DNA of 36,673 bases from Bacillota bacterium (GTDB lineage Bacteria; Bacillota; SHA-98; UBA4971). The position numbers were made by a program, and so were the translations under genes. Within the stretch, counting starts at the first letter, position 1. Every line of letters starts with the position of its first letter. Where the stretch lies: the NCBI GenBank assembly GCA_024653485.1, contig JANLFY010000022.1, forward strand, positions 236 through 36,908, written 5' to 3'. The notes beneath the pieces were generated by a model. The model was given only the letters and a program-made list of their open reading frames with translations, was not told where the DNA came from and did not search any database. Below are positions 1-36,673 of the stretch, one piece after another.

Positions 1-40
1 CCAGCGTTCGTCCTGAGCCAGGATCAAACTCTCCGTAAAA
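1..40 (-). rRNA. rrs: 16S ribosomal RNA, 5' end only (runs off the window)
   Basis: Read on the minus strand, positions 32 to 1 give AGAGTTTGATCCTGGCTCAG and continue GACGAACGCTGG, the near-universal start of bacterial 16S rRNA. The mature 5' end should lie about eight nucleotides upstream, near 39-40. Only this fragment is inside the window. It is the last element of a long minus-strand gene series and has its own promoter and leader. Confidence 0.97.
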
Positions 41-99
41 TACCGAAGAGCTATCTCTAGCTCCCTCACACAAGCTCCAAAGACTTACCGCAACCTTAC

Positions 100-127
100 C
101 ATATCTCACTGTTTAGTTTTCAAGGAG
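100..127 (-). promoter_or_regulatory. rRNA leader boxA-like antitermination element
   Basis: The minus strand reads CTCCTTGAAAACTAAACAG here, between the rRNA promoter and the 16S 5' end. This resembles the CTTTGAAAACTNAACA block common in Bacillota rRNA leaders, where Nus factors load for antitermination and RNA processing. Assignment rests on motif resemblance and position. Confidence 0.55.
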
Positions 128-206
128 CACCCTTCCGAGTCGCGGAACCCCGTACCATCTGGGTTTTCCGCTCACGAAAGCCGCCTCGTTCCGGGCGGCA
201 GTTGTA

Positions 207-235
207 AATATACCACCTGGAGCAAAACCGTGCAA
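207..235 (-). promoter_or_regulatory. rRNA operon sigma-A-type promoter
   Basis: On the minus strand a -35 box TTGCAC (235-230) is followed by a 17-nt spacer and a -10 box TATATT (212-207). The bases just before the -10 are TGG, giving an extended -10. Transcription should begin near 200, about 160 nt ahead of the mature 16S. The 41-459 stretch between bofA and 16S is therefore promoter plus leader; I see no gene in it. Confidence 0.75.
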
Positions 236-459
236 CCTGTAATTCGGTCATGTACGCCGATGTACGTCCATGAGTGTCAGTGGATCTCTGCAATGCGAAC
301 TCGCTCGCATCGATACGAGCGATTACGCACTGCATCATGTCTCGTTCACGCCGCCATGATGTTCGTCATACTGTACCAAGTATATGCTCAATCCCCCGAA
401 AAGAAACCGTCGCATGATCTTCCCGGAGTGGAAAGCCCTTCCGCTTCTCGGCATGCGAT

Positions 460-732
460 TCAAATCCGGCCGAGCACAATGTACTTCAGCGCGATTATGA
501 GCGCGAGCCCCGGTAGTCCCAGAAGTCCGACCGCAAGAGCGGTCGCCGGATTGATGGCGACTGAGATACCGAAGACGCCTCCCACGAGGTTCACAAGCCA
601 CAACACTATCCCGCCCACCACCGCGCTGTACGCGAGCCGAATGACGAGCTTCAGAGGGACGTAAAGAATGTAAGCCACCACGTACACCACAAAGAGCGCG
701 AGAGCGTAGGCCGCGATAGTAGCCACGTGCAT
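460..732 (-). CDS. bofA: BofA family pro-sigma-K processing inhibitor
   Basis: This 90-residue protein is almost entirely hydrophobic, with three likely membrane segments at about residues 5-25, 33-55 and 60-82. It matches the BofA family, including the NLVGG block near residue 48 and the Gly-rich LLGLPG turn near 70-75. In Bacillus, BofA sits in the outer forespore membrane and holds the SpoIVFB protease inactive until a forespore signal arrives, delaying sigma-K activation. The family is about 85-90 residues long, so the gene looks complete. It is the last protein gene before the 16S promoter, in the same place as in Bacillus. Its presence implies an endospore former. Confidence 0.9.
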   Translation of the reverse strand: MHVATIAAYALALFVVYVVAYILYVPLKLVIRLAYSAVVGGIVLWLVNLVGGVFGISVAINPATALAVGLLGLPGLALIIALKYIVLGRI

Positions 733-804
733 CTCACGAGGTCCCTCCTCCCTCTGTCCGAGTCCAGACGGAAAGGGCGTCCCCTTCTCTTCAATTCATA
801 TGCC

Positions 805-1236
805 TCAGTGGGTCTGGGAATGCGCGGTCGAAGCGCTTTCCTCGCGGGCCTTCTTCAGAAGGTAAACATACTTTCGCTCTGCGGCTCTCAGTGAGAAGGT
901 GGCATAATCGATCAGCTCAGGTTCCACGACTTGATCGAAGTAGGATACGGCGCGAAGCCATTCCCTGCGCGCATCCTCGACAGCCTGTTCCACAGTGGGA
1001 ACACACGAAGGCTCGCGCCCTTCCCCCTCACGGCGTAACGCCTGAGCCCACGCCCGCAGCCGCGCTCGTCCCCGGTCGAGCGCCGACGCGGCCCCACTCA
1101 TTCCTCCGCCGAAGAGCTCCCGGGCTCTCGACAGAACGCACGCGACCAAGCTAGCCGCGCATCTGCGAACGAGGGTCTGAACCGAGGCGATCCCCACGCC
1201 GCCGATGCCACCATCATCGCCCAAGGTCCTTGCCAC
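805..1236 (-). CDS. yaaL: YaaL-like DUF2508 family protein
   Basis: This is a 143-residue protein of unknown function. The conserved part is the C-terminal half, residues about 80-130, with the pattern DARREWLRAVSYFDQV, then PELIDYA, then AAERKYVYLLKKAR, which is the DUF2508/YaaL signature. The family is usually 70-90 residues; the extra N-terminal 70 residues here are Arg/Ala/Gly-rich and without recognisable domain. The start is GTG at 1236, preceded by GGAGG five to six bases upstream; a later start that removes the extension cannot be excluded. The gene lies between recR and bofA exactly as in Bacillus, so orthology is well supported by position even though the function is not known. Confidence 0.82.
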   Translation of the reverse strand: MARTLGDDGGIGGVGIASVQTLVRRCAASLVACVLSRARELFGGGMSGAASALDRGRARLRAWAQALRREGEGREPSCVPTVEQAVEDARREWLRAVSYFDQVVEPELIDYATFSLRAAERKYVYLLKKAREESASTAHSQTH

Positions 1237-1372
1237 ACTGGTCCCTCCAGACCGCCCCTTCTGGAACTGCTGTCCTCGGGATACAGTATGGTTCCGGCAT
1301 CGGACGATTATGCCTGGCGGAACCCGGGACCGCGCCTGGCACTGCCGGCCCGCACGCGGGCGGGCAGTGCTC

Positions 1373-1972
1373 TTACATCTCCCGCCGCCCTTCGAGGGCC
1401 CTCGTGAGAGTCACCTCGTCCGCGTATTCCAGATCGCCCCCTACCGGGAGCCCGTGGGCTATGCGGGTCACCTTGACGCCAAGAGGCTTTATCAGCCTCG
1501 CGATATACATGGCGGTCGCCTCGCCCTCGATGTTCGGGTCCGTTGCGAGAATGACCTCCCTCACCACTCCATCCTTCAGGCGGTCCAAGAGCTCTCTCGC
1601 TCGTATGTCATCGGGGCCGATCCCGTCCACCGGTGATATTGCCCCACCGAGGACGTGGTACAGCCCTTTGAACTCTCCCGTCCGCTCCAGGGCCATCACG
1701 TCCTTGGGCTCCTCCACCACGGCTATGAGCGAACGGTCGCGGACCGGGTCCGAGCACGTCGGACACGGGTCCGCCTCGGTGAGATTGCCACAGACGGAGC
1801 AGTGCAGTATACGGTCCTTCGCCTCGAGAAGCGCCTGAGAGAGCCGCGCCACGTCCTCGCGAGGGGTCTTGAGGATGTGGAACGCCAGACGCTGAGCAGT
1901 TTTCGGGCCTATGCCCGGAAGACGCGTGAACTGATCGATCAGCTTTGCTAGGGGTGCAGCGTATCGAACCAT
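1373..1972 (-). CDS. recR: Recombination mediator protein RecR
   Basis: RecR acts with RecF and RecO in loading RecA at single-stranded gaps. With the ATG at 1972 the protein is 199 residues, the normal family length. It has the N-terminal helix-hairpin-helix ([17 protein letters not shown], about residues 17-33), a four-cysteine zinc site (CSVC and CPTC, about residues 57-60 and 69-72) and a Toprim domain with the acidic EEP and [11 protein letters not shown] motifs. The open frame extends to 1993, but the ATG at 1972 has GGGAG at 1984-1980 with seven-base spacing, which decides the start. It follows ybaB closely in the usual dnaX-ybaB-recR order. Confidence 0.97.
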
Positions 1973-1994
1973 CAACATGCTCCCTTCGGGCAAT

Positions 1995-2327
1995 TCAGAT
2001 CATGGACGGAAGCCCAGGCAGGCCCATACTTCCTGCGACTTTGCCCATCTCGCTAGCAGCGAGCTCGTGGGCTTTTCGCAGCGCCTCGTTCACGGCCGCC
2101 AGAATGAGATCTTGAAGCATCTCGACGTCGTTCGGGTCGACGGCCTCAGGGGATATCTCTATGGAGACAACCTCCTGGTGACCGTTGGCCGTCACCTTCA
2201 CCACGCCGCCGCCCGCCGTGCCCTGGACGGTCATGCTCTTGAGCTCCTCCTGGACACGCATTATGTCAGCCTGCATCTTCTGGATTTGCTTCATCATCTT
2301 GCCCATGTTCATGTTGTTGAAGCTCAC
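1995..2327 (-). CDS. ybaB: YbaB/EbfC family nucleoid-associated protein
   Basis: This 110-residue DNA-binding protein of the YbaB/EbfC family forms a small tweezer-like dimer that coats DNA. The Met/Gln-rich N-terminal helix ([18 protein letters not shown], about residues 12-29), the [11 protein letters not shown] strand pair near 39-50 and the [18 protein letters not shown] helix near 64-80 are all characteristic. The likely start is GTG at 2327, after a G-rich Shine-Dalgarno. It sits between dnaX and recR, a linkage conserved across most bacteria, and the stop lies 22 bases before the chosen recR start. Confidence 0.95.
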
Positions 2328-2387
2328 CCGACATCCCCCCGACGTCTATACTATATCAAACCTGCGTCGCGTCAGACCCGTGGGTGT

Positions 2388-4466
2388 TCACACATCAATC
2401 TTGAAAACTTTGCCACCGAAAACCGACACGGCCGCCTTGACAGCAGGGTGATCCATGATGGCCGCCTTTGCCCTCGCGAGGCTCTCGGCGAACTCCCCCT
2501 CATCTCCTTCCGACGTGTCCGTCCCTTCACCGTTCCCGTTTCCGTTGCCGCTGCCGTCTGCATTCCCGGTCCCCTTCTCACGGTCGCCGGGACGAGTCTC
2601 GCTCGCGGACACCTCGCTCGTCGGGGCGCTGGTACCCTCTCGGGTGGGCGTGGCTCCGGACCCCCAGTGGCGGGCGGGCGCCTCCCCTGCCCTCGCGACC
2701 GGCGGCGTGCCGGCCCCTCTTGCCGCCTCGCCCGGCCCAGCCCGCTCAGCCCGCCCAGCCGGCCCAGCCGGCCCAGCCGGCCCAGCCGGCCCAGCCGGCT
2801 CGTCCGTCGCCTCCAGCTCGTCCGTCTCGGCCAACTCTGCCGACTCCGCCGGCGCAGGCTCTTCCGCATCTGGCCACGGCACTTCCTCGAACGGCACGGA
2901 CGGCCCCACTGGCGCGCCTTTCTCGCTCGTGCGGGGCGCAACGACGCACTTCACCACGAGGTCCACCCCCAACACGGCCTTCAAGGCCTGTTGGACGACT
3001 GTTCTGTAGCGCGGGCAAGATGCCTGGTCCCTGTGGAGCTCCGTCTGGCAAGCGACTGCGAGCTCGTTTCCGGCGAGGCTCGCGGGGATCGTCTTGTCAT
3101 AAAAGGCAAGGACGGGCCCCTTCCCGTTGAGGGCGCCAAGCACGTCGTTCCATCTCGCCCGAACCTGCTCCAGCGTAACGGACGTCTGAGCTGTAGAAGG
3201 CTGCTTCTCCCCGGTCGCACGACCGTGCGCGGGCTCGGCCGCCCGCGTAGGCTCGGGCGGAGGCGCAGAGACTGGTCCGGACGCAGGCGCCGACCTGCTC
3301 TTGGAGTCCGGTCCCGTTAGGGATTCCGGCGCGACCTGGATGGATTGCGATGAAGTTGACTGTGACGGCACTGGGGCCTCGCCCGGTCTTGCCAGCTTGA
3401 TCGTGGCCACCTCGAGAGTGAGCAACGGTGCCGCCGAGTAGCGCATGTCTCCCTCGACCGCGCCGAGCACGTCCAGGGCTCGAAAGATGTCTTCCGGCAA
3501 GAGACGTGCCGCCTGGCTTTTGAGATCCTCCACGACCCCCTCGGGCGCGTCCACCAGCTCGGTCTTGAGGCCGCACGTCCGCAACACGAGCAGGTTCCTG
3601 AAGTGCTCGATGAGGTCGCGCACGAACTGCGCGGGGTCGCGCCCACTTTCCACGATGTCGCGCACCAAGGTTAGCGCTGCCGCGAGATCATGGCGAATGA
3701 TCGCATCGCAGAAACCCGCAACTTTGCGGAACCCCGCCACCCCGATGGCGGCCACGGCGTCATCATAAGTCACCGCCCCGCCCGTGTACGCCACGCACTG
3801 CTCGAGGAGGCCGAGGGCATCGCGTGCCGCGCCTTGGGCCGAGGAAGCGATGAGCCTCACCGCGTCCTCGGAAATCTGGATGCCTTCGGAAGCCGCTACC
3901 GCCGAAACGCGCGACGCGAGTTCACGGTTGGTGAGACGCCTGAAGTCGAAGCGCTGGCAACGCGAAAGAATGGTCGGAAGCACCTTGTGCGGCTCCGTTG
4001 TGGCAAGCACGAACACCACCCGAGAGGGAGGCTCCTCCAAGGTCTTGAGGAGGGCGTTGAACGCCTCCTGAGTAAGCATGTGCACCTCGTCGATGATGTA
4101 GACCTTGTACCTCTCTTCGACCGGAGCGAACTTCACCTTCTCGCGGAGATCTCGGATTTCGTCGATGCCCCGGTTCGACGCGGCGTCTATCTCCACCACA
4201 TCCATGGACCGCCCTTCCTTGATGCGGGCGCATGCGTCACAGCGGCCGCATGGGTCGGGCGTGGGACCGTTCTGGCAGTTCAGTGCCTTGGCGAGCAGTT
4301 TCGCGACGCTCGTCTTTCCGGTTCCTCTGGGACCGCAGAAAAGGTAGGCGTGGGACACGCGCCCCGCGGCCACGGCATTTCGCAGGGTGCGCGTGACATG
4401 CTCCTGTCCCACGACCTCGGCGAATGTCTGAGGCCTCCACCTCCTGTACATCGAGACGTACGTCAC
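2388..4466 (-). CDS. dnaX: DNA polymerase III subunit gamma/tau
   Basis: This 692-residue AAA+ clamp-loader subunit opens with VTYVSMYRRWRPQTFAEVVG (GTG start), as in typical DnaX. Walker A is GPRGTGKTS (about 45-53), followed by a four-cysteine zinc module (CQNG to CDAC, about 64-79), Walker B with DEVHML (about 125-130) and the sensor LSRCQRFDF. Residues from about 370 on form a long Pro/Ala/Glu-rich linker. A Gly-Pro-Ala repeat lies near residues 555-575, and a DnaX C-terminal oligomerisation-like segment (residues 430-500) precedes it. I saw no A-rich slippery heptamer, so a frameshifted gamma form is not evident. It is transcribed downstream of SRP RNA. Confidence 0.97.
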   Translation of the reverse strand: MTYVSMYRRWRPQTFAEVVGQEHVTRTLRNAVAAGRVSHAYLFCGPRGTGKTSVAKLLAKALNCQNGPTPDPCGRCDACARIKEGRSMDVVEIDAASNRGIDEIRDLREKVKFAPVEERYKVYIIDEVHMLTQEAFNALLKTLEEPPSRVVFVLATTEPHKVLPTILSRCQRFDFRRLTNRELASRVSAVAASEGIQISEDAVRLIASSAQGAARDALGLLEQCVAYTGGAVTYDDAVAAIGVAGFRKVAGFCDAIIRHDLAAALTLVRDIVESGRDPAQFVRDLIEHFRNLLVLRTCGLKTELVDAPEGVVEDLKSQAARLLPEDIFRALDVLGAVEGDMRYSAAPLLTLEVATIKLARPGEAPVPSQSTSSQSIQVAPESLTGPDSKSRSAPASGPVSAPPPEPTRAAEPAHGRATGEKQPSTAQTSVTLEQVRARWNDVLGALNGKGPVLAFYDKTIPASLAGNELAVACQTELHRDQASCPRYRTVVQQALKAVLGVDLVVKCVVAPRTSEKGAPVGPSVPFEEVPWPDAEEPAPAESAELAETDELEATDEPAGPAGPAGPAGPAGRAERAGPGEAARGAGTPPVARAGEAPARHWGSGATPTREGTSAPTSEVSASETRPGDREKGTGNADGSGNGNGNGEGTDTSEGDEGEFAESLARAKAAIMDHPAVKAAVSVFGGKVFKIDV
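2752..2796 (-). repeat. 9-bp tandem repeat inside dnaX
   Basis: The plus strand has four perfect copies of ggcccagcc from 2761 to 2796 and one imperfect copy at 2752-2760. On the coding strand each unit encodes Ala-Gly-Pro. Because the unit is nine bases, copy-number change keeps the dnaX frame. Confidence 0.9.
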
Positions 4467-4621
4467 CGCTCCTCACCCCTCGCGAGTGCTCTCGACATCC
4501 GGACTGTGCACGTACGGGCTCTGCTTGCGCAGGTTATGTAGTTCTGGCCCAAGGCGCGGATTCCTGCCCAAAGAGCGCCGCCTCTATTGGCCTTGTCATC
4601 TTAGCAATGCCACGAACGGGA

Positions 4622-4660
4622 CAAAAAAAGCCGGCGCGCCGACACTCGGCCCGCACGGCG
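4622..4660 (-). terminator. Possible terminator after SRP RNA
   Basis: On the minus strand a GC-rich stretch with a short stem (GCCGA/TCGGC) and GGCGCGCCGGC runs into TTTTTTT (4629-4623), about 60 nt after the SRP RNA 3' end. It may end SRP RNA transcription or attenuate read-through into dnaX. The stem is short, so confidence is modest. Confidence 0.4.
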
Positions 4661-4690
4661 ACTAGGCTTCGACACGCGTCAGCCAATCAA

Positions 4691-4960
4691 CGGTCGTGCA
4701 CCCACTGTCGAACGTCTCTCCCAGGCGGTAACCTGCCAGCCGGCTCCGACCAGGCACCCCCGCGGCACACGGAACATTCTGCTTACCGCTGCTACCTCCC
4801 GGTCCTGACGGGGTTCACAGACATCCGTTGCGCGGGACCCAGCCATCTTCGCTACTTAACAGGGCCAGGCCCCAAAAAAGAACGCCCTCGAGTGGGAATT
4901 CGACCCCGCTATAGCGGGTTGCGGGTTCAGGGCACCGCTACCTCCCCGTCTAGCACGACC
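4691..4960 (-). ncRNA. ffs: Signal recognition particle RNA, large Bacillus type
   Basis: The minus strand contains the diagnostic helix 8 segment GTCAGGACCGGGAGGTAGCAGC (rc of 4787-4808), where the canonical sequence has GTCAGG-CCGGAAGG-AGCAGC. The 5' Alu-domain start GTGCTAGACGGGGAGG and the loop sequences GGTGCCCTGAACCCGC match Bacillus scRNA. The ends are complementary (5' GGTCGTGC, 3' GCACGACC), which fixes a length near 270 nt and shows that the Alu domain is present. In the tetraloop region GGGA replaces the more usual GGAA. It lies between the tRNA-Ser genes and dnaX, as in Bacillus. The RNA scaffolds Ffh for co-translational membrane targeting. Confidence 0.95.
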
Positions 4961-5021
4961 AAACTCTCTGTCACTCTGACCCATGGCCTGACGGCCTATC
5001 AGAAGGCCTACCAGAACAATA

Positions 5022-5115
5022 TGGCGGAGAGGGCGGGATTCGAACCCGCGAGGCAGAGGACTTCTGCCTACCCGCTCTCCAGGCGGGCGCCTTAGACCAA
5101 CTCAGCCACCTCTCC
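5022..5115 (-). tRNA. tRNA-Ser (GGA)
   Basis: The minus strand folds as a class II tRNA with acceptor GGAGAGG/CCTCTCC, a long variable arm, T-loop GGTTCGAATCC and an encoded CCA at 5024-5022. The anticodon stem CCCGC/GCGGG encloses CTGGAGA, giving anticodon GGA, which reads UCC and UCU. It is seven bases downstream of tRNA-Ser(CGA). Confidence 0.96.
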
Positions 5116-5123
5116 GCAAAGGC

Positions 5124-5216
5124 TGGCGGAGAGAGTGAGATTCGAACTCACGGGGCAGGGGCTACCCGCCCACTCGCTTTCGAGGCGAGCGCTTTAGACC
5201 ACTCAGCCATCTCTCC
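5124..5216 (-). tRNA. tRNA-Ser (CGA)
   Basis: Class II tRNA on the minus strand with acceptor GGAGAGA/TCTCTCC, discriminator G and encoded CCA. The anticodon stem CTCGC/GCGAG encloses CTCGAAA, giving anticodon CGA for UCG codons. With tRNA-Ser(GGA) and SRP RNA it forms a small RNA-gene cluster between tadA and dnaX. The 5219-5494 stretch upstream of it has no gene I can support. Confidence 0.96.
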
Positions 5217-5494
5217 GCGCTGTCCGTCGCTTCCACGACGGTGATCATCATGCCGCCGGTCGTGCGGCACGACGGCAATTAAGCAAGCGTATTCGGTTGT
5301 GATCAGGTGTGATCCGGCGGTAATCCCCGCCGGAAGCCTCGATGGACCGCCACTTGCCTGACTGGATTGCCAGACTGGCTAGACTACCAAACTGCCATCC
5401 GTACGGGTCGTGCGTGCGCCTTGGACGCACACCATGCAGCGAATCAACCAGATAACCACGCGACGTGGGCAGCCGCCGTCTGTCTGAGCCCACA

Positions 5495-5947
5495 CTACGA
5501 GCTGCGGAGGTCCGTGAAGAACTGCTGCAGCAGCGCAGAACACTCCTCTTGGAGAACCCCGCTCGTGACCTCCAAGCGGTGGTTCAGCGCTTCATGCCGC
5601 ACCAAGTCCGTCACCGAGCCAGCAGCGCCAGCCTTGGGGTCGGGCGTGCCGTACACCAATCGCTCGACCCGTGCCAGGACCAGGGCTCCTGCGCACATAG
5701 CGCAAGGCTCAAGCGTCACATACATCGTCGCGCCGAGAAGCCGCCACGACTTGAGTCGCGAAGCCGCCTCTCTTATGGCCAGCATCTCAGCATGAGCTGT
5801 CGGGTCCTGGAGCTCTTCCTTGCGATTGTGTGCCCTGGCCACGATCTGGCCGTCGGCCACTATGATCGCTCCCACGGGAACCTCGCCCTTCAAGTAGGCC
5901 TTCTTAGCCTCCAAGAGAGCCCTTCTCATGAACAATTCATCGTCCAT
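5495..5947 (-). CDS. tadA: tRNA adenosine(34) deaminase TadA
   Basis: TadA deaminates the wobble adenosine of tRNA-Arg(ACG) to inosine. The 150-residue protein has the cytidine/deoxycytidylate deaminase zinc site: HAE at residues 52-54 (His ligand and catalytic Glu) and PCAMC at 81-85 with ligands Cys82 and Cys85. The N-terminus MDDELFMRRALLEA and the GEVPVGAIIV strand are typical of TadA. Its substrate tRNA-Arg(ACG) is encoded in this window at 6882-6958. It is followed on the same strand by the two tRNA-Ser genes and SRP RNA, matching the Bacillus order. Confidence 0.96.
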   Translation of the reverse strand: MDDELFMRRALLEAKKAYLKGEVPVGAIIVADGQIVARAHNRKEELQDPTAHAEMLAIREAASRLKSWRLLGATMYVTLEPCAMCAGALVLARVERLVYGTPDPKAGAAGSVTDLVRHEALNHRLEVTSGVLQEECSALLQQFFTDLRSS

Positions 5948-5989
5948 GGGGCGCGACCACTCACCTAACTTAGTATGATAACATTCTCT

Positions 5990-6328
5990 CTAGTACCCGG
6001 CAAGACCCCTCAGCCTCTGAGCCTCTGGAGCTCCTGACGCCCCTGCAGCCTCTGACGCCTCCGCAGCCTCTAGCGTCTGAGACGCCTTCAGCACGCCCTG
6101 GTGCTCCTTCGTTCCGCGACGCCCCGAGCCGAGGCAGGCCTCGCAGGCCTGCGTGAGAGCTGGCCTACCCAGGTAGAACCGGGTGATCGCCTCGTCAAGC
6201 CTCCTGCTGCGTGCGAGGACCTCCTCGGAAGTCAAGTTGCCACGTTTCGCCTCGACGGCTTCAAGAAGGTCTTGGCGCAGACACTCTATCTGCGCCCGAA
6301 GACATCGGGCATCAACATCAGCCGCCAC
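5990..6328 (-). CDS. Spo0E-like aspartyl-phosphate phosphatase with CxxC tail
   Basis: Residues about 13-52 (GTG start at 6328) match the Spo0E family: QIECLRQDLLEA, then LTSEEVLARSRRLDEAI. The SxxLDxxI motif carries the Ser/Asp pair used to dephosphorylate Spo0A~P, so the protein probably delays sporulation. Family members are usually 55-85 residues. This one is 112, with a tail holding CEACLGSG and then a Glu/Ala/Ser-rich stretch coded by imperfect CTCTGACGCC-like repeats. The open frame begins at 6337, but AGGAG at 6341-6337 is correctly spaced (eight bases) only for the GTG at 6328. It lies just downstream of tRNA-Arg(CCT) and may be co-transcribed with it. Whether the tail is fully translated is unproven. 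Confidence 0.72.
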   Translation of the reverse strand: MAADVDARCLRAQIECLRQDLLEAVEAKRGNLTSEEVLARSRRLDEAITRFYLGRPALTQACEACLGSGRRGTKEHQGVLKASQTLEAAEASEAAGASGAPEAQRLRGLAGY

Positions 6329-6372
6329 CGAATTCACTCCTATGGGTTTGAGCGGGGAATTGGGAAATGAAA

Positions 6373-6448
6373 TGGTGGCCCCGACACGAGTCGAACGTGC
6401 GACACGCGGTTTAGGAAACCGCTGCTCTATCCACTGAGCTACGGGGCC
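6373..6448 (-). tRNA. tRNA-Arg (CCT)
   Basis: The minus strand forms a cloverleaf with acceptor GGCCCCG/CGGGGCC, discriminator A and encoded CCA (6375-6373). The anticodon stem GCGGT/ACCGC encloses TTCCTAA, giving anticodon CCT for AGG codons. The T-loop reads GTTCGAC. It is transcribed from the promoter at 6578-6607. Confidence 0.95.
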
Positions 6449-6577
6449 ACCTAAGCCTTGAGACTTGCGCTCTTGCGCCTCATAGCCCGCCCTGGCGCTC
6501 GCGCGAAGACTTAACTGTCAAACTGTGCTACGTCCCCGTGGCGGCTTAGCCAACCAAGGGCTTTCGCTTTCACGTTG

Positions 6578-6607
6578 GTTATACCATAGAGACGCGTCAC
6601 CTGTCAA
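6578..6607 (-). promoter_or_regulatory. Sigma-A-type promoter for tRNA-Arg(CCT)
   Basis: Minus strand: -35 TTGACA (6607-6602), 18-nt spacer, -10 TATAAC (6583-6578) with TGG immediately before it. The predicted start near 6571 lies about 120 nt ahead of the tRNA. It may also feed the Spo0E-like gene. The rest of 6449-6784 shows no gene. Confidence 0.7.
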
Positions 6608-6784
6608 GGGCGCCAGGCCGCTGGGCCGCCGGCGCGTGTCGGCTAGAGTCTGGCGGCCGTCCGGAGGCTCTGACAACCGCCGAAGCGTGAGTGCCCGCAC
6701 AAGGCGCAGCCCGCTCGCCACGACGTTCCCACAGATGTTCCCATAGATGCACGACAGTTGCACGACGCGGAGGTCGCGCTACCC

Positions 6785-6813
6785 TTGAATCCCCCGCTTA
6801 GTTGTGGTATCAT
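6785..6813 (+). promoter_or_regulatory. Sigma-A-type promoter for tRNA-Arg(ACG)
   Basis: Plus strand: -35 TTGAAT (6785-6790), 17-nt spacer, -10 TATCAT (6808-6813) preceded by TGG. Its start near 6820 is about 60 nt upstream of the tRNA. Confidence 0.65.
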
Positions 6814-6881
6814 ACATCGCAGGGCAAGCAAGCTGAAGCAGCGAGCTAGCCAAGAGAAAACACGCACATACTACGTTTCGC

Positions 6882-6958
6882 GCGCCTGTAGCTCAGCGGA
6901 TTAGAGCATCTGACTACGGATCAGAGGGTCGGGGGTTCGAGTCCCTCCAGGCGCGCCA
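6882..6958 (+). tRNA. tRNA-Arg (ACG)
   Basis: Cloverleaf with acceptor GCGCCTG/CAGGCGC, discriminator G, encoded CCA (6956-6958). The anticodon stem TCTGA/TCAGA encloses CTACGGA, giving anticodon ACG, the substrate of TadA for A34-to-inosine editing. A decayed mobile-element region starts directly at its 3' end. Confidence 0.96.
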
Positions 6959-6967
6959 TAGTTTAGC

Positions 6968-7043
6968 TGGGGTTTTGCAGATTGGCAACACTCCGGCTTT
7001 GCTTGTTTGCCAATCCCTTGCCAATCTCCCTGAAGAATACCCG
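6968..7043 (-). pseudogene. Possible integrase C-terminal remnant at the tRNA 3' end
   Basis: On the minus strand a frame following an in-frame TAG reads RVFFREIGKGLANKQSRS and ends NLQNPS-stop at about 6968, ten bases from the tRNA-Arg CCA. A basic tail of this kind facing a tRNA 3' end is what is left when a tyrosine-recombinase element decays at its attachment site. There is no catalytic domain, so this rests on position and composition only. Confidence 0.25.
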
Positions 7044-7142
7044 CTAGAAGCCTCTTCATCTCGACCCGTCTCCATCCCGTCCGAAGAGCAACTCCTCGAG
7101 CTTGCTCGCAGCCTACTCCTGCATCGTCGGAAGAACTGGAGT

Positions 7143-7168
7143 TGATCCGGTTTCGTGGACACTCCAGG
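7143..7168 (-). repeat. Putative right inverted repeat of the IS3-family remnant
   Basis: The plus strand reads TGATCCGGTTTCGTGGACAC just outside the transposase stop codon. On the minus strand this is GTGTCCACGAAACCGGATCA, similar to ends of IS3-family elements that begin TGTCCACNAAACCGG. The matching left end was not found. Confidence 0.45.
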
Positions 7169-7169
7169 G

Positions 7170-7795
7170 CTACGCGACGGACTGTTTGGCTTCCTTGTGA
7201 TTTCTCTCTGTGATCGCCCACCTCCTTTCGTACTCCGCAGGACTTAGATATCCGAGGGTCGAGTGCCGACGCTTCCGGTTGTAAAACCCCTCGACGTATT
7301 CGAAGATGGCCGAGGCTAGCGCCTGACGGCTTGGCCAGCTGCGCCGGTCGAGTAGTTCAGTCTTGAGCGTGGCAAGGAAGCTCTCAGCTACCGCGTTATC
7401 CAGGGCGTCTCCCACCGTGCCCATGGAACCTAGGATGCCCGCCTCTTTGAGCGTTCGACCAAAGGCCACAGCGGTGTATTGCGCGCCGTGATCGGAGTGG
7501 TGAACGAGTCCAGGACCGGGTCTACGGTTCCACACGGCCATGTTCACCGCATCTATCGCTAGCTCCGCGAGCGGGCGGTTACCCATCGACCAACCCACTA
7601 CCATTCGAGAAAACCCGTCGATTACAACCGCCAGGTACAGTTTCCCCTCTAGTGTGTTCTGTCATATCAGCTACCCATAGACGGTTAGGAGCCCCTGTGT
7701 GAAATCTCGCTTCACCAGGTCCGGCAAAGGCTCCTTGGCCGGATTGCGGCGTGTTATACCCCGCAGCCGACGACGATGGACGCCTACCCGGATCA
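7170..7795 (-). pseudogene. IS3-family transposase orfB, truncated and frameshifted
   Basis: The 3' part (7604-7170) encodes a clean rve integrase-core segment. It includes HHSDHGAQYTA with its Asp, GDALDNAVAESFLATLKTEL with its Glu, and the C-terminal FYNRKRRHSTLGYLSPAEYE. Upstream, the same protein continues in other frames: VGVHRRRLRGITRR and LPDLVKRDFT, then APNRLWVADMTE, then LEGKLYLAVVIDGFSRMVVGW. At least two frameshifts therefore separate the first DDE Asp (WVADMTE) from the rest. The N-terminal half and all of orfA are missing beyond about 7795, where the MarR promoter begins. The element cannot make an active transposase. Confidence 0.88.
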
Positions 7796-7822
7796 GGCCC
7801 ACCGAGTCTTCCCCCACTCTTG

Positions 7823-7851
7823 TTGACAGCTGCGTGGCCCGCTGGTAAGAT
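7823..7851 (+). promoter_or_regulatory. Sigma-A promoter of the marR gene
   Basis: -35 TTGACA (7823-7828), 17-nt spacer, -10 TAAGAT (7846-7851) preceded by TGG. The start should fall near 7858, about 38 nt before the marR ATG. Confidence 0.75.
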
Positions 7852-7863
7852 GATACTGCGACA

Positions 7864-7878
7864 ATCGTATATTACGAT
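7864..7878 (+). promoter_or_regulatory. Perfect palindrome, probable MarR operator
   Basis: ATCGTATATTACGAT is a perfect 15-bp inverted repeat (6-3-6) starting about six bases after the predicted transcription start and ending just before the Shine-Dalgarno. MarR proteins commonly bind such short palindromes and repress their own gene. The position would block transcription directly. Confidence 0.6.
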
Positions 7879-7895
7879 CATAGGAGTGTTGGACC

Positions 7896-8363
7896 ATGCC
7901 TGCGCAGCCTAACCTGGAGCAGTACACCAATAGATTGAACGAGCTGATTCTCACCATCGGCCAACGCCTACTGCGTTTCTTCGCCTCGAAGAGCTCTGAC
8001 TTCACGCTTAGGGAGATGTTCGTCCTCGAGCTGCTCGGCAGCCGCGAATCGCCCGCCACCATGTCCGAGCTTGCGTCCGCGCTGGCCGTGCCGCTCACCA
8101 CCATGAGCAGCCTGGTCAACCGCATGGTCCATAAAGGCTACCTTGAACGGTACAGGACCGAGGAAGACCGCCGGATAGTCCTCGTCCGCCTGTCGCCCGC
8201 CGGTCGCGCAGTGTTCGACCAGCACCGGCGCGATTACGTCCGCTCGGTCAGCGAGGTCCTGGGGACGCTCAGCAGCGATGACCAGCAAAAGCTCCTCGGT
8301 CTCATCGGCGACGTGCTGACCGCCATGTCGGGCGGACCCTCCGGCCGCGGCGGACGGTCATGA
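7896..8363 (+). CDS. MarR family transcriptional regulator
   Basis: This 155-residue winged-helix dimer has the MarR core. The recognition-helix region is MSELASALAVPLTTMSSLVNRMVHKGYL (about 52-79), followed by the wing ERYRTEEDRRIVLVRLSPAGRAV with the conserved DRR motif. The ATG at 7896 has AGGAG nine bases upstream. MarR proteins usually sense small phenolic or redox ligands and control an adjacent gene. Here the stop overlaps the beginning of the open frame of the reductase gene, so the pair is probably one operon. A perfect palindrome in its own 5' region suggests autoregulation. The ligand cannot be told from the sequence. Confidence 0.9.
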   Translation: MPAQPNLEQYTNRLNELILTIGQRLLRFFASKSSDFTLREMFVLELLGSRESPATMSELASALAVPLTTMSSLVNRMVHKGYLERYRTEEDRRIVLVRLSPAGRAVFDQHRRDYVRSVSEVLGTLSSDDQQKLLGLIGDVLTAMSGGPSGRGGRS

Positions 8364-8431
8364 TAGCCCCGCGGCAGCCACGTCGGGATCGGAGTCCAGG
8401 CCCTGAATGCCTGGGTGGGAGGAACAAGACC

Positions 8432-9412
8432 ATGATGGCCGTGACTGGGGCTACAGGCCATATCGGGAATGTTCTTGTACGGAAGCTGCTTGAAAGAGGC
8501 GATAGGGTGAGGGCTCTCGTGCCGCCCTTCGATGACACGACGCCCCTTTGCGGGCTGGAAGTGGAGCAGGTCGAGGGCGACGTCCTCGACCTGGATACCC
8601 TGCGCCGGGCTTTCGATGGGTGCGATACGGTGTTTCATCTCGCCGGGGTGATCTCCATCGCCTCCGGCAAGTCCGACTTACTGAACAGGGTCAACGTGCA
8701 CGGCACGAGGAACGTCGTCGAGGCGTGCCTTGGGGTCGGCATTAAGCGACTCGTGTACACGAGCTCCATCCACGCGATAGTCGAGCCGCCCTGCGGGACG
8801 GTGATAGACGAGACCTGCGGCTTCAACCCCGACGTGATGCGCTGGGATTACGACAGGTCCAAGGCCAGGGCGACGTTGGAGGTCCTCAAGGCGAGCGCGA
8901 GGGGCCTCGACGCGGTGGTCGTGTGTCCGACCGGAGTAACAGGGCCGTACGATTCTAGGGTGTCTGAGGTGGGCCAGCTGATCGTGGACTATGCAAGGCG
9001 AAAGATGAAGGCGTACATGGACGGCGCCTACGACTTCGTCGATGTGCGGGACGTCGCCGCGGGCCACATCCTCGCGGCCGAGAAGGGAAGGCCGGGCGAG
9101 ACCTACATCCTGTCGGGGGAGAGGATAACCGTGTCGGGCCTCATGAGCCTCCTCGAAGAGGTAACGGGTATGCCTCGGCCGCGGCTCAAGCTGCCGAACT
9201 GGGTCACGGACCTGGGCGGCGCGCTCGCCCCGGTCTATTCGTTCGTCACTCGTCGGCGGCCGCTCGTGACCACGTACTCCCTGCGTGTGCTGCGGGGGAA
9301 CTCCGTCGTAAGCAGCGCGAAAGCCCGGAGGGAACTGGGCTACACGTCCCGCCCGCTGCGCGAGTCCATCGAAGATGCTTTCAGGTGGCTCAGGGATAAC
9401 CACAAGCTGTGA
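8432..9412 (+). CDS. NAD(P)-dependent epimerase/reductase, extended SDR family
   Basis: This 326-residue Rossmann enzyme begins MMAVTGATGHIGNVLVRKLL, with the TGATGHIG cofactor loop at residues 5-12. It then shows GDVLDLDTLRRAF, the VFHLAGVIS strand, the VYTSSIHA segment with the catalytic Ser, and the YDRSK active-site motif. The pattern fits dihydroflavonol-4-reductase-like extended SDRs acting on aldehydes, ketones or sugar nucleotides. The frame is open from 8360, but GGGAGGA at 8417-8423 places the start at 8432. It follows the marR gene closely and is probably controlled by it. The substrate is unknown. Confidence 0.88.
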   Translation: MMAVTGATGHIGNVLVRKLLERGDRVRALVPPFDDTTPLCGLEVEQVEGDVLDLDTLRRAFDGCDTVFHLAGVISIASGKSDLLNRVNVHGTRNVVEACLGVGIKRLVYTSSIHAIVEPPCGTVIDETCGFNPDVMRWDYDRSKARATLEVLKASARGLDAVVVCPTGVTGPYDSRVSEVGQLIVDYARRKMKAYMDGAYDFVDVRDVAAGHILAAEKGRPGETYILSGERITVSGLMSLLEEVTGMPRPRLKLPNWVTDLGGALAPVYSFVTRRRPLVTTYSLRVLRGNSVVSSAKARRELGYTSRPLRESIEDAFRWLRDNHKL

Positions 9413-9472
9413 TTGGTAATGAATTGGAAGATTGCCTGTGTGTTCTTGACGTGCGCGGTCCTTTGTGAACCG

Positions 9473-9502
9473 TTGACTAGAGTAGAGCCGCTTTGATAGA
9501 GT
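9473..9502 (+). promoter_or_regulatory. Possible promoter of the MNT/HEPN pair
   Basis: TTGACT (9473-9478) and TAGAGT (9497-9502) are separated by 18 nt, about 50 nt ahead of the nucleotidyltransferase gene. The -10 match is weak. Confidence 0.35.
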
Positions 9503-9549
9503 GAACCTGCCAGGACGACGTCTTTGGCAGGACGGCGGGTGAGACGCGA

Positions 9550-9873
9550 ATGGTCTCGGATATGGCCGCAAAGGAGTTCATTGCATCAGTGACTAGGGTT
9601 CTAGTGACCAGGGCGCGGCCAGAGAGGGTGTACCTAATCGGCTCGTTCGCCCGCGGCCAGGAAGACTGCGACAGCGACATTGACCTCTTGGTTGTCAAGG
9701 ACACTGACCTTCCGCGCCACAAGCGAGCACGAGAGTTGCGCAAGATGATTGCCCCCTACAAGTATCCGCTGGACTTGCTGGTGTATTCCCGCGACGAATT
9801 CGAAAAGGAAAAGGACGTCGCCGGCACTCTTGCCTACCAGGCCGTCAGAGAGGGAATCCTCCTCTATGGATGA
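9550..9873 (+). CDS. Minimal nucleotidyltransferase (MNT domain, MntA-like)
   Basis: This 107-residue protein is a stand-alone nucleotidyltransferase with GSFARG (about 34-39) and the DSDIDLLVV double-Asp metal site (about 45-53). A third acidic residue sits in YPLDLLVYSRDEF near residue 75. In MNT/HEPN toxin-antitoxin pairs the MNT protein AMPylates the HEPN ribonuclease and so neutralises it. The stop codon overlaps the ATG of the following HEPN reading frame by eight bases, the usual arrangement. The gene itself looks intact although its partner is broken, so it may be an orphan antitoxin. Confidence 0.85.
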   Translation: MVSDMAAKEFIASVTRVLVTRARPERVYLIGSFARGQEDCDSDIDLLVVKDTDLPRHKRARELRKMIAPYKYPLDLLVYSRDEFEKEKDVAGTLAYQAVREGILLYG

Positions 9874-10020
9874 GGAAACGAGGACGTATGTATCGTCTGC
9901 TTCCATTGTCAGCAGTGCGCAGAGAAGTATTTGAAGGGCCTACTGCTGCTGCTTAACACAGAGTACCGCAGAAGCCACGACCTTGTGTATCTTGTCAGTC
10001 TCCTCAACGATCAGTCCCTC
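9866..10020 (+). pseudogene. HEPN-domain protein, frameshifted and truncated
   Basis: Translation starts MDEETRTYVSSASIVSSAQR and then stops. In the next frame from about 9922 the sequence continues CAEKYLKGLLLLLNTEYRRSHDLVYLVSLL. The halves together match the N-terminal part of a HEPN protein, including the AEKYLKG helix and the THDL-like SHDL. The C-terminal half, where the RNase RxxxxH motif is expected, is absent because IS21 istB sequence begins near 10021. It is the toxin half of the MNT/HEPN pair and is very probably inactive. Confidence 0.7.
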
Positions 10021-10361
10021 GTGGACGCGCTCGTCGAACGGGCACGCCAATCCCTGGAGGCGCTGGGGCTTGCCCAGGCCGCTGCAGTGCTGGAGAGCCG
10101 TCTTGAGACAGCCGCCGCGCGAGAGATAACCTACGCCGACTCCCTAGTGGGGGCATTATCCTCACTTCCAACAGGAGCTTCGGCGACTGGGGCCAGATCG
10201 TCGGGGACACGGTGATTGCAACAGCCACCCTGGATAGGCTCCTGCACCACTCTGTGGCGGTTAATATCCGAGACGAGTCCTATCGGCTGCGGGAAAGGAA
10301 GCGAGCAGGCCTTCTAGTGCCCTACTCGCCTGCCCTGGCGCACGAGGGACAGCCGCGATAG
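10021..10361 (+). pseudogene. IS21-family istB remnant with internal deletion
   Basis: The N-terminal piece (GTG at 10021) reads DALVERARQSLEALGLAQAA and on to REITYADSLVG, typical of the start of IstB. At about 10150 the frame changes and the sequence jumps to the C-terminal part: ILTSNRSFGDWGQIVGD, then LLHHSVAVNIRDESYRLRER, ending at the TAG at 10359. About 130-150 residues, including the Walker motifs, are missing. IstB is normally about 250 residues, so this is an internally deleted, non-functional copy. No istA is present. Confidence 0.85.
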
Positions 10362-10761
10362 AACGAGGGCGAAAGTGCCATCGAATGGATGCCGGCCAAC
10401 AGCTTGGCGGTCCCTGGCTGCTTCATCCCAACGACCATCAGGGAGGTGGTGAGTCGCTCTAGCAACCCGAGAAGGGGAGTTTTCGACCGGCCCGATCGGG
10501 GGAATTCCAGAACGGCCTTGACATGACAGTCACTTGATTGTGTTGGAGGCTCTTGGGGGCTGCAGGAGCCAGTCTGTCTCCCCCGCCTGTCTGTCGGAGT
10601 CCATCAAGTCGAGCACAGTCAGGACGCCCGGCAGATGCAGGGTAACGGGGACGCAAGCACGCAAACGAGACCGTGCTCTGCGTTCGATATCTGACGGTCT
10701 GGTGGAGGTAGGAAGACAGTGGCTGGACGCTTTGGGGCCCGGCATTCTCACGAGGGTCCAA
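10362..10761. mobile_element. IS21 right-end sequence and gene-free tail
   Basis: The stretch around 10478-10527 (GGGGAGTTTTCGACCGGCCC, then GGGGGAATTCCAG and CGGCCTTGACATGACA) resembles the spaced terminal repeats that follow istB at IS21 right ends. From about 10530 to the TPR gene stop at 10762 I see no supported gene. The open frames here have no recognisable protein content. Confidence 0.45.
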
Positions 10762-12795
10762 TCAGCGTCCGCCTCTATGGACGCGCCGCCTTCTCTTGAG
10801 ACCGGCGCCCTTGACTGACTCTCGCCTTGCCCCACCTTGCCCGCTCTCGTCCGGAGCCTCACCACCCACCTTCAAGCGCGCGGTCTCCGGCGCTCCAGCG
10901 GCCGGAGGGCGTGATCCGAGAAGCTGTGTCAAGCCCTCGCGCAGCTCGAGCGGAATAACCGCGACCTTGTGACGGTGCCCGTCGATGACAGCCCGCCCAA
11001 TGAACAGCAAGGCCTTGAGGCGAAGCCTTCCGAGGGTGGACTTAGGCGGGGTCTCTTCCCACCAAAACCCATCGTCCTCCATGGAGCCGAACCGCCGAGT
11101 GAGGGCCGAGACACTGGCCCACCCTCCTTCATTGAGGACAAAGCGGAGGACTGCTCTTTCGTCTTCCTCCAGATTCGACGCGACTTTCTCCAAGTGGCGC
11201 AGATTGACCAGGCATCGCACGAGTGTTTCCGCGCGCTCTTGCCTGCGCCCAGTAGACTCGGGATCGATTCCGTGCGCTTTGCAAGCAGCGGAAACCCATC
11301 CTGCCGGCACTGTTCGTACGGCCTGAGACAGTCTTGTGTTTAGCGATATAGGCTTGTCCTCCTGGTCTTCGCGCAAAGCCTCTGCAACAGCCGTCACGAC
11401 CTCGCTCGGCCTGACTGTCAAGCGCTCGAGGTGAGCTATCTCGTCATCAAGGAGCGAGAGCTTGTCGCGGAAGTCGTTGGTTGCAAGGCGGCGATCTATC
11501 TGGTCAGCGCATTTCCTGGCACTCCTCGGATCGCCACGTTGTATGTAAAGCCCGGCGAGGTTGAAAAGCACCACGGGATCGCTCGGCGCGATATCCCTCA
11601 GAGTAAGGAGGAGCCCCTCGGCGTCATCCAGCTGGTCCTTCATTCTCAGAAGATTGGCCAACACTAACATGGCAGGCGGGTAAAAGTCGCCGTGCCCGAG
11701 TAGAGGTTGCAGCTTCTCAATGGCCTCATCGATCTCGCCCGCACTACGGAGACGCGTTGCCTCCTTCATCAGCGCCTCGATACTCTCGTCCGGCTCCTCG
11801 ACGACCTTGGAAGTGCGGATGACCAGGTACCTTGGCTTGCCGTCCACCACCGCCTCGATGGACTCACCTTCTTCGTGAATACCCAGTTCCACAAGGGCCC
11901 GCGCAGCAGCCATTTTCATTTCGTAGCAAATCCCAGCGGGCGCTGCGAGAATCCGTCTCGCTAAATCCAGCCCCCAATCGCCCCCGTGTTGAATGATGAG
12001 CCTGAGCTGGGCTGCTGCAAGGCGCTTTTCCTCGTAATCAGATGGATCGAGGATGCTCGCAAACGCGAGCATGCGAGACCAGCCCTGCAGCGCCAGTCTT
12101 CGAAGGCCCTCAGCCGTCTTGTGTCCCTTGATATCACCCAGCAACGGGACATGGTACTCAAGGGGAAATGGCGGCACGATGCCCGCGTCCACGGCGCTGG
12201 CCACCGTGACGTACTCATCCGCTACATCCCATCCCATCCGCGCCACTGCCTTCCACAACGACGCAGCCTGCGAAAACCGGCCGAGATTGAAAGCGGCAAC
12301 GCCGGCCAGGAACCAATCCTCGGGATTGACGTGATGTCTCTCCCATTTGCGATACAGCTCCAGGACCTGCCGGTGGTTACCGAGGTCTCCGGCGGCTCTC
12401 TTGATGATCACAGTGTACTCGCGCCACGGCTCCTCGGCGACCAAGCCCGCTGGCACCACAGTCTTCATTCCCGTTTCAAAGTCTGATATGGCTCTGGCAA
12501 GATGCCTCTCAGCCTCCTCCCGACGCCCCAATGCAGCAAGGATTTGCGCCGCCAGGGCGTGCGCGAAAGGGTTCGGCACCTTCGCTTCAAGATTAGGCTT
12601 GAGAGTCCCCAGGGCCCCCTTGAGGTCTCCCTGCTTGAAACGGCACGTCGCTAGGTTATTGCGGGAAGAAGGGTCTGAATCGCTTTTCACAAGGCTCTCA
12701 AATACCTTCTGTGCTTCCTCAAACTCCCTTCTCCTCATGTGTTCGAGGCCCTTTACCCTGAGCGCGTGCATTTCGTTGCGAGCGACCATGTGCAT
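10762..12795 (-). CDS. TPR protein with C-terminal winged-helix-like domain
   Basis: This 677-residue cytosolic protein is of unknown function. The N-terminal third has tetratricopeptide-like helix pairs (EFEEAQKVFESLVKSDSDPS, then GDLKGALGTLKPNL, then GRREEAERHLARAI), with more TPRs near residues 340-440. The last 150 residues hold a separate domain with EDERAVLRFVLNEGGWASVS, then DDGFWWEETPPKSTLGRLRL and HKVAVIPLELREGL, which looks like a winged helix. The tail is basic (KRRRRVHRGGR). The frame is open to 12813, but the ATG at 12795 overlaps the stop of an upstream remnant as TGATG, so I prefer it. A role as scaffold or regulator is a guess. Confidence 0.7.
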   Translation of the reverse strand: MHMVARNEMHALRVKGLEHMRRREFEEAQKVFESLVKSDSDPSSRNNLATCRFKQGDLKGALGTLKPNLEAKVPNPFAHALAAQILAALGRREEAERHLARAISDFETGMKTVVPAGLVAEEPWREYTVIIKRAAGDLGNHRQVLELYRKWERHHVNPEDWFLAGVAAFNLGRFSQAASLWKAVARMGWDVADEYVTVASAVDAGIVPPFPLEYHVPLLGDIKGHKTAEGLRRLALQGWSRMLAFASILDPSDYEEKRLAAAQLRLIIQHGGDWGLDLARRILAAPAGICYEMKMAAARALVELGIHEEGESIEAVVDGKPRYLVIRTSKVVEEPDESIEALMKEATRLRSAGEIDEAIEKLQPLLGHGDFYPPAMLVLANLLRMKDQLDDAEGLLLTLRDIAPSDPVVLFNLAGLYIQRGDPRSARKCADQIDRRLATNDFRDKLSLLDDEIAHLERLTVRPSEVVTAVAEALREDQEDKPISLNTRLSQAVRTVPAGWVSAACKAHGIDPESTGRRQERAETLVRCLVNLRHLEKVASNLEEDERAVLRFVLNEGGWASVSALTRRFGSMEDDGFWWEETPPKSTLGRLRLKALLFIGRAVIDGHRHKVAVIPLELREGLTQLLGSRPPAAGAPETARLKVGGEAPDESGQGGARRESVKGAGLKRRRRVHRGGR

Positions 12796-12908
12796 CAGTC
12801 CTTGACGACCCATTTTCTGTTTCCAAAGCCGAAGTCGCGGAGGATCTGCACGAATTCGCGGCTATCCCGGGATATGAGATCCACACGGTAGCGCGGGCGG
12901 AGATATTT
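12795..12908 (-). pseudogene. C-terminal remnant of an unidentified gene ahead of the TPR gene
   Basis: After an in-frame TAG (12911-12909) the minus strand reads KYLRPRYRVDLISRDSREFV and then QILRDFGFGNRKWVVKD-stop. The stop overlaps the TPR start as TGATG. This looks like the real end of a protein that used to be translationally coupled to the TPR gene, with the rest lost or scrambled. I do not recognise the family. From 12912 to the next gene at 13133 nothing else is supported. Confidence 0.4.
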
Positions 12909-13132
12909 CTACGCCGCGCTTGCGCCGCGCTTGTGAATCGTTGCATCTGTATCGGCGCGAGAGACTCCTTCGCCAGTGCCTCTCCCTCGACGACGCGACA
13001 GACATCGCCGAGCTCGCGGAGTCGCTCGGGAGTGGGACCACCTTGAGGGTGAGATGCTTGTCCCGAAACTCCTCTATCGGCCTCGCATCGGCATGGCAGC
13101 GTTCTGGTCTACCCGACAGCCCGAGTTTCTGA

Positions 13133-13990
13133 CTAACGGGCGTATTCGTATTCGATCCTCTGGATTCTCGCTCGCCAATACGGCTTGGGGCCCTCCGGAA
13201 GCAACCACGCCACTTCTCCTTCGAAGGGTATCATCATTCCGTCGTGCAGCCGATAGTCCCAGAAGCGCCCTTGCCAGGGAGTGGGCACCTGCGCGCCACG
13301 GACCTCTCGGTACCTCGCCTCGGAGGTCACGGAGGCGATCAGTCCCTGCGAGTCGAACTCCACCACGAGCCTCGCCGTGTTCGACCCGTCGCTCAGCGTC
13401 GCGCTCGCCCGGGTGTCGTCGACGGCTTCCCACCGCACGCCCTGGCTCGGCAGGAGAGCTGTCGGATACCACGCTGCCTCGGCAAGGAAGCGCATGAGCT
13501 CTCCCTGACCCAGCTGGGCGGTGCTTGGTTGCTCCATCACTGTGATGAGGCCGAGCAGCTTCGCTGTCAAGACTCCTCTGCCCGCAACGTACGCGTCGCG
13601 CACGAAGACCTTGAGTCCCGGCGCCATCAGAATCCGAGCGTCCCACACGAAGCCCGGGCGCTTCGTGACCACACGCTGGCTAGACGTGAACGGCCTCCAA
13701 CGCTCCTCGTCTTCGCCCATGTTGAAAAGGCCGGTGTGCTCTATGTTAGCAGCAGCAACGTAGGCTTGGCCTTCCTTGAGCACGGCGCGAAAGTAGCGTT
13801 GCACCGGCGACGGGAGGTCCGCTATCTCGCGGGGATCGTACGCCGCGGCACCGTCGCGCGAGCGTGCTCCCTCCATTTCGGTGTGCAGTTTGTCCACGTC
13901 GGCCTTCCATCGAGCGGTTCCGTAGGAGATCGCCGCTAAGACGACGACGAGGAACACCAGTAAGACCAGGAGAACGCCTTTGATCCACAT
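13133..13990 (-). CDS. Membrane-anchored protein, DUF6544/DUF6920-like
   Basis: This 285-residue protein has one N-terminal membrane helix (about residues 4-24, WIKGVLLVLLVFLVVVLAAI) and an extracytoplasmic domain. Recognisable blocks are LPSPVQRYFRAVL near 60-72, GRGVLTAKLLGL near 137-148, LMRFLAEAAWYPTALLPSQG near 165-185 and PFEGEVAWLLPEGPKPYWRA near the end. This resembles a family of uncharacterised secreted or membrane-bound domains with a lipoprotein-carrier-like beta fold; the DUF number is from memory and moderately sure. The ATG at 13990 follows a GGGGGAGTG ribosome-binding stretch. It has no obvious operon partner. Confidence 0.65.
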   Translation of the reverse strand: MWIKGVLLVLLVFLVVVLAAISYGTARWKADVDKLHTEMEGARSRDGAAAYDPREIADLPSPVQRYFRAVLKEGQAYVAAANIEHTGLFNMGEDEERWRPFTSSQRVVTKRPGFVWDARILMAPGLKVFVRDAYVAGRGVLTAKLLGLITVMEQPSTAQLGQGELMRFLAEAAWYPTALLPSQGVRWEAVDDTRASATLSDGSNTARLVVEFDSQGLIASVTSEARYREVRGAQVPTPWQGRFWDYRLHDGMMIPFEGEVAWLLPEGPKPYWRARIQRIEYEYAR

Positions 13991-14021
13991 GATGGTCGCA
14001 CTCCCCCCATGCGCCTATTGA

Positions 14022-14041
14022 GCCAGGTGCGTTGACCTGGC
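14022..14041 (-). promoter_or_regulatory. 7-6-7 inverted repeat upstream of the DUF gene
   Basis: GCCAGGT-GCGTTG-ACCTGGC is a perfect seven-base inverted repeat 32 bases upstream of the start codon at 13990. It may be an operator or a 5' hairpin. No convincing promoter boxes were found beside it. Confidence 0.35.
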
Positions 14042-14284
14042 ATACCCTCACTCGCTCACGCCAGGCCTAATGCACTTACGCGAGCGTCATCATTCCCGCG
14101 AGCCTCCGGCAAGCAGGGGCACTACGACACGATCGTTCCACCGGCCGCGCCAGGCGGCGGCACCCCTCGCTCCTTCATAGTATATCAGGGACCGATCTGC
14201 ATATCATCACCGAGATCCCAGATAATCCAGATGGTGACCGCGAAGCGCTCGCGCGTGAAAACGCACTTCGCCTAGCGCGCTCCA

Positions 14285-14311
14285 CCGAACGCGATCCTCC
14301 GAACGCGATCC
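14285..14311 (+). repeat. 13-bp direct repeat upstream of the degV promoter
   Basis: CCGAACGCGATCC occurs at 14285-14297 and again at 14299-14311, a period of 14 bases. The second copy ends 15 bases before the -35 box, a position suited to a regulator site. Confidence 0.7.
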
Positions 14312-14326
14312 ACGGGGCCGCGCCGC

Positions 14327-14355
14327 TTGTAACTTGGCCGTCCGGGGCCTATAAT
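14327..14355 (+). promoter_or_regulatory. Sigma-A-type promoter of the degV gene
   Basis: -35 TTGTAA (14327-14332), exactly 17-nt spacer, -10 TATAAT (14350-14355). The start near 14362 leaves a leader of about 165 nt that contains a 12-bp tandem CCCCGGCGCCTA/CCCCGGCGCCTG (14449-14472), able to form a GC hairpin. The part of the upstream intergenic region not listed separately shows no gene. Confidence 0.6.
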
Positions 14356-14525
14356 GGTGGTATCCCGAGGGAGCTGTTCCGTTGGGCCCCGGTTGTCTCG
14401 GCCCGACTGTTTCAGAGGGGACTATCTCGTAACCTCCGGAGTCGGCGCCCCCGGCGCCTACCCCGGCGCCTGGGCGAATGAACCGGCCATCAAGAGCCAC
14501 TTTGCCGGGAATCAGAGGTGTAGCG

Positions 14526-15392
14526 ATGAACAACAACGAAGACGGCGGAGTGAGGAGCGGCATTGCGATCGTGACTGACAGTGGAGCGAGCCTGCCGGAA
14601 GAACTGGTCGAGCAGTATGAGATAGCGGTCGCGCCCATCGGGATACAGTTTGGGACCGAATCGTACCGCGACGGCGTGGACATCACGCGAGAGGAGTTCT
14701 ATGAGAAGCTGGACGGACCCGACATCCCGATGACTTCCCAGCCCGCACCGGCGGAGTTCATCTCGATATACCGAAGACTACTTCAGCGTGTCAAGACCAT
14801 CATCTCGATCCACATCACGTCCACCGGAAGCGGGACTTTCCAGGTGGCCAACCTCGCAAAGGCAAGTTTCCCCGATGCCGACATAGAGGTCGTCGACTCG
14901 CTCTCCGCGTCCATGGGCACGGGATTCATGGTCCTCGCCGCCGCGGAGGCCGCACGGCGCGGGAAGACGAAGGAGGAGATCCTCGGCCTCCTCGCGGAAC
15001 TCAGGCCGCGCATCAACGCATACGCGGTCATAAAGTCCGTGAAACACCTTCTGAAGAGCGGACGCATTCACAAGGGCCAGGCCCTCATCGCTTCTTTGCT
15101 CGCGATAAAGCCTCTGGTTTCCGTGAAGGAGGGCGTCGTAGAGGTCGTGGACAGGGTGAGGACGTACCACGCCGCCATTGAAAGGCTGATAGAGGTGACC
15201 AAGGAGGCCGCCGGAGATTCAAGGGTCAGGGTGTCGGTCGTCCACGGAAACGCCCTCGCGGAGGCGAAGCGGTTGCGCGACCGGCTCAGGGCGGCACTGA
15301 ACTGCTCGGAGATCATCATTTCAGACATCGGCCCTCCTCTGGCGGTCCACGGCGGGCCGGGCATCATCGGAGTGGTGTTCCACCCGGTGTGA
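14526..15392 (+). CDS. degV: DegV family fatty-acid-binding protein
   Basis: DegV proteins bind a fatty acid and, as FakB subunits, present it to the kinase FakA. This 288-residue protein has the typical opening IAIVTDSGASLPEELVEQY, then the DGVDITREEFYEKL motif, the SQPAPAEF block and HITSTGSGTFQ with the conserved Ser-Gly turn. VVDSLSASMGTGFMVLAA comes next, and the C-terminal domain carries the SGRIHKG motif. The ATG at 14526 has AGAGGTG five bases upstream, which is better supported than the upstream in-frame ATG at 14478. No FakA gene is adjacent, so its kinase partner would be elsewhere. Confidence 0.93.
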   Translation: MNNNEDGGVRSGIAIVTDSGASLPEELVEQYEIAVAPIGIQFGTESYRDGVDITREEFYEKLDGPDIPMTSQPAPAEFISIYRRLLQRVKTIISIHITSTGSGTFQVANLAKASFPDADIEVVDSLSASMGTGFMVLAAAEAARRGKTKEEILGLLAELRPRINAYAVIKSVKHLLKSGRIHKGQALIASLLAIKPLVSVKEGVVEVVDRVRTYHAAIERLIEVTKEAAGDSRVRVSVVHGNALAEAKRLRDRLRAALNCSEIIISDIGPPLAVHGGPGIIGVVFHPV

Positions 15393-15395
15393 AGC

Positions 15396-15441
15396 CGCGG
15401 GCAACGAGAGCATACGCGGGCAACGCGAGTATACGAGTATA
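15396..15441 (+). repeat. 19-bp tandem repeat between degV and the Fe-ADH gene
   Basis: CGCGGGCAACGAGAGCATA (15396-15414) is followed by CGCGGGCAACGCGAGTATA (15415-15433) and a partial copy CGAGTATA (15434-15441). It lies immediately after the degV stop codon. Confidence 0.75.
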
Positions 15442-15516
15442 GATGAAGACAGGACATGGCTGGGAAGGTTTCGCGAGGGACGACGCATGGACACGCACAC
15501 GCACGGGAGAAACACG

Positions 15517-17211
15517 ATGCATACGATGAGCGTGCCGGGAATCGTGGAGGTGGACGCGGGCACGGGGATCCTCCACCTCAATCACGCAGCGCTCCCTCGC
15601 GCGGCCGACCGCATGATCTTCGGGCGCGGACTCGCGGCGGGCTGTGTTCCCGAAGCGGTGGAGACGGTGGCGAAGCTGGCGCAGCCGGGACGCCGAGGCG
15701 TCCTCCTTATAGTCGGAGAGACCAGTTCCAAAGCGCCAGGCGTGTCTCCTCTCATTGAAAAGCTCAAGCGCCTCGGCCACGAAGCAGGCGCTGGAGTGGA
15801 GACCCTTGTTGTTGGCAGGCACGCCGACCACGCCACCATACGCGCCGGTATCGAGATCGCACGGCGCCACCAAGTAGGTGTCGTGGTCGCTGTCGGCGGC
15901 GGCACCGTGATCGATGTGGGTAAGTCCGTCGCCGCCCTCGCTTACCAGGAGTACGAGGAGATCCCGTCGTCGAGGCCCGCGGTCCATCTAGAAGCCGCTT
16001 GGGAGGCCGGAAGCGCCGCACGACTGCGTCCCCGCGAATTCGCCGAGGACGAGCCGGGCGCAAGACCCGAAGTAGAGGTGGACATAGCAGGGTACCAACT
16101 TGGCAGGCGCCGCTTGACGCCGGCGAGAGCGCTTCCGTGGGTCGCCGTGCCGACCACATCAGGCACAGGCTCTGAGAGCACAGACAACGCCGTCATTGAG
16201 CTGGGCGATGAGAAGAAGAGCATTCGCGGCATCCCGGCCCCGCGTTTCGTCGCTGCAGATCCTGCCCTCACCGACCCGCTACCCCTGACGCCCACGATAG
16301 TAGCGGCTGTGGACGCTCTCGCCCAATCGCTCGAAGTCCTCGTAAGCGCGGCGGCATCAGCGGAAGTGCAAGAAGTGGCCTTGGCGGGGTTCGCGGCTCT
16401 GGCCAGCGGCGTCGAAGACTTGTGCACGGCTGCGGTGCGTGGCATCAGGGAGGCCGCGCCATGCGCCACACCTTCTGGAGAGCCAGAGTGTAAGCGCCTG
16501 TACACAGCGTGGCCGGCGTCACCGGATTCAGCGGACGCGGTGGCGCCCGCTACCAGGGACTCTTTGTGTTGGGGAAGCCTTCTGATGGGTCTTGCGTTTG
16601 CTAACGGCCGACTTGGGTTGCCTCATGGGCTCGTACACTTCTGCAACCGCTTCGGCCTTTCCCACGGCAACATGGTGGGGATACTGCTCGCGCCGGCCCT
16701 CGCAGTGCAAGCGCGCGACTCGGAGACCGCGTGGCGCCTGACGCGAGCGGCTAAGGCGCTTGACGACGCCTTGCGGCGCTATCGCGCCCACGGGCGCGAC
16801 ACGTCACTGAACGGACGCGAGCCCGCCGCGAGCACTCCCGCGATCACTTCCGCGAGCGCTTCTGCAACCGCGCTTCCCACAGGAACCGTGCTTCTCACGG
16901 GCGTTCCCTCAGGCGTTGGACGGGCAATGCCGAAGGATCTATCAGCGACCGAACGGATAGGACAAAGGATGCCCCGGGAAGGCGTGCTCCCTGGCTCATC
17001 GCCAGATCCGCTCTTCAGGTGGCTGGAGTCAAGGATTCCGTCTCTCTTCAAGGCGGCTGGTCTACCCACTACCTTGCGAGCTGCTGGTCTAGCGAGCGAG
17101 GATTGCGACTGGATAGTCGCGCGGGAGCTGGAGAGTCGACCGTCCTTCGGCACCTCAGCCCGGTCGGCCACGCCCGCCGAACTCAGGGAAGTGCTCCAGA
17201 GAGCTCTCTAG
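15517..17211 (+). CDS. Iron-containing alcohol dehydrogenase-like protein with a replaced metal ligand
   Basis: The family's NAD site GGGTVIDVGKSVAA and the PTTSGTGSE loop are present. The metal region reads VDALAQSLE where the family has (M)DALTHAxE, so the first His ligand is Gln; the Asp stays. The second and third ligands appear in LPHGLVHFCNRFGLSHG. Family enzymes are about 390 residues; this one is about 564, with inserts near residues 160-212 and 320-355 and an Ala/Ser/Thr-rich insert near 430-500 (numbering from the alternative ATG at 15487). GGGAG ahead of the ATG at 15517 favours that start. Activity with iron or zinc is doubtful and the substrate is unknown. It follows degV by about 120 bases. 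Confidence 0.8.
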   Translation: MHTMSVPGIVEVDAGTGILHLNHAALPRAADRMIFGRGLAAGCVPEAVETVAKLAQPGRRGVLLIVGETSSKAPGVSPLIEKLKRLGHEAGAGVETLVVGRHADHATIRAGIEIARRHQVGVVVAVGGGTVIDVGKSVAALAYQEYEEIPSSRPAVHLEAAWEAGSAARLRPREFAEDEPGARPEVEVDIAGYQLGRRRLTPARALPWVAVPTTSGTGSESTDNAVIELGDEKKSIRGIPAPRFVAADPALTDPLPLTPTIVAAVDALAQSLEVLVSAAASAEVQEVALAGFAALASGVEDLCTAAVRGIREAAPCATPSGEPECKRLYTAWPASPDSADAVAPATRDSLCWGSLLMGLAFANGRLGLPHGLVHFCNRFGLSHGNMVGILLAPALAVQARDSETAWRLTRAAKALDDALRRYRAHGRDTSLNGREPAASTPAITSASASATALPTGTVLLTGVPSGVGRAMPKDLSATERIGQRMPREGVLPGSSPDPLFRWLESRIPSLFKAAGLPTTLRAAGLASEDCDWIVARELESRPSFGTSARSATPAELREVLQRAL

Positions 17212-17220
17212 AGCTCTCTG
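17197..17220 (+). terminator. Perfect hairpin across the Fe-ADH-like stop codon
   Basis: CAGAGAGCTC-TCTA-GAGCTCTCTG is a ten-base-pair stem with a four-base loop containing the stop codon TAG. There is no U-tract after it, so it may stabilise the 3' end or assist termination rather than act as a classical terminator. Confidence 0.45.
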
Positions 17221-17304
17221 AGAGGTCTCGGTGTGAAGGCGTCTTCGATCCAGCTCCTCCCGGCGGCGGACCATGGAACCGCTCGCCGCGCGGCCCGTTG
17301 TCCA

Positions 17305-17313
17305 TGGTATAAT
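17305..17313 (+). promoter_or_regulatory. Extended -10 promoter for the CxxC peptide/polyferredoxin pair
   Basis: ATGGTATAATCC contains a consensus TATAAT (17308-17313) with TGG before it. No good -35 lies 16-18 bases upstream, as expected for an extended -10 promoter. The leader to the GTG at 17429 is about 110 nt. Confidence 0.5.
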
Positions 17314-17428
17314 CCTTCGTGATGACACCGCCCCGTGGAGGGATCTTGTCGAAGAGATCTCCCCGGAACCAGCGAATTCAAGAGAGACCGAAAGGATCTA
17401 CTGGCATCCGATGGGAAGGAGCGTCTTC

Positions 17429-17566
17429 GTGGCTAGGCGTTGCGTGTTTCTGATATCGATCGGGGCGTCCGTCGGCCTGGTGGCGCTCGGGGTGCTTGCA
17501 GGAGACCCCGCGCGAGTATTCGCCAACGCGATAATCCTGTGCCTCTCCTGCATAGGGATACAATGA
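17429..17566 (+). CDS. CD1871A-like small CxxC membrane peptide
   Basis: This 45-residue peptide has one membrane helix (about residues 6-24) and ends AIILCLSCIGIQ. The tail matches the CLxCIGI signature of the small CD1871A-type CxxC proteins of Bacillota, whose function is unknown. The frame is open much further upstream, but AAGGAG at 17416-17421 stands seven bases before the GTG at 17429 and gives the normal family length. Its TGA overlaps the ATG of the polyferredoxin gene (ATGA), so the two are translationally coupled. The CxxC could pass electrons or disulfides to that partner; this is inference. Confidence 0.75.
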   Translation: MARRCVFLISIGASVGLVALGVLAGDPARVFANAIILCLSCIGIQ

Positions 17567-18381
17567 CTCGCGTCCTCGAAGGCGACCGGCAGAACGGACG
17601 GCTGTCCGCGGAAGAACGAACAACGCCGCGGGCGAGAGGGCGTTGGCAGGCACTTGGTTTCGTCCTGGCCAATTCCTATTTCTTCAAGTTCCTCAGACAC
17701 CTCCCCTGCCCCACGCTGAACTGCTATGCGTGTCCTGCGGCGAGCTTTGCGTGTCCGATCGGCACGCTTCAGCATTTCGCCGCCACGCGCCGGGTGCCCC
17801 TATTCACCCTGGGCATCCTTGGGGCGGTCGGAACGATTTTCGGAAGGGCGGTCTGCGGTTGGGCATGCCCGGTGGGAGGGTTTCAGGAGCTCCTGTACAG
17901 CGTCCCCGTTCGGAAGGTGCACGTATCGAACCGTTTCACCTTCGTGAGGTACTTTGTGCTCGCGGGGCTGGTGTTCGCCATACCTTTCTTCACCGGCGAG
18001 CCATGGTTCTCCAAGCTGTGCTTCGTGGGCACGCTCGAGGCCGGCGTGCCGCTCGTTCTCGGTGACCGCGCGATCCGGTCGCTAGTAGGTCCTTTCTTCT
18101 GGATCAAGGTGGGCATCACAGCCGCGATCATCCTTCTCATGCTCTTCGTGAAGAGGCCCTTCTGCCGGTTCATATGCCCGCTCGGAGCGTTGTACGCGCC
18201 TTTCAACAAGGTGGCTCCCGGTTTCGTTATCGTCAAACGGGACCTCTGCGTCGAGTGCGGCAGGTGCACGGAGGTCTGCCCCATGGACCTCGACGTCCCA
18301 GACGAAGTGAACGGCCTCAACTGCATTCGATGCCGTGAGTGCGTGGGAATGTGCAAAGCCCTGGAACGACCAGGAACCTAG
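17563..18381 (+). CDS. NapH-like membrane polyferredoxin (4Fe-4S)
   Basis: This 272-residue membrane protein has four hydrophobic segments (about 80-95, 127-143, 155-167, 178-196). Cytosolic cysteine motifs include an N-terminal CPTLNCYACP with a further Cys64, two CxxxCP motifs typical of NapH/CcoG/RnfH-like proteins (Cys98/102 and Cys201/205), and a C-terminal pair of 4Fe-4S clusters (Cys229, 232, 235, 239 and Cys254, 257, 260, 264). Such proteins move electrons between quinol or cytosolic donors and a periplasmic or membrane reductase. No reductase is encoded beside it. The only linked gene is the small CxxC peptide, which overlaps its start. Confidence 0.85.
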   Translation: MTRVLEGDRQNGRLSAEERTTPRARGRWQALGFVLANSYFFKFLRHLPCPTLNCYACPAASFACPIGTLQHFAATRRVPLFTLGILGAVGTIFGRAVCGWACPVGGFQELLYSVPVRKVHVSNRFTFVRYFVLAGLVFAIPFFTGEPWFSKLCFVGTLEAGVPLVLGDRAIRSLVGPFFWIKVGITAAIILLMLFVKRPFCRFICPLGALYAPFNKVAPGFVIVKRDLCVECGRCTEVCPMDLDVPDEVNGLNCIRCRECVGMCKALERPGT

Positions 18382-18401
18382 CTCACAGCCCAACGCCTCC
18401 A

Positions 18402-18416
18402 CGGCGCAATGCGCCG
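18402..18416. terminator. Palindrome between convergent genes
   Basis: CGGCGCA-A-TGCGCCG lies 20 bases after the polyferredoxin stop and 115 before the rpiR stop on the other strand. It can fold with a CAATG loop and could serve both directions. No U-tract is present. Confidence 0.3.
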
Positions 18417-18531
18417 CCAGGCACCGAGTGGCCGTCGGGCTGCTGCCGAAATAGCAAGGACCGGCTCCGGGCTGCGGAGTGCCAGCCATCCGGCATGTCC
18501 CGATGGTGGTCGCGCGAGGCGCGCCCTTCTC

Positions 18532-19557
18532 CTACACCTTTCGCGACGCCAGAGCGTCCACGGTCTTCTTAAGCCGCTCCACCGCCTCATCGGACTGTTT
18601 CATAGCCACGGCGGTGAAGAGACAGTCGATCACAACGAGCTGGGTGACGCGGGAGGTCATGGCGCCACCCCTGAGCCTCGTGGCTTCGTGCGCCGTGGTG
18701 CAGAGGACGATGTCTGACCCCTGCGCCGCCGGCGAGGCCGGGAAGTTCGTGATGCAGATGGTGCACGCGCCGCCCTTACGCGCAAGGTCTATTATGTCCG
18801 TTGCCTCTCGTGTTCGGCCGGAGTACGTTATCACTACCGCGACGTCCCCCTCGCCGAGGAGGGCAGCCTGCGTGATCTGTGCGTGGGCGTCCGGGTAGCT
18901 GAAAGCCGTCATCCCTATGCGCATGAACTTGAGCTGCGCGTCTTGCGCCACTATGCCCGAGGAGCCCACTCCAAAGAAGAAGACCCGCTTGGCACCGTAT
19001 ATGGCGTCCGCGGCAAGGGACAACGCGCCCGGGTCGAGCACCTTGGCGGTATCCTCAACCGCCTGAAGAGTCGCGGTGAATATCTTGTCGCAAATGGTCG
19101 AGACGTCATCCTCCGGCTCCACCTTGCCGAAGGCGCCCTCCCTACTGGTCGCGAGCTCTCTCACCAAAGCCAGCTTGACTTGGGCAAACCCCGTGAATCC
19201 AAGCCGCTGGCAGCACTTGACGACCGTCGATTCGCTCACACCCACTGCTGCGGCGAGCTGAATCGAGGTCATCCCGGCGGCGGATTCCGGGTGCTCCAGT
19301 ATGAAGAACGCAACTCTTTGTTCCGCGGGCGCGAGAGTACCGTATCCTCCTCGAACGACTGCGAGACAACAGTCGGCAGTCCTCGTCTGCTGTGCCGCTG
19401 CCTGCATCGCTTGTTGCGTCGCCACTTGCGTCCCTGTCTTCGTCTCTTCCTGTCTATCTACCTTCGTCTCATTCTGCTTCTCTTCTCGCCACTCTTCTGG
19501 CGTCTCTTCGGGCGTCTCAGCTAGCGTCGCATACTCGACCTTCTTGTCTTCTGCCAC
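18532..19557 (-). CDS. MurR/RpiR family regulator with SIS domain
   Basis: This 341-residue protein combines an RpiR helix-turn-helix (about 65-140; TSIQLAAAVGVSESTVVKCC is the core) with a SIS sugar-phosphate domain (about 165-310; FFFGVGSSGIVAQDAQLKF and VVITYSGRTREATDII). MurR-type members sense MurNAc-6-phosphate and control murQ, which is two genes upstream in the same direction, so this is a good candidate local regulator. An unusual N-terminal extension of about 60 residues is rich in Glu, Thr and Gln. The GTG at 19557 is preceded by AGGAGG at a rather long spacing of 11; an internal start after the extension is possible. Confidence 0.88.
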   Translation of the reverse strand: MAEDKKVEYATLAETPEETPEEWREEKQNETKVDRQEETKTGTQVATQQAMQAAAQQTRTADCCLAVVRGGYGTLAPAEQRVAFFILEHPESAAGMTSIQLAAAVGVSESTVVKCCQRLGFTGFAQVKLALVRELATSREGAFGKVEPEDDVSTICDKIFTATLQAVEDTAKVLDPGALSLAADAIYGAKRVFFFGVGSSGIVAQDAQLKFMRIGMTAFSYPDAHAQITQAALLGEGDVAVVITYSGRTREATDIIDLARKGGACTICITNFPASPAAQGSDIVLCTTAHEATRLRGGAMTSRVTQLVVIDCLFTAVAMKQSDEAVERLKKTVDALASRKV

Positions 19558-19655
19558 GTGTTTCGCGGCCTCCTCTCTCGCTCGCCCGGCGACCTAAGCC
19601 ACACACCGACAGGCGCCGTTCACCAGGACTCCTCGGACCACGGGCGCATGTCCTT

Positions 19656-21290
19656 CTACCAGGTCAGCCCGGCCCCGCCAGGGAATATTCCCGGGATGGT
19701 AACCGGCAGCTTTCCTTGGGGTCTCGTCACGCCGAAGATGATCTCGGCGACCGCCTGCATGGTGCATTCCCTGAATCCGTACGCGGCGATGTACGTTTTC
19801 ACCGCCGGGAACCGCTCGACATCGTACGGGTTTCTCATGGCCACGACTACCACGGGAACGCCCGTGTCGAGCACCGCTCTCACGAGAGAGCCCTGCTCCC
19901 TGAAAATGTGGGCATTGTAAGTGCCCATCACCACCACGTCGCTGGAGAGCGCGAGTTTGACCGCTTGCGCCGTCTGCTCCGCGTCCGGCGATTGGGAGAA
20001 GGCGTAAGCCCGCGCGCCCGGAACGAAGCGCCTGACCGCCGCCGCAAGTGGAGACTCCGATAGCTGGCCGTCTTCCACCTGCGTCAGCCCGCGAATGTCC
20101 GTGGAAATCACCGAGAGATTGCGGCGATCTCGAGGCGCCATAGGAATGAGACCCCGCTCATTCCGGAGAACGGTCACCGACCGCCGGGCGATCTCCAGGG
20201 CGGCGCGGCGGTTCTCCTCACCGCCAACCCGCTCCAGACAGCGACGACTAAGGTATCTGTCGGGATCGAGCAGTCCGTATCGAGCTTTCAGCCCCACTAT
20301 CCTGCGGCAGGACTCATCCAGACGTTCCTCCGAAAGCCTTCCATTCCGCGCGGCGTCCCAGACCGCTTCGATGGCGGCGGCCTGCTGAGCTTGGTCGTGG
20401 CACAGGAGCACAATGTCCGCCCCCGCTTCTATCGCGCGCACAGCGGCCTCGCCCAGGGTGAATCTCTTCGTGATGGCGCCCATGAAAAGGTCGTCCGTCA
20501 GGATCAGGCCCTCGAACCCCAGCTCCTTACGGAGCAGCCCCATGAGCACGTTGCGGGAAAGGGTCGCCGGGAGGTCGGGCTCGGGTTCCACGGCCGGGAA
20601 GAACACGTGGGCGGTCATGACGGCTTCCACCCCCGCCTTGACGGCGGCCGCGAACGGGACCAGCTCCACGCTTTCCAGGCGCTCCCTCGCGTGAGCCACC
20701 GTGGGCAGGTCGAGGTGGGAATCCACCGTGACGTCTCCCTTCCCCGGAAAGTGCTTCGCGGTCGCCACTACCCCCAAATCCTGATACACCCTTATCATCG
20801 CAGCCCCGAGCCGTGCTACCAAGGAAGGGTCTTCGCCGAACGAGCGCACACCGATCGCCGGGTTCCTCGGGTTGTTGTTTATGTCGAGGACGGGCGCGAG
20901 GTTCATGTTGAACCCCAATGCCAGCATCTCGCTCGCCGTTATCTTCGCCGCCTCTTCGGCAAGTTCTTCGGATCCCGTAGCGCCCAGGGCCATGTTCCCA
21001 GGGAGCACGGTCTCGCCTCGAGTCAGCCTCGCCACTACCCCGCCTTCTTGATCCACGGAAACCAGGAAGCCCGCGGGAATACGGCGCTTCGAAGCGATCT
21101 CTTGAAATCTGTGGTTCAGCGACTGAGCCTGGGCCGGGTCCACTATGTTCCTCCCGAGCAGCACCACGTTACCGATCTTGTACTTGGATATGAACTCTTG
21201 GTCAGCCGGGGTCAGCTCGGGCCCGGCGATGCCCACCATCAACATTTGGCCGATCTTCTCTTCAGGGCTCACGAACCTCGGGAAGTCCAC
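19656..21290 (-). CDS. nagZ: Beta-N-acetylglucosaminidase NagZ (GH3), two-domain
   Basis: NagZ removes GlcNAc from muropeptides. The GH3 barrel shows the loop KHFPGKGDVTVDSH (179-192) with the family Asp-His acid/base dyad (Asp190, His192), and LILTDDLFMG with the likely nucleophile Asp266. Residues about 350-544 form a second alpha/beta domain, as in the B. subtilis enzyme; proteobacterial NagZ lacks it. No signal peptide or lipobox is visible: the protein begins MDFPRFVSPEEKIGQMLMVG from a GTG at 21290 after AGGTGGGG. It should therefore work in the cytosol on imported muropeptides. It sits between murQ and rpiR on the same strand. Confidence 0.93.
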   Translation of the reverse strand: MDFPRFVSPEEKIGQMLMVGIAGPELTPADQEFISKYKIGNVVLLGRNIVDPAQAQSLNHRFQEIASKRRIPAGFLVSVDQEGGVVARLTRGETVLPGNMALGATGSEELAEEAAKITASEMLALGFNMNLAPVLDINNNPRNPAIGVRSFGEDPSLVARLGAAMIRVYQDLGVVATAKHFPGKGDVTVDSHLDLPTVAHARERLESVELVPFAAAVKAGVEAVMTAHVFFPAVEPEPDLPATLSRNVLMGLLRKELGFEGLILTDDLFMGAITKRFTLGEAAVRAIEAGADIVLLCHDQAQQAAAIEAVWDAARNGRLSEERLDESCRRIVGLKARYGLLDPDRYLSRRCLERVGGEENRRAALEIARRSVTVLRNERGLIPMAPRDRRNLSVISTDIRGLTQVEDGQLSESPLAAAVRRFVPGARAYAFSQSPDAEQTAQAVKLALSSDVVVMGTYNAHIFREQGSLVRAVLDTGVPVVVVAMRNPYDVERFPAVKTYIAAYGFRECTMQAVAEIIFGVTRPQGKLPVTIPGIFPGGAGLTW

Positions 21291-21502
21291 GCTTTCCCCA
21301 CCTCTCGTCCATCCTCCGTGATCCTCCGTCGTCCTGTATCCTTCGCCATCCTCCGCCCGTCGGCTTCTCGATTTCCGCGACTGCCCCTCGCCGCCGTCCG
21401 GAGTCGTCCGCGCTGCCCCGGTCGCTCGCTGACCGGCGATCCTCCTTCGTCGTTCTCCCCGTGAGCGCTCACACTTCCCCAGCCGTAAATGGCCATCTGC
21501 TA

Positions 21503-22435
21503 TCAGCCACCGGAGATGTTCGTTTCGTGCAGGCCGGCTAAGCGCACCGCTTCCCTTGCGTGCCCATGGGCAGACTCCAGCGCGCGCTCGGCTTCGGCGC
21601 GTCCGACGGAGGCAAGCGCCATCACGATGGCCGTCTTGATGTTTCCGCCCGCCTCATCCAGCAGACGGACGCTTTCCTCGCCAGAAAGACCGGTGGCAGC
21701 GGATATCATCCTGACCGCGCGGCTTCTCAATTTCCTGTTGGTTGCCTTCATGTCCACCATGAAGTTGTCGTACACCCTGCCCAACCTCACCATGGTCGCG
21801 GTGGATATCATGTTGAGGACAAGCTTCTGGGCTGTCCCCGCCTTGAGGCGCGTGGACCCGGTCAAGACCTCCGGACCCACTGCCAGCGATATCAAGACGT
21901 CCACGTCCAGATCGAGGACCGTAGCGTGGTTGCAAACGATAGCCACGGTGGCCGCTCCCATGTTCCTCGCCGACTTCAACGCGCCCTTCACATAGGGTGT
22001 TACTCCGCTCGCGGATATGCCCACCACCACATCCCGCTCCGTGACTATCGCGGCGACGTCCTGAGCGCCGGAGGGCTCATCGTCCTCCGCGGCTTCCACG
22101 GATCTGAAGACCGCCGTAGGACCGCCGGCGATCACCGCACAGACCTGGTCGGCTGATACCCCGAACGTCGGAACGCACTCGACTGCGTCCAAGATACCAA
22201 GACGCCCGCTGGTTCCGGCGCCTACGTACACGAGCTTTCCGCCAGCTGCCATTCTTGCCGCGATCATGTCGACGGCTCTTGCCACGTCCGGAATCGCCTC
22301 GGCCACAACCGCGGGGACGCGCCGGTCCTCCTCGTTCATCACTCGAAGGATCTCCTCCGTGCTCATCTGGTCCAGTCCCCGGGACCGAGGGTTCGTTTCC
22401 TCCGTTGCAAGGTCGACGTAGTCCGCATTCTCCAC
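21503..22435 (-). CDS. murQ: N-acetylmuramic acid 6-phosphate etherase MurQ
   Basis: MurQ cleaves the lactyl ether of MurNAc-6-P, giving GlcNAc-6-P and D-lactate. The opening LATEETNPRSRGLDQMSTEEIL and the SIS-domain signature VYVGAGTSGRLGILDAVECV are diagnostic; the Glu in DAVEC matches the catalytic Glu. The protein is about 310 residues from the GTG at 22435, the family norm. The frame is open to 22555, but that would add 40 Arg-rich residues and overlap oppF, so I prefer the internal start; neither has an ideal Shine-Dalgarno. A kinase making MurNAc-6-P (MurK, AmgK or AnmK) is not in the window. Confidence 0.94.
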   Translation of the reverse strand: MENADYVDLATEETNPRSRGLDQMSTEEILRVMNEEDRRVPAVVAEAIPDVARAVDMIAARMAAGGKLVYVGAGTSGRLGILDAVECVPTFGVSADQVCAVIAGGPTAVFRSVEAAEDDEPSGAQDVAAIVTERDVVVGISASGVTPYVKGALKSARNMGAATVAIVCNHATVLDLDVDVLISLAVGPEVLTGSTRLKAGTAQKLVLNMISTATMVRLGRVYDNFMVDMKATNRKLRSRAVRMISAATGLSGEESVRLLDEAGGNIKTAIVMALASVGRAEAERALESAHGHAREAVRLAGLHETNISGG

Positions 22436-22527
22436 TATCGCCACCACCACTTTCCGCGCCTGTTTTCTGCGTCGGTCGCGCCCACCTCGAGGCCTGCGAA
22501 CGTCCGAGCGCTCTTGGGCTGCCCCGC

Positions 22528-23520
22528 TCACCGTGTATGGAGATGACACGCGCACACGTGCCCCTCACGCACCTCGCACGCCTCAGGTTTGACCCGTGTG
22601 CAGACTTCCATCGCTTGAGGACATCTCGGATGGAACGGGCAGCCCTTCGGAGGGTTGATCGGGCTCGGCGGCTCTCCCTCGAGCTTCACAGCGCCTAGCT
22701 TTCGGTCTTTCGGATCCCAGCTCGGGACGGCTGACATGAGGGCGCGCGTGTACGGGTGAGCCGGCGCGTCGAACAACTCCGCAGCGGGCGCCGACTCCAC
22801 GACGTTTCCCAGGTACATGACCATGATCCTATCGCTCATGTGGTGAACCAAGTCCAGGTTGTGCGAGATGAAGATGAGCGCCATGTTGGTCTCGCTCTGG
22901 ATCTCCTTGAGCAAGTTGATGATCTGGCTCTGCACCGAGACGTCCAGAGCGGACGTGGGCTCGTCGCATATCAGAAGCCTCGGGTTCACTGCGATGGAGC
23001 GCGCGATTGCGATCCTTTGCCTCTGGCCTCCGGAGAACTCGTGAGGGTACCTCCTGGCGTACTCCGGGTACAACCCCACCCTTGACAGGAGCTCGGCAAC
23101 TCGCTCGTCCATTTCCGTCGCGTCGTCGAAGAGCCTGTGCGTCTCGAGCGGCTCGCGTATCACATCCCTTATGGTCATCCTCGGATCCAGCGAGTCGAAA
23201 GGGTTTTGGAATATCATCTGGACGTCCTTCCTGAACGTCTGGCGGACGCCTCTGTGAAGCCCTCTCGAGATGTCGTGGCTCTTTCCGTTGGGGTCATGAT
23301 ACGTGATCGTGCCCGCGGTGGGTTCGTATATCTTTACTACGGTCCGTCCCAAGGTGCTCTTGCCGCACCCTGATTCGCCAACGATGCCCACGGTTTCGCC
23401 TTCGCCGATCTCAAAGTCCACCGCTTCGAGCGCCTTCACATATCCCGTGATCTGCAAGAACACGCCCGATCTCATCGGGAAGTATTTCTTGAGGCCGGCC
23501 GCAGAAAGGATCTTCTTCAT
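22528..23520 (-). CDS. oppF: Oligopeptide ABC transporter ATP-binding protein OppF/DppF
   Basis: This 330-residue ABC ATPase has Walker A GESGCGKST, Q-loop FQNPFDSLDP, signature FSGGQRQR, Walker B LLICDEPTSALD and an H-loop in FISHNLD. The C-terminal cysteine pattern CPFHPRCPQAMEVC is the oligopeptide-transporter tail found in OppD/OppF pairs and linked to a 4Fe-4S cluster in some members. Its ATG overlaps the stop of oppD by four bases, and it ends about 90 bases before the preferred murQ start. With OppD it should power the OppBC channel. Confidence 0.94.
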   Translation of the reverse strand: MKKILSAAGLKKYFPMRSGVFLQITGYVKALEAVDFEIGEGETVGIVGESGCGKSTLGRTVVKIYEPTAGTITYHDPNGKSHDISRGLHRGVRQTFRKDVQMIFQNPFDSLDPRMTIRDVIREPLETHRLFDDATEMDERVAELLSRVGLYPEYARRYPHEFSGGQRQRIAIARSIAVNPRLLICDEPTSALDVSVQSQIINLLKEIQSETNMALIFISHNLDLVHHMSDRIMVMYLGNVVESAPAAELFDAPAHPYTRALMSAVPSWDPKDRKLGAVKLEGEPPSPINPPKGCPFHPRCPQAMEVCTRVKPEACEVREGHVCACHLHTR

Positions 23521-24512
23521 CCGAGGCCACTCCCTTCATACAGCCAGCAGGCAACGGTGTGGCCACTGACCGGCTCGAAGTCTGGCGGCTGCAGTCTCTT
23601 GCACTTCGCCATGGCACGGGGACACCTTGGATTGAACCTGCAACCCTCCGGGAACTGGTCGGCCCTGGGCACGTAGCCTTCGATGTAAGGTAGCTGTTTG
23701 CCCTTGTGCTCCCGCTTGACGCGGGAGGCAAGCAATCCCGCGGTGTAGGGATGAAGGGGACTGTCAAATAGCTCCACCACGGACGCTTTCTCAACGATCT
23801 TGCCCGCGTACATCACGTGCACCCTGTCGGCGATCTCTGCGACCGTGCCCAGGTCGTGGGTTATGAAGATTATGGAGCCTTCGTACTCGTCCTGCAGGCT
23901 CTGCATGAGGTTGAGCACTTGCGCCTGGATGGTGACGTCCAGCGCTGTGGTGGGCTCATCGGCTATGATTATCTCGGGGCTGGTTATGAGCGCCATCGCG
24001 ATCATGATCCTCTGCAACATACCCCCGCTCATCTCGTGAGGGTACTCGTTGTAACGTTTCTCGGGGTCGGGTATGTGGACGAGCTTCAGAGTAGCGATTA
24101 TCCTCTCTTTGGTTTCCGCGTCGCTCCACGGCATGTGTGCCCGGGCGACCTCCGTCAACTGCTGGCCCACCGTGTAGAGGGGATCGAAAGACGACATGGG
24201 CTCCTGAAAGATCATGCTTATCCGCATCCCCCTGATACGGCGGTATTCCGCCTGAGAAAGCCCTACTAGCTCGCGCCCTTCGAAGAGGATGCTCCCTTCG
24301 ACCTTTGCAGGAGGCGCCTTCACGAGCCCGAGTATGGAATGGGCGGTCACGCTCTTGCCGCAACCCGATTCGCCTACGAGGGCGAGTACCTCCCCTCTAT
24401 CGAGGTGAAAGCTGATGTCGTCTACCGCGCGCACGATGCCTTCGGGTGTGCGGAAGTGTGTCTTCAGCCCGGATACGGTAAGGATGCGCTCGCTTGCGCG
24501 TGGGCTTGTCAT
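23517..24512 (-). CDS. oppD: Oligopeptide ABC transporter ATP-binding protein OppD/DppD
   Basis: This 331-residue ATPase has Walker A GESGCGKSVT, the Q-loop IFQEPMSSFDP, the OppD-type signature MSGGMLQR, Walker B IIIADEPTTALD and FITHDLGTVAE. The C-terminal Cys motif is CRFNPRCPRAMAKC. It overlaps oppF by four bases and oppC by four bases, so the three are one translationally coupled block. Confidence 0.94.
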   Translation of the reverse strand: MTSPRASERILTVSGLKTHFRTPEGIVRAVDDISFHLDRGEVLALVGESGCGKSVTAHSILGLVKAPPAKVEGSILFEGRELVGLSQAEYRRIRGMRISMIFQEPMSSFDPLYTVGQQLTEVARAHMPWSDAETKERIIATLKLVHIPDPEKRYNEYPHEMSGGMLQRIMIAMALITSPEIIIADEPTTALDVTIQAQVLNLMQSLQDEYEGSIIFITHDLGTVAEIADRVHVMYAGKIVEKASVVELFDSPLHPYTAGLLASRVKREHKGKQLPYIEGYVPRADQFPEGCRFNPRCPRAMAKCKRLQPPDFEPVSGHTVACWLYEGSGLG

Positions 24513-25606
24513 ACCTTCTCAACCGTCCTATACGGATCTACCGCGTCCCTCAAGGCATCGCCAACGAAGTTGAAGGAGAGCACGGCAATCATTATGAGTA
24601 TTCCAGGCACCATGAGCCACGGATGGGACTCTAGTTCGCTCAGCGACTGGGCTTGGCTGAGCAGTAGCCCCCAGCTAGTCATGGGTTCCTTGATGCCTAG
24701 ACCGAGGAAACTGATGGTGCTTTCACCGAGGATCATTCCTGGGATGGATAGCGTCGAAACGACGATGAGGTAGCTCAGGGTATTCGGTATCAAGTGTCTC
24801 GCGATTATCTTCCAGTCGGAGACGCCGATCACCCTGGCCGCAAGGACGTACTCCTTCTCCCGCAAGCTGAGCGTCATCCCTCGCATGACCCTCGCCACTC
24901 CCATCCACCCTATCAAGGAGAGCACCGTCACGATACCGAAGTACACCCAGGTGCTGGGCCAGCTCGGCGGGATGATCACGGCGAGCGCGAGCCAAAGCGG
25001 GATCCTAGGGAATGACCTCAAGAGTTCGGTGAACCTTTGGATCATCACGTCCACCCAGCCACCATAGTACCCGGACAGCGCCCCCACGACTGCGCCGATG
25101 AAGACGCTCAAGAACGTGCCGAGCAGGCCGACGGTCATGGATACCCTGCCGCCTATGACGAGGCGCGAAAAGAGATCGCGGCCGAATCTATCGGCGCCAA
25201 GGAGAAGCAACATCGCTCTGTCGGGGGACTCCTCAACGCCGAAGAGATGCAGGTTCGTTTTCCACAATCCCAAGAACCTGTATTCTTCCCCCCTGACGAA
25301 GAGCCTCACGGGCACCATGGTGCCGGGATCCTCGACGTACTTCAGTTCGAAAGTCACGGGGTCCCTGCTCTTCTTCATCCCGTATATGTGAGGCCCAACC
25401 CATCTGCCGCCGGCGTCCACCCACCTGATCTTGGAAGGGGGCGCGTACACGAAGTTCCTGTGGGTTTCCGCAAAGTTGTACGGGGCTATGAAATCGGCGA
25501 AGATCACCACTAGGTAGAGTATGGCGAGCACTGCCAGGCCCGCCACGCCCAGTCTGTGCTTGAAGAAGCTAGCTATGACTCGTTTCTTGGTCCCTTCCAT
25601 AGCCAT
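24509..25606 (-). CDS. oppC: Oligopeptide ABC transporter permease OppC
   Basis: This 365-residue permease has an N-terminal OppC-like helix (HRLGVAGLAVLAILYLVVIF), then an extracytoplasmic insert of about 100 residues before the conserved LLGADRFGRDLFSRLVIGGR entry. The BPD_transp_1 domain follows, with the EAA loop around RVIGVSDWKIIARHLIPNTL. The insert makes it longer than the usual 290-300 residues and may form a substrate-specific face. It is coupled to oppD by a four-base overlap and lies 11 bases after oppB. Confidence 0.92.
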   Translation of the reverse strand: MAMEGTKKRVIASFFKHRLGVAGLAVLAILYLVVIFADFIAPYNFAETHRNFVYAPPSKIRWVDAGGRWVGPHIYGMKKSRDPVTFELKYVEDPGTMVPVRLFVRGEEYRFLGLWKTNLHLFGVEESPDRAMLLLLGADRFGRDLFSRLVIGGRVSMTVGLLGTFLSVFIGAVVGALSGYYGGWVDVMIQRFTELLRSFPRIPLWLALAVIIPPSWPSTWVYFGIVTVLSLIGWMGVARVMRGMTLSLREKEYVLAARVIGVSDWKIIARHLIPNTLSYLIVVSTLSIPGMILGESTISFLGLGIKEPMTSWGLLLSQAQSLSELESHPWLMVPGILIMIAVLSFNFVGDALRDAVDPYRTVEKV

Positions 25607-25617
25607 TGCAAACGCTC

Positions 25618-26586
25618 CTAGCTCATCCTTATCCTCGGGTCGAGGAATGCGAGCGCAATGTCGGCCAGCAAGTTCCCAACCTGCGTGATGAGGGCGATGA
25701 ACATCAAGAAAGCCATGACCAAGTACTGATCGTGATTGAGGAGAGCGTTGTAGAAGAACGGCCCCATCGTTGGTAGGTTCAGCACGATGGCGGCGATGAT
25801 GGTCCCGCTGAATATGTTGGGGAGCTCAGCCCCCGCAATGCTCACCATGGGATTGAGCGCGTTCTTGACGGCGTGCCGCCGGAGGCCCCGTTCGTCGATG
25901 CCGTACGCTCTGAGAGCCGTGATGAACGGGGAACCCACCACGTCGAGCATGTTGCCTCTCATCACTCTCATCAGGCCCGCCAAACCGCCCATGCCTACTA
26001 CCACAACGGGCATCCAAAGGTGCTTGAGGAGGTCCGCGAGTTTCGCAAGGCTCCACGGGGCACCTATGAACTGCACGGAGAATAGCCCACCAACGGAAGT
26101 GGAACCGGCCTGGAGCGCCAAGAACATCAGCATCAAAGCGAGGAAGAAGTCGGGTATCGAGATGCCGATGAACCCCACCACCGTCAGCGTATAGTCCAGA
26201 GGTGAGTACGGGTGCAAGGCGGAATAGATGCCCATGGGCACGGCCAAGAGCCACTGGAAAGCGACTGTCAGCAATGCCACCCCAACCGTCCAGCCCATCC
26301 TCTCCCATATCAGGTCTCCGACGGGCCTCTCGTAGGCGAAGGAATACCCAAAGTCGCCCCTCGTGATCACAGCCTTTGCCCACATGAGATACCTTATGTG
26401 AGCGGGCCTGTCGAGGCCGAGCCTCTCCCGCAGGAGCCTGATCTGCTCGGGCGATATCCTTGGATTGTCAAGGTACTGTGTGACGAAATCGCCCGGTTGA
26501 AGCTCGGTGATCCAAAAGCAGATCACCGATGCCAGGACCATCATGGGGATCATGATCAAGATCCTTCTCGCTATGAACGCCCGCAT
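25618..26586 (-). CDS. oppB: Oligopeptide ABC transporter permease OppB
   Basis: This 322-residue permease has the usual N-terminal ARRILIMIPMMVLASVICFW helix, the ELQPGDF and LGLDRPAHIRYL periplasmic segment, and six membrane segments. The EAA motif region is RAYGIDERGLRRHAVKNALN. It ends with the family-typical LADIALAFLDPRIRMS. It is preceded by oppA and separated from it by a strong hairpin. Confidence 0.93.
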   Translation of the reverse strand: MRAFIARRILIMIPMMVLASVICFWITELQPGDFVTQYLDNPRISPEQIRLLRERLGLDRPAHIRYLMWAKAVITRGDFGYSFAYERPVGDLIWERMGWTVGVALLTVAFQWLLAVPMGIYSALHPYSPLDYTLTVVGFIGISIPDFFLALMLMFLALQAGSTSVGGLFSVQFIGAPWSLAKLADLLKHLWMPVVVVGMGGLAGLMRVMRGNMLDVVGSPFITALRAYGIDERGLRRHAVKNALNPMVSIAGAELPNIFSGTIIAAIVLNLPTMGPFFYNALLNHDQYLVMAFLMFIALITQVGNLLADIALAFLDPRIRMS

Positions 26587-26614
26587 TCATGCCCCTCTCC
26601 TCTGACGCATCGAT

Positions 26615-26644
26615 GGAGGGGGGAAGGCCGACCCTCCCCCCTCC
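26615..26644 (-). terminator. Strong hairpin between oppA and oppB
   Basis: GGAGGGGGG (26615-26623) is complementary to CCCCCCTCC (26636-26644) with a 12-base loop. There is no U-tract on the coding (minus) strand. In such operons a hairpin after the binding-protein gene usually protects the oppA message and allows it to be made in excess over the permeases. Confidence 0.55.
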
Positions 26645-26665
26645 TCCACTGACCTTGACGTAACG

Positions 26666-28435
26666 TCACTGCCTGAACGCCGTATACGTGGAGAAGTACA
26701 CGACACCCTGCTTGTCTTGCCAGACATTGCCCAGCGTCTTGTTGGCGGCGAAGAGGTTCATCTCTTTCGTGACGAAGATGACCGGAACGACATCATGGTA
26801 GATCTCCTGGACCTCATCGTAGATGGCCTTCCTCTTCGCGGGATCTGTTGTGACGGAGCCCAAGTCGAACAGGGTGTAGAGCCTCTTCTCCCAGTCAGTC
26901 ATGTTGCCGGTGATTGCGGCGAGTTTGTCCCTGTCGAGCGTTGAGTAGTGCCAGTAATACAGCTGCGTTCCCGGCTGCCATATGGCCTTCCTGAGTTCGA
27001 GGTCGGGCTGGTTCCCGAATGCCCTGATTCCCGCCTCGAAGTTGCCCGCTCCGAACATGTTCCCGACGAGCGTGGCGTCGAGGATCTGCAGGTTCACCTT
27101 GATGCCCGCTTTCTCGAGGTCCTCCTTGAAAATGAGGGCTATGTCCTGGTGATCCTTGGGCGAGCTAGCCACGGTGAGCGTGAACTCGACCCTCTTGCCG
27201 TTGGGGAACAATCTGAAGCCGTCGCTGCCCTTGTTCTTGAGACCCAGCTTGTCGAGGATCGCGCTCGCCTGCTTGGGATCGTAGGGCCTCATGATCTGCT
27301 CGATCTTCGGGTTGTAGAAGGCCTTGTTTGAGGGCAGCACCAGCCCGCCGCCCGGAATCGCCAGTCCGTTGTACACCTCGTCGATTATCCTCTGCCTGTC
27401 GAGGAGGAACTCCATGGCTCTGCGGAAGTCGGTGTTCCTGAAGAGCTCCTTCAGGTCTGCGTTGGCGACGTCATAATTGAACGATATGTGGACCGGGCTC
27501 GGCGTGGGCTGCGTAGGCTGCGCCATGAAGACTTTGAAGGGCGCCCCAGCCTGTTCCCTCGACTTCAGCACGGGGAAGTCCTTGGCCGCGACCGCCATGT
27601 AGTCGATCTCTCCGGACATGAACTTCGCGAGCCTGACCTCTGCGTCCTTGATGATCAGGTACTCTAGCTTATCGAAGTACGGCAGCTGGTTGCCGAACCT
27701 GTCCACTCTCCAGTAGTTGGGGTTCCTCTCGAGAACGACCTTCTGGTCCATCACGAACTCGGCGATCCGGTACGGGCCGTTCGCCACTATCTCCTTGGGG
27801 CTGACGTTGGTGAGCCAGAGCTCGTTGACTGAGTCGGGCCTATTCTTGTCGATCTTGCTCTCCAGCTTGTGCTTCGGGTAGATGTACGCGTGGGAAAGGT
27901 TCATGTAGAATGGGCCGAACGGCGAAGGAAGAACCGCCTTTATCGTCCTGTCGTTGATCTTGACCCACCGGACCGGTTTCTTCTTGCCGTCGCTCGTGTC
28001 GACGATGGTGAACCTGTCGACGGAATTCCCTTTCGCCACAGGGTTCATGATGAAGTTCTCAAAGGTGAAGATCACGTCGTCGGCCGTGAAGGGAACCCCG
28101 TCGGACCACTTCACGTCTCTGAGATGGAAAGTGACTTCCTTTCCGTCGGACGAGGCCTCCCACGACTCGGCCAGACCCGGCCTGATGGCGTTGGTCACGG
28201 GATGCAACTCGACAAGGCCGGTCATGGTCTGACCGATGACCGTGTAGGCATTGTTGTCAAGCGCGCCGTAGAATAGGAAGGATTGCGGCGAAGCCGGGAG
28301 CGCAAGACGAAGAGTTCCTCCTCGAACGGGCTTCGTAGAAGGCGTGAGATCCTCCTGCTCAACGTAAGGGGCAGCCATAGCCGAAGCAGTCATCAAGGCG
28401 ACACAGACGAGGACAGCCAACCACAGACGCCTCAT
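26666..28435 (-). CDS. oppA: Oligopeptide-binding protein OppA (SBP family 5), no lipobox
   Basis: This 589-residue extracytoplasmic solute-binding protein has a signal peptide of about 22 residues ending in ASAMA-A. The SBP_bac_5 features are all there: RGGTLRLALPASPQSF, then GLAESWEASSDGKEVTFHLR and VKWSDGVPFTADDVIFTFEN, and YDPKQASAILDKLG later on. The only cysteine near the start (Cys11) has no L-A/S-G/A context, so there is no lipoprotein anchor. It heads the opp-murQ-nagZ-rpiR series, about 380 nt downstream of the predicted promoter. Given the downstream enzymes, muropeptides or cell-wall peptides are the likely ligand; this is inferred from context. Confidence 0.93.
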   Translation of the reverse strand: MRRLWLAVLVCVALMTASAMAAPYVEQEDLTPSTKPVRGGTLRLALPASPQSFLFYGALDNNAYTVIGQTMTGLVELHPVTNAIRPGLAESWEASSDGKEVTFHLRDVKWSDGVPFTADDVIFTFENFIMNPVAKGNSVDRFTIVDTSDGKKKPVRWVKINDRTIKAVLPSPFGPFYMNLSHAYIYPKHKLESKIDKNRPDSVNELWLTNVSPKEIVANGPYRIAEFVMDQKVVLERNPNYWRVDRFGNQLPYFDKLEYLIIKDAEVRLAKFMSGEIDYMAVAAKDFPVLKSREQAGAPFKVFMAQPTQPTPSPVHISFNYDVANADLKELFRNTDFRRAMEFLLDRQRIIDEVYNGLAIPGGGLVLPSNKAFYNPKIEQIMRPYDPKQASAILDKLGLKNKGSDGFRLFPNGKRVEFTLTVASSPKDHQDIALIFKEDLEKAGIKVNLQILDATLVGNMFGAGNFEAGIRAFGNQPDLELRKAIWQPGTQLYYWHYSTLDRDKLAAITGNMTDWEKRLYTLFDLGSVTTDPAKRKAIYDEVQEIYHDVVPVIFVTKEMNLFAANKTLGNVWQDKQGVVYFSTYTAFRQ

Positions 28436-28580
28436 TGAAAGACCCTCCTTGTGTTGTGGTTTCTGCCGGGATCACGGGTAGTCCACGATCGAGCCTCGCA
28501 CTCAGCACGCTTTCGCGTCCAGCATGGAGCAGAACATCACACTCTTCCCGCTTGCCGTCGCATCAGTCCCTTCTTTGCAA

Positions 28581-28658
28581 GAGTCACCACTGTCGGTTGC
28601 GCACCCTTCATCCGTGAGTGTTCGTCCGGCGACAGATGTGTTCCTCGAGAGGTGATTC
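28581..28658 (-). other. Candidate structured leader RNA of the opp operon
   Basis: In the transcript direction three nested stems can form: GAATCACC with GGTGACTC (28658-28651 and 28588-28581, one mismatch), CTGTCG with CGACAG (28635-28630 and 28595-28590), and CACTC with GGGTG (28620-28616 and 28606-28602). Another hairpin (AATCCCTT/AAGGGAATT, about 28672-28699) precedes it. It does not match a riboswitch class I recognise. The evidence is base pairing only. Confidence 0.25.
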
Positions 28659-28824
28659 GCGCCCAAACCGGGAATCCCTTCCGATTCTGAAAGGGAATTT
28701 GCAGGGCTTGTCCAGGGTGGAAGAATATCTTCTCGCGCACTGGTGCTGGCATGGAATTGCTGGCGCACCCGTGCGGTCCGTCACCCCTCCTGGCCCATCG
28801 GGCTTGTATCGCCGTTGCCCTTGC

Positions 28825-28853
28825 GTTTTAATGTACTTGAATGTACTCGTCAA
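28825..28853 (-). promoter_or_regulatory. Probable promoter of the opp-murQ-nagZ operon with 10-bp repeat in the spacer
   Basis: Minus strand: -35 TTGACG (28853-28848), 17-nt spacer, -10 TAAAAC (28830-28825). The spacer contains AATGTACT twice (plus strand 28830-28837 and 28840-28847), spaced one helical turn apart, which would suit a repressor covering the promoter. It leaves a leader of about 380 nt before oppA. From 28854 to 29340 I find no supported gene. Confidence 0.45.
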
Positions 28854-29378
28854 TGCGTTTGCGCGTGCTTTCGAACCTCGCGAGGTCGCAGCCAGTCATG
28901 CGGCGGCTCTGCTTGACCTCGAGTCCTGGTCCCGGACTTGCCCTGAATCTCGCAGCATACAACTTTCCAAGGCGAGGTATTTCCTCCACTCCCACCACGT
29001 TCTTGACGCCTTGTCCTTGCCGCGGCCTCGGCGTCTCTGATTCGGTGGGACGAGGAAATGCCGAGCAAATCGGCGCAAAGGCGACAGGCAGCCCCTCTGC
29101 CAGCGGATGGCGGCGAAGGCATCAGGTCACCCCTGGCTAGCAAAGTCGCCGCGCACGGTGAGTCGCGCCGGGACCGGGGGGATGGGGCACCTACTCGCCG
29201 GCAGACCGTGGCGCGGGTGGCAGGCCGCCGCTCGGCCGCCACATATTGATGGAAGCGGCGGATCGCCCCCGGGTCAAGAGATCCTCCACGGGTGGCACGG
29301 AGTGGCGCGCCGCTAGGCGGCTAGTTGCGCCGCGGGCAGAATGAGCTCCGGGTCACTTTGGGGGACTTGCGCTCCGGC

Positions 29379-29398
29379 GCGGGGGCTTCGCCCCCCGC
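29379..29398 (+). other. GC hairpin upstream of the aldo/keto reductase gene
   Basis: GCGGGGG-CTTCGC-CCCCCGC forms a seven-base-pair stem with a TTCG-type loop 38 bases before the start codon. It could influence translation or end transcription arriving from upstream. Confidence 0.4.
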
Positions 29399-29436
29399 AG
29401 AACAAGACGAAAGGGCAAAGGACGGTGACGATCTCA

Positions 29437-30648
29437 ATGGAGTATCGCCAGCTTGGAGCCTTGAACGTCTCGGCACTTGGAGTTGGCTGCTACAGCCTTA
29501 CCGGCGTCTACGGCAGGAAGGACCCAGACGAGTTCGCCCGGATGATCCGGCGTGCCTACGAGCTTGGGGTGACGTTCTTCGACACGGCCGATTCGTACGG
29601 CAATGCCGAGTCGATCCTCGGCGAGATCGTACGCGACTTCCGGAGTGACATCCATATCGCGACCAAGGTAGGCGTAGTCTCGGGCGCAAGCATGGACCTG
29701 TCCCCCGCGAGGATAAGGCGTGCGTGTGAGGAGAGCCTCGCGCGGCTCGGCACGGACTACATAGACCTCTATCAGGTCCACTTCGACGACCCCAGGACTC
29801 CCGTGGAGGACGTAGTGGACGCTCTGGAAAGCCTTGTCGCTTCGGGCAAGATACGCCACTATGGCGTCGGCCATCTGCCTGCCGACAAGATCTCCAAGTA
29901 CGCGGAGGTCGGGCGCCCCCTCTCGGTGCTCATGGAGCTCTCCGCAGTGGCCAGGGACGCCCGAACGAAGCTCCTCCCTCTTTGCAAGAAACACGGTATG
30001 GCCGCGATAGCGTTCAGCACGACCGGCCGCGGCGTCCTGACCGGGACGATCCGCCCGGGCCACGTGTTCCCCGATGGCGACATCCGCCAGTACGACCCGC
30101 TCTTTCAGCGAGAGCAGTTCCGATCGGCGCTTAGAGTAGCGGACAGGGTCGCTGAACTTGGACGCCGTTACGGGAAAACGCCAGCACAGGCCGCTCTAGC
30201 ATGGGTGCTCGCCCAGCCGGGGGTGGCATGCGCGCTCACCGGCCCTTCCAGCGTCCGGCATCTAGAGGAAAACGCGGGTGGCGCGGGATGGCGGATTTCA
30301 AACGAGGACCTCGCATCATTGGAAGACTTCCTCGCGGAGGAGGACGCGAGACTGGACCGCGAACGCAGGGATGCGGTCCTCGGCATCCTGAGCTCGTCGC
30401 TCCCAGCAGACCCGCAGGCGGCTTTCAGGGACCTGGTCTATGCCGCCGACACCGCGGCCACAGCCGGAATGTGCGCAGAGGCGCAGATCTTGCCCGTGTT
30501 CGAGGAGCTGATGGCCCTGAAGAAGGCCACCGCCCGGCAGACACACGACACGCTCTCATCAGGCGGGCTCACGGCGGGCGCGCTCATAGCGGGCAAGCTC
30601 GACGATATCCGCCGGCGCTTGGCGGACATGATATCGGGCCGCCCATAG
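29437..30648 (+). CDS. Aldo/keto reductase with C-terminal helical extension
   Basis: This 403-residue NAD(P)H-dependent oxidoreductase has the AKR catalytic tetrad Asp49 (FFDTADSYG), Tyr54, Lys77 (IATKVG) and His115 (LYQVHFDDP). The barrel ends near residue 305 after VACALTGPSSVRHLEENAG. The remaining 90-100 residues (from about LGILSSSLPADPQ to the end) form an Ala-rich helical segment not usual in AKRs. The frame is open to 29341, but the family start MEYRQLGALNVSALGVG fits the ATG at 29437. It lies divergently from opp and convergently with the M14 peptidase gene. The substrate is unknown. Confidence 0.88.
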   Translation: MEYRQLGALNVSALGVGCYSLTGVYGRKDPDEFARMIRRAYELGVTFFDTADSYGNAESILGEIVRDFRSDIHIATKVGVVSGASMDLSPARIRRACEESLARLGTDYIDLYQVHFDDPRTPVEDVVDALESLVASGKIRHYGVGHLPADKISKYAEVGRPLSVLMELSAVARDARTKLLPLCKKHGMAAIAFSTTGRGVLTGTIRPGHVFPDGDIRQYDPLFQREQFRSALRVADRVAELGRRYGKTPAQAALAWVLAQPGVACALTGPSSVRHLEENAGGAGWRISNEDLASLEDFLAEEDARLDRERRDAVLGILSSSLPADPQAAFRDLVYAADTAATAGMCAEAQILPVFEELMALKKATARQTHDTLSSGGLTAGALIAGKLDDIRRRLADMISGRP

Positions 30649-30668
30649 CCCTGCGAGACGGCAGATGG

Positions 30669-30764
30669 TCCGCGAAGGTCCGCCGGGGCGCCCCGAAGAG
30701 TCGCGAAGACCCGCCTCGGCGCCCGCAAAGACTCGCGAAGACCCGCTAGGGCGCCCGAACGCCC
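30669..30764. repeat. Three imperfect 32-bp tandem repeats between convergent genes
   Basis: The unit TCGCGAAGACCCGC, followed by a GGCGCCCG block, repeats at 30701-30732 and 30733-30764, with a more diverged copy at 30669-30700. It lies just after the aldo/keto reductase stop codon and has no coding content I recognise. Confidence 0.7.
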
Positions 30765-30796
30765 ACTACGGCACGCAAAGGCGCGGACACGACAAG

Positions 30797-30826
30797 GCGG
30801 GCCGGGTACGACCTGCCCAGGCCCGC
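30797..30826. terminator. Hairpin between the convergent AKR and M14 peptidase genes
   Basis: GCGGGCC (30797-30803) pairs with GGCCCGC (30820-30826), with an inner GGG/CCC pairing. A second stem CGGGG/CCCCG follows at 30842-30857, just before the peptidase stop codon. Neither has a clear U-tract. Confidence 0.35.
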
Positions 30827-30864
30827 TTCGCACCGCAAGAACGGGGCTTACTCCCCGCAGTCTG

Positions 30865-32226
30865 CTATGCAAGGGCCTCCAACACCGCGAGGAGCGCACC
30901 GTACTGAACCTGGACGAGGTCGCGGATGGGTACCACCTCGTACTGCAGGTTCTCCTCTATCTCCGTCGCCCACCTGTCGAGATGAGCCTCGAGTTCCTCA
31001 TGCGCGCGCTCCACCGCCTCTGTCGGCGCCACTTCGAGCTGCGCCGAAAACGCCCTCTGCAACATAGCGCCGAGTAGCATCCGGTAGAAACTCCCCACGT
31101 AAAGAGCGTCGGCCTCTTGCGCCACGGTGGCCGGCCCGTCCATGCCCGGCGCCTGCTGTGCCCACCTCTCCTGGCTCGGGAGGGCCCTCAGACCCGAGTT
31201 CACAAAGGCTCTCGCAGCATTCAGAAACGTCGTCCCCGCGCTCATGTCGGCCTTGGTTTGGCCGATCAGACGGTCGAGAGTCTGGAGGATCTCCTTCGCC
31301 CGCCTGACTCCCTGAAGGACCACCTGGCGTCGCGTCTCCTCTATCTGCGTCGTGTCCCCGATCTTCGCCGACTTGAAGTATGGGACCTCGGTCACGAGAC
31401 AGAACGGCGAGCTCACTCGGTCCGCAAACTCGAAGCTCGACGCGCCGCCGCTTATGTATGACGCCGGGTCGCCCTCGGCATACTTCTCGAAGTAGTCGTA
31501 CGAATCGGTCACCCTCGGCACCTTGAACACCGCGGGATGGAATTCTACAGCCCACGGCATCTCCGGCTCGCCGAGGGACATCGGAAGCCCTCGCTCGGTG
31601 GGCACGCGGTGCAAAGTTTGGTACACGGCCTCGAGCTTATCCGAGATGTAGTAGTAGACGCCGCCGAAACCTGCGTTGTGCAAAGAGTACATTACGTCTG
31701 GCCTGGCAGTCTCGATGGCGTGCATCAAAGCCCTGGTCTCAGCGGTCGGGTTGTTCCAGACGAATGTCTTGTACTCGATGGGAAACGTCCACTCTACCTG
31801 GTCCTCGGACCGTGGCCTGTAGTAGTGCTTCGCGTAGTTCCTGATGTTGAACGGTCCCCGGAACCACCCCTCGTTCAGCCTCGTCCCATCCGGATCCACA
31901 CATGGCAGGAGATACCACGTGCGGCCTTTCCGAAGAGCACTGTCCGCGACGAGCTCCTCAACCAGGAAATGGACCATCATGGCCCCGACGGGCTCGTTGG
32001 GGTGAGGACAGGCGAAGACCATCACGCGCTGTGCGTCGTCGTAGCCGTCACCTATGACGAGCATGGGTATGGCCTCGCCTTTGGTCGAACGGCCAACTAC
32101 CTCGCACCGAGCGATGTCCGAGTGCGCCCCTGCCGACGCCCTCGCGTGCTCGAAGAGCTCGTCCACTGTGAGAAACCGTTTGTAATCAGGCACTCTGCAT
32201 AGCAAACGATTGACATCAAGACTCAA
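30865..32226 (-). CDS. M14 family zinc carboxypeptidase, cytosolic
   Basis: This 453-residue metallopeptidase has the zinc ligands His75 and Glu78 (HPNE) and His183 (SLHNAG), and the catalytic Glu279 (LVTEVPYF). The substrate-site motif DPDGTRLNEGWF lies near 111-122. No signal peptide is present. The start is TTG at 32226, supported by a perfect AAGGAGG (32240-32234) seven bases away. It follows a peptide-type permease gene, so it probably digests imported peptides. M14 enzymes include MpaA, which cleaves the D-Glu-Dap bond of murein peptides, a tempting role next to the murQ/nagZ cluster, but ordinary carboxypeptidase activity is equally possible. Confidence 0.88.
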   Translation of the reverse strand: MSLDVNRLLCRVPDYKRFLTVDELFEHARASAGAHSDIARCEVVGRSTKGEAIPMLVIGDGYDDAQRVMVFACPHPNEPVGAMMVHFLVEELVADSALRKGRTWYLLPCVDPDGTRLNEGWFRGPFNIRNYAKHYYRPRSEDQVEWTFPIEYKTFVWNNPTAETRALMHAIETARPDVMYSLHNAGFGGVYYYISDKLEAVYQTLHRVPTERGLPMSLGEPEMPWAVEFHPAVFKVPRVTDSYDYFEKYAEGDPASYISGGASSFEFADRVSSPFCLVTEVPYFKSAKIGDTTQIEETRRQVVLQGVRRAKEILQTLDRLIGQTKADMSAGTTFLNAARAFVNSGLRALPSQERWAQQAPGMDGPATVAQEADALYVGSFYRMLLGAMLQRAFSAQLEVAPTEAVERAHEELEAHLDRWATEIEENLQYEVVPIRDLVQVQYGALLAVLEALA

Positions 32227-32287
32227 GACTATCCCTCCTTGCGCGGCCCCGGCTGCTGATACTTCTGTACTGCCAGCTATAGTACTG

Positions 32288-33172
32288 CTAGTGAAGCTCC
32301 CTGCTCAGGTGCGGATCGAGCGCGTCCCGGAGCGCGTCCCCCACGAAGTTGAAGCTGAGCACGACGAGGAATATGCAGAATCCGGGCCACACGATCAGGT
32401 TGGGATTCAGAAGGATGAAGTCCTTTCCCTCACTGACCATCGCCCCCCACTCGGGCGTGGGAGGTTGGACCCCGAACCCCAGGAAGCCCAGGGCTGCCGA
32501 GGACAGGATGGCAGAGGGAATCCCCAGTGTAGCCGAGACTATGACAGGCGTGAGGGTGTTCGGGAGGATGTGCCTGAACATTATCCTCATGTCTCCGCAG
32601 CCCTCCGCCATGGCGGCCTGCACGAACTCCGTGGTCTTGATGGAGAGCACTTGCGCCCTCACGAGCCTGGCGTACATGGGCCAGCTCACGAAACCCAGCA
32701 CCCACATGACATTGAAGATGCTGGGACCGAATATGGCCATGACCGCGATGACGAGGATGAGGAAAGGAAACGAGTAGAACACCTCGACCAGACGCATGAC
32801 CGCCTGGTCGACCCATCCCCCGTAATACCCGGAAAACAGGCCCAGGCACGTGCCAAGCACGCTTGCTATGGAGACCACTACCACTCCAATGAGGAGTGAA
32901 ATTCGGGATCCATATATGAGCCTGGAGAGGATGTCGCGGCCGAAGTTGTCCGTCCCGAGAAGGTGCCTCGGCGAACCCGGAGGCTGGTTCGTGTTGGCAA
33001 GGTCCATCGTATACGGGTCGTGCGGCGCGACCACCGGAGCCAGCACGGCCGCCCCTACGAACAGCGCGACCATCACGCCTCCAAGCACACCCAGCTTGTG
33101 CCGGGCGAATACTCTGCCGAAAGGCACCGTTTGTACGCCAATACGTTTCGTTTCTTCGCCAATATCGCTCAT
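32288..33172 (-). CDS. Peptide ABC transporter permease (DppC/OppC type)
   Basis: This 294-residue permease begins FARHKLGVLGGVMVALFVGA, followed by the typical HPLGTDNFGRD-like block (LLGTDNFGRDILSRLIYGSR). The EAA loop is AMAEGCGDMRIMFRHILPNTL, and the end VGDALRDALDPHLSRELH is typical of DppC. It is nine bases downstream of its DppB-type partner and about 60 bases before the M14 peptidase. It lacks the long insert seen in the oppC of this window. Confidence 0.93.
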   Translation of the reverse strand: MSDIGEETKRIGVQTVPFGRVFARHKLGVLGGVMVALFVGAAVLAPVVAPHDPYTMDLANTNQPPGSPRHLLGTDNFGRDILSRLIYGSRISLLIGVVVVSIASVLGTCLGLFSGYYGGWVDQAVMRLVEVFYSFPFLILVIAVMAIFGPSIFNVMWVLGFVSWPMYARLVRAQVLSIKTTEFVQAAMAEGCGDMRIMFRHILPNTLTPVIVSATLGIPSAILSSAALGFLGFGVQPPTPEWGAMVSEGKDFILLNPNLIVWPGFCIFLVVLSFNFVGDALRDALDPHLSRELH

Positions 33173-33181
33173 ATCCGATCC

Positions 33182-34129
33182 TCACTCATATCTGATCCTC
33201 GGGTCGATGAAGATGTACAGCAAGTCTGTCGCCAGAGTCACGAGAATGAAGCTCACGGAGAACACGAGCACGGTGCCTTGGATGAGAGGTATGTCCCGCT
33301 GCTTCACAGCGTTCACCGCGAGCATCCCGAGACCTGGCCACGAGAAGATGGTCTCTGTTATGACCGCACCTCCCATTAGCGACCCGAACTGCAGGCCGAA
33401 CGTTGTCACTACGGGCAGGAGCGCGTTCCTGAGAGCGTGCTTGTAGAGCACGACCCTCTCCTGCACCCCTTTGGCACGGGCGGTCCTGATGAAATCCTGC
33501 GACAGCGCCTCCAGCACGCACGAACGCGTCAGCCTGGTCAACATCGCCGCCATGGACGCGCCGAGGGTTATCGATGGCAGCACGATGTGGCGCGCGAACT
33601 CCAGGAGCCCAGCGTCCAGGCCCCGCATCCCTCGTATGGGAAACCAACGGAGCTTGAGGCCGAATACGATGATTAACAAGAGGCCGAGGTAGAAGCCTGG
33701 CAGAGACACCCCGATCATGGCGAGTGTGGTGGCCCCGTAGTCGATTATGGAGCGCCGTTTCGCCGCGGCCATCACTCCGAGAGGCAGGGCTATGATGAGC
33801 GCAAGCAGCGCTGACGACGTCGCCAGGATTATAGTGTTGGGAAGCCGCTCGATGATCTGCGCCGCAACGGGACGCCGGAAGGTGATGGAACGCCCTAGAT
33901 CGCCCCTGGCGAGCCTACCCATGTAGTACGCGTACTGAACGTACCATGGCTTGTCGAGCCCCAGTTCAACTCTGAGTCTCTCGATATTCTCTGGGTTGGC
34001 CGTCTCAGAACCGAGCATGAGGTTTATGGGATCGCCTGGGGCAAGGCTCACCATGGCAAACACTATGAACGTGACACCTATCAGCACAGGGAACGTGATA
34101 GCCAGACGACGGACTATATGCTTGAGCAC
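33182..34129 (-). CDS. Peptide ABC transporter permease (DppB/OppB type)
   Basis: This 315-residue permease starts VLKHIVRRLAITFPVLIGVT and contains LAPGDPINLMLG, then LGLDKPWYVQYAYYM, then the EAA motif RTARAKGVQERVVLYKHALRN. It ends with TDLLYIFIDPRIRYE. The open frame extends to 34288, but the GTG at 34129 with GGGGAG seven bases upstream gives the normal N-terminus. It pairs with the DppC-type gene. No ATPase genes accompany this transporter in the window. Confidence 0.93.
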   Translation of the reverse strand: MLKHIVRRLAITFPVLIGVTFIVFAMVSLAPGDPINLMLGSETANPENIERLRVELGLDKPWYVQYAYYMGRLARGDLGRSITFRRPVAAQIIERLPNTIILATSSALLALIIALPLGVMAAAKRRSIIDYGATTLAMIGVSLPGFYLGLLLIIVFGLKLRWFPIRGMRGLDAGLLEFARHIVLPSITLGASMAAMLTRLTRSCVLEALSQDFIRTARAKGVQERVVLYKHALRNALLPVVTTFGLQFGSLMGGAVITETIFSWPGLGMLAVNAVKQRDIPLIQGTVLVFSVSFILVTLATDLLYIFIDPRIRYE

Positions 34130-34535
34130 TATGCTACTCCCCTTCAAGGACGCGCCCCGCTCCCTGCTGTCCCCGAACACGAAGCGGGGCCCATTTCCAT
34201 GTCGGCGGCTCGGCGTTGCAGAGCGCAGAGCGAAGAAGGACGCCTTCCAACCCACGCTAAGACACACCAAGCCACAAGGCAAGCTCAATTAGGCGATTGT
34301 CACGCGAGCCGAGATGGAGCCCAGTCGGAGCCTCCGCTCCGGCCTGCCCTCGGTTTCGGTCGCTGCCCGCGCACGGCGCGGCCGCGGGCCGTGGGGCCGT
34401 GGCGGAACGCACGCCGGCGCAAGCCGCTCCGGACCTGCGCAAACTGACACCCTCTAGCACGAGGGCCGAGCCTGCCGAAGGGTCCGGAGGGCTTGCTCCA
34501 GCCTCAGGAGAGCAATCTGTCAAGATCCACTCGGA
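34130..34535. other. Gene-free interval between binding-protein and permease genes
   Basis: This GC-rich stretch has small stems, for example GCCCGCG/CGCGGGC (34365-34389) and GGAGC/GCTCC near 34327-34340. They may limit read-through from the binding-protein gene into the permeases. I find no coding sequence in it. Confidence 0.4.
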
Positions 34536-34589
34536 CAGCTTGCACAGCCACGCCTACCTAGGCAGCCACACCTACTTGGACAGCCACAC
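34536..34589 (-). repeat. 18-bp tandem repeat spanning the stop codon of the binding-protein gene
   Basis: The last six codons of the gene, GTGTGGCTGTCCAAGTAG (34589-34572), are repeated as GTGTGGCTGCCTAGGTAG (34571-34554) and GCGTGGCTGTGCAAGCTG (34553-34536). Each copy is exactly six codons, so read-through would add VWLPR and then AWLCK-like peptides. Confidence 0.85.
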
Positions 34590-36155
34590 GTTGTTCTCGG
34601 TGGAAACGAGGTGCAAGCCACCCCAGGGCGGGACCCAGTCGTTCACGTTCTTATTGCAGACGGAATAGCCCCACTCAAAGTAAAGCGGAATGGCCGCCCT
34701 GTCCTCCATGATCTTCCGCTGGGCCTGCTTCCACAGACTCGCCAGCTTCTTGCCGTCAGTAGTGCCGAGTGCCTGGTCGAGGAGGGAGTCCACGACGGAG
34801 TTCGAATAGAAGTGTGTGTTGGACTTCCCTATCATGCTGCTGTGGAAGAGCGAATGCAGGCCCGTCGTGCCGGCGTAGCTGAAGTCGAAGAACACCCCGG
34901 TGTTGCCTTGCAGGAGGTCGTCCACCCACACGGCCGTGTCCTGCTGCAGAATGGAAGCGTCGATTCCGAGCTGCTTGAGCTGGGTCGCTAGGATCGTGAG
35001 CACTCTTACCTGCGAGCCAGCGATCGTCTTGATTTCCACCTTGAGCGGGCGGCCGCCGCGATCGAGGATCCCGTCGCCGTTCGTGTCCTTGAAGCCCGCC
35101 TTGGCGAGCTGCGCGAGACCGGCCTTGGGATCGTAAGGCCAGAGGCTCTTCAGGCTCGGATCGTAACCGAACGTAACCCACGGGGGGCACTGGCCGTACG
35201 CGCGCTCTCCGAACTTGCCCACGACCGCCTTGACCGCGCTATCGACGTCCAGCATCTTCGCTATAGCGTCGCGGACCTCCCATTCGTCAAAGGGAGCGGT
35301 CTTCACGTTGAACCCGAGGCCGCGGTAGGAGCCCCCGCGGGAGTAAAGCCTCAGATTCGCGTCCTTGGACAGGGTCGTGACGGCGTCCACGTTGAAGAGA
35401 TAGGGCACGACGTCGACCTCACCCGCGCTCAAGGCCATGGTCTGGACGGTCGGATCGGGAATGACCACGAACTCGACTCTATCGAGATAGACTGGGAGCC
35501 AGTAATTGGGGTTCTTCTCGAAAACGAGGCCCTGGTCGGGCGTGAAGCTCCTGAGCTTGAACGGGCCGGTGCCTATGGGCGTCTTGGCCACGCCATCCTC
35601 GCCCAGTTTCTCGACTGCCTCGCGAGCCATGACGACCACCCTTGCGAGGCGGTTGGGGTCGTTCACCAGGAACGGCTCCGGACGAGACGTCTTGATCTCG
35701 ACCGTGTACCTGTCAAGCGCCTTCACGCTGGCGATATCGCCGATGACGAAGGCCGTGCTGACCTTCCGGAAGCGCTCGATGGAGTACACCACGTCTTCCG
35801 CCGTCACCTCGCGCTTGGTTCCCTTCGGGAAGACGGCGTTCCCGTCGTGGAAAAGGACGCCTTTCCGAAGGTGGAAGACCCACGTCTTGTCATCGGGATT
35901 CTCCCAGCTCTCGGCGAGGTGAGGTATGGGCTTGAAGTCGTCCTTGCTTAGAATGAACAGAGGATCGTAAGCCAGGCTGAAAGCGTTGATCTCATCGTTC
36001 GCGGCGGTCTTGTACGGATCTAGTTGCTGAATCGAAGATGCAGCGATGCGTAGCGTGCCTCCGCTCTTGGGCTGCGCGACAACCGCTGGCACACTAAGGA
36101 CAAGAAGCACTAGGAAGACGGCGACTGAGAGTAGGCTTCCACGTCTCGTCAGCAT
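34572..36155 (-). CDS. Peptide-type solute-binding protein (SBP family 5), no lipobox
   Basis: This 527-residue binding protein has a signal peptide (LTRRGSLLSVAVFLVLLVLS, then VPAVVA-Q) with AxA cleavage and no cysteine, so it is exported but not lipid-anchored. Family features are SGGTLRIAASSIQQLDPYKT, then HLAESWENPDDKTWVFHLRK, the FHDGNAVFPKGTKREVTAEDV segment and the EKNPNYWLP motif. The ATG at 36155 has AAGGGGAG six to seven bases upstream; the frame is open to 36185. It is the first gene of the SBP-DppB-DppC-M14 series and has its own promoter. The ligand is presumably a peptide; specificity is not visible. Confidence 0.93.
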   Translation of the reverse strand: MLTRRGSLLSVAVFLVLLVLSVPAVVAQPKSGGTLRIAASSIQQLDPYKTAANDEINAFSLAYDPLFILSKDDFKPIPHLAESWENPDDKTWVFHLRKGVLFHDGNAVFPKGTKREVTAEDVVYSIERFRKVSTAFVIGDIASVKALDRYTVEIKTSRPEPFLVNDPNRLARVVVMAREAVEKLGEDGVAKTPIGTGPFKLRSFTPDQGLVFEKNPNYWLPVYLDRVEFVVIPDPTVQTMALSAGEVDVVPYLFNVDAVTTLSKDANLRLYSRGGSYRGLGFNVKTAPFDEWEVRDAIAKMLDVDSAVKAVVGKFGERAYGQCPPWVTFGYDPSLKSLWPYDPKAGLAQLAKAGFKDTNGDGILDRGGRPLKVEIKTIAGSQVRVLTILATQLKQLGIDASILQQDTAVWVDDLLQGNTGVFFDFSYAGTTGLHSLFHSSMIGKSNTHFYSNSVVDSLLDQALGTTDGKKLASLWKQAQRKIMEDRAAIPLYFEWGYSVCNKNVNDWVPPWGGLHLVSTENNVWLSK

Positions 36156-36199
36156 ATGTAGCTCCCCTTTCTGCGCAAAAGCCAAGCTAGTTTTGTCTA

Positions 36200-36228
36200 T
36201 TTATACCACCAAACCCTTCGACAGTCAA
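36200..36228 (-). promoter_or_regulatory. Near-consensus sigma-A promoter of the second peptide-transport operon
   Basis: Minus strand: -35 TTGACT (36228-36223), 17-nt spacer, -10 TATAAA (36205-36200) with TGG before it. The start near 36193 lies about 38 nt before the ATG at 36155. This is one of the strongest promoters in the window. Confidence 0.8.
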
Positions 36229-36673
36229 GGTGCGGGGCGCTCTAGTACCTGTCAAGGGAAAGTAGGTAGAGACCTCACGGAAAAGAGATGTCGACGCTAA
36301 TGCGTTTGTTCGGAGCGCATCACTTCCAGATCGGCCGTGTTTCTTGGCAGCACAGAGTCTGCAGTAGTCCCTTTTGCCCTGCACCCTGCATGGACGGTCC
36401 GGATGAGGACCTTCCGCCTCTCTCGCACGGCGCCTCGACCGGGCGGGCCCTGCAGGTGGCCCGCTTTCCGGTCTCGGCGCTGTGTCATGAGAAAGCCCAC
36501 CGAGGCCTGCGGTGGTAGCCACGGTAGGCTCACCGCTTCCAAAGCAATCCCGGTCCTATCTCGATGATCAAACCACAGACCACTGTGGTGATACCAGGTC
36601 ATGCAGCACACGCATCCACAAGCCCTCAACCGGACTTGCAAGGGCTCTTACACGCCCCTTCAGCCAGTCCGCA
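36229..36673. other. Window end without a supported gene
   Basis: Several overlapping open frames exist on both strands, but none shows a recognisable protein pattern or a good ribosome-binding site. An inverted repeat AGCCCT/AGGGCT (36621-36626 and 36641-36646) is present with a 14-base loop. This may be the flank of a gene outside the window or a decayed sequence. Confidence 0.4.

Follow-up and report, generated by a model that had tools for sequence, protein, structure and literature searches.

A CxxC peptide and a NapH-like iron-sulfur protein as a candidate transmembrane electron relay to extracytoplasmic thiols

Introduction

NapH-like membrane proteins have been proposed to act as transmembrane electron conduits to flavinylated extracytosolic carriers, and the text of that study mentions neither CxxC motifs nor selenocysteine (PMC8238504). 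According to the excerpts considered here of a second study, Mad6, encoded in the magnetosome gene clusters of deltaproteobacteria, mostly represents a NapH domain, a Mad6 mutant of Desulfovibrio magneticus RS-1 forms few magnetosome particles, and a selenopeptide upstream of Mad6 is not described (PMC4287615). On the side of small thiol peptides, a literature search covering partial texts found nothing on the CD1871A family (NF040920) by name, nor on its selenocysteine (Sec) forms, its pairing with NapH or its function, and no description of a peptide-NapH module. Likewise, no listing of CD1871A-type peptides was found in the portions of the selenoprotein literature covered, which include part of the table of a 2026 review on prokaryotic selenoproteins (PMC13188914).

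In this study we describe such a pair of genes in a DNA stretch of 36,673 nucleotides from a member of the Bacillota (contig JANLFY010000022.1), termed “the window” throughout, together with its relatives in other genomes. The peptide and the NapH-like protein look like a previously undescribed electron route across the membrane to thiols on the outside.

The peptide gene

The peptide gene (17429-17566, +) starts with GTG, ends with TGA and is translated into the 45 residues VARRCVFLISIGASVGLVALGVLAGDPARVFANAIILCLSCIGIQ. An AAGGAG ribosome-binding site, read directly at 17416-17421 (+), is located 7 nt 5' of the start codon, and the stop codon overlaps within ATGA (17563-17566, +) with the ATG at 17563 of a 272-codon gene. 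Both the overlapping arrangement and the short start set by AAGGAG, as claimed in a preliminary description of the locus, are confirmed. A scan for sigma-70 promoters found nothing, and there was no match to the peptide among plasmid records.

From its basic N-terminal tail the peptide proceeds through a single helix and an acidic turn to another hydrophobic segment, which carries the CLSC motif (17540-17551, +) with the putative redox pair C38/C41; given this layout, the CxxC is expected at the outer face of the membrane. Among 61 sequences the kept positions are G(-17), an acidic residue (-12), C0, C3 and G5. The traits of CD1871A (short, one membrane helix, C-terminal CxxC) are present, the score against NF040920 is 28.9 bits, under the cut-off of 32, and orthologues exceed this cut-off (G010 of the same genus, 36.2 bits; G001 and G009, 32.2 bits). 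Judged by its relatives, the reading frame is not a chance one, since it recurs with the same neighbour across many phyla and since most substitutions affect the third codon position, i.e., follow a synonymous pattern.

At 15487-17211 (+) the window also encodes a 574-residue iron-alcohol-dehydrogenase-like protein with weak and patchy family matches. A similar gene occurs near the module in members of the genus, and none was seen beside the module elsewhere.

The NapH-like iron-sulfur protein

The second gene (17563-18381, +) encodes a 4Fe-4S membrane protein of 272 residues with four predicted membrane helices. The length originally reported for this protein is correct; the 16 cysteines reported with it are in fact 17, 16 of which are invariant across 44 relatives, C49 being the variable one. 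Two stretches match Fer4_5 (PF12801; 67.8 bits, above the gathering cut-off of 22), and the C-terminus harbours a two-cluster ferredoxin-type domain (C229-C264; 18247-18354, +), which bears out the earlier reading of NapH/CcoG-like and double 4Fe-4S motifs. Against NapH/MauN (TIGR02163) the score is 62.7 bits, below the cut-off of 213, and by these profile matches the window protein is a distant NapH relative. A DsbD/CcdA domain (PF02683) is absent.

The signature of the clade, CPTLNCYACPAASFAC (17707-17754, +), contains C49 and the invariant C54, C57 and C64 and is predicted to be extracytoplasmic. A fourth invariant residue, C153 (18019-18021, +), is located in a predicted second extracytoplasmic loop, the context of which reads CPAGTLEAG in most relatives. 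The two Fer4_5 motifs, CGWACP (C98, C102; 17854-17871, +) and FCRFICP (C201, C205; 18160-18180, +), are predicted to face the cytoplasm. An AlphaFold model (mean pLDDT 86.5) in conjunction with the positive-inside charge pattern suggests a topology of four helices with both ends cytoplasmic, which would put the ferredoxin domain in the cytoplasm, C54/C57/C64/C153 at the outer side and C98/C102/C201/C205 at the inner one. The 16 invariant cysteines form four sets of four: eight residues belong to the ferredoxin domain, and the charge pattern assigns four to either membrane face. Sequence and fold searches retrieved no solved structure resembling the membrane part and yielded weak matches to the ferredoxin domain only.

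Linkage of the peptide and the NapH clade

The NapH clade was defined by the motif LNCY[SA]CP. Within the family of the window, the peptide and a strong NapH match coincide, both being present in the same 10 out of 13 genomes and both missing from the remaining three. Among 398 genomes of the phylum, the peptide was matched in 60 and NapH (E 1e-40) in 64, including all of the 60; in three of the four NapH-only genomes, a peptide that has diverged is encoded where it would be expected. The NapH match of the fourth, G382, and second copies in G027 and G143 are devoid of LNCY[SA]CP, and no peptide was found for them. Counted by clade, 63/63 genomes with the NapH-like protein also contain the peptide, compared to 0/335 of the other genomes. 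The NapH-like gene is positioned downstream on the same strand in 61/61 peptide loci, and its start is found within 0.7 kb in 60 of these; in G027 the distance amounts to 2.1 kb.

The latter locus (L093; G027:C1 2792642-2795837) shows a gap of approximately 2 kb versus 270 bp in G143, which might reflect an insertion. In the window's genus the spacing ranges from the overlap seen in the window to approximately 0.5-0.7 kb, and the spacers of L014 and L020 contain no convincing gene. In L128 (approximately 1290-1700, +), L159 and L164 (approximately 4707-5190, +), the peptide gene is separated from the NapH-like gene by one for a small membrane protein of the CPxHG...LP...CPxCG type.

When GTDB genomes were scanned independently, using nothing but the NapH alignment, at least 591 relatives were obtained. 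The best 80 were taken, which span Bacillota, Actinomycetota, Chloroflexota, WOR-3, Spirochaetota, Thermodesulfobacteriota, Acidobacteriota, Riflebacteria and others. For 79 of these best 80 out of at least 591, a peptide is encoded on the same strand, either immediately upstream (72), further and in some cases far upstream (5), or downstream (2; L168 and L187), leaving one without. The linkage is close to obligate: the survey for conserved adjacency of CD1871A-type peptides to a 4Fe-4S membrane protein, proposed as a check in the preliminary description, returned a value close to 100%, and a two-protein transmembrane redox relay is hence well supported. A lack of conserved linkage, named there as a refutation of the postulated “minimal transmembrane electron relay”, is thus contradicted; the physical interaction of the two proteins we infer. 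Natural in-frame fusions of peptide and NapH were looked for and not found. In a model of an artificial fusion (intergenic stop read as Gly, 20 in-frame loci) the peptide helix is confident, and junction residues 45-93 have a pLDDT <50, so that the model yields no usable interface.

The N-terminal motif of the NapH clade, searched with a hand-written consensus, is also encoded in two unannotated contigs of a phage collection, termed “Bacteriophage sp.” and obtained from human faeces (MT836098.1, MT836032.1), which are perhaps misassigned bacterial or mobile DNA.

Selenocysteine variants

Among the best 80 of at least 591 NapH relatives, 11 loci feature an in-frame TGA in place of exactly one CxxC cysteine, 10 of them at the first position and L132 at the second. 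The ten first-position frames continue with U-x-[SA]-C-I-G-x-G up to a true stop. Full-length SelB is present in 10/11 Sec genomes, the eleventh containing a fragment, versus 2/7 controls with a Cys-type peptide. Several Sec loci form hairpins of approximately 6-7 bp, approximately 15 nt past the TGA and with GG at the loop start, the individual z-scores of which are weak. For these relatives, as distinct from the window, the position of TGA and the occurrence of SelB are those of selenoproteins, and the individually weak hairpins are consistent with this assignment. Mapped onto a tree of 87 NapH proteins, the distribution of Sec is most simply explained by five changes, at least two of which are forced by well-supported branches.

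Sec at either position of a Sec/Cys pair usually signals a redox-active dithiol. The exchange of Sec and Cys at either CxxC position favours a thiol role over a purely structural one and, as far as sequences can tell, points to a catalytic thiol or selenol rather than a passive ligand.

A common gene order is seen in the Sec-type loci L128, L134, L153 and L159, where a trypsin-like gene, MamE-like in L128, lies upstream. These loci are apparent magnetosome clusters and contain genes for small membrane proteins downstream. Likened by description and gene order, their NapH-like gene may be mad6.

The thioredoxin partner

A gene for a TlpA-type thioredoxin (PF00578/PF08534) adjoins the pair, either upstream or downstream, in 91 of 140 loci (48/61 in the phylum, 43/79 in others), and its active site is UxxC in 20 cases across the 140 loci; the “none” class of the contig tally for the TlpA motif includes three loci with an unparsed motif. 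Since TlpA is adjacent in approximately two thirds of the loci, the chain of carriers probably does not end with the peptide. Of the roles initially suggested for the CxxC, “terminal thiol or cluster ligand”, the thiol is favoured by the Sec/Cys exchange, and the terminal position is probably not correct. UxxC-type TlpA genes were noted beside the module in L066, L074, L075, L077-L080, L083-L086, L088-L091, L093, L094, L096, L098, L141 and L161; in these genes the first active-site cysteine is replaced by an in-frame TGA, and ordinary gene calling would truncate them.

Approximately one third of the loci are without a recognised adjacent thioredoxin. No TlpA gene was found beside the pair in the window, in its genus or in the rest of the class, except for one sister genus of the same family, and the earlier statement that no reductase is nearby is right for the window, but many relatives do have a TlpA-type neighbour. 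No credible candidate for a thioredoxin gene that had escaped recognition emerged from a regex search beside the TlpA-less loci; a thioredoxin-like lipoprotein was detected by Pfam beside L150. The genome of the window (G000) encodes an unlinked TlpA (C3:238149-238676), which is a candidate partner only, since two members of the genus that lack the module contain its orthologue as well.

Relation to CcdA/DsbD

CcdA/DsbD (PF02683) is rarer in genomes with the module (19/63) than in the others (251/335), corresponding to an odds ratio of 0.14 (Fisher p 2e-11) with genomes counted regardless of relatedness. In the genome of the window itself, a single CcdA locus is found at C12, away from the module and accompanied by a thioredoxin of its own. 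The depletion of CcdA suggests, at the level of gene content, that CcdA and the peptide-NapH module can substitute for each other.

Proposed mechanism and alternative explanations

The account that we favour, and consider probable in light of these sequence patterns, is a transmembrane relay in which electrons flow outward from the NapH-like Fe-S protein via the peptide dithiol to a TlpA-type thioredoxin. The NapH-like protein would take up cytoplasmic electrons through its two-cluster ferredoxin domain and pass them via a cluster held by C98/C102/C201/C205 to the four invariant extracytoplasmic cysteines C54, C57, C64 and C153, which probably ligate a further cluster. The peptide would span the membrane once, with the N-terminus inside and the C-terminus outside, and pack against the NapH-like protein, and its CxxC (in some relatives UxxC or CxxU), embedded in the membrane, would convert one-electron Fe-S chemistry to two-electron thiol chemistry. 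The dithiol or selenolthiol would in turn reduce a secreted TlpA/ResA-type thioredoxin, the product of the next-door gene in most lineages and possibly of the unlinked C3 gene in the case of the window. The module would thus accomplish via Fe-S clusters what CcdA/DsbD does via thiols.

Alternatively, the peptide might be a small subunit, the CxxC of which serves as a structural or cluster ligand in completing or capping an Fe-S cluster or metal site on the extracytoplasmic side. The peptide is indeed as invariant as a subunit, and the NapH-like protein provides cysteine sets on both faces, yet the 16 invariant cysteines already suffice for four clusters, Sec replaces either peptide cysteine in several lineages, as is typical of redox thiols, and the TlpA neighbours suit thiol chemistry; we regard this reading as unlikely. 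Electrons could also travel inward, if TlpA and the peptide were to collect them from extracytoplasmic thiols in a DsbB-like process of oxidative folding and the NapH-like protein delivered them to quinone or a cytoplasmic acceptor; DsbB-type systems likewise use a membrane dithiol. Ferredoxin-type clusters, on the other hand, are usually more reducing than thiols, the partners are TlpA/ResA-like, normally a reducing group, rather than DsbA-like, and the depleted system, CcdA, is itself a reducing one. Even considering that NapH-like proteins have been proposed to pair with reductases or oxidases (PMC8238504), we deem the inward direction quite improbable. Finally, the short reading frame, which overlaps or abuts the next gene, could be taken for a leader or coupling peptide that merely sets the translation of the NapH-like gene. 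This explanation was rejected as highly implausible in view of amino acid conservation over many phyla with synonymous change, the reversed gene order and the Sec variants; in particular, the reversed order and the pattern of synonymous change argue for a protein product.

Comparison with known systems

If the outward relay is true, it explains how a requirement of many anaerobes, the reduced state of secreted thioredoxin-fold proteins, is satisfied in the absence of CcdA/DsbD, and it represents a minimal in-membrane conversion of one-electron cluster to two-electron thiol chemistry by 45 residues. Moreover, it provides a testable function for a function-less “CXXC motif-containing” family, adds a selenoprotein family to those in the consulted part of the 2026 review table and suggests a redox partner with which Mad6 of the magnetosome might act.

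The window peptide resembles CD1871A in its one membrane helix, the RGE/GD loop and the C-terminal CLxCIGIx, and every CD1871A match examined adjoins the same NapH clade; it differs as a sub-type with CLSCIGIQ instead of CLECIGIG. The NapH-like protein shares with proteins of the NapH/MauN, NosR and CcoG type (PF12801, TIGR02163) two CX3CP repeats, membrane helices and a C-terminal 2x[4Fe-4S] domain, whereas its clade adds the N-terminal CxPxLNCY[SA]CPx5CP and the almost obligatory association with a CxxC peptide; the surroundings examined contain no nap, mau or nos genes. Flavinylated NapH-like systems differ in their carrier, which in the module would be the dithiol peptide plus TlpA, and no FMN-binding domain, which together with ApbE marks a flavinylated system, was found in the NapH-like protein or the scanned adjacent proteins. 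With DsbD/CcdA the module has in common the proposed outcome, reducing power for extracytoplasmic thioredoxins; it is distinguished by the absence of any sequence relation and by an Fe-S rather than a thiol conduit, and the two systems tend to exclude each other. Whether the module amounts to one more, widespread kind of transmembrane system for thiol reduction, in which an Fe-S wire and a 45-residue dithiol or selenolthiol peptide serve TlpA, replace CcdA/DsbD in anaerobes and are also used in magnetosome formation, is in our estimate evenly balanced.
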